Virus record (IMG/VR): IMGVR_UViG_3300047310_000200
Coordinates: 1 to 39,170 of that record
Length of the DNA stretch: 39,170 bases
Origin: a virus
Reading direction: 5' to 3' (one strand)
Below, piece after piece: positions 1 to 39,170 of the stretch. Numbering within the stretch: the first letter of the stretch is position 1; the number at the start of each line of letters is the position of its first letter. The translations under genes and the position numbers were made by a program. Below the pieces are notes generated by a model. It saw only the letters and a program-made list of their open reading frames with translations. It was not told the origin of the DNA and searched no databases.

Positions 1-267
1 TGTGCCTTCATAGAGATGTTCAGGATTGATACATGATGGCCAATCACATGTGTGACACGCGAAATATCCTAGTTTAATTGGTCTTCCAAGCTTACGCTCT
101 AGAGCTAATCTGTGTGGTCTAACTATTCTATTTTCTATAGTTACACGACCATATCCTTTGTCGTTAGTTGCTCCAGGCCAGTTCTTACAACCATACTCAT
201 CTGGTTCGATAGAATCGAATACACGATAAATCTTTTCAAGTGTATTTATATTCTGTGGGTTATTCAT
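1..267 (-). CDS. HNH endonuclease, 3' end cut by the window edge
   Basis: The frame opens at the ATG complementary to 265-267 and is still open at base 1, so only the first 89 residues are seen. The protein reads GYGRVTIENRIVRPHRLALE and then a CHTCDWPSCINPEHLYEGT block, the His-Cys/Asn/His pattern of phage HNH endonucleases that nick or cut DNA, often as free-standing homing enzymes. It lies just downstream of the 280-903 gene in the same direction. The missing C-terminus could hold a DNA-binding module. The family call is from motif only; target and homing activity are unknown. Confidence 0.75.
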   Translation of the reverse strand, partial: MNNPQNINTLEKIYRVFDSIEPDEYGCKNWPGATNDKGYGRVTIENRIVRPHRLALERKLGRPIKLGYFACHTCDWPSCINPEHLYEGT

Positions 268-279
268 AGTGAGGTTCCA

Positions 280-903
280 TTATTCTTTTTCCAATGTTAT
301 CTTATACTCACCAACAGCTTCGGCTATTTCCATGGCAGTGTGTTCTCTTCCCAAACTATTTAAACCAGTATTCTTCTCAAAAAATTCCTTACCGTCATAA
401 ACCAGAAACATGCCGTCTCTTGAATTATATCGTATAAGACCATAAACACCTTCGGCTGCACGTCGCTTCAAGTACTCGCGCAGGGCCGGGTCTCGATGTG
501 CATCTGGATAATCTGGATCTACCCAAATCTGGATAACCGGGATAGGAGTGTCATTGTTATCAGTAACATAGTCTGGACTTGCGTCGATCACATAATGTGA
601 ATGGTCTGGACGACTAAGGTCTGCTGTATCATCCTCTACTAACCAGCGACATACCCAGAACGTACAGCCAAACGGTCTCTTTTCGTATACCCGACATCCC
701 TTGCCATGTCGCTGATGTGGGCAGCGTTGTCCGGCTGGTTTATCAAAATCTTCAATATGTCCTTTCATAAAGTCATGAGGGACCATATTTTCAGCAATCA
801 AACCATTAATTGTATTTCTTGCTGATGCTCGTGCCTCTACTGTCATAGGCAAGAGTTTACAGCAGAGCGTACATTTATTCCCGGCAGAACCACACGTCCT
901 CAT
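280..903 (-). CDS. YkgJ-type cysteine-cluster (metal-binding) protein
   Basis: A 207-residue protein with a cysteine cluster typical of the YkgJ/UPF0153 family: C4, C11, C14 and C15 near the N-terminus, then C61, C70, an RP pair at 76-77, C80 and C85. Family members are thought to bind zinc or iron; no reaction is established. Its ATG overlaps the stop of the 900-1184 gene by the ATGA quartet, so the two are probably translated together. The C-terminal half (acidic, with IQIWVDPDYPD) is not recognised. Role in the phage is unknown. Confidence 0.6.
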   Translation of the reverse strand: MRTCGSAGNKCTLCCKLLPMTVEARASARNTINGLIAENMVPHDFMKGHIEDFDKPAGQRCPHQRHGKGCRVYEKRPFGCTFWVCRWLVEDDTADLSRPDHSHYVIDASPDYVTDNNDTPIPVIQIWVDPDYPDAHRDPALREYLKRRAAEGVYGLIRYNSRDGMFLVYDGKEFFEKNTGLNSLGREHTAMEIAEAVGEYKITLEKE

Positions 904-1184
904 TTATCTTTCATCCTCTGCCACACTCGCTGGTAGCCCATGGCGCGACCTGCTGCCTCAATGGTAGGATTCTGTGGGCGTCTGGTTTTACCGAAGAACC
1001 AACCCTTCATACTTCCTACGGTCGGACCACCTTTATCAGCAATTATCCGTAGGGTTCTGCTGCTGATTTTGACCCCGTAGGTATCTTCGGCCATGGTTCG
1101 TAGTTGGTCGATGACCGGGTCTTTGTCACGAAACACATAGGATTTATAGATGGGCAGGTGCCCATTCCCTCTTTGCTTTGCCAT
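900..1184 (-). CDS. Small helix-turn-helix protein
   Basis: A basic 94-residue protein. The stretch SSRTLRIIADKGGPTVGSMKGWFFGKTRRPQ, read in parts, looks like an XRE-like HTH: a short helix, a GGPTVGSMKGW recognition-helix region, then a basic KTRRPQNPT and AAGRAMGY tail. It would be a DNA-binding regulator. It starts 4 nt before the end of the 1189-1536 gene spacing and ends in an ATGA overlap with the cysteine-cluster gene. Target sites are unknown; the fold is inferred from pattern. Confidence 0.5.
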   Translation of the reverse strand: MAKQRGNGHLPIYKSYVFRDKDPVIDQLRTMAEDTYGVKISSRTLRIIADKGGPTVGSMKGWFFGKTRRPQNPTIEAAGRAMGYQRVWQRMKDK

Positions 1185-1188
1185 CGTA

Positions 1189-1536
1189 TTATCCTTTCCT
1201 TATATGGTAGACAACCGCTGAACTTTTTCCAGTGCGTCTGACTAGCTTTGCAGCGATTGCTTGCTTCATTAAGTAATTTGACGATAGTGCACTCTTGCCA
1301 AGCTTTTCAAGCCATGTTTTGACCTCTGATACCGTCATCGTAGGTGCTTTGTGCTTAGCAAGATGTTCGGCAAACAAGCTGAGTAAACTGCCATTAGATT
1401 TGGCATGTATTTCTTGTTCTTCCTCCTCTACATTAACTACTGGCATTACGGATGGCTGACCACGGACTAGGCCGGTTAAGGCTCGTAGTACGTCACTCAG
1501 CTTTTTATCATCAACGAATGCTTCGATCTTGAACAT
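1189..1536 (-). CDS. Unknown protein, possible winged-helix C-terminus
   Basis: A 115-residue protein, not recognised. The N-terminal third is plain alpha/beta. Residues 31-45 are acidic and low-complexity (VNVEEEEQE). The C-terminal part (MTVSEVKTWLEKLGKSALSSNYLMKQAI ending in VVYHIRKG, read in parts) has the helix-helix-strand pattern of a winged helix. A GGGAAG ribosome site precedes the ATG, and a good sigma-70 promoter lies 30 to 60 bases upstream, so this gene heads a short operon with the next two. Confidence 0.5.
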   Translation of the reverse strand: MFKIEAFVDDKKLSDVLRALTGLVRGQPSVMPVVNVEEEEQEIHAKSNGSLLSLFAEHLAKHKAPTMTVSEVKTWLEKLGKSALSSNYLMKQAIAAKLVRRTGKSSAVVYHIRKG

Positions 1537-1566
1537 ACTACACTTCCCTTGAGTGGGTTACTGTGT

Positions 1567-1595
1567 AGTATACCATAATACACTTAGGAACACAA
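1567..1595 (-). promoter_or_regulatory. Sigma-70 promoter, leftward
   Basis: On the minus strand a TTGTGT -35 box (1590-1595) and a TATACT -10 box (1567-1572) are 17 bp apart. It overlaps the end of the nuclease gene at 1584 and would drive the 1189-1536, 900-1184 and 280-903 genes. A CTACAC/GTGTAG inverted repeat flanks the start region. Confidence 0.6.
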
Positions 1596-2006
1596 ACCTG
1601 ACAATATTTTGTCTACTTCAGCGAAATTCCAATTACTTTCGCCTCCACTCCAACACCAAGCGTGGACTCCTCTTAATCCATTATGAAATAATGCTTCGGC
1701 TTGATCACCGAACATGAGCCAAAGCTCATCATCACCTTCATATTTCTTAGCTTTGGGAATACGCCTGACGGCTATCCAAGATTTGCCACCATATCGGCAG
1801 CGACGCATGTGCCATGCGACTTGGAAAGTATTTATATCTACATAAAAAATGTCTGTTCTTTTATATTCTACCCATCCCTGAACTCCATTCATAGTACAGA
1901 ATTCAGAGTCAGGAACTCCACTACTAGTACCAGCAGTTTCAACAGATGTCCATTGATAAGACTTTAACTGATTGCGAAAAATACTTCTTAGCCCACCATC
2001 TTTCAT
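1584..2006 (-). CDS. PD-(D/E)XK nuclease
   Basis: A 140-residue protein with the signature of small phage PD-(D/E)XK nucleases: an N-terminal helix, GVPDSEFCTMNGVQGWVEYKR with the PD and E-x-K catalytic residues at about 31-32 and 47-49, then TFQVAWHMRRC and SWIAVRR as the conserved Q/W helix and basic strand. VRR-NUC-like proteins of this size cut flaps or recombination intermediates. It starts inside the ATGA that ends exoX, so it is coupled to a DNA-repair exonuclease. The exact substrate cannot be told. Confidence 0.65.
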   Translation of the reverse strand: MKDGGLRSIFRNQLKSYQWTSVETAGTSSGVPDSEFCTMNGVQGWVEYKRTDIFYVDINTFQVAWHMRRCRYGGKSWIAVRRIPKAKKYEGDDELWLMFGDQAEALFHNGLRGVHAWCWSGGESNWNFAEVDKILSGLCS

Positions 2007-2722
2007 TTGTTTAAAAGAGCTTCGACCGTATGTTTCACATCAGGATCTAAGTTTGGTTGTTTTTGGAGCCAAAGTAGATAGTCACGTGGAATCCTATCAT
2101 AGTCTAATCCTTTGTGCTTACCAAATTCAATTTTCTTTAATTGAAGTGGAGATCTAGTTGCGTGGATTAATTGATCAGGAGTGTATCCCATTTCTAATAT
2201 CTTTAATAGTATTCCAGATGTAGTTGCAACATCATATAAAGCTTGATGTGGATGCATGTGTGCTAAGATTGGAGCAATATCTAATAGATTCTGAGGTATC
2301 TTAATATTCAACCAATAGCGGAGAACTTGATTACCATAACCGGGAGCATCAGGCCAGACGTGTTTGGCAGATCTGAGAGTACAGACCCATGGACGGGTTA
2401 ATTCCGGTAAAAACTTTGAGTCAAAATCTACATTATGAGCTACAAGTATTGAGTCTTGTTCTATGTGTTTGAGTAACCAATTCACAGCCTTTTCTCTAGT
2501 CAGTGCTCCTGATTCTGCTGTTAATTGGTCTGCTCTAATATGATGTTGAGCTTGGGCTCGTGGATGAATGTATCCAGAATGTTGGATATAAGATGTACAG
2601 CAAGATATTGGTTTCCAAATTTGATCATCATCAGATAACATCAGCCAAGCTAATTCAATAATTGTAGCTCCTTGACTTGGATCAAGGTCAGTTGTTTCAG
2701 TATCTATGATGAATAATTTCAT
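2003..2722 (-). CDS. exoX: DnaQ-fold 3'-5' exonuclease, ExoX-like
   Basis: A 239-residue DEDD exonuclease. ExoI is IIDTETTDLD (D7, E9), ExoII is HNVDFD near residue 97 and ExoIII is HQALYD near residue 160. After the nuclease domain comes FGKHKGLDYDRIPRDYLLWL (about 200-219), the short DUF3820-type tail also found in E. coli exonuclease X, together with the WVCTLRSAKHVWPDAPGYGN region that matches that family's layout. It would degrade single-stranded or 3' ends in replication or repair. It sits between the polymerase module and the PD-(D/E)XK nuclease. The exoX name is by family resemblance. Confidence 0.8.
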   Translation of the reverse strand: MKLFIIDTETTDLDPSQGATIIELAWLMLSDDDQIWKPISCCTSYIQHSGYIHPRAQAQHHIRADQLTAESGALTREKAVNWLLKHIEQDSILVAHNVDFDSKFLPELTRPWVCTLRSAKHVWPDAPGYGNQVLRYWLNIKIPQNLLDIAPILAHMHPHQALYDVATTSGILLKILEMGYTPDQLIHATRSPLQLKKIEFGKHKGLDYDRIPRDYLLWLQKQPNLDPDVKHTVEALLNK

Positions 2723-2724
2723 GA

Positions 2725-2955
2725 ATAGACCCTCACAAAAACGGAGCCGGGTTCCTAGCGATGCCGTTGGCCAAGATCAAAAGCCTTGGCGCGGACCATT
2801 CGTACTACCGGCTCCTACCCGTCAGCTAATCCAAAGATCTAGAACATTGGGTAGAGCTGACGTATTTCTTATACAGAAAGCGGTGGGTGTTTAGGAGGCG
2901 ACCCAACCAACGCCGATTTCACGGACGCTACGCGACCGCGCCTAATCTAGAACGA
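2725..2955 (-). ncRNA. Structured GC-rich intergenic region, candidate RNA
   Basis: About 230 bases without a credible gene but with strong pairing. GGAGCCGG (2743-2750) pairs with CCGGCTCC (2808-2815) around an inner GCCAAG/CTTGGC hairpin at about 2770-2790. Next, CGTCAGCT (from about 2820) pairs with AGCTGACG (to about 2860) around an inner CCAA/TTGG hairpin. On the minus strand the first stem ends in CCGTTTTTG, terminator-like, 20 bases before exoX. It may be a separate RNA or the exoX leader. Strand is inferred from gene direction. Confidence 0.4.
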
Positions 2956-2956
2956 C

Positions 2957-3490
2957 TTATGCAGTCGGGCTGGCACCCGGAGCGGGCTGCTGAGTTGCCG
3001 TAGCCGGTTCCTTCTTCGGTGCTGGGGGAGGAACCTCCACAACAGTCGGGCCGATATGGATGAACTTACGATGTTCCTCCGTGTCCCATCTGATATCAGC
3101 GAATACCTGACCAGCGGTACGATTCCACGGCGGGGCAGTCATCACATCGACGTACTGCTTGACCGTCATACCGGTCTTGTACTCGTTGAACCGAAGACCA
3201 GATGCTTCACGTTTGGCATTGGGCTTCAGCACGGTGATGATGTGGTCGTCCGGGGGCTTCGGTAGACGAGGACGAACAACCGAACCTTCCTTCCGTTCCT
3301 TTACCTTCTTGACTTTCGGTGCTTTCACCTCAGCCTGAGCAGCAGCATCAGTCGTCGCCGCAGCTTGAGCAGCCTGAGCAGCCTGAGCAGCCTGAGCAGC
3401 CTGAGTAGCCTGAGCAGCCTGAGGTTCTTTCTTTACCGCTCCCGGCTTTTGAGCGGGATGAGCAGTCCCAGGTGGTGTTTGCTGGTTCAT
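2957..3490 (-). CDS. Alanine/proline-rich phage protein with a conserved C-terminal domain
   Basis: A 177-residue protein in three parts: a disordered N-terminus with a tandem Gln-Ala-Ala repeat (about residues 24-45), a basic linker (KVKKVKERK), and a folded region from IITVLKPNAKREASG through MTVKQYVD to FADIRWDTEEHRKFIHI. A Pro-rich tail follows. The folded region resembles the protein at 30473-30850, which carries NPKRPSGKSYARF, YTVAQYVQA and DDLRWDAAHGFIAV in the same order. The domain recurs in phages but has no known function to me. CTGAAGGAG precedes the ATG. Confidence 0.6.
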   Translation of the reverse strand: MNQQTPPGTAHPAQKPGAVKKEPQAAQATQAAQAAQAAQAAQAAATTDAAAQAEVKAPKVKKVKERKEGSVVRPRLPKPPDDHIITVLKPNAKREASGLRFNEYKTGMTVKQYVDVMTAPPWNRTAGQVFADIRWDTEEHRKFIHIGPTVVEVPPPAPKKEPATATQQPAPGASPTA

Positions 3491-3516
3491 TGAATAACTC
3501 CTTCAGTTGACAATAT

Positions 3517-3545
3517 CATATAGCATATCAATGGACGTAATACAA
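3517..3545 (-). promoter_or_regulatory. Probable sigma-70 promoter, leftward
   Basis: Minus-strand TTGTAT (3540-3545), 17 bp, TATATG (3517-3522). It lies 27 bases upstream of the alanine-rich gene in the gap after 3575. The -10 box is imperfect; the overlapping TATGAT would need a 19-bp spacer. Confidence 0.4.
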
Positions 3546-3574
3546 GCACAAAATGACATAGTCCTGGTAACTTT

Positions 3575-3766
3575 TTATTTCTTCTTGTTTCTGATATATT
3601 GTCGCATTTCTTCGACTGTTACTGGATAGTTTACTTCTCTTTTTTCCTCATCGGTCATAACTATATACGATGGGTATTTCGTCAAATTAGCCACTTCAAG
3701 CTTGAGCCAACCTTCCGGCCAATCTTCCAACGCAGTAGTTCGAGGATGTTTTTTAGGTGGTTTCAT
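3575..3766 (-). CDS. Small basic unknown protein
   Basis: A 63-residue lysine-rich protein, not recognised. I place the start at MKPPKKHPRT because that ATG forms an ATGA overlap with the polymerase stop and has GGGGGGAG about ten bases upstream. A longer version from 3784 (MGGAEKMKPP) would overlap the polymerase by 22 bases. The end (EEMRQYIRNKKK) is helical and basic. Coupling to the polymerase suggests a replication accessory, but this is only context. Confidence 0.5.
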   Translation of the reverse strand: MKPPKKHPRTTALEDWPEGWLKLEVANLTKYPSYIVMTDEEKREVNYPVTVEEMRQYIRNKKK

Positions 3767-5736
3767 TTTTTCAGCTCCCCCCATGATGGTCCATATTCAA
3801 TATCTGTAGTCATAGGAATCGTAACCATAGGTGCAGCATTTTCCATGATTTCAGCAATGAGATTTGCATCTTTTTTATTAGTTAAACTGAATCCCAATTC
3901 GTCATGCATCTGTAACAGTGCTAGAAATCCAGCTTTATGAATATCCACCATCGCTCTTTTGATTTGACGCGCCGCGCTCCCTTGTATCATCCGGTTAAAC
4001 GCTTTGTGCGTGAATGCACGTTTCGAACGTTCACCGTACCATGGATGCTTTGAATCTTCCTTACGTCGTGTATATTCTTCCTCAAAACATGGGTGAGTAT
4101 CAATCTTGGAGTTTTGCTTTTTCATTTCATATTCTCGATTCCAGTCTCGATATACTGGCTCCCAAAGATTAAAATGTGAACGAGCACCATCTATCATTAT
4201 AATGTACCCACGTTGAGCTAATCGTGAAAATTGTTCGGCAGTTTGTCTGACAAACGGCAATTCCGTATCGTATTGTTTCATTGTGGTTTCAGCTTCTTCT
4301 TCACCCATACCAGTCATCAAAGCAAACTTCTTAACTCCTGCTCCATAACTCTTTGCGAAGTTGACATCTTTCGCACGTCGCCGTTCTAACCGGGTGATTG
4401 ATGCAACATAGTCGTGAAAATCTGTACTAGGGTCGGTACGATAACGATTAGCAGCTACTGATGCACCAGTCGCACGCAGAACTTCCGCAACATATACAAT
4501 GAGTCTATATTCCTGTTGCCGATAATCTATACTACACCAGAATCCATCATTTTCTGGTATAAAACATGAACGTATCAGTGGTGCGAATTTATCATCCCGG
4601 CTAGGCATTTGTTGTAGTGCAGGATCAGAATAACTGAATCGATGACTTCTTGTACCACCTTCATCACTCCGAAACTGATGTAATGTCGGATAAACACGTC
4701 CGCGATGAGTATGCTTCTTTATATACGTAGTCAGAAACTTATCTGCTAAATCAGTAAGATGCCTTATTAGATGAACAGACCGTGGCAACCAATGTTCATG
4801 TTTCTCCATAAAGGATTTTTCAAAACTTGGCTGTCCAATCATAGTTCTTGGATATTTAAGCCCATGTTCTTGAAATTCTTCAACTAACCAACGATTAGAC
4901 CGAAGATGTTTAATATCTATCTTTTGCCCAATGGCACTACTCAATTGATATAATTCATCTTTACATCGTTTGTTGATTTCTGAAATTAATTCTTCAACTC
5001 TTAGTGTATTAACTCTGATACCTTGCTGTTTCATCTTTAATGTGATTGGAAATAAATCTCGCTCTGTTTGATATGCTGGTTCTAATTGTTCTTCTGCCAA
5101 CAATGGTCGCAGTTTTCTTGCTAAATCTAATGTGCTCTTAGCATCTTGTTCAGCGTATGGTCCAACGTACTTGCCTGGGATTTTCCAAAGATATTTTTTC
5201 ATATCTTTCACTTTAACTTTATACATACTGGTGATTTCAATAAGCAATGTTTCATCTTTACCGGGTAATCCTTGCCATTGACATAAACTTTCTAGTGAAT
5301 ATGAATCAAGGTTTTCATTGATCATAGAGGCCATAGCTCCGGTATCATCAATATTAACCGGAGGTGGTACTTTGAATATAGATTCAATCCAACCCCAGTC
5401 ATATTGAAAATTATGAAATATGAATCTGGTGTGGTTTTGCTGTGCGAGAGATTTTAACCAACGACGTATTTGTTCAAAACTAAAGCAAGTCGTATCGTAA
5501 TGTTGAATCGGTATATAAATTGCTTGATCTCGCCAAGCTACTGATATTCCACAAATATATCCAGCATTGACAATAAACCCAGGCCCCATATCCTTTGCTA
5601 GAAAATCATCTTTAGTTTCAATATCAATAGCAACTTCGGTTTCATTAGATAAATCCGGTAGCTCAGTTGGTGGAATCCAAGTGCTTTCTGGCATGAACAT
5701 TGAATACTGGTCAAAGGTTGGTTTTGCCTTGGCCAT
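3763..5736 (-). CDS. Family A DNA polymerase with 3'-5' exonuclease
   Basis: The phage replicative polymerase, 657 residues. The proofreading domain has ExoI AIDIETKD (D38, E40), ExoII HNFQYD (108-113) and ExoIII YAEQD (Y194, D198). The polymerase domain has motif A WCSIDYRQQEYRL (catalytic D404; the usual DYSQIE is DYRQQE here), motif B RRRAKDVNFAKSYG (452-465) and motif C MHDE (610-613). There is no 5'-3' exonuclease domain, as in T7-type enzymes. AGGTAGACAC precedes the ATG. It is followed by small DNA-metabolism genes in coupled order. Confidence 0.95.
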   Translation of the reverse strand: MAKAKPTFDQYSMFMPESTWIPPTELPDLSNETEVAIDIETKDDFLAKDMGPGFIVNAGYICGISVAWRDQAIYIPIQHYDTTCFSFEQIRRWLKSLAQQNHTRFIFHNFQYDWGWIESIFKVPPPVNIDDTGAMASMINENLDSYSLESLCQWQGLPGKDETLLIEITSMYKVKVKDMKKYLWKIPGKYVGPYAEQDAKSTLDLARKLRPLLAEEQLEPAYQTERDLFPITLKMKQQGIRVNTLRVEELISEINKRCKDELYQLSSAIGQKIDIKHLRSNRWLVEEFQEHGLKYPRTMIGQPSFEKSFMEKHEHWLPRSVHLIRHLTDLADKFLTTYIKKHTHRGRVYPTLHQFRSDEGGTRSHRFSYSDPALQQMPSRDDKFAPLIRSCFIPENDGFWCSIDYRQQEYRLIVYVAEVLRATGASVAANRYRTDPSTDFHDYVASITRLERRRAKDVNFAKSYGAGVKKFALMTGMGEEEAETTMKQYDTELPFVRQTAEQFSRLAQRGYIIMIDGARSHFNLWEPVYRDWNREYEMKKQNSKIDTHPCFEEEYTRRKEDSKHPWYGERSKRAFTHKAFNRMIQGSAARQIKRAMVDIHKAGFLALLQMHDELGFSLTNKKDANLIAEIMENAAPMVTIPMTTDIEYGPSWGELKK

Positions 5737-5825
5737 GTGTCTACCTAAAGATGCCCGTAAACGCCTAGCGCGGCCCGTGGGTGCGTTGAATTTGGGGTGC
5801 AGCTAGGGTGGTAGCAGTGGCATGT

Positions 5826-6182
5826 TCATGCTTGTCCATAGCCTTGTAAAAGCGCCGCAGATTTATTGTTTATACTTCCTTGTTTCCATCTTGGAGATAT
5901 AATTTCACAGTGCCCATCATTGAATACTCCTATGATCATGATGTTATTTAGCATCTGATCATCACTTAAGATGGGAGGTAATTTCATTGTAGGATGAATA
6001 GATTTTACATCTAGTTTTAATGTTTCACCATTCTTGTACGCAATGATGTCAATAAACCCGGATAAACTCACGTTTCTAAAGACTTCATATCCTTGCTGCA
6101 ATAACCAAGCACAAGCGAGTAATTCTGCTCGTGCAGCTTTATGTTTACGTGGAGTACCTTCTTGGACGATCATCTTTCTCAT
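5826..6182 (-). CDS. PD-(D/E)XK-like nuclease or resolvase
   Basis: A 118-residue protein. KAARAELLACAWLLQQGYEV gives the N-terminal helix with a conserved Glu, then GFIDIIAY and LKLDVKS supply the Asp and D-x-K pair of the PD-(D/E)XK fold, much as in small group I intron-type or archaeal resolvase-like nucleases. A role in processing replication junctions is likely. Its ATG overlaps the DUF3310 gene stop by ATGA. The 89 bases between it and the polymerase are GC-rich, contain CCCGTAAACGCC, and hold no gene. Confidence 0.55.
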   Translation of the reverse strand: MRKMIVQEGTPRKHKAARAELLACAWLLQQGYEVFRNVSLSGFIDIIAYKNGETLKLDVKSIHPTMKLPPILSDDQMLNNIMIIGVFNDGHCEIISPRWKQGSINNKSAALLQGYGQA

Positions 6183-6568
6183 AGCAACTTCCCAGAGTCT
6201 TTGGCTTGCTCAATGATAAGAGACAGTGTTGTGTGAGCCTCGTCTAGATAACCTTGACAGATACACACAAGGAAATCTACCTCTAAAGTAGTCAGATCAT
6301 TAGCAGATGCAAAAGCTTTGATTTCAGTGACAACTTGAGGGTCTGTTAGATTGTGAAGAGGAGATATGGGAAGATCTTTATTTTCGATTAATTTTTCAAG
6401 GTAATGCATCGCCTTTTCTAAATCTTTCATTCCATCTTTCTTACGCCATCGTGTTACATATTTGACTGTATTACCTTCAAGATATCCCAATGGAATTTTG
6501 ATAACAAAATCCCAAACTTGATAAGAACCAGCATAGTGATCTGGTGATATGTCATTTGCTTCCGGCAT
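6179..6568 (-). CDS. DUF3310 (SaV-like) protein
   Basis: A 129-residue protein. The N-terminal half (SPDHYAGSYQVWDFV, YLEGNTVKYVTRWRKKDG, DLEKAMHYLEKL, read in order) is the DUF3310 domain, common beside phage replication genes and sometimes annotated as nucleotide-kinase-like without proof. The C-terminal half is helical and not recognised. GGAGAGACTCG precedes the ATG, which lies 17 bases inside the HD gene. Confidence 0.75.
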   Translation of the reverse strand: MPEANDISPDHYAGSYQVWDFVIKIPLGYLEGNTVKYVTRWRKKDGMKDLEKAMHYLEKLIENKDLPISPLHNLTDPQVVTEIKAFASANDLTTLEVDFLVCICQGYLDEAHTTLSLIIEQAKDSGKLL

Positions 6569-7073
6569 CGAGTCTCTCCACCTTTGCTAGATATGCAGAT
6601 ACTGCGAACTTTTCTTCTGTAGACAGAGTTAGTTTTCTTAATGCCGTATAGGTATCAGTTATAATAGGTTCAGCGTATTTGTTTCCTAAGCGACGTTCAT
6701 GTAATCCAAATTCATACATATCTATAAGATCACAAGCCTTGGCTCGTATTCTTTGATAATCACTTATTTCAAATTCTTTAGGACCGCTCATTGCTACAAC
6801 TGCATTATCTTCAAGTTCATCCATAATACTTTTTAGTTGATGATTCCTAGCTTTAACTGGGAATGGTAGATCTCCGGTATAGAGTTCACCTGCATCATGA
6901 TAGATGAAATAGGTGGTAACTTCTGGTGGTAATGGTCCCCAGATTTCAAACCAAATTCTCATGCACTGCCATGAATGTTCACCTACAGTCTGTGTGTAAA
7001 TCACAGGCCAAGTATGATATCGTCGTACTTGCCCTGCAAGACGACTGGTTGCGAGTACTTGGTCACGGTTCAT
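6552..7073 (-). CDS. HD-domain nucleotidase (YfbR/DatZ-like)
   Basis: A 173-residue HD phosphohydrolase. Metal ligands are visible as H33 in TVGEHSW, the H59-D60 pair in YFIYHDAGE, and D68 in TGDLP, with H20 in RRYHTW. This is the layout of YfbR-type 5'-deoxynucleotidases and of phage dNTP hydrolases such as DatZ. It would remove phosphate from a deoxynucleotide and so shift the pool. Its place next to a thymidylate-synthase-family enzyme and two base-modification proteins suggests it clears an unmodified nucleotide. Substrate cannot be read from sequence. Confidence 0.7.
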   Translation of the reverse strand: MNRDQVLATSRLAGQVRRYHTWPVIYTQTVGEHSWQCMRIWFEIWGPLPPEVTTYFIYHDAGELYTGDLPFPVKARNHQLKSIMDELEDNAVVAMSGPKEFEISDYQRIRAKACDLIDMYEFGLHERRLGNKYAEPIITDTYTALRKLTLSTEEKFAVSAYLAKVERLDAGSK

Positions 7074-7318
7074 TTGACCACCCTCGATGGGCCTTCTATA
7101 GTAATTATGACATTATCTCCAACATTTAAGTCAGGTTTTTCATATCCTATGAAAAGGCTCTCCCAACTTCCTTCAAGATGTATAAACCAACCTATACTTA
7201 TCTTTTCAAACTTAGATGTATCACCATGACCACTAAGCCATTTTTCCCGGAAACGTTCCTCAATTCTCTTTAGTTTCGCTCCAAACTTAATTTTCACTGG
7301 AGGGCTAATGGATATCAT
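7070..7318 (-). CDS. Unknown small protein in the modification block
   Basis: An 82-residue protein, not recognised. It is mostly beta-strand with a basic helix (KLKRIEERFREKWLSG) and ends NVGDNVIITIEGPSRVVK. I start it at MISISPPVKI, whose ATG overlaps the preceding stop by ATGA and has GAAGGG upstream; a longer form from 7342 is possible. Its own stop overlaps the HD nucleotidase start by ATGA. Tight coupling on both sides suggests a part in the same pathway. Confidence 0.5.
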   Translation of the reverse strand: MISISPPVKIKFGAKLKRIEERFREKWLSGHGDTSKFEKISIGWFIHLEGSWESLFIGYEKPDLNVGDNVIITIEGPSRVVK

Positions 7319-8340
7319 TGTTTTTCCCTTCTTAATAACCATTCTTTACCTGCTTTTCGCCAGTCATGTGCTGTGACTCTTTGTATTACTTCAAGAGCTT
7401 TTTTCATATCTTTATTCTTATACAATTGATGTGCCAAAGCCATTGGAAGAATAGTATCTCTTAGAAACTGGTTAGAAAGATTACCATCGTAGTATTCTTT
7501 ATTTCTATGTATCCCATGGATCCAATCCATTGTTTCTTCTAAATCTTTGTCGAACACTCCTGGATGATTGATCAGTGGTTGAGTTGATCCATATTGCTCA
7601 ATTCCAGCACCAAGATGACCAGCATAGTTGACGTCAATAGTAATTTCTTCATCACCTACAATCCGCTTACGAAACATTTGAATATGAGATTCATACAAAT
7701 GTAAGTTAGTCGAAACTTGCCAATATGACCCTATCTTAATTCCTATCATACTCGCAATATATTCTTGCATAATAGCGAAATGAACTGCATTCGCCCCACA
7801 ACATCCCCAAATTAAATCGTTTGACCGATTAAACACAGTCATATCAAGGCAATCTTCGCGTATACGGAATGTAGCTACAAGATTACAAGCACGAGCTTTA
7901 TCAGCTAACAAATCATCACGCCCTGCTCCCCACATCTGCAACACACATTGACGTGAAGATGGATTTAATCGTAATTGCCGAATAATTTCTAAAAGTTGAT
8001 CGTAACCTAATGCATATCTCCATCTATATCCATATGCATCTGGAATTTTTCCATTAATTCCAAAATCCTTACTGAAATTCTTTATGTAATGATCTAAAAA
8101 CGCACCGTCATTCCTCCCGGACAACATCCACATGGCTTCCATAAGGTGAAAGAATGGATTTGCGTCTCTGACCGGGTTGGTAAGGACGTGTTGCTTCGGG
8201 TTTTGATACCTGATAGCTACAGGAATCTGCGCGACTAAAGCAGGTCCTACTCTAGTATTTTCTTTTTTACCATAATCTATCAAATAGCTTATAGCACGAG
8301 GCAGAGCGTCGCAAACATTGACAGCGTCAATCACGTACAT
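7315..8340 (-). CDS. Thymidylate synthase family enzyme (dUMP methylase or hydroxymethylase)
   Basis: A 341-residue enzyme starting at MYVIDAVNV, chosen because GGAAGGG precedes that ATG; a form from 8373 lacks a good site. Family landmarks: DAYGYRWR near 101-108, the likely nucleophile C152 in RACNLVATF, NRSND (171-175, matching QRSCD of ThyA), N184 in CCGANAVHF, and NLHLYESH (212-219). Retaining Asn rather than the Asp of dCMP hydroxymethylases suggests a dUMP substrate. It may make dTMP or 5-hydroxymethyl-dUMP. The neighbours favour the second, but this is inference. Confidence 0.75.
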   Translation of the reverse strand: MYVIDAVNVCDALPRAISYLIDYGKKENTRVGPALVAQIPVAIRYQNPKQHVLTNPVRDANPFFHLMEAMWMLSGRNDGAFLDHYIKNFSKDFGINGKIPDAYGYRWRYALGYDQLLEIIRQLRLNPSSRQCVLQMWGAGRDDLLADKARACNLVATFRIREDCLDMTVFNRSNDLIWGCCGANAVHFAIMQEYIASMIGIKIGSYWQVSTNLHLYESHIQMFRKRIVGDEEITIDVNYAGHLGAGIEQYGSTQPLINHPGVFDKDLEETMDWIHGIHRNKEYYDGNLSNQFLRDTILPMALAHQLYKNKDMKKALEVIQRVTAHDWRKAGKEWLLRREKQ

Positions 8341-9173
8341 TGCGATTTCCCTTCCTGATAAGCCGCTTGCCACTGTATATTCACATCACTTCGTTCTTCC
8401 CAATCTTTCCAAACTGTGCCTGCGGATTTCGTGACCACAGTCACAAAATTAGGATGAAGTTCTTTCAGTTTTAGTGCAGCTTTCATCTGCATTTCAGCGG
8501 TCCGATAGCTACTGCAACCACCTTCCGCTCCACTGCCTCGTTGATTCCAAACGTATTGAAAAGATACGCGATTTGGATAACCCTTGCGTAGTAGCTGTAA
8601 TGTCAAATCAAAATCTTCCATCACTGGAACACGGCCAAGTTCTACATTCAAGCTTTGTAATGTGTGAGTGTCGTATGCATACGCATTCATCATTCTGGTA
8701 ACATCACGATAAGTTTCTGGTCCTAAAAAATGATTACTGCCTTGACGAGCAGCTAGTCCAATATGAACAAAACCTTCCACTAACCATTGTTCCAGCGTTT
8801 GAAACATAGCTTCAAGTCGTTCAGCATCTTTAATAGTTTCTAGAGCAGGATCAGCCATGTTTGGTCTATAACAAAAGTCCATATCATCGTCCAACATCAA
8901 CACATATCGTTCATTGTGCTTTGCTGCTAGTTCAGTTAATATCCATTTCCTTGTATGAGAAATACCGGTATGACTGTTTGGAACATATTCAACAGTCATG
9001 TCTAGACGTTCTCCGATGGCTGAAAGAACATTATTTCGGTATCGCCTCCCTTCAGTTTTATCTTCAGGAATACATAGCGCGATCTTGCGCTTGGATTTCA
9101 TATCAACAAAATTACGCAATGTCACCTGTTTTTTCCAGTCCGGTCTACCACGACTTGGGATAGCTATTAACAT
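8331..9173 (-). CDS. TAGT-like DNA-base glycosyltransferase
   Basis: A 280-residue GT-A-fold glycosyltransferase. It opens MLIAIPSRGRPDW, has the metal-binding LMLDDDMDF (DDD 95-97) and the blocks VMEDFDLTLQLLRKGYPN (184-201) and GGCSSYRT (218-225). These match the TET/JBP-associated glycosyltransferase (TAGT) family of phages, predicted to add sugar to modified bases in DNA. It follows the 9174-10064 gene directly (TAG then ATG) and overlaps the synthase gene by 10 bases. Sugar donor and acceptor base are unknown. Confidence 0.7.
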   Translation of the reverse strand: MLIAIPSRGRPDWKKQVTLRNFVDMKSKRKIALCIPEDKTEGRRYRNNVLSAIGERLDMTVEYVPNSHTGISHTRKWILTELAAKHNERYVLMLDDDMDFCYRPNMADPALETIKDAERLEAMFQTLEQWLVEGFVHIGLAARQGSNHFLGPETYRDVTRMMNAYAYDTHTLQSLNVELGRVPVMEDFDLTLQLLRKGYPNRVSFQYVWNQRGSGAEGGCSSYRTAEMQMKAALKLKELHPNFVTVVTKSAGTVWKDWEERSDVNIQWQAAYQEGKSQCT

Positions 9174-10064
9174 CTACGCCACTCTATAAATCTGTCTTGG
9201 TCTACCCATTCCTAAACGAACCTTTTCATATTTACTCAATTCACAAAGACAGTTCTGAAGGTCTTGATTGTGGAGTCTTCCAATGCCAATCTCATTTAAC
9301 ATCGGTGTGACTAAATTATTCAGTTCTTGTAATTCAAAAAGCCATTCGCCCTTGGGCCATGGACTATCCATAGGTCGTTCCAGTACAATATTCAAACCTT
9401 TCATACTCCCAGGACCAGGACTTGCCCATGTCCACCAGTCAGAAGCATTCTTCATAAATGGTAAATACTTCAGATCAGCGACTAACTGCCCTCGCATAAA
9501 TGACCCCAATCCCTCTCCTAAAATCCATTCATCCATCATATGTAACGATGGAGGGGTATGAAGCCAATCTACCCACATTTGCACCCATTGTTTTTGACAC
9601 CATGCATGGAAATACTGAAGAACCCCATCACCTTTCGTGTGTCCTGTTCTTCCTTGTATGATAAATGCTCCAGTAACATGCGGAGTTGGAAGCTTCACCA
9701 AAATCTCCTGCAATGCCTCTATGTTATTAGTTCTGATGTAATGTTCAAATGGTGTTTGCTTTGTAAAATCTAGCTCACAGAAAAATGCCTCACACGTAGT
9801 CACCCGGTTAAACCAACGGTAGAGAACTGTTGCCGGGAATATATAAGGATTCTTTTCACCATAATGTTCCCGAATAACTTTTTGATAATTTTTTGATACA
9901 GCGTCGTCCTCTCTGTGAATATTAGTGAATCTATAAGCTTGTAGAATCATATCCTCAGTCCAAGGCCATGGTTTACCGGAAGCTCGGCGTTGACGGATAG
10001 CTTCCCTCTCTTCAATGAAAGCTACGAATCGTTTGATAGGGTTTTGGATATCTGATATGGGCAT
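9174..10064 (-). CDS. 5-hmdU DNA kinase helical-domain / aGPT-PPlase-like base hypermodification protein
   Basis: A 296-residue protein. It contains FIEEREAIRQRRASGKPWPW, then ILQAYRFTNIHREDDAV, a central SFMRGQLVADLKY, TWASPGPGSMKGLN and a C-terminal LHNQDLQNCLCELSKYEKV followed by GRPRQIY. This series is the hallmark of the helical, DNA-glycosylase-like family named 5-hmdU DNA kinase helical domain or alpha-glutamyl/putrescinyl thymine pyrophosphorylase, linked to thymine hypermodification in phage DNA. No P-loop kinase domain is fused here. Which clade it belongs to, and the exact reaction, I cannot settle. Confidence 0.65.
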   Translation of the reverse strand: MPISDIQNPIKRFVAFIEEREAIRQRRASGKPWPWTEDMILQAYRFTNIHREDDAVSKNYQKVIREHYGEKNPYIFPATVLYRWFNRVTTCEAFFCELDFTKQTPFEHYIRTNNIEALQEILVKLPTPHVTGAFIIQGRTGHTKGDGVLQYFHAWCQKQWVQMWVDWLHTPPSLHMMDEWILGEGLGSFMRGQLVADLKYLPFMKNASDWWTWASPGPGSMKGLNIVLERPMDSPWPKGEWLFELQELNNLVTPMLNEIGIGRLHNQDLQNCLCELSKYEKVRLGMGRPRQIYRVA

Positions 10065-10072
10065 GGTTTCCT

Positions 10073-11629
10073 CTATTCAAACAGACCAGTGAAGTGCCTC
10101 TTGCTGTCCGGTTGCACGATTATTAAATCTCGATAGGTTCGTGTCACTCCTGTGTAAAAGACTCTTGTTTCTTCATTTATATTTGTGCTTGTTGCCATTC
10201 TTTCACTTGCTTTGGCAGTTTCGGAAAGCATGACGACTGTGTTGGCTTGCCCTCCTTTCACTCGATGAATAGTTGAAATATGTATATTCGGTTTATCTGT
10301 TACCTTGAACCCATTGTTCAATACTTTTTGAATATATTCTACATCTTTAGGTTCAATTTGTACAAATACCTCATTCCATGTACCATCAATCAGTAATCCA
10401 TACTCATGTTTCAGTTGTTGCAATGAAAAATCAGGTGGATATTCTTCATCAGCTAAGTTAGACATTCTGGTTTTGTAACCGTAACTCACTCCCGGTTTTC
10501 CTTTACTGTGACCTTCGGATGGTAACAGATTATAAACGTGTACAATATCTGTAGCTGAAACTCGTTCACCTCGTTTTAATCTTTCCCATGCATCAATTCC
10601 CCTAGCAACCGGGAGTTTGATACTAGGATATTCAAAATACTGATACAACAATCCATGACCTCGGCAATACGGAATTAGTTTCCTACGTAACATTTTGATC
10701 GTACGACCTAACATCATTACACTACCATTAGAAAGCAATGTCTGTGGATTTAATTGTGATATTCCTGCTATTTGACTAACACTACCAGCTTCTGGTCGTG
10801 GTTTCCAAGCTTTGATACGACGTTTGATGACTTTACCGATAACCCTATTAGCGAGACTATGAACTGAAATTGGAACTCGGTGACTTTGTTCCAGAATATG
10901 AGTAGTCCCCGGCATTGTAATGAATCGTTCTGATGCTCCTGCCCATGTGAATATAGTCTGATCATCATCACCAGCGATATATAGTCGTTTCACATACTTA
11001 GCTAGCATGAAGACCATAGCCCATTGAAGTTCACTGAGGTCTTGTGCTTCATCAATAATTAATACTTCTAGTCGTGGTGGATCATTTGTCTTAATAAACT
11101 CTTGTAACATATCTGTAAAGTCATGTAGCCCTTTCTCCTGTTTATATTTCCTGAAATGCTGGATGCATCGCCATGCTCTATCATAATCAGGAAGTATGAA
11201 ATCATTTTCACTTAAAATAACTTCAATCGGTCGCTGCGTGATACGTGCGTAATTCTCAAAGAAAAGAATTAAATCATCACCATAAAAACTATTGTATGTT
11301 CCGTCATCGGACAAACTACCATGTAACTCATATCCATATTCAGAGCCAAAGTCACGGATGTTTTTACCGGAGAAAACTTGACTAGGTGTGAGTCCTAGAT
11401 GTCGAAATGCAGCGGAATGTAGAGTATTGAAATATCTGAATTTAGAGCGTGGTAGATTAAATCGTGTAGCGGCACGACTAATTGCTTCTTCAACTGCTCT
11501 CTTCGTAAACGTCATAAACCCAATTCGATCAGGAGGAACACCGCGCTCCATCTCAGAAAGCACGGTGTCCAGTAGTGTTGTTGTCTTCCCGGTCCCTGGA
11601 GGGCCAAGAAATATTATTGGTTCAATCAT
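10073..11629 (-). CDS. UvrD/Rep-like superfamily 1A helicase
   Basis: A 518-residue ATP-dependent 3'-5' DNA helicase. Motif I is GPPGTGKTTT (9-18), motif Ia MTFTKRAVEEA, motif II IIDEAQD (191-197), motif III AGDDDQTIFTWAG (219-231), motif IV HILEQSHRVP, motif V ISTIHRVKGGQANTV and motif VI VFYTGVTR. It is shorter than bacterial UvrD, as usual for phage forms. No DnaB-type helicase is seen in the window, so it may serve replication. The ATG follows GGGGATAAC; the conserved RNA element lies in its upstream region. Confidence 0.9.
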   Translation of the reverse strand: MIEPIIFLGPPGTGKTTTLLDTVLSEMERGVPPDRIGFMTFTKRAVEEAISRAATRFNLPRSKFRYFNTLHSAAFRHLGLTPSQVFSGKNIRDFGSEYGYELHGSLSDDGTYNSFYGDDLILFFENYARITQRPIEVILSENDFILPDYDRAWRCIQHFRKYKQEKGLHDFTDMLQEFIKTNDPPRLEVLIIDEAQDLSELQWAMVFMLAKYVKRLYIAGDDDQTIFTWAGASERFITMPGTTHILEQSHRVPISVHSLANRVIGKVIKRRIKAWKPRPEAGSVSQIAGISQLNPQTLLSNGSVMMLGRTIKMLRRKLIPYCRGHGLLYQYFEYPSIKLPVARGIDAWERLKRGERVSATDIVHVYNLLPSEGHSKGKPGVSYGYKTRMSNLADEEYPPDFSLQQLKHEYGLLIDGTWNEVFVQIEPKDVEYIQKVLNNGFKVTDKPNIHISTIHRVKGGQANTVVMLSETAKASERMATSTNINEETRVFYTGVTRTYRDLIIVQPDSKRHFTGLFE

Positions 11630-11642
11630 GTTATCCCCTAGA

Positions 11643-11795
11643 GGGTGGTGCGGCAGTCACATAAGAGGAGATGCTCTCATGCCCACCGCTGCGGACTGTT
11701 GTTTCCTAACCAAGGACACCTGTCCGCTGGTCCTTGTCGGAGCGCCCGCTCACCCACGTTACGAAAATGAGCGGCCCCCTCCGCAGGGGAATAGT
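11643..11795. ncRNA. Conserved pseudoknotted RNA element, copy A
   Basis: No gene fits here. The stretch matches 31605-31770 over some 110 bases. Shared core: GCTGCGGACTGTT, then a CAAGGAC/GTCCTTG stem (11711-11717 with 11730-11736) whose loop ACCTGTCCGCTG contains GTCCGC (11722-11727). That loop can pair with GCGGAC (11691-11696), giving an H-type pseudoknot. Copy B has CAAGGTC/GACCTTG, a compensatory A-U to U-A change. Further stems are CCGCTCA/TGAGCGG and CCCCT/AGGGG. On the minus strand it would sit between the SSB-like and helicase genes. Sense strand unproven. Confidence 0.6.
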
Positions 11796-12581
11796 TCAAA
11801 ATGGGATTTCTTTGTCATCACCTTCAGCGCCAGCAATCGGAGCCTCAGCTTTACGTTCGCCCCGTTTGACCGCAAGTGCGAAAGCTTTCGCGTGTTCATA
11901 GACAGGTTTAGGAACAAAACCTAGGAATTGGAATTTGAGTCCGAACCAATCACCTCTGGCGTTGCTTTGTGGAACCGTCGTTAACAGATAAAGTTGCGAG
12001 GTTGTTGGCATTACCTGTCCGGTCTTGGGATGGGTAAGCTGATGAAAATACGATTGCCATTGTCTTGCGAATGTATGTTTCGTCGAAGTACATGGTAGAA
12101 CGTAGGGATGTCCTTCCACCATGATATAAAATTCGCGAGTGTCCGAAATAATATTGTCCCCGAGCATGACGACATTTCGTTCACCACCATCATCACCACG
12201 GATTTTTCTGTTTTGTACTCCATGTGGTACTTCAGAATGTCGGGCAACGAACCCTTGTCGTTCTGGCAACCATTCAATCCAACTACGCTGCATCCCACAG
12301 GGAATAGCTCTGATGCCATCTAAGCCACTGCGAACAGGTTCAATCGCACCACGTAACCAGAAATGACCAGGTTCAGCATCTTCTATATAACCTTCACCTC
12401 GTTTATTAACTTGAGGTGAATTGCTTTGTAAGATATAGACCAACGGTAGAAGTTGATCTGCCGGGTCAAAACTAACCCCAAGACCTGCATCTTGTGCAGT
12501 AGTCTCGAGCATATCCTCAGGTATTGCATCAGATACTTCAAACTTATCAACCGGTACAGGTACGGGTAGGGTACTATTCAT
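11796..12581 (-). CDS. Putative single-stranded DNA-binding protein
   Basis: A 261-residue protein with a beta-rich body and a C-terminus ending AEGDDKEIPF. An acidic tail closing in Ile-Pro-Phe is the protein-docking tip of bacterial and phage SSBs, so I call it SSB-like. The body (PLVYILQSNSPQVN, GHFWLRGAI, YFHQLTHPKTGQVMPTTSQL in order) resembles uncharacterised phage proteins rather than canonical SSB. It sits directly upstream of the helicase, as expected for a replication module. ssDNA binding itself is not shown. Confidence 0.55.
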   Translation of the reverse strand: MNSTLPVPVPVDKFEVSDAIPEDMLETTAQDAGLGVSFDPADQLLPLVYILQSNSPQVNKRGEGYIEDAEPGHFWLRGAIEPVRSGLDGIRAIPCGMQRSWIEWLPERQGFVARHSEVPHGVQNRKIRGDDGGERNVVMLGDNIISDTREFYIMVEGHPYVLPCTSTKHTFARQWQSYFHQLTHPKTGQVMPTTSQLYLLTTVPQSNARGDWFGLKFQFLGFVPKPVYEHAKAFALAVKRGERKAEAPIAGAEGDDKEIPF

Positions 12582-12595
12582 GTGGTCCTCCTGGT

Positions 12596-12943
12596 TTATA
12601 GTGGTAGTTCTTTATCCGGTATTTCAATGCCACCTTCTATTGAATATCTGGAAACAAGCTTATAGTCTGCTCCATCAAGTTGACGTGCATGAGCCATTAA
12701 TTCAATTGCCATTGACATTGGAATTCTTTTTGTCCAATTTTGAGGTTCTATTCTAAGAATAATTGAATCTATTCCCATCAATCTTGCATTATTAAAATCT
12801 GCAATGTTCACAGGAATATTCCCGGTATTTTCCCGTGTCATACAATACAATGCTCCTCCATCAGGTTCTTTTCTATTATCATCTTTGTAGCATATGCCGA
12901 TATCATGTCTGGTTAACTGTTGGATTGATACGAATCGTGCCAT
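12596..12943 (-). CDS. Unknown phage protein
   Basis: A 115-residue protein, not recognised. It is mixed alpha/beta with one Cys pair far apart (C18, C34) and a hydrophobic LMGIDSIILRI strand. It lies in the replication operon between the 12953-13690 gene and the SSB-like gene with only 9 and 14 bases of spacing. GAGAGAAAG precedes the ATG. No function is offered. Confidence 0.5.
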   Translation of the reverse strand: MARFVSIQQLTRHDIGICYKDDNRKEPDGGALYCMTRENTGNIPVNIADFNNARLMGIDSIILRIEPQNWTKRIPMSMAIELMAHARQLDGADYKLVSRYSIEGGIEIPDKELPL

Positions 12944-12952
12944 GACTTTCTC

Positions 12953-13690
12953 TCACATTTCGATTGAAATTCGACGACCATCTTCTACTACAGTATAATG
13001 AGCAATTTGACGTCGATTAGCTTCTAGCTTAACATAATGCCAGATTGTATCTGCTGGCACTTGATATCTTTCTTCTCCCAGATGTTCACCTCTAAATCGG
13101 TTTTTCAAAGTAATGTCTACAGATTTAACATCAGCTAACCACATAACATGTCGAATTGCCATATGATTATCAACATCTCCTTTCAAGAAAGCTTTGACAC
13201 GTTCCATTGCATCTTTTTTACTAGTCATTCCAAACAAACAGTTTTCTGTGCCTGTACCCCCGATGTAGATTAATCCGATTGTTTTATTTAATTCATCATC
13301 AACTATGACTTTTTTGATGTCAATAGTTTGTTCTGTACTTAGAGCTTCTTGTACTATTTGATCAATCTGTTCACGAGTAACTGTTAAATCTTGTTCTACA
13401 ATTGTGTTAGCAAACGGCAACATCTTCATACCCATTGGATGTTTATCAGGATGTTCAAAAGCATTTTTGAGTAGTACACCCTTATGACCTCGATTTTCAA
13501 TTGCATTATCATTAACATCTACACCAATGATAGGAACATAAACATCACGTGGTACATGGTGACGCAAACATTCACCTATTGTCTTTTTACGATGACCACG
13601 ATTATAATATATTTGAATAATCCCTCGTAATAACCATCCTTGTAGAGTTCCACTCCAATCAGCTTTAACTAATCCACGCGGACTACCCAT
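12953..13690 (-). CDS. Unknown phage protein
   Basis: A 245-residue protein, not recognised. It starts MGSPRGLVKADWSGTLQGWL and has two hydrophobic strands near VYVPIIGVDVN and TIGLIYIGGTGTE, with no catalytic motif I can name. GGAGGAAACC is well placed before the ATG. It is third in the operon that starts at the 14297 promoter and leads into the SSB-like and helicase genes, so a replication or recombination role is possible from position alone. Confidence 0.5.
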   Translation of the reverse strand: MGSPRGLVKADWSGTLQGWLLRGIIQIYYNRGHRKKTIGECLRHHVPRDVYVPIIGVDVNDNAIENRGHKGVLLKNAFEHPDKHPMGMKMLPFANTIVEQDLTVTREQIDQIVQEALSTEQTIDIKKVIVDDELNKTIGLIYIGGTGTENCLFGMTSKKDAMERVKAFLKGDVDNHMAIRHVMWLADVKSVDITLKNRFRGEHLGEERYQVPADTIWHYVKLEANRRQIAHYTVVEDGRRISIEM

Positions 13691-13700
13691 GGTTTCCTCC

Positions 13701-14270
13701 CTACTTAATTTTCACCTCATCAAAGATGAAAATACCTAACAAATCATACGGTATGATATGACCTTTCTGTATCTCCCGCTTAACGAATGCCTTGAGTGTT
13801 GACGAATGTACAGATTCGTTGGTGTAATACTCAATTTTATTATCACTGAGTAATTGCATGACAGCTAATCGCCGTTCATGTTCATGCATCCCAAATGTAA
13901 TGTCAATAATAGACTTAACCAAATCACCATGACCCTGTTCCTCGAACCACTGCAAAGCTTCCAGTCGTTTCTCGTCTGGGATTTTGGCGGTATAGACTGT
14001 CTTACGTTCAGCTCTGAACGGTGGGTGGTTGCCGTCGGCCTCAACGTCAATACCGGTTATCCCGACTTGACTAAACAAATCGGTTAAATCGTCACGTTCA
14101 ATGGTTTGAATTCGTTTACTTAGTTCTTTAATACGTTGTTCTAGGTCATTTTTCTGGAGGTAAAGATTACGAAGCTCTTTTGCCTTATTCTTGACAACCG
14201 TTAGATCTATTTGTTCTGGTTCTTCAGCAGCAATGGCGTCCATAAGCTCTGTATGATCGTTATTGTCCAT
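13701..14270 (-). CDS. Coiled-coil phage protein, first gene of the replication operon
   Basis: A 189-residue protein. I start it at MDNNDHTELMDAI because GGGAGGACACCG lies just before that ATG; a TTG start at 14291 is weaker. Residues of about 30-65 form a coiled coil (KAKELRNLYLQKNDLEQRI and on). The rest is a conserved phage region with DVEADGNHPPFRAERK and LQWFEEQGHGDLVKSII. The family is widespread beside phage replication genes but I know no function for it. Confidence 0.55.
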   Translation of the reverse strand: MDNNDHTELMDAIAAEEPEQIDLTVVKNKAKELRNLYLQKNDLEQRIKELSKRIQTIERDDLTDLFSQVGITGIDVEADGNHPPFRAERKTVYTAKIPDEKRLEALQWFEEQGHGDLVKSIIDITFGMHEHERRLAVMQLLSDNKIEYYTNESVHSSTLKAFVKREIQKGHIIPYDLLGIFIFDEVKIK

Positions 14271-14296
14271 CGGTGTCCTCCCATGGAGCAATGCGT

Positions 14297-14325
14297 ATAA
14301 TACACCATACAGAAAGTTCTGGCAA
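14297..14325 (-). promoter_or_regulatory. Sigma-70 promoter, leftward
   Basis: Minus-strand TTGCCA (14320-14325), 17 bp, TATTAT (14297-14302), about 20 bases before the coiled-coil gene. Likely drives the operon from 14270 down through the SSB-like protein and helicase. Confidence 0.65.
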
Positions 14326-14371
14326 GTAAGATTATTATATCTTGTGGTTGTTTCTTGAATGAGCAGATTGT

Positions 14372-14399
14372 AAGAAATGCGACCTTAATCGCATTTCCT
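14372..14399 (-). terminator. Hairpin terminator after the 14408-14938 gene
   Basis: GAAATGCGA (14374-14382) and TCGCATTTC (14389-14397) form a perfect 9-bp stem with a 6-base loop. On the minus strand it follows the 14408 stop and precedes the next promoter. The base run after it is TTAC rather than a long T tract, so termination may be partial. Confidence 0.5.
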
Positions 14400-14407
14400 A
14401 CGATCTA

Positions 14408-14938
14408 CTACTTAATTTCTGCAACCTCCTTTTTCAATATTTCAATAAATTCTGGTCCATACTGCCTGAACCGAGCAAATGGGTCAGTTTGCGACCTTTT
14501 TTGTGGGTGCTCTTGACGATACTTACGATCGTCAGCTTTTTGCTCCTCTGTGCGTGGTATGATCCGACGCACATATTTAAACGTACCGGAAAATGGTGTC
14601 AGTGGTTGACTATCTTCCGGTAGTTTGCCTTCAGCCAGTGCCTTATCTACAACTGCGATAAGGTGTGGATCTGAGGTTTTGCCTACGCGTCGAACGCCTT
14701 GAAGGTTATTGAAACTGGCGTTGCCCTCATTGTCTACCCTGACACGGGAAACGTTGGGAGGAATACCATACTTCTTCCAGAGATGTTCTTTGAATGCTCG
14801 CGCTCGCACACACAAGCTTTCGTTAGCAAGATGTAGACGAAGATGGTCCATTGTCGGAGTGATATCAGTTATAGTGACTTCACCAGTTCCATCAAGCTCA
14901 TTTCGTCTAGGTTCAATAGTTTCTCTATCTGTGGCCAT
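14408..14938 (-). CDS. Unknown phage protein
   Basis: A 176-residue basic protein, not recognised. The start at MATDRETIEPRR is chosen for the AAGGAGGG ahead of that ATG; a 201-residue form from 15013 lacks such a site. It overlaps the 14869-15471 gene by 70 bases. The middle (RARAFKEHLWKKYGIP, then RVDNEGNASFNNLQGVRRV) may fold as a small DNA- or RNA-binding domain; the C-terminal third is very charged. A terminator hairpin follows. Confidence 0.5.
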   Translation of the reverse strand: MATDRETIEPRRNELDGTGEVTITDITPTMDHLRLHLANESLCVRARAFKEHLWKKYGIPPNVSRVRVDNEGNASFNNLQGVRRVGKTSDPHLIAVVDKALAEGKLPEDSQPLTPFSGTFKYVRRIIPRTEEQKADDRKYRQEHPQKRSQTDPFARFRQYGPEFIEILKKEVAEIK

Positions 14939-15471
14939 ATATCGGCCCTCCTTAAATACAGAGCCCATAAGATGAGTTCTTTGCGTGATAGGCTCTGTAT
15001 ATCTCTCACACAAGAACGTGGCCCTGCTTCTATCGGTGGTGGTTCTAAACCACGATTAGCACAAGACCAATTCGCACGTACATTAGGATGCCATGTACCT
15101 ATTGATTTGCCGTCTTCTACCCAAGTTGCCCCAGGTTCTACGGTCTCAGCAAGGGTGCTACGTAGCACCCTATCTGCGCGAACAGTTTGCACACTAAGAC
15201 GTTTACGTTCACGCATCTTTTTTAATTTTTGTACAGGATCTGGATCATTTGCTATTTGTAAAAGCTCCTTTACACGTTCAAGCGAATATGGACTATTCTG
15301 TTCAACATAGTCCTTCCAGGTTAAACCCTTGCCAAATTCACCGCTTTTGAACCGTACCTTGATATCATAGTAGATACGTGCTGCTTTCAACACGTGGTCT
15401 TCTGACTGTTTTGCCATGGTATTTAGTTCATTCCATAGCTGTACTTCTGTTTTTAGTGTAGGACTTAACAT
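14869..15471 (-). CDS. Unknown phage protein, helical N-terminus
   Basis: A 200-residue protein. The first 90 residues are helical (DHVLKAARIYYDIKVRF, then TWKDYVEQNSPYSLERVKEL) and resemble the non-specific helical regions of ParB- or DUF3102-like phage proteins, a weak likeness. The C-terminus is also helical. CAGGAGGAAAAC precedes the ATG. The GC-richer middle contains a CTACGTAG palindrome at about 15160, also seen in the promoters further right. Function unknown. Confidence 0.5.
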   Translation of the reverse strand: MLSPTLKTEVQLWNELNTMAKQSEDHVLKAARIYYDIKVRFKSGEFGKGLTWKDYVEQNSPYSLERVKELLQIANDPDPVQKLKKMRERKRLSVQTVRADRVLRSTLAETVEPGATWVEDGKSIGTWHPNVRANWSCANRGLEPPPIEAGPRSCVRDIQSLSRKELILWALYLRRADIWPQIEKLLNLDEMSLMELVKSL

Positions 15472-15489
15472 ATGACGTTTTCCTCCTGT

Positions 15490-16134
15490 TTACTTTAGTA
15501 AACGCAAGTGATTTCTTAGTTTAGTCCATACGTCTATTACTTCTTGTATTGCATCAATTAGTTCTTGCGACACATTACCTTTGAGAATATTACAATCATA
15601 ATGATTGCCACCACAATCTGCCAGAGAATATTCTCTTGCTAAATAAGCATAATGTGAGAGTAAACCATGTAATTTTTTTATTTCTTCATCGACAGGTGGT
15701 AGTGGAGACATATCCGGCATAGGACACAATGGATGTATTGGTTCTGGTGCTGGTTCCGGCTGCGGTTCCGGTACCAGTTTCCGCCGTTCTCGCATTAGTT
15801 CTATTGCTTCTCGTTTTGTGATTTTAGGATTGTCAGCAACAATTTTGTAGCGGTCAGGATGAGTTCCCAAAACATAAGCAGTCCAAAAGTAAGGACGCCC
15901 TATTTTTTGAGGCCAACACTCTACTGCCCATCGCAATTGTTGCAACCGGTTGCAACTTTTGCCGATATCATCGGCGTATTGCTGAAGTTTATCTTCGCCA
16001 TAATCTTTTACAACCTTGGTGGCTAATTCACCAATATCCCAATTCATATTCTGCTGTTTATCAACGAGTTGGCATCCTTGCTCTACTAAATTTTCATAGC
16101 TAGTCACTAATTTCAATTCAACAACACCCATCAT
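15490..16134 (-). CDS. Helical protein with HTH-like N-terminal region
   Basis: A 214-residue protein. NMNWDIGELATKVVKDYGED, then LQQYADDIGKSCNRLQQLRW and KITKREAIELMRERRK resemble the HTH-containing helical proteins found in many phages. A proline/glutamate linker (about 121-133, PEPQPEPAPEPIHP) separates it from a C-terminal helical domain. It may be a DNA-binding regulator. AAGGAAACT precedes the ATG. Confidence 0.5.
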   Translation of the reverse strand: MMGVVELKLVTSYENLVEQGCQLVDKQQNMNWDIGELATKVVKDYGEDKLQQYADDIGKSCNRLQQLRWAVECWPQKIGRPYFWTAYVLGTHPDRYKIVADNPKITKREAIELMRERRKLVPEPQPEPAPEPIHPLCPMPDMSPLPPVDEEIKKLHGLLSHYAYLAREYSLADCGGNHYDCNILKGNVSQELIDAIQEVIDVWTKLRNHLRLLK

Positions 16135-16164
16135 AGTTTCCTTTCATGCGCCGTATCTGCATGG

Positions 16165-16344
16165 TTATTCTGCATCCAAGTCAAGCTTCTTACGCTTGCG
16201 GCTGGCTGCAATGATTATCATTTTCTTTCGTTTGGCGTTTTTGATAGCATTATCAAGCCCAACATACTCACGAACTCTGGGCTTAACCTGCCCGCTATCT
16301 AAACACTCAAGCATTTCATCCAGTAACCCTTTAGGCTCTTTCAT
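16165..16344 (-). CDS. Small basic protein
   Basis: A 59-residue protein (MKEPKGLLDEML start, KKLDLDAE end) with a basic KRKKMIIIAASRKRKK stretch. It has no recognised domain. It is the first gene after a strong promoter at 16558 and a long structured leader, so the leader probably controls it. No classic ribosome site is visible (GGATAAAGTG before ATG), consistent with control by structure. Confidence 0.5.
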   Translation of the reverse strand: MKEPKGLLDEMLECLDSGQVKPRVREYVGLDNAIKNAKRKKMIIIAASRKRKKLDLDAE

Positions 16345-16557
16345 ATCACTTTATCCAGCACTCAAGTAAAAGACTGGGATTGCAATCCCGGTAGTGGCTG
16401 GCTGTTCCCCATCTTTCGATGGGCCAGTGATGAAACATATGGGTGATACATTTGGAGGCAGTTCACCGCAAACGATCCTAGCTAGGAATCTCTCCAATGC
16501 AGCCCTGCAACATCACTCTTAGCTCAGGGTTGGTGCTTTCCTAAGCACCTAAATACT
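16345..16557 (-). ncRNA. Long structured leader or small RNA
   Basis: Transcription from the 16558 promoter would give about 210 bases before the next ATG. Hairpins on the minus strand, in order: GGTGCTT/AAGCACC right at the start, a CCCATC-GAAA-GATGGG stem with a GNRA loop (about 16408-16423) enclosed by CTGG/CCAG, and the palindrome GGGATTGCAATCCC. No gene is seen in this stretch. It could be a riboregulator or a free RNA. Confidence 0.45.
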
Positions 16558-16586
16558 ATAATAGCACAAGACGTTATAGATTGCAA
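16558..16586 (-). promoter_or_regulatory. Strong sigma-70 promoter, leftward
   Basis: Minus-strand TTGCAA (16581-16586), 17 bp, TATTAT (16558-16563). The start site would fall next to the GGTGCTT hairpin. It overlaps the 3' end region of the 16596 gene. Confidence 0.7.
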
Positions 16587-16595
16587 GCAGACTAT

Positions 16596-16739
16596 TTATT
16601 CGGAGTCATCAACCGGGAAACCCCGCCAAAGCTCTATTGGACGATTTGATTTAACTTCTTGAGCACAGTCATCACAAAGAAGCGGTTGGTCATCTGACAA
16701 TGGTTTCTTACAGAATTGACATTTCCTATCAGTCGTCAC
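16596..16739 (-). CDS. Small zinc-ribbon protein
   Basis: A 47-residue protein with two CxxC knuckles, CQFC and CDDC, 16 residues apart, so probably a zinc ribbon. It starts with GTG directly after the TAA of the 16740 gene; AAGGATATGTAA supplies the ribosome site. Such mini zinc ribbons often bind nucleic acid or host proteins; the partner is unknown. Confidence 0.6.
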   Translation of the reverse strand: MTTDRKCQFCKKPLSDDQPLLCDDCAQEVKSNRPIELWRGFPVDDSE

Positions 16740-17066
16740 TTACATATCCTTTAAGAAACTCTTTGGTCCTACAACCACAGCGATTGAGCCAACTAGATGA
16801 TCATTTATTCTAGTTTGCTCTGTCGTTGCAATTACAGACTTAGCCCATAGCTTCGTAGCTGTTGCATTGAATGGTAGATTAAAATGAGGGAGCTTACCTT
16901 CTTCATTACAGAAGGCTATACATGGAGTTCCTTCATATGTAGTGAAATATGGAATTAGTTCTATCCATCCTTTAACAATATCTTTAAGATCCTTTAGCTC
17001 GGGAATTTTGGTAATTTCTTTTTTATCAATCTTTCCATCAGGATGTATGGTTATAAGCTCTGGCAT
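16740..17066 (-). CDS. DUF3846 protein
   Basis: A 108-residue protein with the DUF3846 pattern: KDIVKGWIELIPYF, then CIAFCNEEGKLPHFNLPFNATATKL and HLVGSIAVVVGP. Members are common in phages and plasmids beside small early genes; the reaction is not known. GGGAGGAATCA precedes the ATG, and a strong hairpin lies directly upstream of that. Confidence 0.65.
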   Translation of the reverse strand: MPELITIHPDGKIDKKEITKIPELKDLKDIVKGWIELIPYFTTYEGTPCIAFCNEEGKLPHFNLPFNATATKLWAKSVIATTEQTRINDHLVGSIAVVVGPKSFLKDM

Positions 17067-17072
17067 TGATTC

Positions 17073-17160
17073 CTCCCGGGAAAGGAGCCCCCGAACCGGC
17101 CCAGTCTCCGGATGTGCAAGAGACCAGACGACTATGGGATTTCGGCTCGGGGGCTGGTGC
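17073..17160 (-). ncRNA. Structured leader before the DUF3846 gene
   Basis: AGCCCCCGA (17086-17094) and TCGGGGGCT (17147-17155) form a perfect 9-bp stem. Inside, CCC/GGG and GTCTC (17104-17108) with GAGAC (17120-17124) give a nested arm. It lies between the 17205 promoter and the ATG at 17066, ending 6 bases before the ribosome site. It may be a regulatory leader. Confidence 0.45.
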
Positions 17161-17204
17161 GGAACAGGAAAAGGTTATAACCCGTTCAACGCACCCTAAA
17201 CCAC

Positions 17205-17233
17205 AGCATAGCAACCCGCAGCAAAGAACACAA
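17205..17233 (-). promoter_or_regulatory. Probable sigma-70 promoter, leftward
   Basis: Minus-strand TTGTGT (17228-17233), 17 bp, TATGCT (17205-17210). It would transcribe the structured leader and the DUF3846 and zinc-ribbon genes. Confidence 0.5.
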
Positions 17234-17253
17234 CTAAGATGTTTTATCAGGGT

Positions 17254-17547
17254 CTATTCTGGTAGAGTTTGTAATCCAGTACTCTTGCTATGGTAGAGTT
17301 TGTAATCCAGTACTCTTGCTAATAGACCACCATAAGTACGAGGTTGACTGTAAGCAAGGCTATTAAGAGTGCGCCACATGTTATTCATATTATTAGTCCA
17401 GTCTTTTTCTCCTATAGAAGCAGCGTATTGTCCACAAGGACATACTCTGTTATCGTGCCAATTGTATTTTTCATTTCTTAGCTTTGTTTCAAGCCAAGCA
17501 ATGAAATCTTCTAGTGACGGCTTGGTCCATTGATCTCTCGCCAGCAT
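17254..17547 (-). CDS. Unknown small protein, paralogue of the 33361-33642 gene
   Basis: A 97-residue protein. WTKPSLEDFIAWLETK, NWHDNRVCPCGQYAASIGEKDW and LNSLAYSQPRTYGGLL line up with WDLPSLAGFKEWLEK, YSDNTICAAAKYLTSVGTDW and LNSYAYSAW plus FGDVL of the gene at 33361-33642. Function unknown. The last 20 residues are encoded by a 31-bp tandem duplication read in two frames, so the native C-terminus has probably been altered. CTAGGAGAAG precedes the ATG. Confidence 0.55.
   Translation of the reverse strand: MLARDQWTKPSLEDFIAWLETKLRNEKYNWHDNRVCPCGQYAASIGEKDWTNNMNNMWRTLNSLAYSQPRTYGGLLARVLDYKLYHSKSTGLQTLPE
17260..17321. repeat. Perfect 31-bp tandem duplication
   Basis: The unit beginning TGGTAGAGTTTGTAATCCAG occupies 17260-17290 and is repeated exactly at 17291-17321. 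The unit is not a multiple of three, so it shifts the reading frame at the end of the 17254-17547 gene. Identity of both copies points to a recent event (or an assembly artefact). Confidence 0.9.
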
Positions 17548-17609
17548 TTTACTTCTCCTAGTTTAGAGATTGGGTTACTCGCTCACAGTTTGCTCTTTCA
17601 TGTCACTCC

Positions 17610-17828
17610 TTAATGTTTGGATCCAGAAGCTATGAAAATTAATCCGGCATCCTTAATAATTCGCATAACATTGGCATGATTTACAGCAAATTGTGCGAAT
17701 GGAGTGTCGTTATTATCGAATAGAACGATATGAGCATTGGGACATGTAGGACACTTATAGACCCGAAAATAACTAGCTTGTGCAATCGGGTCTGGGAAGT
17801 CTGAAATATCTAGGATTTCTTTTGTCAT
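17610..17828 (-). CDS. Small phage protein with a CxxC pair
   Basis: A 72-residue protein. It starts MTKEILDISDFPDP; that ATG overlaps the preceding stop as ATGA, so I prefer it to the longer form from 17891. CPTC within VYKCPTCPNAHIVLFDN may bind metal. Otherwise not recognised. It is the second gene of the leftward early operon. A tiny open frame (MKEQTVSE) with a good AAGGAG site sits just downstream at about 17577-17603. Confidence 0.5.
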   Translation of the reverse strand: MTKEILDISDFPDPIAQASYFRVYKCPTCPNAHIVLFDNNDTPFAQFAVNHANVMRIIKDAGLIFIASGSKH

Positions 17829-18073
17829 GAGTGTGTGTATCCATCTGTTTCGATTCCAAGCCACATCCCTTTCCAGGGAACCATGACGCAACCACTCTTA
17901 TCAAAGTAGGGTTGGACAGTTGCACGAAAGCGTCGGTACTGAGTAGACGACACACTCACTAAATTTCCTTGTCCTTTATGTGTTACACGAGTAAACGGAG
18001 TTTCCCACGACGGAAAATCTCGTTTGAACACAGCGAACAGTGCCTTGCGCTGAGCCTTCGTCAGTTTGACCAT
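17825..18073 (-). CDS. Small conserved phage protein
   Basis: An 82-residue protein starting MVKLTKAQRKALFAVFKRDF and ending MWLGIETDGYTHS, a layout I recognise from small early proteins of phages, with no assigned function. The ATG at 18073 is 28 bases after the -10 box and has AGGAAACG upstream; a longer form from 18127 would begin upstream of the promoter and is rejected. Confidence 0.6.
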   Translation of the reverse strand: MVKLTKAQRKALFAVFKRDFPSWETPFTRVTHKGQGNLVSVSSTQYRRFRATVQPYFDKSGCVMVPWKGMWLGIETDGYTHS

Positions 18074-18100
18074 AGTCGTTACGTTTCCTATATAATGCGT

Positions 18101-18129
18101 ATAATACCACATGGTTACATGATGCACAA
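18101..18129 (-). promoter_or_regulatory. Sigma-70 promoter, leftward member of a divergent pair
   Basis: Minus-strand TTGTGC (18124-18129), 17 bp, TATTAT (18101-18106). Its leader carries the AGGAAACGTAACGAC motif (18075-18089) found in four other non-coding places. Confidence 0.7.
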
Positions 18130-18147
18130 GCAGATAAGCTATTCAGC

Positions 18148-18176
18148 TTGTGTTCTTGTAGTTCATACATTATACT
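18148..18176 (+). promoter_or_regulatory. Sigma-70 promoter, rightward member of a divergent pair
   Basis: TTGTGT (18148-18153), 17 bp, TATACT (18171-18176). The two -35 boxes face each other 18 bases apart within a CACAAGC/GCTTGTG inverted repeat, so one bound factor could control both arms of the genome. Confidence 0.7.
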
Positions 18177-18201
18177 ATAATGGTACAGGGGGACCACGTA
18201 C

Positions 18202-18465
18202 ATGAAATGGAAAAAGCGCGCCAAGCAAATCGCTGAACTTAAAGCGAAACATGGAAAAGACCGATCGCTTGCCCGTTCGTTTCCTGACCTTTCAATAGAA
18301 CACAACGTCGCTCCGCTATCTAACCGGTTGAGTACTCCACCCATTCTTAAGAAAGATATATTGGAGGCGATTCTGGGGCCAGGATTCACAATATCACATC
18401 TTCATAAGAGTGGTTATCAAGTTTTACTGACGAGTGAAGCTCCAACCTTTGGGAAGAAAACATGA
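18202..18465 (+). CDS. Small basic protein, first rightward gene
   Basis: An 87-residue protein, not recognised. The N-terminus is strongly basic and helical (MKWKKRAKQIAELKAKHGKD), suggesting nucleic acid binding; the rest has a DILEAILGPGFTISHLHKSG segment. CAGGGGGACC precedes the ATG. It overlaps the next gene by ATGA. Confidence 0.55.
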   Translation: MKWKKRAKQIAELKAKHGKDRSLARSFPDLSIEHNVAPLSNRLSTPPILKKDILEAILGPGFTISHLHKSGYQVLLTSEAPTFGKKT

Positions 18466-18683
18466 GCGAACTAGTATATCTACGAGCTTTCAGTGGAACC
18501 GAAGTTCAAATCTGGCATGGACCTCCTTTTGTGGGAGGGATGAACTACATGCTTCAAACCAATAGTCTTGGGAACCTTATGTATCCATCTGTTGGAGGTG
18601 AGCGAATCATCAAGCGTATCAAAATCAAAGATGGTGAAGAAAATTTGGGAGTTGATAAATTGAAGGAGATGTACCCGCTATGA
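18462..18683 (+). CDS. Unknown small protein
   Basis: A 73-residue protein, beta-rich at first (LVYLRAFSGTEVQIWHGPPF) and charged at the end. It begins in the ATGA that ends the preceding gene. Not recognised. Confidence 0.5.
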   Translation: MSELVYLRAFSGTEVQIWHGPPFVGGMNYMLQTNSLGNLMYPSVGGERIIKRIKIKDGEENLGVDKLKEMYPL

Positions 18684-18698
18684 GAGCACTAATCATAG

Positions 18699-18749
18699 TT
18701 GCATTGTAGCACATCACACTTTAAAGTATGGGTGCGCTATGGGGCGCAC
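18699..18749 (+). promoter_or_regulatory. Promoter plus TATGGG leader hairpin, cassette 1
   Basis: TTGCAT (18699-18704), 17 bp, TAAAGT (18722-18727). The leader folds as GTGCGC-TATGGG-GCGCAC (18732-18749), followed at once by GAAAGGA as the ribosome site. This is the first of five copies of the same layout. Confidence 0.7.
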
Positions 18750-18762
18750 GAAAGGAATTATC

Positions 18763-18981
18763 ATGATTTGGGACACAATTCCAAATACCAGGGACGTCTT
18801 TATAACCGACGTTCCTGGCCTTGGCAGATATTTGATTAAGCGTCCAGTCAAGGGCTGTCGTCAATTCCGCCTGTACCTTAACAATAGAGGCACCTCATAC
18901 TTCGGTACAGTCGATCAGCTAAAGAAAACAGTTGATCGTATTATCGCCCAACGTATCATGGTTAGCAATGAAACAAGATAA
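18763..18981 (+). CDS. Unknown small protein
   Basis: A 72-residue protein starting MIWDTIPNTRDVF. The start is fixed by the cassette 1 hairpin and AAAGGA; a longer frame from 18739 would begin inside the hairpin. It is beta-rich, then helical (VDQLKKTVDRIIAQR). Not recognised. Confidence 0.5.
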   Translation: MIWDTIPNTRDVFITDVPGLGRYLIKRPVKGCRQFRLYLNNRGTSYFGTVDQLKKTVDRIIAQRIMVSNETR

Positions 18982-18986
18982 ATCAA

Positions 18987-19247
18987 ATGTTTAAAATCGG
19001 TGATGTACTCGCACACAAGATGGAGAGGAAAATGGCAGAGAAATATTGGACCGGAAATTTAGGGCCTAAGGATGATTTTGGCCGCCCATATGGAGATCTT
19101 ATGTACGATGGAAGGACAAATATGGGACCTTGGGCAAACATGAGCCATGATTCATGGATGATGGTTGGAGTCAAAAAGCTCGGCACTGGTTACGGTCAGA
19201 AATATAGGAAACAGGCTGATGGTCGATGGCTGAAGGTGGAGGGCTAA
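18987..19247 (+). CDS. Unknown small protein
   Basis: An 86-residue protein rich in Gly, Met and Trp (DGRTNMGPWANMSHDSWMMV) with a basic C-terminus. No strong ribosome site is seen; it follows the previous stop by five bases and its own stop overlaps the next ATG (TAATG). Not recognised. Confidence 0.45.
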   Translation: MFKIGDVLAHKMERKMAEKYWTGNLGPKDDFGRPYGDLMYDGRTNMGPWANMSHDSWMMVGVKKLGTGYGQKYRKQADGRWLKVEG

Positions 19248-19576
19248 TGAAAAACTATTTCGACGACCCTTCTGTCCCTTTACCTATCGCCGCCTTACTG
19301 AACGATATCCAGCAAGGATATATGAAACAATGGGAACGCAGAGAGGACCATATGCAAGTCCCATTCATGAGATGGTGCTTGGACCCAAAGGGGCGAACTC
19401 AAGTATCGGTTAATCCAACGCGCGTTGATTGTGTCGAACATTTTTCCGAACAGTTCACGGCTGCAACAGGTGAAGAATTTCCTGCGGCAAGCAAGATTAT
19501 CATGAAAGGCAAACAGGAGTATCTAGTCCAGGGTGCCTTGGACGACGTGATAGAACAGTTGAATGAGCCAGGATAA
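19247..19576 (+). CDS. Unknown small protein
   Basis: A 109-residue protein starting MKNYFDDPSVPLP, at the ATG of a TAATG junction with GGAGGG just upstream. It has a helical first half and CVEHFSEQFTAATGEEFPAA in the second. Not recognised; a longer form from 19226 is less likely. Confidence 0.5.
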   Translation: MKNYFDDPSVPLPIAALLNDIQQGYMKQWERREDHMQVPFMRWCLDPKGRTQVSVNPTRVDCVEHFSEQFTAATGEEFPAASKIIMKGKQEYLVQGALDDVIEQLNEPG

Positions 19577-19577
19577 G

Positions 19578-19838
19578 ATGTACTACAATCTAAGACGAAT
19601 GCCTGATGGCTACCGGATGGTTAAGTTCGACGACCTCTACAACGTAGAAGCCGTTTACAACATCCGGTTCTACCGTGGGCGCTTTTACTGTGACTGTCCT
19701 GCTTCTGGCAGACCCGACTGTAAGCACCGACAAATGATTCCAATTTTCAGCACACATCGTGCTACGGATACCGGGAGGTTCTTCTGCTACGATACAGGTG
19801 AATGGATATCAGCACTAACCAAAGGAGAAGTACCATGA
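19578..19838 (+). CDS. SWIM-like zinc-finger protein
   Basis: An 86-residue protein. After a beta-rich start it carries FYCDCPASGRPDCKHRQMIP, a CxC...CxH pattern like the SWIM zinc finger, and then a phage-typical STHRATDTGRFFCYDTGEW. The family recurs in phages with no known role; nucleic-acid or protein binding is likely. The ATG at 19578 has AGGATAAG before it; an upstream ATG at 19563 is possible. Confidence 0.55.
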   Translation: MYYNLRRMPDGYRMVKFDDLYNVEAVYNIRFYRGRFYCDCPASGRPDCKHRQMIPIFSTHRATDTGRFFCYDTGEWISALTKGEVP

Positions 19839-20065
19839 ACGAAGAGCGACGGAAAAAGCTTGCTGAGGCACAAAATCAATTAAATGCAACGAAAGCTATA
19901 GTTGAGGAAGTGCAAGGTGAAGAACAGAATATTATTGACAATATGCCAGAGGAAATACAAGCCAGTGGAAAGGGTGAAAAAGCTCAGACTGCTATTGACG
20001 CAATGCAAGAAGCTATTGATGCAATTGAAGGAGCAGTTGAGAACTTAGACACGGCGAGTGAATAG
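19835..20065 (+). CDS. Small coiled-coil phage protein
   Basis: A 76-residue, almost wholly helical protein: MNEERRKKLAEAQNQLNATK, then NIIDNMPEEIQASGKGEKA, then a second helix. The NMPEEIQ turn between two helices is typical of a small family seen in many phages, function unknown. AAAGGAGAAGTACC precedes the ATG, which overlaps the previous stop (ATGA). Confidence 0.6.
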   Translation: MNEERRKKLAEAQNQLNATKAIVEEVQGEEQNIIDNMPEEIQASGKGEKAQTAIDAMQEAIDAIEGAVENLDTASE

Positions 20066-20497
20066 ATGGCAAGGATATTAATAATTAACGACGAAATCCG
20101 TGCCAAGATTGCGAAAATAGTGGCATATGCTGAAGCTCATCCAATTCCATGGGAGGTACTGTGCGAAGCTGCGCTAGGTGAAAAAGTTAAACATCTAAAA
20201 CTTACAGATAGAAAGCCAGGATTTGAACGTCCACCTAGTCAACATTTGCTTATTCCAGTCGGTTTTCGCGCAGCATTCAGTGTAGAAGAACAACCTGTCG
20301 GATGGCTGCACCATCTGTCAGTGTCAGTAGATAAACTAGGAAAACTACCATCGGTTGAAGCAGTAAGAGAAATCTCTTTAGCCTATGGAATGAAAAATTG
20401 GGACCGTGTCTGGACCGAAGAGTTTGATCCAGGTCATAATGCCATCAACATTCTTGAACTGTACCGACCACGAACGGAGAATAAGCAAAAATCATAG
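20066..20497 (+). CDS. Conserved phage protein of unknown function
   Basis: A 143-residue protein. A helical start (RAKIAKIVAYAEAHPIPWEV) leads to FERPPSQHLLIPVGFRAAF and PVGWLHHLSVSV, a region I have seen in early genes of proteobacterial phages. No catalytic motif is evident. It starts one base after the TAG of the coiled-coil gene. Confidence 0.55.
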   Translation: MARILIINDEIRAKIAKIVAYAEAHPIPWEVLCEAALGEKVKHLKLTDRKPGFERPPSQHLLIPVGFRAAFSVEEQPVGWLHHLSVSVDKLGKLPSVEAVREISLAYGMKNWDRVWTEEFDPGHNAINILELYRPRTENKQKS

Positions 20498-20560
20498 TTG
20501 CATTGTAGCACATCATACGCTATACTTAGTTGATGGGTTGTTATGGGAATACCCATTAAA
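20498..20560 (+). promoter_or_regulatory. Promoter plus TATGGG leader hairpin, cassette 2
   Basis: TTGCAT (20498-20503), 17 bp, TATACT (20521-20526). ATGGGT (20533-20538) pairs with ACCCAT (20551-20556) around TATGGG (20542-20547), then TAAAGGA. The 23 bases CATAGTTGCATTGTAGCACA and on are shared with cassette 1. Confidence 0.7.
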
Positions 20561-20570
20561 GGAAAATATC

Positions 20571-20768
20571 ATGGGACGCTCTTACTACGATGACAACTTT
20601 GGTTTCTATGAAATCAGAGACCAAGATGATGTCGACTTCTACCACCAAGTCCAACGCGAAAGCAGAATCAAGAAATGTCAGGGCTGTGGCCGGAAGGTTA
20701 AGCTCCGTCCTGACTATGCCTACTGCAACTCCTGCGCCGATCGTATGGAGCGAGGGGGAGATTTTTAG
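20571..20768 (+). CDS. Small zinc-ribbon phage protein
   Basis: A 65-residue protein: an acidic N-terminus (DQDDVDFYHQVQRES) and a ribbon KKCQGCGRKVKLRPDYAYCN plus SCADRMERG. The two CxxC knuckles should bind zinc. The family is frequent in phages; role unknown. It ends GAT TTT TAG, and a -1 slip at that T run would extend it by 46 residues (see 20765-20905). Confidence 0.65.
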   Translation: MGRSYYDDNFGFYEIRDQDDVDFYHQVQRESRIKKCQGCGRKVKLRPDYAYCNSCADRMERGGDF

Positions 20769-20905
20769 ATTGGTCTACCGCAGAACACGAACTGCTACTG
20801 AAAGCCCTGGATAGGGAGCTTATCGGCCCTAGTCAGGCACCCCGCCGCAGCAATGAGTACGGTCTTGAAGCCACCGATGCTCAGGATGCGGCGGGACTTT
20901 CTTAA
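20765..20905 (+). CDS. Open frame lacking its own start, possible -1 frameshift extension
   Basis: The frame LDWSTAEHELLLKALDRELI and on runs 46 residues and looks protein-like, but it has no ATG, GTG or TTG; the only upstream option is CTG. It joins exactly by a -1 slip on the TTTTT run at the end of the 20571 gene (P-site TTT re-pairs with TTT). Either a programmed slip, a lost T in the run, or a decayed gene. Not recognised by family. Confidence 0.35.
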   Translation, partial: LDWSTAEHELLLKALDRELIGPSQAPRRSNEYGLEATDAQDAAGLS

Positions 20906-20918
20906 CCAGGGGAATAAA

Positions 20919-21122
20919 ATGAACAAGGATGACCTCGAACTTCTTGAAAGGCTTGTGGACAAGTACAATCTTGTCGAAGTTGTCGATGGATTGGAAACCA
21001 TATGCATTGAAAAGGCTGAGCATATTGCTCATTACTGGCAGGATGTAGCCCTCGCCAAACAATGGATGTTCCAGAGCACCTTGCTGAAGGTATTTAACAT
21101 AGGACTAAGGAGGGAAACATGA
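20919..21122 (+). CDS. Small acidic helical protein
   Basis: A 67-residue protein starting MNKDDLELLERLVDKYNLVE, with AEHIAHYWQDVALAKQW later. CCAGGGGAATAAA precedes this ATG; an earlier ATG at 20853 is unlikely. It ends in an ATGA overlap with the next gene. Not recognised. Confidence 0.5.
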   Translation: MNKDDLELLERLVDKYNLVEVVDGLETICIEKAEHIAHYWQDVALAKQWMFQSTLLKVFNIGLRRET

Positions 21123-21292
21123 GCTTACGATCATGTACATGTGGTTCTGGGCTACCACCAGAGAGCCAGTTCGATGGATACAACATTTTCTTGTGCTACA
21201 CTTGTTCCAAGTGCTACGCAAAGAAGATGAAAGGATATCGCAGCGATATCCATGAGCGGTACGAGTGTGACGAACCAATCGAGCCGGAATGA
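21119..21292 (+). CDS. Small zinc-ribbon phage protein
   Basis: A 57-residue protein: CTCGSGLPPESQFDGYNIFL, then CYTCSKCYAKKMKGYR and a tail DEPIEPE. The CxC and CxxCxxC groups should form a zinc site. This is a recurring phage family (CxCGSGL start, DEPIEPE end) of unknown role. AAGGAGGGAAAC precedes the ATG. Confidence 0.65.
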   Translation: MSLRSCTCGSGLPPESQFDGYNIFLCYTCSKCYAKKMKGYRSDIHERYECDEPIEPE

Positions 21293-21570
21293 TGGATAAG
21301 CAATTTAAAATCAAATGGATCGACCGTGGGCGTCCGCCCAATAACCCACCAAACCCAGATTTTCCAAATGGGCAAGATATAGATAGCTGGGCTCGTCCAG
21401 CTTGCCGAGTTGAGTTACCATATATGACTCAAAAGAATGTTGGATACTGGTATGTTGAGTGTTTGTTGTGTAGGACTAACGTACTTATCACCATGGCCAG
21501 TCGCCCTGATGATCCGAAAAGCGTAATGCTTCCATGTAACACTTCTATGAAAGGACAAAAACATGACTAA
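21289..21570 (+). CDS. Conserved phage protein, zinc-binding
   Basis: A 93-residue protein with IDRGRPPNNPPNPDFPNG, CRVELPYMTQKNVGYWYVEC, LLCRTN and MASRPDDPKSVMLPC. The spaced cysteines suggest a metal site. The RGR..NPPNPD..PDDP.SV series is a known but uncharacterised phage family. It starts in the ATGA that ends the previous gene. Confidence 0.65.
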   Translation: MMDKQFKIKWIDRGRPPNNPPNPDFPNGQDIDSWARPACRVELPYMTQKNVGYWYVECLLCRTNVLITMASRPDDPKSVMLPCNTSMKGQKHD

Positions 21571-21931
21571 GCATATGTTCGGTTGGAGTTACCCGCCTGG
21601 AGCGGCAAACGATCCCAATGCTCCATGGAATCAGGAAGCTGGTCCATGTGCAGTGTGTGCCAAGTTTGAGGATGATTGCGTATGCCCTGAATGCCCAATT
21701 TGTAGGATGCAAGGTGATCCTGCGTGTTACTTTGATACCCGGGAGACTAAACGCCCGACAGGAGTTGCGGGGCATGGCTTGAAGTTGAATAGGAAGCAGC
21801 TTATTGGGCGTGCTGAAGCTGAGATTAAACGGCGGCACGAAGAGGCAGTGGACGCCGAGCGTTACCTGGAGTATCTGCAAGATGGTGAGTTCAGCGACGA
21901 CATGGCTGACAATCCTGATCCTTGGAGATAG
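21563..21931 (+). CDS. Conserved phage protein with a cysteine knot-like zinc region
   Basis: A 122-residue protein: GWSYPPGAAND, then CAVCAKFEDDCVCPECPICR (four close Cys pairs), GDPACYF, and a helical C-terminus. The GWSYPPG plus CxVCxKF.DDC.CPECP pattern recurs in small phage proteins. Zinc binding is likely; function unknown. It overlaps the previous gene by 8 bases. Confidence 0.65.
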   Translation: MTKHMFGWSYPPGAANDPNAPWNQEAGPCAVCAKFEDDCVCPECPICRMQGDPACYFDTRETKRPTGVAGHGLKLNRKQLIGRAEAEIKRRHEEAVDAERYLEYLQDGEFSDDMADNPDPWR

Positions 21932-21933
21932 GG

Positions 21934-22389
21934 ATGATTCTATCCCCACCAAGAATAGCTGCGGTCCTATTGGCCTTGCTCATGGCAGGGCCAGTAGTTT
22001 TCTTGGGGCGATACATCAGCTCTCATTCATATGTCATCCCTAAGACTGAACCTTTAGAAACTGGTGATTATAATAAAGCTAAGAAAGCAGATAAGGAGAA
22101 TTTAAAGAAATCATTTGATGTGGTTAAGGATATGGTATGGGATGAAGCCACCACTACTCATGTAGTCAAAGCATTCCCAATCAAGCGTGAGCCTACCGTC
22201 GATAGTCCTAAGATTGAGGAGCGAGTGCGAGAGATACAAGAAATTCCTAAGAAATTAGTTGACCGGAATGAGGAACCACCGCACGATGTTTGTCAAAAGG
22301 ATGGTGGACATAAGGTCAAGCATGGACGATATGGATGGCGATGTGTGTATCCACACGAGCATCGTCATCATCACAGAAGGAGGCATTAA
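21934..22389 (+). CDS. Membrane-anchored protein with a His-rich tail
   Basis: A 151-residue protein. One hydrophobic helix near the N-terminus (RIAAVLLALLMAGPVVFLG) acts as signal anchor; then a charged helical domain and a C-terminal PHDVCQKDGGHKVKHGRYGW with an RCVYPHEHRHHHRRRH end. It should face the periplasm. GGAGATAGGG precedes the ATG. Role unknown; a spanin-like or envelope function is possible. Confidence 0.5.
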   Translation: MILSPPRIAAVLLALLMAGPVVFLGRYISSHSYVIPKTEPLETGDYNKAKKADKENLKKSFDVVKDMVWDEATTTHVVKAFPIKREPTVDSPKIEERVREIQEIPKKLVDRNEEPPHDVCQKDGGHKVKHGRYGWRCVYPHEHRHHHRRRH

Positions 22390-22394
22390 TCGGC

Positions 22395-22456
22395 TTGCAT
22401 TCTACGTAGCATTGTGCTATTATATGTTGATGGCTGTTTATGGGACAGCCTAAAGG
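22395..22456 (+). promoter_or_regulatory. Promoter plus TATGGG leader hairpin, cassette 3
   Basis: TTGCAT (22395-22400), 17 bp, TATTAT (22418-22423). The spacer holds CTACGTAG, a perfect 8-bp palindrome. GGCTGT-TTATGGG-ACAGCC (22432-22450) is followed by TAAAGGAG. Confidence 0.75.
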
Positions 22457-22464
22457 AGACGACA

Positions 22465-22986
22465 ATGACAATTCAACTGAGGTATGATAACGAGTTCCGA
22501 CGCTACGTGCTACGGGATTCGAAGCTTTGCACCGAAGATAACAGCTACGAGATGGTAATCGACCGTGGCTGGGATGGTGAACGGTGGTATCGCTATTCGT
22601 TCATCGCTTGGGTCGATGGCGAATGGTATCATGCTATTACCCACGCCGAGTACGCCGCTCGTGTCCAGGCAATCGAGGAAAACGAGGGCGATGAAGCTGG
22701 AAAGATTTGGATGCAGCACCAGAACCAAGTGTGGGTGCTACGCGACAATCATCCAGTGTTCGCGCTGCGTAAGCGGTGGGAAGCCATGATGGAATTGGAA
22801 CTGTTTGACATCCCGGTCAACCATGGTGAAGGTCCAAGCAAGCCGCTGAGTGCCGAGTGTGTGGACAAAATGGCCGCATACCGGGATGAGTGGCAGCGTC
22901 AGGAGACTGGTATGGAGGATATCGGGACTGGCATTATGACGCATCGCCTCGAGAAGGCCGAAATGGACGATAACCCAGGTGAGTAG
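22465..22986 (+). CDS. Unknown acidic protein
   Basis: A 173-residue protein starting MTIQLRYDNEFRRY, the ATG placed after cassette 3 and its AAAGGAG. It is rich in Trp and Tyr in the first half (DGERWYRYSFIAWVDGEWYH) and helical and acidic later. Not recognised. It ends in a GTGA overlap with the next gene. Confidence 0.55.
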   Translation: MTIQLRYDNEFRRYVLRDSKLCTEDNSYEMVIDRGWDGERWYRYSFIAWVDGEWYHAITHAEYAARVQAIEENEGDEAGKIWMQHQNQVWVLRDNHPVFALRKRWEAMMELELFDIPVNHGEGPSKPLSAECVDKMAAYRDEWQRQETGMEDIGTGIMTHRLEKAEMDDNPGE

Positions 22987-23332
22987 TCAAACACGATTCT
23001 TGCTACCTCTAGTCTGGGCAATGCTGGCAACAATCCCAGCATATGCGGAGGAACGTATTCGCCCAATATGCAAGGAAGAGAACAACACGCGACAATGTTG
23101 GGTCCCGCACGAAACTACTCCACAGCGTCTAACTCCAGTTCAGCCGCCAGTGGTGCAGCAGCCTTTGCAGACTTATGCGGATGTTCCACCTATGCCTCGG
23201 CCAGAGTATCATGGCCCATACCCCAATCCCCCGGGATATTATGGCCCGCCTCCCAGCTATTTTCAGCCGGGGAATATTCCTGGACCACTTGTCATATTCA
23301 GGTTTGGGCCATTTAGGTTTGTGATTCCATGA
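22979..23332 (+). CDS. Secreted proline-rich protein
   Basis: A 117-residue protein starting at GTG. Residues 1-23 (MSSQTRFLLPLVWAMLATIP then AYA) form a signal peptide with an AYA cleavage site. The mature part is short, with two Cys, then a long Pro/Tyr/Gln-rich stretch ending in a FRFGPFRFVIP strand. It should reach the periplasm or envelope. Role unknown; an exclusion or lysis part is possible. Confidence 0.55.
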   Translation: MSSQTRFLLPLVWAMLATIPAYAEERIRPICKEENNTRQCWVPHETTPQRLTPVQPPVVQQPLQTYADVPPMPRPEYHGPYPNPPGYYGPPPSYFQPGNIPGPLVIFRFGPFRFVIP

Positions 23333-23385
23333 GTTGCAACCAGGGAGATAGTCATGTGATATAAATCATAGTCTATTGGTTCCCA

Positions 23386-23420
23386 GGGAGTTTCGCTGAA
23401 AGGCGGGACTCCTTTTATTT
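23386..23420 (+). terminator. Intrinsic terminator, rightward
   Basis: GGAGT (23387-23391) pairs with ACTCC (23408-23412), with CGC/GCG and two G-T pairs inside, followed by TTTTATTT. It closes the 22465-23332 operon 17 bases before the next promoter. Confidence 0.7.
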
Positions 23421-23436
23421 CAAATAACTAATCTGC

Positions 23437-23496
23437 TTGCATTCTACGTAGCATTGTGGTACATTTAATTACCCGCTTATGGGAGCGGTTAAAGGA
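23437..23496 (+). promoter_or_regulatory. Promoter plus TATGGG leader hairpin, cassette 4
   Basis: TTGCAT (23437-23442), 17 bp with CTACGTAG, TACATT (23460-23465). CCGCT-TATGGG-AGCGG (23473-23488), then TTAAAGGAG. Confidence 0.75.
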
Positions 23497-23503
23497 GCTG
23501 ACT

Positions 23504-23704
23504 ATGAGAATCGTGGTAGCAGAAGTGAAATGCCCTACATGCGGGGCAGAAGAAATGCACCCTGACGGAAAACATGTCCTCATCCGTGGATTTAAGGTGG
23601 AGACCAATGGGCACTGGTGGTCGCAGTGCTTGGTCTGCGCTGGATTCTACGATAAGAACTTGGTTCCGGTTGCCACTGGCGATAAGCAGAAAGGATGGTT
23701 CTAA
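23504..23704 (+). CDS. Small zinc-binding protein
   Basis: A 66-residue protein starting MRIVVAEVKCPTCGAEEMHP, with CPTC early and CLVC later, so a zinc ribbon. The start is set by cassette 4 and AAAGGAG; the frame from 23456 would begin inside the promoter. Role unknown. Confidence 0.55.
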   Translation: MRIVVAEVKCPTCGAEEMHPDGKHVLIRGFKVETNGHWWSQCLVCAGFYDKNLVPVATGDKQKGWF

Positions 23705-23770
23705 ATGAAACCCCACATTTTCTACTTGGGTGCACTGGACATTTTGTTCATGGTTATTATAGGAGGGTGA
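23705..23770 (+). CDS. Tiny hydrophobic peptide
   Basis: A 21-residue frame (MKPHIFYLGALDILFMVIIG G) follows the previous stop without a gap and ends at the AGGAGGGTGA ribosome site of imm. It reads as one membrane helix. It may be a real micropeptide or simply a link that keeps ribosomes moving into imm. Confidence 0.35.
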   Translation: MKPHIFYLGALDILFMVIIGG

Positions 23771-23771
23771 T

Positions 23772-23999
23772 GTGGATTCAGTTATCGGTGTACTCTTACT
23801 GCTTTCATTCTTATTTTGTATCTATTTCATGCCAAGTATCATGGCGTGTGGTAGACGACATCCTAACGTCACAGCCATTATTGTGATTAATCTTTTCTTA
23901 GGTTGGACATTCTTAGGATGGGTTATCGCTTTGGCATGGGCTGCGACCGCCACGCATCAGCAAGTGGTGGTGATTCATAAGACAGAGGGACAGAAATGA
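23772..23999 (+). CDS. imm: Superinfection immunity (Imm) protein
   Basis: A 75-residue inner-membrane protein of the T4 Imm family: helix 1 VIGVLLLLSFLFCIYFMPSI, then CGRRHPNVTAIIVINLFLGW and TFLGWVIALAWA. The R-R-H-P-N, NLFLGWT and LGWVIALAWA blocks are the family signature. Imm blocks DNA entry of later phages. GTG start with AGGAGGGTGAT just upstream. It lies among secreted and membrane peptides, which fits an exclusion cluster. Confidence 0.8.
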   Translation: MDSVIGVLLLLSFLFCIYFMPSIMACGRRHPNVTAIIVINLFLGWTFLGWVIALAWAATATHQQVVVIHKTEGQK

Positions 24000-24127
24000 A
24001 ACTAATAATCATGACAGTTGTGCTGATGGCTGGGGTAGTTGTAGTCACGGCGCAGACTCAAACTTGTACGACGAACTGTACTGATTTTCCTAAGGGATAT
24101 CACCAGTGTGTGACGAGATGTCGATAA
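23996..24127 (+). CDS. Small secreted cysteine-rich peptide
   Basis: A 43-residue frame starting in the ATGA of the imm stop. MKLIIMTVVLMAGVVVVTAQ is a signal peptide; the mature part TQTCTTNCTD... has four Cys (CTTNC and CVTRC), likely two disulfides in the periplasm. Coupling to imm suggests a partner in exclusion. Not recognised by family. Confidence 0.5.
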   Translation: MKLIIMTVVLMAGVVVVTAQTQTCTTNCTDFPKGYHQCVTRCR

Positions 24128-24327
24128 AAGATTACCCTGACACTACTTGGGCCACAGATGTATGTAAGATAGGACATGGTCATACCTGTTGTCGATTTCT
24201 TACAATGCATCCTGATGGGTGGTCATGTGAAAAACATTCACCTTTGGCTGATTTACTGACCCAACGAGCTTTAGCCGGAGAAATGAATGCTCGCGGTGAT
24301 AACTGTCCAGGAAAGGATAGTCGGTAA
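24118..24327 (+). CDS. Conserved small phage protein with Cys motif
   Basis: A 69-residue protein starting MSIKDYPDTTWATDVCKIGH, with GHTCCRFL, CEKHSPL and a NARGDNCPG end. This CKIG...CCR...ARGDNC pattern is found in several proteobacterial phages, unknown role, probably metal-binding. A GTG start at 24106 is possible. It overlaps the previous gene by 10 bases. Confidence 0.6.
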   Translation: MSIKDYPDTTWATDVCKIGHGHTCCRFLTMHPDGWSCEKHSPLADLLTQRALAGEMNARGDNCPGKDSR

Positions 24328-24334
24328 TCCTTAG

Positions 24335-24397
24335 TTGCGTTCTCCGTAGCATTGTGGTATGCTAGTTAATGGCCGCTTATGGGAGCGGCCTGAAAGG
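24335..24397 (+). promoter_or_regulatory. Promoter plus TATGGG leader hairpin, cassette 5
   Basis: TTGCGT (24335-24340), 17 bp with CTCCGTAG, TATGCT (24358-24363). GGCCGCT-TATGGG-AGCGGCC (24371-24390), the strongest stem of the five, then TGAAAGG. Confidence 0.75.
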
Positions 24398-24406
24398 TAA
24401 ACCACA

Positions 24407-24595
24407 ATGAGCATGAAACAGGCCAGGAAGGAGTTAATGTTGATCCAATTAGAACTGGGTCACCTCATCACTCCTTATTTTTCCATGTTGTTAAACAACG
24501 AATGGGAAGAGGTAGTGGCTAAAGACCCGTCAGGCGTACAAGCCTTGAATTGGGCTAAGGACCTACGGGAACGTTTAACACCGATGGCATCATAA
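24407..24595 (+). CDS. Small helical protein
   Basis: A 62-residue helical protein (MSMKQARKELMLIQLELGHL and on), not recognised. It heads the last small-gene operon after cassette 5 and is followed by very small frames down to 25545. Confidence 0.5.
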   Translation: MSMKQARKELMLIQLELGHLITPYFSMLLNNEWEEVVAKDPSGVQALNWAKDLRERLTPMAS

Positions 24596-24605
24596 GGGGG
24601 ACAGG

Positions 24606-24776
24606 ATGTCAAAGTGGTTTGAAAAGTTAACAAGTGAGCAGGTGAAAGCCCTACTGAATCAAGGCTATTTAGTGAAAGAAGCTGGCCTGTACGAACCAGA
24701 TCATGCAGGAAACACCAAATTCATTCTCTGGATGGGCCGTGGTCTGTACAGACTAACCCCGCCAATGGAAGGATAG
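24606..24776 (+). CDS. Unknown small protein
   Basis: A 56-residue protein (MSKWFEKLTSEQVKALLNQG, then KFILWMGRGLYRLTPP). GGGGGACAGG precedes the ATG. Not recognised; the size, spacing and codon pattern match its neighbours. Confidence 0.5.
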   Translation: MSKWFEKLTSEQVKALLNQGYLVKEAGLYEPDHAGNTKFILWMGRGLYRLTPPMEG

Positions 24777-24780
24777 ACCA

Positions 24781-24933
24781 ATGTACCTCGTAGAGCTAAC
24801 CAAAGAGCCTGTTATCAATGTCTTCCGTGAAGGGTTTTTCCCACGTTACATCCGGTACAAGCTGGATGCGGAGAGACTAGTCAAGGAAGTTCAAGCCAAG
24901 GGTGGCGATGCAAAGATAACCAAGGCGAAATAA
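24781..24933 (+). CDS. Unknown small basic protein
   Basis: A 50-residue protein (MYLVELTKEPVINVFREGFF, then a basic C-terminal helix). GGAAGGATAGACC precedes the ATG. Ends in a TAATG junction with the next gene. Not recognised. Confidence 0.5.
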   Translation: MYLVELTKEPVINVFREGFFPRYIRYKLDAERLVKEVQAKGGDAKITKAK

Positions 24934-25145
24934 TGAGCGAGAAAATACGAGCTCATTTCCGGCACATATTGATGCCGTGTTGCGGACATCTTCTATGTTG
25001 GGTGAACACACGGATACCGAATTATTGCCCGGAGTGTGGGAAGTTCGTATACGCCGATATCAAACAGGTGAAACCCGAGTGCATTTTGGTATCTGATCCT
25101 AATGCTTGGGTCACCTACAATGCTAGGGTCACCTACAGCGATTAA
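24933..25145 (+). CDS. Zinc-ribbon phage protein
   Basis: A 70-residue protein: FRHILMPCCGHLLCWVNTRI, then PNYCPECGKF. C-C, C and CPEC groups make a zinc ribbon; the MPCCGHLLCWVN..PN.CPECG series is a common small phage family. The last codons carry a short imperfect duplication (WVTYNA then RVTYSD). Role unknown. Confidence 0.65.
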   Translation: MSEKIRAHFRHILMPCCGHLLCWVNTRIPNYCPECGKFVYADIKQVKPECILVSDPNAWVTYNARVTYSD

Positions 25146-25161
25146 CCGGGAGGAGGACAAA

Positions 25162-25305
25162 ATGGTGGAACAGAAACCTCATAGGTATGCGTTCAAGTCA
25201 CGTCATGATTACAAAGAAGGAATCAGTGCTTGGGTAAGACGCTGGAAACAGTGGCGAGCTGAGCGAAAAAGAGCCAAGCGAAAGAAGTTAAGAGGAAGAC
25301 GATGA
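25162..25305 (+). CDS. Small highly basic protein
   Basis: A 47-residue protein starting MVEQKPHRYAFKSRHDYKEG and ending in an Arg/Lys run (KRAKRKKLRGRR). GGGAGGAGGACAAA precedes the ATG. Its charge suggests DNA or RNA binding. Not recognised. Confidence 0.5.
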   Translation: MVEQKPHRYAFKSRHDYKEGISAWVRRWKQWRAERKRAKRKKLRGRR

Positions 25306-25370
25306 GTAAGATAACGGCGATCATTGATCTCAAAGAACAGATAGATGGAGAGGGAAATGGTATTATATAG
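25302..25370 (+). CDS. Tiny frame coupled by ATGA
   Basis: A 22-residue frame (MSKITAIIDLKEQIDGEGNG II) begins in the ATGA ending the basic gene and overlaps the next start by 14 bases. Possibly a real micropeptide; possibly only a coupling frame. Confidence 0.3.
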   Translation: MSKITAIIDLKEQIDGEGNGII

Positions 25371-25545
25371 ATGGTCACAAAATTCCAAGTCTGAACCCAA
25401 AGCTAAAAAGAACATGATGATGCGACGTGCAACTACGAAAGCGACTGCGAAATATGGGACCGGGGGTGTCAAGAAAACAGTCGGGGCACCGAAGAAAATC
25501 ACGTTGCCCAAGCTCAAATTCATGGAGGATGATGACATAAAGTGA
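25357..25545 (+). CDS. Small basic protein with acidic end
   Basis: A 62-residue protein starting MVLYRWSQNSKSEPKAKKNM, Lys/Arg/Thr-rich, ending MEDDDIK. GGAGAGGGAA stands before this ATG; a start at 25345 is possible. Not recognised. Confidence 0.45.
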   Translation: MVLYRWSQNSKSEPKAKKNMMMRRATTKATAKYGTGGVKKTVGAPKKITLPKLKFMEDDDIK

Positions 25546-25570
25546 CCTGTGCATAGAATATGGGATTAGC

Positions 25571-25599
25571 TTGCAGTTACATATTCATAAGCGTATACT
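25571..25599 (+). promoter_or_regulatory. Sigma-70 promoter, rightward
   Basis: TTGCAG (25571-25576), 17 bp, TATACT (25594-25599), 18 bases before the 25618 ATG. It has no TATGGG leader hairpin. Confidence 0.6.
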
Positions 25600-25617
25600 T
25601 ATGGAAGCAGGCACACC

Positions 25618-25872
25618 ATGCAAGGCGAAGTTTACGACATTCGTTCCAAACGAAGGAGAATTACATTGGCTGAATATATTGGAATGTTGGACACGTTACA
25701 GAAATATTTCGTGGAGGCCCGTCGCTTGCGCGGGGATAGTATTTACCGGAAATCAGAGACTTTATTACACGAAATACGATGGAACGCACGGTTTAGTGCA
25801 AAGTTTCGTGAGAATTCACATGATACATTAAAGACTATCTTAGATGAAGTGTACGAGGATATTGTGGAATAA
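25618..25872 (+). CDS. Unknown small basic protein
   Basis: An 84-residue helical, basic protein (MQGEVYDIRSKRRRITLAEY, then SETLLHEIRWNARFSAKF). It is a single gene between two promoters. Not recognised. Confidence 0.5.
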   Translation: MQGEVYDIRSKRRRITLAEYIGMLDTLQKYFVEARRLRGDSIYRKSETLLHEIRWNARFSAKFRENSHDTLKTILDEVYEDIVE

Positions 25873-25882
25873 AAATGATTTG

Positions 25883-25985
25883 TTGCAAGAATATGGCGTT
25901 TTGGTGTACAATATATGTTCTTCCACGGTCTTGAAAAGCTATGCTGACATAAAAATCCGCTCCCCTGTTGCGAGAGGAGCGGATT
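25883..25985 (+). promoter_or_regulatory. Promoter and hairpin leader of the primase gene
   Basis: TTGCAA (25883-25888), 18 bp, TACAAT (25907-25912); the -10 overlaps a TGTACA. The leader has AATCCGCTCC (25954-25963) pairing with GGAGCGGATT (25976-25985). On the minus strand this hairpin is followed by TTTTT, so it might also stop antisense transcripts. Confidence 0.5.
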
Positions 25986-26014
25986 AAGGCAACGTCACCA
26001 CAGGTAGGAGTGCA

Positions 26015-26596
26015 ATGACGATAACCGACCTTAACACATACCGCGCTGAAAAGCAAGCCGACACGGCACAAAAATTCCTCACAATGTATCGGGGGAATGA
26101 ACGGGGTCATGGATGGGCTGATCCCAAGGGTGCTGTATTTGATACTCTGAAACGAAAATGGATATTCAAGCCTGGATGCTTAGGATGGAAATGGGGACCA
26201 ACCACGGTTGAAGATTGGGAAGCCCACTTTGCCGGGAATACGATGTTGGGCATTGGCCCACTCTTGGACGATGGGACATGTTACTGGGGATGTATAGACG
26301 TTGATAAAGTCGGCGATTTTACTCATTATGATTTTGATGTCGCAGAAATAACTCAAAAAGCCAAGCAAATTTGTTCTGCTTTTGTTCCCATAAAGAGCAA
26401 GAGTGGAGGATTACATCTATTTCTTCACTTCAAGGTGCCCACTAATGCGGGCAAAGTGATGGACGGATTGAAGATGTTTGCTGCCCGCATTGGGATTGCG
26501 GGGAGCGAAGTATTTCCTAAACAGCGGAAATTATTAGTTGAAGAGGGGGACGCACCATCATGGATATTCATGCCATGTTTCGGCAGCAAACGATGA
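26015..26596 (+). CDS. AEP-type primase-polymerase, N-terminal part
   Basis: A 193-residue frame with the archaeo-eukaryotic primase catalytic core: WGCIDVDKVGDF (D95, D97) and KSKSGGLHLFLHF (SGGLH 130-134), in the order of phage TOTE-like AEP primases. It would make RNA/DNA primers. GTAGGAGTGCA precedes the ATG. The frame stops at 26594 just after PSWIFMPCFG, where related proteins carry on; the continuation DDRENYMASDDDG lies in the +1 frame of the next entry. Confidence 0.75.
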   Translation: MTITDLNTYRAEKQADTAQKFLTMYRGNERGHGWADPKGAVFDTLKRKWIFKPGCLGWKWGPTTVEDWEAHFAGNTMLGIGPLLDDGTCYWGCIDVDKVGDFTHYDFDVAEITQKAKQICSAFVPIKSKSGGLHLFLHFKVPTNAGKVMDGLKMFAARIGIAGSEVFPKQRKLLVEEGDAPSWIFMPCFGSKR

Positions 26597-27767
26597 CCGG
26601 GAGAATTATATGGCTTCCGACGACGATGGCGATAATGAACATCGTGAATTCCCAATGGGACACAGCAGCCTCAACGACCAAGGAGGCGAATATTTACTTG
26701 AAGAACATCTTGCTATATTCGGCGAAACGACTACGACTGAAAATGTATTTGATAAACCTGATAAGGCATTTCAGCGTTCCCGATCCACGTATAAGAATAC
26801 CGGGAAGTGGATAGCGGAAACTGCGACGATCGAAGAGACGTTTAAAGATGGACCAATATGCCTTGATACGATTGCTAAGATCAATGCTACTTCAAATCAA
26901 CATAATTTCTTGGTCGATTGTGCAACGTTTTTCAAGAAGAAATACCCAGATAATTGGGATGAACCGATGCAATGGGTGAATGTTAATGTCTTACGACCAC
27001 CCGGAAGTCCAGACAAATTGAAGGAAATTATTCGTACTGTCAAGGATAAACAGTATTTCCCGCGATGTCATGAAGAACCAATGGCGTCGTTTTGTCATTC
27101 AAAAGCTTGCCGATTACAGAAATATGGTGTCGGTGGTACTGATACTGAAACTGGTAAAGATTTAGCTATGACGATCGTTAATACTGTTCCTACAACGTAT
27201 TTCGTAGGCAATGGTGGTGATGGTGATGATGGCAGTAGAATACGGTTGACTGCTGATGAACTATTAAATTTGAATAAATATCAGGTGAAATGTTTGGAAC
27301 ATGCACGCACTGGGTTTCCGGTTAATGTCACGGCTAAAGAATGGAAGAATCAAGTAATCGGCCTTATAAATGATTCAGTAATGATTGAACCGTCTGTACT
27401 GTATCGTAGAAATGTTAAGGAATTAGAGGCTTTAGAAAGATATTTTTCGGCTAATATTCCTGTTTGGGTTCACACTCGTGGTGAAGAATTTTTAAACGGA
27501 AAGTCAGGTGATAATGTTCGCATTCGTGTAAAAGAAGAAAAGATTTATTTTAAATGGGATAAATTAGTCTATTGGTTAGAAAAAGCATTTGGTATGCGTC
27601 AGCCTGGATTGGATAGTATGCGTGCGTATATTGATACTGAAGCGACATATTATTCAAGGGACCAGAAACGTGATTGGTTTCGGTGTAGTCATTCGTTGAG
27701 GTTTGAGGTCTTTGATGAGAATGTAATTTATCATTGGTTACATCCTGGTGAGCCTGAAGAAACTTGA
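26538..27767 (+). CDS. AEP-type primase, C-terminal part after a +1 frameshift
   Basis: A 409-residue frame. From about residue 17 (ANDDRENYMASDDDG) it continues the primase: a helical PriCT-like region, a zinc-finger-like PRCHEEPMASFCHSKACRLQ (C177, C186, C191) and a C-terminal TADELLNLNKYQ region. It has no start with a ribosome site (only TTG at 26538), so it is likely expressed by a +1 shift near 26576-26596, or the gene is broken there. The joined protein would be about 580 residues. Confidence 0.65.
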   Translation: MKRGTHHHGYSCHVSAANDDRENYMASDDDGDNEHREFPMGHSSLNDQGGEYLLEEHLAIFGETTTTENVFDKPDKAFQRSRSTYKNTGKWIAETATIEETFKDGPICLDTIAKINATSNQHNFLVDCATFFKKKYPDNWDEPMQWVNVNVLRPPGSPDKLKEIIRTVKDKQYFPRCHEEPMASFCHSKACRLQKYGVGGTDTETGKDLAMTIVNTVPTTYFVGNGGDGDDGSRIRLTADELLNLNKYQVKCLEHARTGFPVNVTAKEWKNQVIGLINDSVMIEPSVLYRRNVKELEALERYFSANIPVWVHTRGEEFLNGKSGDNVRIRVKEEKIYFKWDKLVYWLEKAFGMRQPGLDSMRAYIDTEATYYSRDQKRDWFRCSHSLRFEVFDENVIYHWLHPGEPEET

Positions 27768-27775
27768 GGCAATAC

Positions 27776-28294
27776 ATGAGTAATGATGGTTGGGGATTGC
27801 TGAAAGTAAGGCCACAGAACCAGATGAAATATCTGGAATATATGGTCGAATATCATCCGGGGTATGAGTTTTATTTTCCGAGGTATGGCCGGGTGACTCG
27901 GCCAGCGGGTCATCGGCGGACGAAAATTGTGCCGACCCCAGTGTATCCGGGATACGTGTTTGTCCAACTTGGCTCGGAACTTCGATCGTTATTGTCGAGC
28001 CCCATTCGTGTTTATTTCGTCCGGTTTACCGGGAGGTATGGCAAGGTTGGTCGTATATCGGTCGTTCAAGAGGAGGTGATAAATGAACTAAAGGCGAGGG
28101 AGCGGCGCGGCGAGTTGGTAGAGGAAGTGGTGGTCGAAAATCCGTATTTACCGGGACGTAAAGTTCGTGTAATAACTCCAGTCGCGAGCATAAATGGGGT
28201 GTTGGTGATGTGTACACACGGCAAAACACGAGGGGTTGTGGATACTGGTTTGGGGACCTGGGATGTCCCAATTCATCAGGTGGAGCTCGTATAA
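27776..28294 (+). CDS. NusG-like transcription factor
   Basis: A 172-residue NusG/RfaH-type protein. The NGN domain has GWGLLKVRPQNQMKYLEYMV, EFYFPRYGRVTRPAGHRR and VYPGYVFVQLG; the KOW domain is NPYLPGRKVRVITPVASING with VPIHQVELV at the end. Such proteins bind RNA polymerase and promote elongation or antitermination. ATG at 27776 follows the primase stop by eight bases. Being encoded beside the TGTACA array, it might act on phage transcripts read through that region. Confidence 0.8.
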   Translation: MSNDGWGLLKVRPQNQMKYLEYMVEYHPGYEFYFPRYGRVTRPAGHRRTKIVPTPVYPGYVFVQLGSELRSLLSSPIRVYFVRFTGRYGKVGRISVVQEEVINELKARERRGELVEEVVVENPYLPGRKVRVITPVASINGVLVMCTHGKTRGVVDTGLGTWDVPIHQVELV

Positions 28295-28350
28295 TGGTTC
28301 AGATAGTGGCTAAAATGTGGCGGGAATGGGGTGGAAATTGTGGCAAGTGG

Positions 28351-28578
28351 TGTACACCGGGATGTGTACATTGTGTGTACATCGATGTACATTTGTCGTT
28401 GATTCTGTACACATTGTACACTTTGTACACGGACCTGGGTCGTTGGATTGTCTGTTATAAGAAGCATCTAGTGTACAGAAAAGTACATCGTAAACCGGAC
28501 AATGTGTACGTTTTGCGATCCAATTCAACCCCCTATACGCGGGCGCATGGAAAATGTACACAATGTACACGATGTTCA
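28351..28578. repeat. TGTACA repeat array in a convergent intergenic region
   Basis: The 28295-28791 gap holds no credible gene. Ten exact TGTACA sites begin at 28351, 28365, 28376, 28386, 28406, 28415, 28424, 28472, 28555 and 28564; near-copies are at 28482 (AGTACA), 28505 (TGTACG) and 28573 (TGTTCA). Two triplets (28406-28424 and 28555-28573) are spaced exactly 9 bp as TGTACACNN units. Looks like an iteron or operator array. Confidence 0.85.
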
Positions 28579-28743
28579 CACAATTTTTCTCTCACACGTC
28601 GGCGCGCATGTGCACATCATGCCTACGCCTCCTACCATATCATTTATGCACCAAATTCCAGAAATCTTCAAACGACGAAAAACCTCCACTCCCGGTCGTC
28701 GTTACGTTTCCTGTCTTTACGTTCATTTCCAGACCCCAAACCC

Positions 28744-28773
28744 GAAAAAATTGGGGACCAAACCGATCCCCAA
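28744..28773 (-). terminator. Intrinsic terminator, leftward
   Basis: On the minus strand TTGGGGA-TCGGTTTGG-TCCCCAA (28751-28773) is followed by TTTTTT (28745-28750). It ends the 28792-29241 gene 18 bases after its stop. Confidence 0.85.
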
Positions 28774-28791
28774 TATCCCAACCACCCGGTC

Positions 28792-29241
28792 CTACCCGAC
28801 CCGTTTTCTAACCTTTCGGATGGCTCGCGGCACCTCAGGAGGATCACTGTACAGATGCCCGTCAATCTCGACATACGATCCTCCCCATGTGAACAACCAC
28901 CGAAGATGCTCCATCCCCTCCGCATCACCAATACCGTGAGGACGACCGAGCCTCAAAAGCTCACCAACCGTACTCGTATCCACCCGGTTAAACGTGGGTC
29001 GCAGAACCTTTTCGTAGAAGTGCCACCCCAGACCCTGATACCTCCACGGATTTGTACCGGACACCAGTTTGACGCTTGCGTCCAACGAAAAATCAGGTTG
29101 GATCCGGAACGCCTTTCTATGTGCGTCCAGTTCCAGTGGTCTTCCGGCCATGTGCGCCTGAGGCGCGACCGAGATCGTCTGATATCCTCCAACCGTCGGG
29201 GTGGTGTCCTCCCTGTTAACCTTCACGATCGCCTTGCTCAT
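28792..29241 (-). CDS. Unknown basic protein
   Basis: A 149-residue protein starting MSKAIVKVNREDTTPTVGGY, fixed by AGGAGACGTGTT before that ATG and by the promoter at 29261. It is beta-rich (TFNRVDTSTVGELLRLGRPH, FTWGGSYVEIDGHLYSD) and ends in RKVRKRVG. Not recognised. It is a single-gene unit with its own terminator. Confidence 0.55.
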   Translation of the reverse strand: MSKAIVKVNREDTTPTVGGYQTISVAPQAHMAGRPLELDAHRKAFRIQPDFSLDASVKLVSGTNPWRYQGLGWHFYEKVLRPTFNRVDTSTVGELLRLGRPHGIGDAEGMEHLRWLFTWGGSYVEIDGHLYSDPPEVPRAIRKVRKRVG

Positions 29242-29260
29242 AACACGTCTCCTATGCGTA

Positions 29261-29292
29261 ATTGTAGCATTGGGAGGTTGCATCTTGCAACC
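29261..29292 (-). promoter_or_regulatory. Sigma-70 promoter with inverted repeat, leftward
   Basis: Minus-strand TTGCAA (29285-29290), 18 bp, TACAAT (29261-29266). GGTTGCA-TCT-TGCAACC (29276-29292) is a perfect 7-bp inverted repeat over the -35 box, a likely operator. Confidence 0.65.
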
Positions 29293-29312
29293 CCCCATAT
29301 GCAATTCCTAGC

Positions 29313-29741
29313 TTACTGCGGAAATGCCGTACCAACGTACCGGATGGCGGCCACCAGAATCTCACGACCATTGATCGTGACTGTTTGTTCCGGGACAAAC
29401 GACGACCACACATCCGTGACGGATTCAAACAACATATCATTTTTGTACGCTGCCGCCATGACTTCTGACCAATCCTTATTGGCATTGAACCATGCTTCGG
29501 CTGACACGATTTCTGCATCGCTGAGTTCGTACAAGCGACCCGGCCGACCATCCGCTGCTGCCATTGGATTGCACATATCGGCTGCAAAATCAGCGACCTC
29601 TTCCCAGAGGAGGTGATCGGCAACGCTTGGCAGGTGATTTGCCGTTAGATTTCCCAGTTCATCTTGATCGTTAGAGTTCCTGGATGAATTAAGTTCCGCG
29701 AGCCGCGCACGGATGGCGGAATCGATTGCTACGGAGTTCAT
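29313..29741 (-). CDS. Unknown acidic protein
   Basis: A 142-residue protein (MNSVAIDSAIRARLAELNSS, then ADHLLWEEVADFAADMCNPM), mostly helical and acidic, ending in a strand-rich GREILVAAIRYVG. AAACAAAGGATC precedes the ATG, after the promoter at 29797 and a GTTGGC/GCCAAC hairpin (29773-29789). Not recognised. Confidence 0.55.
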   Translation of the reverse strand: MNSVAIDSAIRARLAELNSSRNSNDQDELGNLTANHLPSVADHLLWEEVADFAADMCNPMAAADGRPGRLYELSDAEIVSAEAWFNANKDWSEVMAAAYKNDMLFESVTDVWSSFVPEQTVTINGREILVAAIRYVGTAFPQ

Positions 29742-29796
29742 CGTCTTGATCCTTTGTTTGCTTCTTGACCACGTTGGCGGCTTGCCAACTCAACAA

Positions 29797-29825
29797 ATAA
29801 TAGCACAATGCTACGCAGATTGCAA
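29797..29825 (-). promoter_or_regulatory. Sigma-70 promoter, leftward
   Basis: Minus-strand TTGCAA (29820-29825), 17 bp with CTGCGTAG, TATTAT (29797-29802). The spacer GTAGCATTGTGC matches rightward cassettes 3-5, showing one promoter family on both strands. Confidence 0.75.
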
Positions 29826-29852
29826 GCTTCTCTCACATATCGTCGGGCGATG

Positions 29853-30045
29853 GTCGTTACGTTTCCTCATTAACTCTTGAAAAGATTTCAAGATCGTACG
29901 ACGTCGTTGTATCATCCTCCCGGTCCATGGTCCTTGGTCCTCGATCTGTGATCGTTACGTTTCCTCGTCAGGATCATGAAATCTTTTCCAGACCTTCAAG
30001 ACAAAAAGAAGGGGAGCCGAAGCTCCCCTTGTCGTTACGATTCCT
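29853..30045. repeat. Three copies of a GTCGTTACGTTTCCT motif
   Basis: Copies lie at 29853-29867, 29951-29965 (first base A) and 30031-30045 (one change). Two more are at 18075-18089 and 28698-28712. All are outside genes. Between them are a CTTGAAA/TTTCAAG inverted repeat (about 29876-29893) and GGTCC repeats (about 29924-29940). No gene is seen from 29826 to 30001 beyond a doubtful 19-residue frame. Confidence 0.65.
30002..30030 (-). terminator. Intrinsic terminator with UUCG loop, leftward
   Basis: On the minus strand AAGGGGAGC-TTCG-GCTCCCCTT (30009-30030) is followed by CTTTTTG. It ends the 30388-30045 operon. Confidence 0.9.
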
Positions 30046-30098
30046 TAGAACCAGATGCTCCACACGAGGAGCGTTAGAAATGCTAGGGTGAATGTCAT
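30045..30098 (-). CDS. 17-residue membrane micropeptide
   Basis: MTFTLAFLTLLVWSIWF starts in the ATGA that ends the 30095-30388 gene, with GAGGAGGGAGG just upstream, and stops 15 bases before the terminator. It is one hydrophobic helix. The strong ribosome site and tight fit between stop and terminator argue for a real gene. Confidence 0.5.
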   Translation of the reverse strand: MTFTLAFLTLLVWSIWF

Positions 30099-30388
30099 AC
30101 CTCCCTCCTCTTATTCCACCACTCTTGGATTTCTTCCTCCTGTTTCTTGGCGAGGTCATTCAGTAATCTTTGTTCATCCTCTGTCAGGTCATTCCAGTGT
30201 GCTGCCAGATTCTCAAATCCTATGTGGTCGTGTGGGCCAGAATCCTCCCGGTTGGGAATTTCTTTCTGCTTAGGAACGATGACGTTCCAAAGCTTGATGT
30301 AAAGATCCTCTGGGATTCCATCCCAGCATTCTGCAACCTCATCGGCGCGGGTGGTTTCAAACATCGCGTGGGGTTTCATCTTCATCAT
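30095..30388 (-). CDS. Small acidic helical protein
   Basis: A 97-residue protein (MMKMKPHAMFETTRADEVAE, then a long helical DEQRLLNDLAKKQEEEIQEW tail). CAAAGGATG lies at the start; one of the next Met codons may be used instead. Not recognised. Coupled to the 17-residue membrane peptide. Confidence 0.5.
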   Translation of the reverse strand: MMKMKPHAMFETTRADEVAECWDGIPEDLYIKLWNVIVPKQKEIPNREDSGPHDHIGFENLAAHWNDLTEDEQRLLNDLAKKQEEEIQEWWNKRREV

Positions 30389-30427
30389 CCTTTGGGGTTT
30401 GGGCCGCGCGGGGCGCGGCGAAGGGCA

Positions 30428-30455
30428 AAAGAAAAGGGCGGCCGAAGCCGCCCCC
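30428..30455 (-). terminator. Intrinsic terminator with UUCG loop, leftward
   Basis: On the minus strand GGGCGGC-TTCG-GCCGCCC (30436-30453) is followed by TTTTCTTTT. It ends the 30473-30850 gene. Confidence 0.9.
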
Positions 30456-30472
30456 TGTAGGATTTTGCCCGG

Positions 30473-30850
30473 TTACTCGACCACGGGCGCGGCCGGTGCC
30501 TCGACCGCGATAAACCCGTGCGCCGCATCCCAGCGCAAATCGTCGTGGGCAAGGGCGGCCTTGTTGCCCGCCTCGACGCTGGCCTGGACGTACTGGGCAA
30601 CCGTGTATCCATCCCGGTGCAGCCCAAACCGCGCGTAGGACTTGCCCGACGGGCGCTTGGGGTTTGCGGCCGAAATAAGGCGGATGACCTGGCCGGGTGC
30701 GAACCGGCCGGACACGTAACGCGCGGCCTTGACCTTGACCGGCGCGGCCACGGGGGCGACCGGCGCGGTTTCGACCGGCGCGGTTTCGACGGGCGCGACC
30801 GGCGCGGTTTCGACGGGCGCGGACTTGGCATTGCGATTTTTGCGGGACAT
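30473..30850 (-). CDS. GC-rich paralogue of the alanine-rich protein at 2957-3490
   Basis: A 125-residue protein starting MSRKNRNAKS. A disordered Pro/Val/Thr repeat (APVETAPVAPVETAP) leads into QVIRLISAANPKRPSGKSYA, YTVAQYVQASVEAG and DDLRWDAAHGFIAVEAP, the same domain order as 2957-3490. Codons are far richer in G and C than in neighbouring genes, which suggests separate transfer. The 30485-30860 region upstream has CCCCCTAGGGGG and GGTTAGCC/GGCTAGCC hairpins. Function unknown. Confidence 0.65.
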   Translation of the reverse strand: MSRKNRNAKSAPVETAPVAPVETAPVETAPVAPVAAPVKVKAARYVSGRFAPGQVIRLISAANPKRPSGKSYARFGLHRDGYTVAQYVQASVEAGNKAALAHDDLRWDAAHGFIAVEAPAAPVVE

Positions 30851-30985
30851 AACTACCATCCTATTAAACCCCCTAGGGGGCGAACCGGGCTAGCCGATTG
30901 GCTAACCAACATTGCTACAGTACCACAATACGCCATCAAGTACATGTGGCAAGTTGACACACCCCCCGTTAAACCGTTCGGGTAT

Positions 30986-31017
30986 AGCGGTTGTATTGGG
31001 CTAATTGCACAACCGCT
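30986..31017. repeat. Perfect 9-bp inverted repeat
   Basis: AGCGGTTGT (30986-30994) and ACAACCGCT (31009-31017). It lies in the 30860-31459 non-coding stretch, 47 bases before the CGTCGTATCC array. Confidence 0.6.
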
Positions 31018-31063
31018 CGGGCACAACCGTTATGCATTTTCGTATATAACGCTTCGGCCCTAG

Positions 31064-31180
31064 CGTCGTATCCCATATGTACAACGCCCGTCGTATCCAC
31101 ATATGTACAACGCCCGTCGTATCCTAAATGTACATCGGTTGTGCTGCTCGGCAATGCACGCGTCGTATCCTAAATGTTCA
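31064..31180. repeat. Four direct repeats of CGTCGTATCC-(N3-5)-TGTACA
   Basis: CGTCGTATCC starts at 31064, 31089, 31115 and 31161; each is followed within a few bases by TGTACA (31078, 31104, 31129) or TGTTCA (31175). The first three units are 25-26 bp apart. The 30860-31459 stretch has no gene. The shared TGTACA links it to the array at 28351-28578. Confidence 0.85.
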
Positions 31181-31354
31181 ACGGCAAAAGACAGTCATTT
31201 CGATTTGGGTCCCCTTCGGGGTATATCCCAGACCCAACGACGACGACTTTTCAACTTTATGATGAGACTCAAAAACCCCATCCCATCCACCCCAAACCCA
31301 GGATCTTTATTCTCAGACAATAAACCGCAAACCCAAACCCCACGCACGATGCCC

Positions 31355-31437
31355 CGTAAACGCCGGACAAGGCGTTTACGCTTGTATTCAGGGACAACCC
31401 TGTGGTATATTGTTGTCTTGAAATAAAGCGTTTACGC
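31355..31437 (+). promoter_or_regulatory. Promoter flanked by GCGTTTACG repeats
   Basis: TTGTAT (31382-31387), 18 bp, TATATT (31406-31411); the spacer contains CAGGG-ACAA-CCCTG (31389-31402). Just upstream, CGTAAACGCC/GGCGTTTACG (31355-31380) is a perfect 10-bp hairpin, and GCGTTTACGC recurs downstream (31428-31437). Probably a regulated promoter for the 31460 gene. Confidence 0.55.
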
Positions 31438-31459
31438 TCGGTCCCTACGGGCTTGACAA

Positions 31460-31621
31460 ATGAAAATCTGTCCATGTTGCGGGAAACAATTTAGACCTAA
31501 ACGGAACAACCAAATCTACATAAACGCGAGGCACCGTTCAGCTCACTTCAACGTCCTCCACGATATTCCCGGTCAACTGCGCGCTCAACGAGCGACGAAG
31601 AAAGTAGTGCGGCGACCCTGA
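31460..31621 (+). CDS. Small zinc-finger-like protein
   Basis: A 53-residue basic protein: MKICPCCGKQFRPKRNNQIY, then INARHRSAHFNV, ending KKVVRRP. CPCCGKQF.PKR.NQ.Y is the usual start of small treble-clef-type zinc fingers, here with His residues later. It is the only rightward gene in a leftward region, so a local regulator is plausible. No strong ribosome site is visible. Its 3' end touches RNA copy B. Confidence 0.5.
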   Translation: MKICPCCGKQFRPKRNNQIYINARHRSAHFNVLHDIPGQLRAQRATKKVVRRP

Positions 31622-31770
31622 GAAGGATGCACTCATGTCGCCGCTGCGGACTGTTATTTTCATATGCAAGGTCACCTGTCCGCTGGACCTTGTCGCAGCT
31701 CTGGTCGATGCCCCTCTCTTGGGCATCTTCTGACCACCCGCTGCGCCGGGGTTGGGTGTTTATCTCCCGG
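31605..31770. ncRNA. Conserved pseudoknotted RNA element, copy B
   Basis: Homologue of 11643-11795. GCGGCGA/TCGCCGC forms a perfect outer stem. CAAGGTC (31667-31673) pairs with GACCTTG (31686-31692) around the identical loop ACCTGTCCGCTG, and GCGGAC (31646-31651) can pair with loop bases GTCCGC (31678-31683). A GATGCCC/GGGCATC hairpin follows. Base differences from copy A keep the pairing. It lies just downstream of the leftward 31803-32069 gene. Confidence 0.6.
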
Positions 31771-31802
31771 TCAAGGTCGATGCTCCATTGGAACATTGAC
31801 CC

Positions 31803-32069
31803 TCAAATCGGGTAGACCGGCGGTCCTTTAGGGGCACGCTTGCCACCTTTCTTCCGACGAGTTTCAACTCCACGCTTCGCCGCGTTGCTCCTAGCTTCCC
31901 CGGCCAACTCCCGCCTAAAGGTTTCCATATGCTCGGCAGGGATCTTGTCCTTGTGATTCTTGTAGCAGTTGAACTCGTGAGCCGTGAAGGTGTATTCGTC
32001 GAACGGGCGCAGAAATCGACCGCAGACGGCGCAGTCACGAGGAACTTTGAACTTCTTTCTTTGAGTCAT
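31803..32069 (-). CDS. Small basic zinc-finger protein
   Basis: An 88-residue protein starting MTQRKKFKVPRDCAVCGRFL, the ATG in an ATGA overlap with the previous gene. CAVC and a later Cys/His (HEFNCYKNH) make a probable zinc site; the C-terminus is very basic (KRGVETRRKKGGKRAPKG). DNA or RNA binding likely. RNA copy B follows it. Confidence 0.55.
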   Translation of the reverse strand: MTQRKKFKVPRDCAVCGRFLRPFDEYTFTAHEFNCYKNHKDKIPAEHMETFRRELAGEARSNAAKRGVETRRKKGGKRAPKGPPVYPI

Positions 32070-32299
32070 TTCATCACTCTCCATTCTTCGGGGTATAAGT
32101 CAACGACGATGCAATCTCCCGGGTGGACCGGCGCTATCGTTGGTGATTCAACTAGTGAACTTTTTGTGACAAAGCATTCCAGAACCTTGATAAAGATCCA
32201 CAGTCCTCCCTGAATTATCTTCAGGATAATCCCAATGGCGAGCAAAGCGCCGCCGACGCAAACCATGATAGCGGCCATGAGTAACAGAAATAGGGTCAT
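32066..32299 (-). CDS. Small membrane protein
   Basis: A 77-residue protein starting MTLFLLLMAAIMVCVGGALL, chosen for the ATGA overlap with the 32296 gene. One long or two short membrane helices (to about residue 38, LWIFIKVLE) are followed by a soluble end. Not recognised; holin-like and exclusion roles are both open. Confidence 0.5.
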   Translation of the reverse strand: MTLFLLLMAAIMVCVGGALLAIGIILKIIQGGLWIFIKVLECFVTKSSLVESPTIAPVHPGDCIVVDLYPEEWRVMK

Positions 32300-32508
32300 T
32301 TGTGCTGCGGCCAATTGCCAGATGTGAGACCATCGTACAGTGAGGCGATAACCAGTCGGCAAATTTCCCTATCCCAAACATCGGTTCGTGGTGTTTCTTT
32401 TTGTAATCTGTCAACCAACTGAAAAAAGCCGCGTTGTTCTTTTCCTGTTGGTGACAAGAGGTTTGCTGCCACCAACAGATGTTGGAGTGCGTCGTATGCC
32501 TCGGACAT
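32296..32508 (-). CDS. Unknown small helical protein
   Basis: A 70-residue protein starting MSEAYDALQHLLVAANLLSP. AAAGGAAG precedes the ATG, after the promoter at 32539; longer frames start upstream of that promoter. Not recognised. Confidence 0.5.
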   Translation of the reverse strand: MSEAYDALQHLLVAANLLSPTGKEQRGFFQLVDRLQKETPRTDVWDREICRLVIASLYDGLTSGNWPQHK

Positions 32509-32538
32509 TGGTAAGTTCTTCCTTTTGTACGCAAGTGT

Positions 32539-32567
32539 ATTGTAGCACATGAAACCGGCGGTTGCAA
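32539..32567 (-). promoter_or_regulatory. Sigma-70 promoter, leftward
   Basis: Minus-strand TTGCAA (32562-32567), 17 bp, TACAAT (32539-32544), 30 bases before the 32508 ATG. Confidence 0.7.
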
Positions 32568-32576
32568 GCAGACCCT

Positions 32577-32798
32577 TTACCAATCGCGATGCACTACAAA
32601 CCACGTCGTATCTTCTTTCACATTCAACGACCATCTATTCTCGGCAATCATGACGCGCACTGTGTTTACGTTATACCCGGTCTCATTGGATATCTGCCGT
32701 GCGGTCAGCCCGTATTTCCGCAACCCATATACGATCCGAGCCTTGGTCCCTGGCTTGGGGACAGGCCAGCCATCGTCGTCGCGTGGTCTTGTCATCAT
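32577..32798 (-). CDS. Small helix-turn-helix protein
   Basis: A 73-residue protein. TKARIVYGLRKYGLTARQIS, then NETGYNVNTVRVMIAENRW is a clear HTH (first helix, LTARQIS turn, NVNTVRV recognition helix). Probably a local transcription regulator. Its ATG overlaps the previous stop (ATGA). Confidence 0.65.
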   Translation of the reverse strand: MMTRPRDDDGWPVPKPGTKARIVYGLRKYGLTARQISNETGYNVNTVRVMIAENRWSLNVKEDTTWFVVHRDW

Positions 32799-33010
32799 TC
32801 CTCTTCTCTTTGAATCACTTCCCTCGCCTCTTTCATCCCAATTCCCAACGACTTTGCTACTTTAATCACAAAAGCATTCTTCTTCCGGTACTCTCTCATT
32901 CTTGCGTTGTATACTTCCCGTTGTTCTGGAGTCCGATTCCATTGACCATTAGTCCAGGTGGCTTTCTTTGCAAGATATCGGTTACGGAAATACTGACTAC
33001 GATCTGCCAT
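32795..33010 (-). CDS. Unknown small basic protein
   Basis: A 71-residue protein (MADRSQYFRNRYLAKKATWT, then YNARMREYRKKNAFVIKVAK), helical and basic with an acidic REEE end. It overlaps the next upstream gene by 14 bases. Not recognised. Confidence 0.5.
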   Translation of the reverse strand: MADRSQYFRNRYLAKKATWTNGQWNRTPEQREVYNARMREYRKKNAFVIKVAKSLGIGMKEAREVIQREEE

Positions 33011-33335
33011 GAGCTTCTAACACATCTTTCCAACTTTCATAAGCCTCGCCTTCAGGGTCTATCCCGGTTAAGTCCTTGCCAAACAATCTCGCGACTCGCA
33101 TGATGGCGTTGTGATGTTTTTCTTTGATGAGCACAGCCATCAATCCCGCACACTGCTGAGGTTTATCACCTTGCCGTTTGCGACTGTCGTTGAAGTATTT
33201 GTACTGAACTGTCTTGTGGCATTGGAAAGCTGTCGCAGTCTTTATTTCTTCTAAGCGTTCAGCATCAAGCTGAAACAGTTCGCCTTGGCCCTTACGAAAA
33301 GGGCACGTGACGCATGGTCTTTTCAAATCAAACAT
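32997..33335 (-). CDS. DUF6283-like cysteine protein
   Basis: A 112-residue protein. FDLKRPCVTCPFRKGQG, then LEEIKTATAFQCHKTVQYKY and QQCAGLMAVLI give the RPCxxCPFR, FQCHKTV and C-x-G-x-M blocks of DUF6283, a phage and bacterial family of unknown role, probably metal-binding. AAAGGGACACGTG precedes the ATG; GTG at 33338 is an alternative. Confidence 0.65.
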   Translation of the reverse strand: MFDLKRPCVTCPFRKGQGELFQLDAERLEEIKTATAFQCHKTVQYKYFNDSRKRQGDKPQQCAGLMAVLIKEKHHNAIMRVARLFGKDLTGIDPEGEAYESWKDVLEAHGRS

Positions 33336-33360
33336 CACGTGTCCCTTTTCATCCTCCAGG

Positions 33361-33642
33361 TTACGTCAAGTCTACGTTGTCACCAATCTCAACTAACACG
33401 TCACCGAAGGTTACGTCCCGATCTTCGTTACACGCTTTCAGCCACGCACTATACGCATAACTGTTGAGCTGTTCTGCTTTTCCGTTTGATGAATGCCAAT
33501 CCGTCCCGACAGATGTGAGATATTTAGCTGCGGCGCAGATAGTATTGTCACTATAGAGAAAGGGCTCATTCTTCGGTTGTTTTTCCAACCACTCCTTGAA
33601 TCCTGCGAGTGATGGTAAGTCCCAGTTGGGGTTATTGAGCAT
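33361..33642 (-). CDS. Unknown small protein, paralogue of the 17254-17547 gene
   Basis: A 93-residue protein (NWDLPSLAGFKEWLEKQPKN, YSDNTICAAAKYLTSVGTDW, LNSYAYSAWLKACN). It shares PSL..F..WLE, DN..C...Y..S.G..DW and LN..AYS with the gene at 17254. CTAAAGGAGAATGGACC precedes the ATG. Its C-terminus is intact and may show what the other lost. Confidence 0.55.
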   Translation of the reverse strand: MLNNPNWDLPSLAGFKEWLEKQPKNEPFLYSDNTICAAAKYLTSVGTDWHSSNGKAEQLNSYAYSAWLKACNEDRDVTFGDVLVEIGDNVDLT

Positions 33643-33673
33643 TGGTCCATTCTCCTTTAGTTGCTTACTTCGT

Positions 33674-33696
33674 ATTATACCACAGTATGCACGCGA
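33674..33696 (-). promoter_or_regulatory. Extended -10 promoter, leftward
   Basis: Minus-strand TATAAT (33674-33679) preceded by TGG, an extended -10. The -35 region is weak. It lies 32 bases before the 33642 ATG. Confidence 0.5.
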
Positions 33697-33699
33697 ACG

Positions 33700-34362
33700 C
33701 TACTGTGATGGTAGCAACTCCTCGACAGCGATCATATGCTCGGATAATTCAATCACTGCTTGTCGTCCATCCTTTTCGGCTTCTTTAAGTAGTAGTGGAT
33801 ACCCGCTATCAATCGACGCCTTAACCTCATCCCGGTTAGCAGTGCGACTTTCGCAGAACCACCAAATGTCTTCTGGATTCCCTATTCTGATGAGCCACTC
33901 TTTTTCTACGCCAGTGCGGAATGGTGTATATTCCAGCGTAGTCCACACGGCTACCGCGCCTGGATTTCGTTCGATCATAAGACCAGGAGGGTTAACCGCT
34001 CCTATATCTTCCAAGTCCTTGGGGTTGCGTTTCATACGCGGCTTAGTCAGGAACGGGCACGCAGTCGCGGAGAAGATCGCACATTCAAGATGACACGGCG
34101 GCTCTGATGTTGTTCTGGTCACCGTACACATTGGACCTATCACAAAGCTCATGTACTTGCCGAGCTTATCCCCACAAACCCAACACAGATGCTTCTTGAC
34201 CGCGATGGCACGCTTGTAATAATCAGCAATCCTGAAGTCTCTCGTACCATCCGGCATAGTCTGAACAAACCAGGGAATTGGGAATCCCCTAGAATCTAGT
34301 GGGAGATGCTTCATATGTGGTGGAAGCGGTGGTAGTTCCGTTCGCAGTGAATGCTCAGTCAT
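33700..34362 (-). CDS. Conserved phage protein, zinc-binding
   Basis: A 220-residue protein: LDSRGFPIPWFVQTMPDGTR, DFRIADYYKRAIAVKKHLCW plus VCGDKLG, then FVIGPMCTVTRTTSEPPCHL and CAIFSATACPFLTKP. The DSRGFPIPWFV, CWVCG, GPMC...EPPCH and ACPFL blocks mark a family widespread in phages and some bacteria, with no known activity. The Cys/His spacing suggests zinc. AAAGGAGGACAC precedes the ATG, itself in an ATGA overlap. Confidence 0.7.
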   Translation of the reverse strand: MTEHSLRTELPPLPPHMKHLPLDSRGFPIPWFVQTMPDGTRDFRIADYYKRAIAVKKHLCWVCGDKLGKYMSFVIGPMCTVTRTTSEPPCHLECAIFSATACPFLTKPRMKRNPKDLEDIGAVNPPGLMIERNPGAVAVWTTLEYTPFRTGVEKEWLIRIGNPEDIWWFCESRTANRDEVKASIDSGYPLLLKEAEKDGRQAVIELSEHMIAVEELLPSQ

Positions 34363-34568
34363 GTGTCCTCCTTTACCTTTGGCGTGACATCTTCGAACTG
34401 AAACAGACGACTAGACAGTTCGGACTTAAAGTTTCCGAACTCTACCGTGCGTAAAGTGAAGTTGCCACTGAGTTGCCACGTTGTCCCCTCCCGGTTAGTC
34501 ACGTATAACTGACAGTAGACATGAGGCACTCCTGGAGCTTTCATGTATTGAATTTTGAAAATGGTCAT
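34359..34568 (-). CDS. Unknown small beta-rich protein
   Basis: A 69-residue protein starting MTIFKIQYMKAPGVPHVYCQ. The ATG is in an ATGA overlap and has AAAGGAGGCTGC upstream; the longer frame from 34613 is rejected. Not recognised. Confidence 0.5.
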   Translation of the reverse strand: MTIFKIQYMKAPGVPHVYCQLYVTNREGTTWQLSGNFTLRTVEFGNFKSELSSRLFQFEDVTPKVKEDT

Positions 34569-34765
34569 GCAGCCTCCTTTGGGAACCGACAGTTTGGGCA
34601 ACGATGCGTCCATTCATCACTGCTCCAGAATGGAGGCAGGGCCGTCCACCCCTCCCTTCGTAGCACTTTCACGGCTAATTGAAAGTCATCTGTAGCCGTG
34701 TCCAATGTTTCATGACAGTTGTCGCACTCAAATTCAATCAGACCCTTGATCCAATGGAGCGTCAT
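34565..34765 (-). CDS. Small zinc-ribbon protein
   Basis: A 66-residue protein with FECDNCHETLD and HRCPNCRFP, two CxxC knuckles about 34 residues apart: a zinc ribbon. The TDDFQLAVKVLRREGWTALP between them resembles ribbon inserts of small phage proteins. GGAGGATAGTGC precedes the ATG. Confidence 0.6.
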   Translation of the reverse strand: MTLHWIKGLIEFECDNCHETLDTATDDFQLAVKVLRREGWTALPPFWSSDEWTHRCPNCRFPKEAA

Positions 34766-34946
34766 GCACTATCCTCCTCCGTTCATATTCAGTCAGAACA
34801 GCGTTTTCCACGTGGCAATACAACTCCTGGTCAAATATAGGGTCATAAATTCCGTGTTTCTCTATAAAGTCAACAAGTGCCAGGACCTTGGCGTATGAAA
34901 CACCAAGTTCCTGGGCTATGGAGAAGTAAGGAAATGATAAACTCAT
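34734..34946 (-). CDS. Small HTH-like protein
   Basis: A 70-residue protein. FSIAQELGVSYAKVLALVDF reads as an HTH. The C-terminal half is helical and acidic/basic mixed. AACGGAGGATAC precedes the ATG; it overlaps both neighbours. Probably a DNA-binding regulator; no target known. Confidence 0.5.
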   Translation of the reverse strand: MSLSFPYFSIAQELGVSYAKVLALVDFIEKHGIYDPIFDQELYCHVENAVLTEYERRRIVHDAPLDQGSD

Positions 34947-35119
34947 GTATCCTCCGTTGAATCAACCTCGTCGAACCAGCTAATGAATTCGTTGAGGGTT
35001 GTCCTATCTTCTTCGCTTGCAGCCTCGACCAATGCTTTTCTCTTTTCATTGTATGGCCCATCTTCGTTGACTATATCTCCTAGTAGATCAAAAAACTGCT
35101 CAAGCTTTGCCTTGTTCAT
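34943..35119 (-). CDS. Small acidic protein
   Basis: A 58-residue acidic helical protein (MNKAKLEQFFDLLGDIVNED, ending WFDEVDSTEDT). AAGGAGGAAGTCC is ideal before the ATG, and the stop overlaps the next ATG (ATGA). Not recognised; strongly acidic small phage proteins are sometimes DNA mimics, but nothing here shows that. Confidence 0.55.
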   Translation of the reverse strand: MNKAKLEQFFDLLGDIVNEDGPYNEKRKALVEAASEEDRTTLNEFISWFDEVDSTEDT

Positions 35120-35354
35120 GGACTTCCTCCTTCTTGGGGTACGTGACCCCTTTGCCGAATTTCCATTCGAAGTTCGTGCAGTCGCCGCCGTCGGTGATAA
35201 TCACCCGGTTAATCACTCCTATCAGTGCAGCGGGTCGTTCAGTATAGGACTTTGCAACAGTGACTGCTTCTTCAGCACTAACGTAACGGCGCACATATTC
35301 ATATGTGTCGTTTGGATAGAATATGCACACTGAGAATTCTTTTTCGTTACTCAT
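35100..35354 (-). CDS. Unknown conserved small phage protein
   Basis: An 84-residue protein: FSVCIFYPNDTYEYVRRYVS, AEEAVTVAKSYTERPAAL and VINRVIITDGGDCTNFEWKF. This alpha/beta layout (EFSVC..Y.., AVTVAKSY..RPA.., VIITDGGD) is seen in small phage proteins; role unknown. Its ATG overlaps the previous stop (ATGA). Confidence 0.55.
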   Translation of the reverse strand: MSNEKEFSVCIFYPNDTYEYVRRYVSAEEAVTVAKSYTERPAALIGVINRVIITDGGDCTNFEWKFGKGVTYPKKEEVHEQGKA

Positions 35355-35752
35355 TTGTTATTTCCCCAATCTATTGGAGGTAATCTTATGGGTTTTGGGA
35401 CCATGGGCTGGGGCTCTTCTGGCTTTGGCTCTTCTGGCTTTGGCTCTTTGGGCTCTTTGGGCTTTTCGGGCTTAGGCCATGATGTTTGTTTCGGCTGCGG
35501 CGTCGTTCGCGGCGGTGCAGGTCGTCCTACCGGTCGAATCGCCCGTGTGCTAGGAGGCGCAAACGATGATATTTCATCCAGAAGCTTTTGACCTTTGGAT
35601 GGAGGAGTCATGTGCTGTTGCTTCGGCATCATATCTGGAGTAATTTTTTCTTTATTGGTGACTTGCACAAAGCAGATCGCATACCCAATCATGGCCCCGA
35701 AAGCAAATCCACCTATAGCAAAGACCCCTGCTAAGATTGCAATGTTCATCAT
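35351..35752 (-). CDS. Membrane-anchored proline-rich protein
   Basis: A 133-residue protein. The start at 35752 (MMNIAILAGVFAIGGFAFGA) is in an ATGA overlap; the helix MNIAILAGVFAIGGFAFGAM to about residue 28 spans the membrane. The rest is Pro/Lys/Glu-rich with KPEEPKPEEPQP repeats, a stiff extended TonB-like arm that could cross the periplasm. Possible i-spanin or envelope contact; not proven. Confidence 0.55.
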   Translation of the reverse strand: MMNIAILAGVFAIGGFAFGAMIGYAICFVQVTNKEKITPDMMPKQQHMTPPSKGQKLLDEISSFAPPSTRAIRPVGRPAPPRTTPQPKQTSWPKPEKPKEPKEPKPEEPKPEEPQPMVPKPIRLPPIDWGNNK

Positions 35753-36000
35753 CGCTTGGCCATTCTCATTGTTTCTAGTGATGTGTCTGACCAAGCCCAT
35801 TGATCAATTTCTTTAGCAAGGGTGACCAATGTTTCAAACTGGTCTGTGGTGTCTTCATTGAATAGAGAACGTACAATGTTTCTGTAGTGTCGTGCTCCGG
35901 CAAAGAACACTGATCGTAGAAGTGCTACTGTTTCTGGTGTCATTTCTGGCATTTCAGTCAGTAGCTCTTGCCAGCCGTCCTCGATCGGAGTATCATTCAT
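35749..36000 (-). CDS. Unknown acidic helical protein
   Basis: An 83-residue protein (MNDTPIEDGWQELLTEMPEM, then ARHYRNIVRSLFNEDTTDQF). Helical and acidic. It starts at a TAATG junction with the AbrB-like gene. Not recognised. Confidence 0.5.
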   Translation of the reverse strand: MNDTPIEDGWQELLTEMPEMTPETVALLRSVFFAGARHYRNIVRSLFNEDTTDQFETLVTLAKEIDQWAWSDTSLETMRMAKR

Positions 36001-36212
36001 TATGAACTTTCCACTTCTTTCTTGAGATGCCCTTCTGGAGCGATGTTGTCTAATTTGATGATGTGGAGTGTAAGAAATTTTTCATCAGAACTCCAGAATA
36101 CTGAATCCCCATCATTGAGGTCTAGTTCTCTGACAATGTCTACTGGAATAGTCACTACAAGACTATTCCCACTTTGCCGGATGTTACTATGTCTTGATAA
36201 TGCTTTACTCAT
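36000..36212 (-). CDS. AbrB/MazE-like DNA-binding protein
   Basis: A 70-residue protein. RQSGNSLVVTIPVDIVRELD, then LNDGDSVFWSSDEKFLTLHI is the swapped-hairpin AbrB/SpoVT fold of transcription regulators and antitoxins. No toxin of the MazF or PIN type is next to it; the 35749 gene is too short and lacks motifs, so a regulator is more likely. It heads the leftward operon facing away from the terminase genes. Confidence 0.7.
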   Translation of the reverse strand: MSKALSRHSNIRQSGNSLVVTIPVDIVRELDLNDGDSVFWSSDEKFLTLHIIKLDNIAPEGHLKKEVESS

Positions 36213-36359
36213 GGTCTTCTCACTTATTCCTCAGGTTTGTTGATGTAACGTTGGTGATTAATTTTTTACTTGTCAACTGCTCCGGGTTGTGGTAAGTCGG
36301 AATTCCTAACGGACGCAGTGCTCTTTGCAGTGATGCTTTGTGCCACGTCGCGTTAGCGG

Positions 36360-36392
36360 ACTCCTTTAAAAGCTGTCGCTTTTCAAAGGAGT
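36360..36392 (+). promoter_or_regulatory. Hairpin that hides the ribosome site of the small terminase gene
   Basis: ACTCCTTTAAAAGC (36360-36373) pairs with GCTTTT-C-AAAGGAGT (36378-36392), 14 bp with one bulge and a TGTC loop. The AAAGGAG ribosome site of the 36404 ATG is entirely inside the 3' arm, so translation would need the stem opened. The 36213-36359 stretch before it has no gene. Confidence 0.65.
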
Positions 36393-36403
36393 GATTTTGT
36401 ATT

Positions 36404-36715
36404 ATGTCAAAATCCAATGAGCCTGATATCACCTTCCCGGAATCAGCCCACGAATATAACGATCCGGACCTTTCTCCCAAAGAGTTTCTGCTGGCCATTA
36501 TGCGTGACCAGCGGTTGCCTGTCCCTACGCGCATGGAAGCAGCAGCCAAAGTCGCTGTGTATGAGCATCCCCGGTTAGCGCAGACGAACCAAGACATTTC
36601 TGGTGGTCTTAGAATCGTTATCGAAGGTGGATTGCCTGCTCTTCCCGGAACTGACATTATCATGCCGAATCTTAACCGGGAACCACTGGCTAAGAAATCG
36701 AATGGGTCAGGGTAA
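36404..36715 (+). CDS. terS: Terminase small subunit
   Basis: A 103-residue protein. PDLSPKEFLLAIMRDQRLPV, then PTRMEAAAKVAVYEHPRL is the conserved helical region of a phage small-terminase family (L.P.EFLL.VM.D..LP..RM.AA....Y.HPRL), followed by a beta GGLRIVIEGG. It would choose viral DNA for packaging and hand it to TerL. The position just before terL supports the call. Confidence 0.75.
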   Translation: MSKSNEPDITFPESAHEYNDPDLSPKEFLLAIMRDQRLPVPTRMEAAAKVAVYEHPRLAQTNQDISGGLRIVIEGGLPALPGTDIIMPNLNREPLAKKSNGSG

Positions 36716-36727
36716 GTTTCTGTGTAC

Positions 36728-36745
36728 ATTGTGGTATAGTACCAC
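36728..36745 (+). promoter_or_regulatory. Possible extended -10 promoter before terL
   Basis: TGG then TATAGT (36735-36740) within the near-palindrome GTGGTA-TAG-TACCAC; a TGTACA lies just upstream (36723-36728). The -35 is poor. Confidence 0.35.
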
Positions 36746-36824
36746 GTGAAGTTTAAAAATGCAAACATCACATAGTATTCATGTATCCGCGCCTGTTGGG
36801 TCCTCCCTGTGCATGGTGCGGCTA

Positions 36825-36868
36825 GGGGAGTCGGTCGGCTGTGGCAGCAATCTCACAACCGACTCCCC
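36825..36868 (+). ncRNA. Large hairpin between terS and terL
   Basis: GGGGAGTCGGT (36825-36835) and ACCGACTCCCC (36858-36868) form an 11-bp perfect stem, with TGTG/CACA inside. No T run follows. It lies 20 bases before the terL ATG, which has no clear ribosome site. It may be a regulatory leader or a packaging-site structure. The 36716-36887 gap has no gene. Confidence 0.5.
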
Positions 36869-36887
36869 GTCCATTTGGGTTTAGTCT

Positions 36888-38180
36888 ATGAACGTACATG
36901 TTGAGTCTTCTATACGAACTATTGGTCTACCAAGATTTCATCCTGGACAAGTTAACGCTTTTAATATTCCAGCTAGATTTAAAGCTTTGCGTTGTGGACG
37001 ACGTTGGGGTAAGACAGCATTTTTGAAGACCATCGCTTGCGATTTTGCAATGAGAGGTGCTCTGGTCGGTTGGTTCGTACCAAACTATCGGTATGCGAGT
37101 GAATCATATACTGAAATCGAATTAATTCTTGATACTTCAATTGTTTCTAGTTCACGTAACTTAGGAATCATTAATACAAACACTCAAGGTCGAATTGAAA
37201 TTTGGACTTTGGAAGATGAAAAGGCTGGTCGATCGCGACGTTATCATCTTGTTATTATTGATGAGGCTGCATTCACCAAGCCAAATATGACTGCAATTTG
37301 GGAAAAGGCAATTCGACCTACGTTACTGGATTATAGAGGAGCAGCTATTGTTGCTAGTAACACAAATGGAATCAATGAAGAAAATTTCTTTTGGCGGATA
37401 TGTAGTCTGCCCGAGTATGGTTTCAAAGAGTATCATGCACCTTCCCATTCTAACCCTTTCCTACCCGCAGATGAACTGGCTCGACTCGAGACAGATAATC
37501 ATCCACTCGTATATGCCCAAGAGTATTTAGCTGAGTTCGTTGACTGGTCAGGTACATCATTCTTTTCCCTGGCCAATTTGCTGACAGAAAATAGACCTGA
37601 ATCATTTCCTAAGCGATGTCTGTATGTCTTTGCGACTATGGACACGGCTGTCAAAACAGGTAAAGAAAACGATGGCACTGGAGTTATCTATTGGGCCTAT
37701 GAAAAACTTGGTGAAGAGCATTGGTTAAAGATTGTTGATTATGAATATATGCAGATTGAAGGCTCAATGCTTGAAATGTGGCTCCCGGTTGTGTATCGTA
37801 ATTTGGAGGAGTATGTTGTTAAATGTGGAGCCAGACTTGGGTCCAGGGGGTGCTTTATCGAAGACAAGGCCAGTGGTTCTATTCTTATACAACAGGCCAG
37901 ACGACGAATGTTGCAAGTTGGCGAACTTCCCCACAAGCTTACTCAGCTCGGGAAAAGCGAAAGAGCGATAAACGTCAGTGGCTACGTTTTCAGAGGACAA
38001 GTAAAAATCCTCGAGACAGCGTACGATCGTGTAATGACGTACAAGCAAGTCACCAAGAACCATTTACTTGGTCAAGTCCTCGCCTTCCGTGTTGGCGATG
38101 TTGAAGACCGAGCAGATGATCTACTAGATGCTTTTACCTATGGTGTCGCCATTAGCTTGGGTAATTGGGAGGGTTTTTAG
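36888..38180 (+). CDS. terL: Terminase large subunit
   Basis: A 430-residue packaging motor and nuclease. ATPase: Walker A CGRRWGKT (36-43) and Walker B LVIIDEAA (121-128), coupling motif near SNT (157-159). Nuclease: D252 in ATMDTAVKTGKENDGTG, E325-D326 in CFIEDKASGS and the C-terminal ADDLLDAF acid pair. It moves DNA into the prohead and cuts it. The start lacks a strong ribosome site and is placed at MNVHVESS. Confidence 0.95.
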   Translation: MNVHVESSIRTIGLPRFHPGQVNAFNIPARFKALRCGRRWGKTAFLKTIACDFAMRGALVGWFVPNYRYASESYTEIELILDTSIVSSSRNLGIINTNTQGRIEIWTLEDEKAGRSRRYHLVIIDEAAFTKPNMTAIWEKAIRPTLLDYRGAAIVASNTNGINEENFFWRICSLPEYGFKEYHAPSHSNPFLPADELARLETDNHPLVYAQEYLAEFVDWSGTSFFSLANLLTENRPESFPKRCLYVFATMDTAVKTGKENDGTGVIYWAYEKLGEEHWLKIVDYEYMQIEGSMLEMWLPVVYRNLEEYVVKCGARLGSRGCFIEDKASGSILIQQARRRMLQVGELPHKLTQLGKSERAINVSGYVFRGQVKILETAYDRVMTYKQVTKNHLLGQVLAFRVGDVEDRADDLLDAFTYGVAISLGNWEGF

Positions 38181-38272
38181 TGGTTATTACAGATGTTGAT
38201 GTTGGTTTTTATGATGTATTGGTTCGTGACACTGGAGGCGAAAGTATAAGTCTTCAGTTTCAATTCAAGTGA
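38180..38272 (+). CDS. Tiny acidic protein after terL
   Basis: A 30-residue frame with GTG start sharing the last G of the terL TAG; GGGAGGG lies six bases upstream. MVITDVDVGFYDVLVRDTGG then ESISLQFQFK. Not recognised; the good site and filling of the gap argue for a real gene. Confidence 0.45.
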   Translation: MVITDVDVGFYDVLVRDTGGESISLQFQFK

Positions 38273-38288
38273 GCAATGAGGTCATTAA

Positions 38289-38621
38289 ATGGCAGTTTAT
38301 GCTGTGGACTCTACAAAGGCTGGCACGTCGCTTGTGGCAGCTACTGGAACAATAAGCGGGATCACGGCGGCGGCTGCACCAGTGATCACAGACAAGGATA
38401 CGCAGATTTGTTTAACGGATGGACCTGGAGGTCCTATCTTATACGCTGCGACTCTATTGGGTCTGGTGTTTCTGTTTGAACCAAGACCGGGGGTTGCTCT
38501 TACTCCCGGTACAACTGCTCCAGTTTTTCCAAGATCACTTGGTATATCAAAATCATATAAGAATGGTGTCTATGTTCAAAGTTGCCCGACAGGAATTTCA
38601 CTCTCAGTAACAGCAGCATAG
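38289..38621 (+). CDS. Probable virion protein, unknown
   Basis: A 110-residue protein rich in Ala, Thr and Gly (MAVYAVDSTKAGTSLVAATG) with a hydrophobic ILYAATLLGLVFLFEPRPG. It is in the structural region after terL. It may be a head decoration or connector-related protein; no family is recognised. GAGGTCATTAA precedes the ATG. Confidence 0.5.
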   Translation: MAVYAVDSTKAGTSLVAATGTISGITAAAAPVITDKDTQICLTDGPGGPILYAATLLGLVFLFEPRPGVALTPGTTAPVFPRSLGISKSYKNGVYVQSCPTGISLSVTAA

Positions 38622-38710
38622 AAAGAACTACTGTTCCTTATAATGTAGCGAATGGGATTATAGTAGAGCCTCCTCTTACAACGAGTGAAGATGCACAGCC
38701 GGCGAAATAA
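38582..38710 (+). CDS. Doubtful small frame with TTG start
   Basis: A 42-residue open frame (MPDRNFTLSNSSIERTTVPY and on, ending TSEDAQPAK) overlaps the end of the previous gene and closes just at the ribosome site of the next. It has no ATG and no ribosome site. It could be a real small gene or the displaced end of the 38289 gene after a frame change. Confidence 0.25.
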   Translation: MPDRNFTLSNSSIERTTVPYNVANGIIVEPPLTTSEDAQPAK

Positions 38711-38722
38711 GGAGTCTTACTA

Positions 38723-39106
38723 ATGGCCTTTCAATATGGGACGACGTTACGGAACAATCAAGTTTCGCAGCTTCAATCCACAATCGGTGCCAGTGGCGTT
38801 TTAAAGATATTCAGTGGAGCAGAACCTGCGAATTGCGCTGCTGCTGATCCTTCGGGATTGCTGTGTACTATTACACTCCCGGCAACTTTTCTGACTAGTT
38901 CTGGTGGTGTTACCACGATTGCTGGATCATGGACCGCGAATGCAAGTGCTACTGGAACTGGAGCATGTTTCCGTATGTATGATGGTTCTGCGGTGTGTCA
39001 TATTCAAGGAAATGTCACGACTGATTTGGTGCTGAATAACACCAGTATTGTGTCTAGTCAAACAGTGACGGTTACTTCGTTTACTGTCACTGCTGGGAAT
39101 GCTTAA
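38723..39106 (+). CDS. Virion-associated protein
   Basis: A 127-residue beta-rich protein: TTLRNNQVSQLQSTIGASGV, LKIFSGAEPANC, then SATGTGACFRMYDGSAVCHI, QGNV and TSFTVTAGNA. The LRN..., L.I.SG..PA, FR.YD..., QG.V, ...F.VTAGNA series recurs in phage structural genes near terminase, function unknown. AAATAAGGAG precedes the ATG by 12 bases. Confidence 0.6.
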   Translation: MAFQYGTTLRNNQVSQLQSTIGASGVLKIFSGAEPANCAAADPSGLLCTITLPATFLTSSGGVTTIAGSWTANASATGTGACFRMYDGSAVCHIQGNVTTDLVLNNTSIVSSQTVTVTSFTVTAGNA

Positions 39107-39136
39107 TATTTTACAGAGCTGATTCTTGGTTGGTAG

Positions 39137-39170
39137 ATGGTTGCTGTAGGAAATATAGGAGCAATAGCTA
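39137..39170 (+). CDS. Start of a gene cut by the window edge
   Basis: An ATG at 39137 opens MVAVGNIGAIA and is open to the last base. Ribosome site is weak (TTGGTTGGTAG). Too short to identify; likely the next virion gene. Confidence 0.35.
   Translation, partial: MVAVGNIGAIA

Follow-up and report, generated by a model that had tools for sequence, protein, structure and literature searches.

Two stretches of the virus record, copy A (11643–11789, minus strand) and copy B (31605–31749, minus strand), are with a probability of about 85% divergent members of the Proteo-phage-1 RNA family (Rfam RF03044) with a predicted pseudoknotted fold. The analyzed window was the entire IMG/VR virus record of 39,170 bases. 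Proteo-phage-1 is a candidate RNA class for which, to our knowledge, no function has been assigned; the class now gains a pseudoknot tested by covariation, and its placement among other genes offers clues that make its function testable. Also its range becomes wider, including divergent and possibly non-Pseudomonas phages, tandem copies and chromosomal copies beside metallothionein genes, and there is evidence that the Rfam model spans only a part of the RNA.

Homology and folding of the two copies

Both stretches are located where an earlier note had placed them. Their shared 12-base loop ACCTGTCCGCTG has just two occurrences among the 39,170 bases of the record, at 11718–11729 and 31674–31685. 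Aligned locally, copies A and B scored 114, compared with 36–53 in 20 shuffles of the window and with 44 for the best match of copy A elsewhere in the window. The cores alone aligned with a score of 78 (shuffle maximum 29). On these alignment scores copies A and B are homologous. Protein coding at the two sites was rejected, as the cores differ by a one-base indel and by compensated stem changes.

Folded as minus-strand RNA, the copies reached z-scores of −3.5 (A) and −3.9 (B), and in both cases none of 200 dinucleotide shuffles folded equally well. Judged by base pairing, the sense strand of both RNAs is the minus strand, as for the flanking genes and the Rfam model, because the G-U pairs present in relatives (e.g. 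L078, L235 and L103) would turn into A-C mismatches on the opposite strand. The base pairs given in the earlier note are correct, with minus as the sense strand. A DNA similarity search of phage GenBank records detected no relatives of A or B; near-identical relatives of both are carried by two other virus contigs.

Relationship to Rfam family RF03044

The earlier note had been unable to name a family. A permissive Rfam scan around both loci supplied a candidate, matching copy A on the minus strand to RF03044 (Proteo-phage-1) with an E-value of 7.5e-5 when 231 bases were scanned against all 4227 families. In a record-wide search with this single family, copy A matched the full model (positions 1–82) with 34.3 bits (E 3e-6; 11687–11789, minus strand, with hairpin P3 outside the model) and copy B weakly with 15.6 bits (E 0.06; 31642–31749, minus strand), and the record contained no further match. 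Neither score reaches the gathering cut-off of 42 bits, and a gathering-level Rfam scan of the window gave no match. Since the scores are under the cut-off, A and B are formally outside the Rfam family and are described here as divergent relatives. Our own sequence-only profile, built without window-type members, likewise found no match in the window.

The link of the copies to RF03044 is secured, at the level of sequence, via the intermediates L078 and L235. L078 (32.8 bits) has the same knot GCGGAC/GTCCGC as A and B and aligned with scores of 54 and 71, respectively. L235 is above the cut-off with 43.2 bits and scored 35 with both A and B (shuffle maxima 26–29); when it was aligned with A, B and L078 the scores were 35–45 (shuffle maximum 26–30). 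Copy B, the model match of which is not significant by itself (E 0.06), is linked to the family through its homology to copy A. Also the succession of an AGC...GUG loop in P2, an A-rich strand ending in AACA and then GCAGC was found in the RF03044 alignments. A search of viral contigs with the pattern AAGCCGGTTAGTGYC yielded a single RF03044 match (L076, E 0.015), which was coding-like and was rejected.

Architecture of the fold

The order of the elements is P1, P2 with one knot strand in its loop, an A-rich strand ending in AACA, the second knot strand, AGC and P3. Together, P2 and the knot make up a pseudoknot of the H type, with a stem 1 of 7 bp, a stem 2 of 6 bp and loops of 2 nt, 4 nt and approximately 14 nt, the last being the A-rich loop that ends in AACA and crosses stem 1. 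By analogy with known H-type knots, this loop may lie in the shallow groove of P2.

In copy A, P1 (11738–11783) has the outer helix CGGAG/CTCCG and the inner helix CCGCTCA/TGAGCGG, and P2 (11711–11736) is formed by CAAGGAC/GTCCTTG. The 5' knot strand GCGGAC (11722–11727) lies within the P2 loop and the 3' strand GTCCGC (11691–11696) follows the A-rich strand, while P3 (11644–11687) has the outer helix GGTGG/CCACC and the inner helix CATGAGAG/CTCTTATG. In copy B, P1 (31695–31744) is composed of GCAGC/GCTGC, GGTC/GACC and GATGCCC/GGGCATC, P2 (31667–31692) of CAAGGTC/GACCTTG, the knot of GCGGAC (31678–31683) and GTCCGC (31646–31651), and P3 (31609–31644) of GCGGCGAC/GTCGCCGC with the inner helix TGAG/CTCA. 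All these elements are on the minus strand.

The compensatory change in P2 claimed in the earlier note is real in A and B, and the pseudoknot it had proposed pairs in both. Two hairpins, P1 and P3, flank the knot in both copies and are retained with differing bases; P1 is an extended hairpin directly 5' of P2. The copies in the window mark out the minimal unit that is conserved.

Covariation of the pseudoknot and P2

The RF03044 model holds no pseudoknots and thus neither marks nor scores one. In an alignment of 19 diverse relatives, where most of the canonical rows had been gathered with a pattern fixing the knot as CCGG/CCGGC and L078 and L019 with one fixing GCGGAC/GTCCGC, the six base pairs that join the P2 loop to the strand preceding AGC were formed in 90% of the cells, and four of the six had double-sided compensated changes (C-G to U-A, C-G to G-C, G-C to A-U, U-A and C-G). 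The covariation score of the pseudoknot was 0.394 compared with 0.153 in shuffled alignments, none of 500 shuffles scored as high, and control positions slid by one to three columns scored from 0 to 0.08. The compensated knots GUCGG/CCGAC, GCGGG/CCCGC and UCGGUUGU/ACAACCGA, and likewise the variant GCGG/CCGC, are present in members recovered by the Rfam model alone, and this way of collection gives no reward for pairing at the knot positions. P2 was fully paired in 18 of the 19 relatives with varying bases, and its G-U pairs determine the strand.

The pseudoknot is strongly supported by the covariation among the 19 relatives. As the knot is kept by matching changes across many phages, the RNA is, on comparative grounds, real and of a functional type, in agreement with the earlier proposal of a functional RNA instead of a protein or DNA site. 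That proposal was to be given up if a wider alignment lacked covariation in the stems; the wider alignment gave the opposite result.

Genomic surroundings

Copy A begins 7 nt past the stop codon of a gene for a Pam3 gp34-like protein (11796–12581, minus strand; PF23977, E 6.8e-33) and occupies the whole gap from this stop to the ribosome-binding site that precedes a gene for a UvrD-type helicase (10073–11629, minus strand; PF00580, E 3.8e-26; phrog_1967). P3 ends at 11644 and the AGGGG..ATG of the helicase is at 11639–11627; copy A and both its neighbors share the minus strand. Neither a terminator-like site nor a nearby minus-strand promoter-like site was found near copy A. RF03044 was absent from 15 phages that share the gp34-like gene, and the RNA is therefore not tied to this gene. 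Adjacent genes for a thymidylate synthase homologue, a TET-associated glycosyltransferase and a 5-hmdU DNA kinase domain are located at 7315–10064 (minus strand), and this gene content suggests hypermodified thymidine in the phage DNA.

Copy B is located 3' of a small minus-strand gene (open reading frame 31803–32084), the product of which had no Pfam, PHROG or NCBIfam match, and about 750 nt separate it from the next minus-strand start. Past copy B, the minus strand has terminators. About 400 nt beyond this copy is also an iteron-like repeat array (31064–31184) with the shared unit CGTCGTATCC (plus strand), possibly iterons or operators.

On the plus strand the window phage encodes a NusG-like protein (27764–28294; PF02357, E 1.6e-4; phrog_6386 transcription antiterminator, E 2.1e-9), a relative of an elongation factor, and the gene is present also in the near relative G052. 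Two overlapping frames at 26015–27767 (plus strand) match parts 3–175 and 225–482 of the primase family phrog_21866, possibly reflecting a split gene, a frameshift or an assembly error.

Wider distribution of Proteo-phage-1 RNAs

The pattern of the canonical core matched at least 120 viral contigs and 13 genome loci, 12 of the latter in Pseudomonas or Stutzerimonas. RF03044 matches above the cut-off were found in all 50 phage records tested and in 12 Pseudomonas/Stutzerimonas genomes. One strong copy per phage is usual, and two copies, 43 nt apart, were present in one of the 299 sampled genomes (G184); these tandem matches (L236 and L238, contig 12, 285359–285566) have an 8-bp pseudoknot UCGGUUGU/ACAACCGA. 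In some of the contigs L171, L196, L136 and L120 a core-like motif lies inside long open reading frames, either by coincidence or as an RNA overlapping coding sequence.

An intrinsic terminator lies no more than 80 nt upstream of 52 of the 123 canonical loci listed, and no more than 20 nt upstream of 45 of these 52, compared with 2.5% of random places in the same contigs, a control that includes coding DNA and makes the contrast generous. A terminator is located 125–150 nt downstream in 31 of the same 123. Other canonical copies follow tRNA ends or stop codons, and the neighboring genes vary between phages: in phiAH14a the RNA separates the ninG/phrog_3373 genes from the late genes, in PS-1 it is within the early operon.

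A subgroup in Pseudomonas chromosomes has the RNA just past the stop codon of a prokaryotic metallothionein gene (PF02069, E 3.5e-13) in six of seven loci, the seventh beginning too near the edge of the fetched DNA. In six chromosomal loci (L085, L087, L089, L091, L093 and L095) the core is located 47–50 nt past this stop on the same strand. We know of no earlier description of this association.

The canonical members of Pseudomonas phages are about 200 nt long, and their conservation begins at the RNA itself. In L216 (5595–5840) and its relatives conservation continues for approximately 150 nt beyond the end of the Rfam model and takes in a terminator and a hairpin around GGAAAGA. Helices past the model (P3, a long P4 and P5) covary, one pair of P5 being present as G-C, C-G and U-A. 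No other Rfam family matched the conserved 3' stretch, so the 82-position model seems limited to the 5' portion of the canonical RNA.

Possible function

Both RNAs would be transcribed from the minus strand inside phage transcripts. With no adjacent promoter of their own, they would belong to longer transcripts as intercistronic or 3'-UTR segments, from which the RNA would be cut out or in which it would be left as a stable folded unit, and its most likely mode of action would be in trans, either as a small RNA or as the RNA component of a small RNP. Production from longer transcripts is suggested by the position immediately behind other genes and the lack of a conserved promoter, and work away from the site of origin by the diverse neighbors and by the terminator that ends some canonical members. 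Such a co-transcribed, trans-acting structured RNA is our leading guess, at somewhat less than even odds, and the placement fits also cis-acting roles. A broader and tentative proposal is that Proteo-phage-1 could be the knotted domain at the 5' end of an RNA of about 200 nt that acts in trans or modifies the polymerase and is used by phages and some Pseudomonas chromosomes, the window having two minimal versions that show its essential part (P1, the knot and P3).

The main rival to a trans-acting RNA is a cis antitermination element comparable to HK022 put or lambda nut, in which the nascent RNA would bind RNA polymerase and cause terminator read-through in two operons, perhaps with participation of the phage NusG-like protein. 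The twin copies in separate minus-strand gene runs, the NusG-like antiterminator encoded by the window phage, the positions in phiAH14a and PS-1, and the downstream terminators at 125–150 nt are all in line with it. However, many canonical copies come after a terminator and not before one, copy A has no terminator nearby, one strong copy per phage is the usual number, and some copies are 3' of a chromosomal metallothionein gene. Furthermore, the 29 phage records with a canonical RNA that were checked (27 contigs from IMG/VR, phiAH14a and PS-1; the lineage of the window excluded) contained no NusG-like protein, and a link between the RNA and this protein is unsupported outside that lineage. We regard antitermination as possible but rather unlikely.

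The position of the RNA immediately behind a stop codon, a tRNA end or a terminator would suit also a block that stabilizes or processes the 3' ends of the upstream messages, either an exonuclease barrier or an RNase site, with no function in trans. In the canonical members, however, long single-stranded stretches that are conserved, together with additional domains, exceed the needs of a barrier, which makes this explanation improbable. A cis leader controlling the translation of the next gene, in copy A that of the UvrD helicase, is somewhat more doubtful: P3 of copy A is directly 5' of the helicase ribosome-binding site, but the next minus-strand start is about 750 nt from copy B, and canonical members precede diverse genes, often past a terminator.

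The earlier note had considered also a ribozyme or a packaging-type RNA, and no such known family was matched at E-values up to 10. A self-cleaving ribozyme would agree with the compact knotted fold and its conserved unpaired bases but is very unlikely, as no ribozyme covariance model matched at E-values up to 10, and an element acting as DNA (origin, packaging or recombination hairpin), suggested by the repeat array near copy B, is least credible of all, given that G-U pairs are conserved on just one strand, that an H-type knot and an A-rich loop are typical of RNA, and that copy A has no repeats nearby.

Comparison with known systems

The window RNAs share with the canonical Proteo-phage-1 (RF03044) members the occurrence in phages, the strand and the order of P1, the P2 loop AGC...GUG, the A-rich strand, AACA and GCAGC, and their knot is in register with the canonical GCCGG/CCGGC. 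They differ in scoring under the cut-off, in the letters of P1 and the knot, and in being present as two copies per genome among replication genes, and no trace of the long 3' domain of the canonical Pseudomonas members was found in them. With the lambda 6S or late-leader RNA the canonical members have in common the location between the nin region and the late genes and, in some, a terminator at the end, but they have no conserved promoter at the start and the window copies are placed elsewhere. The HK022 put and lambda nut sites are structured RNA segments present as two copies in separate phage operons. Unlike them, the window RNAs are pseudoknotted, have no put-like arrangement of promoter and terminator, and have relatives that often follow a terminator; like them, they are structured RNAs of which the phage has two copies in separate operons.
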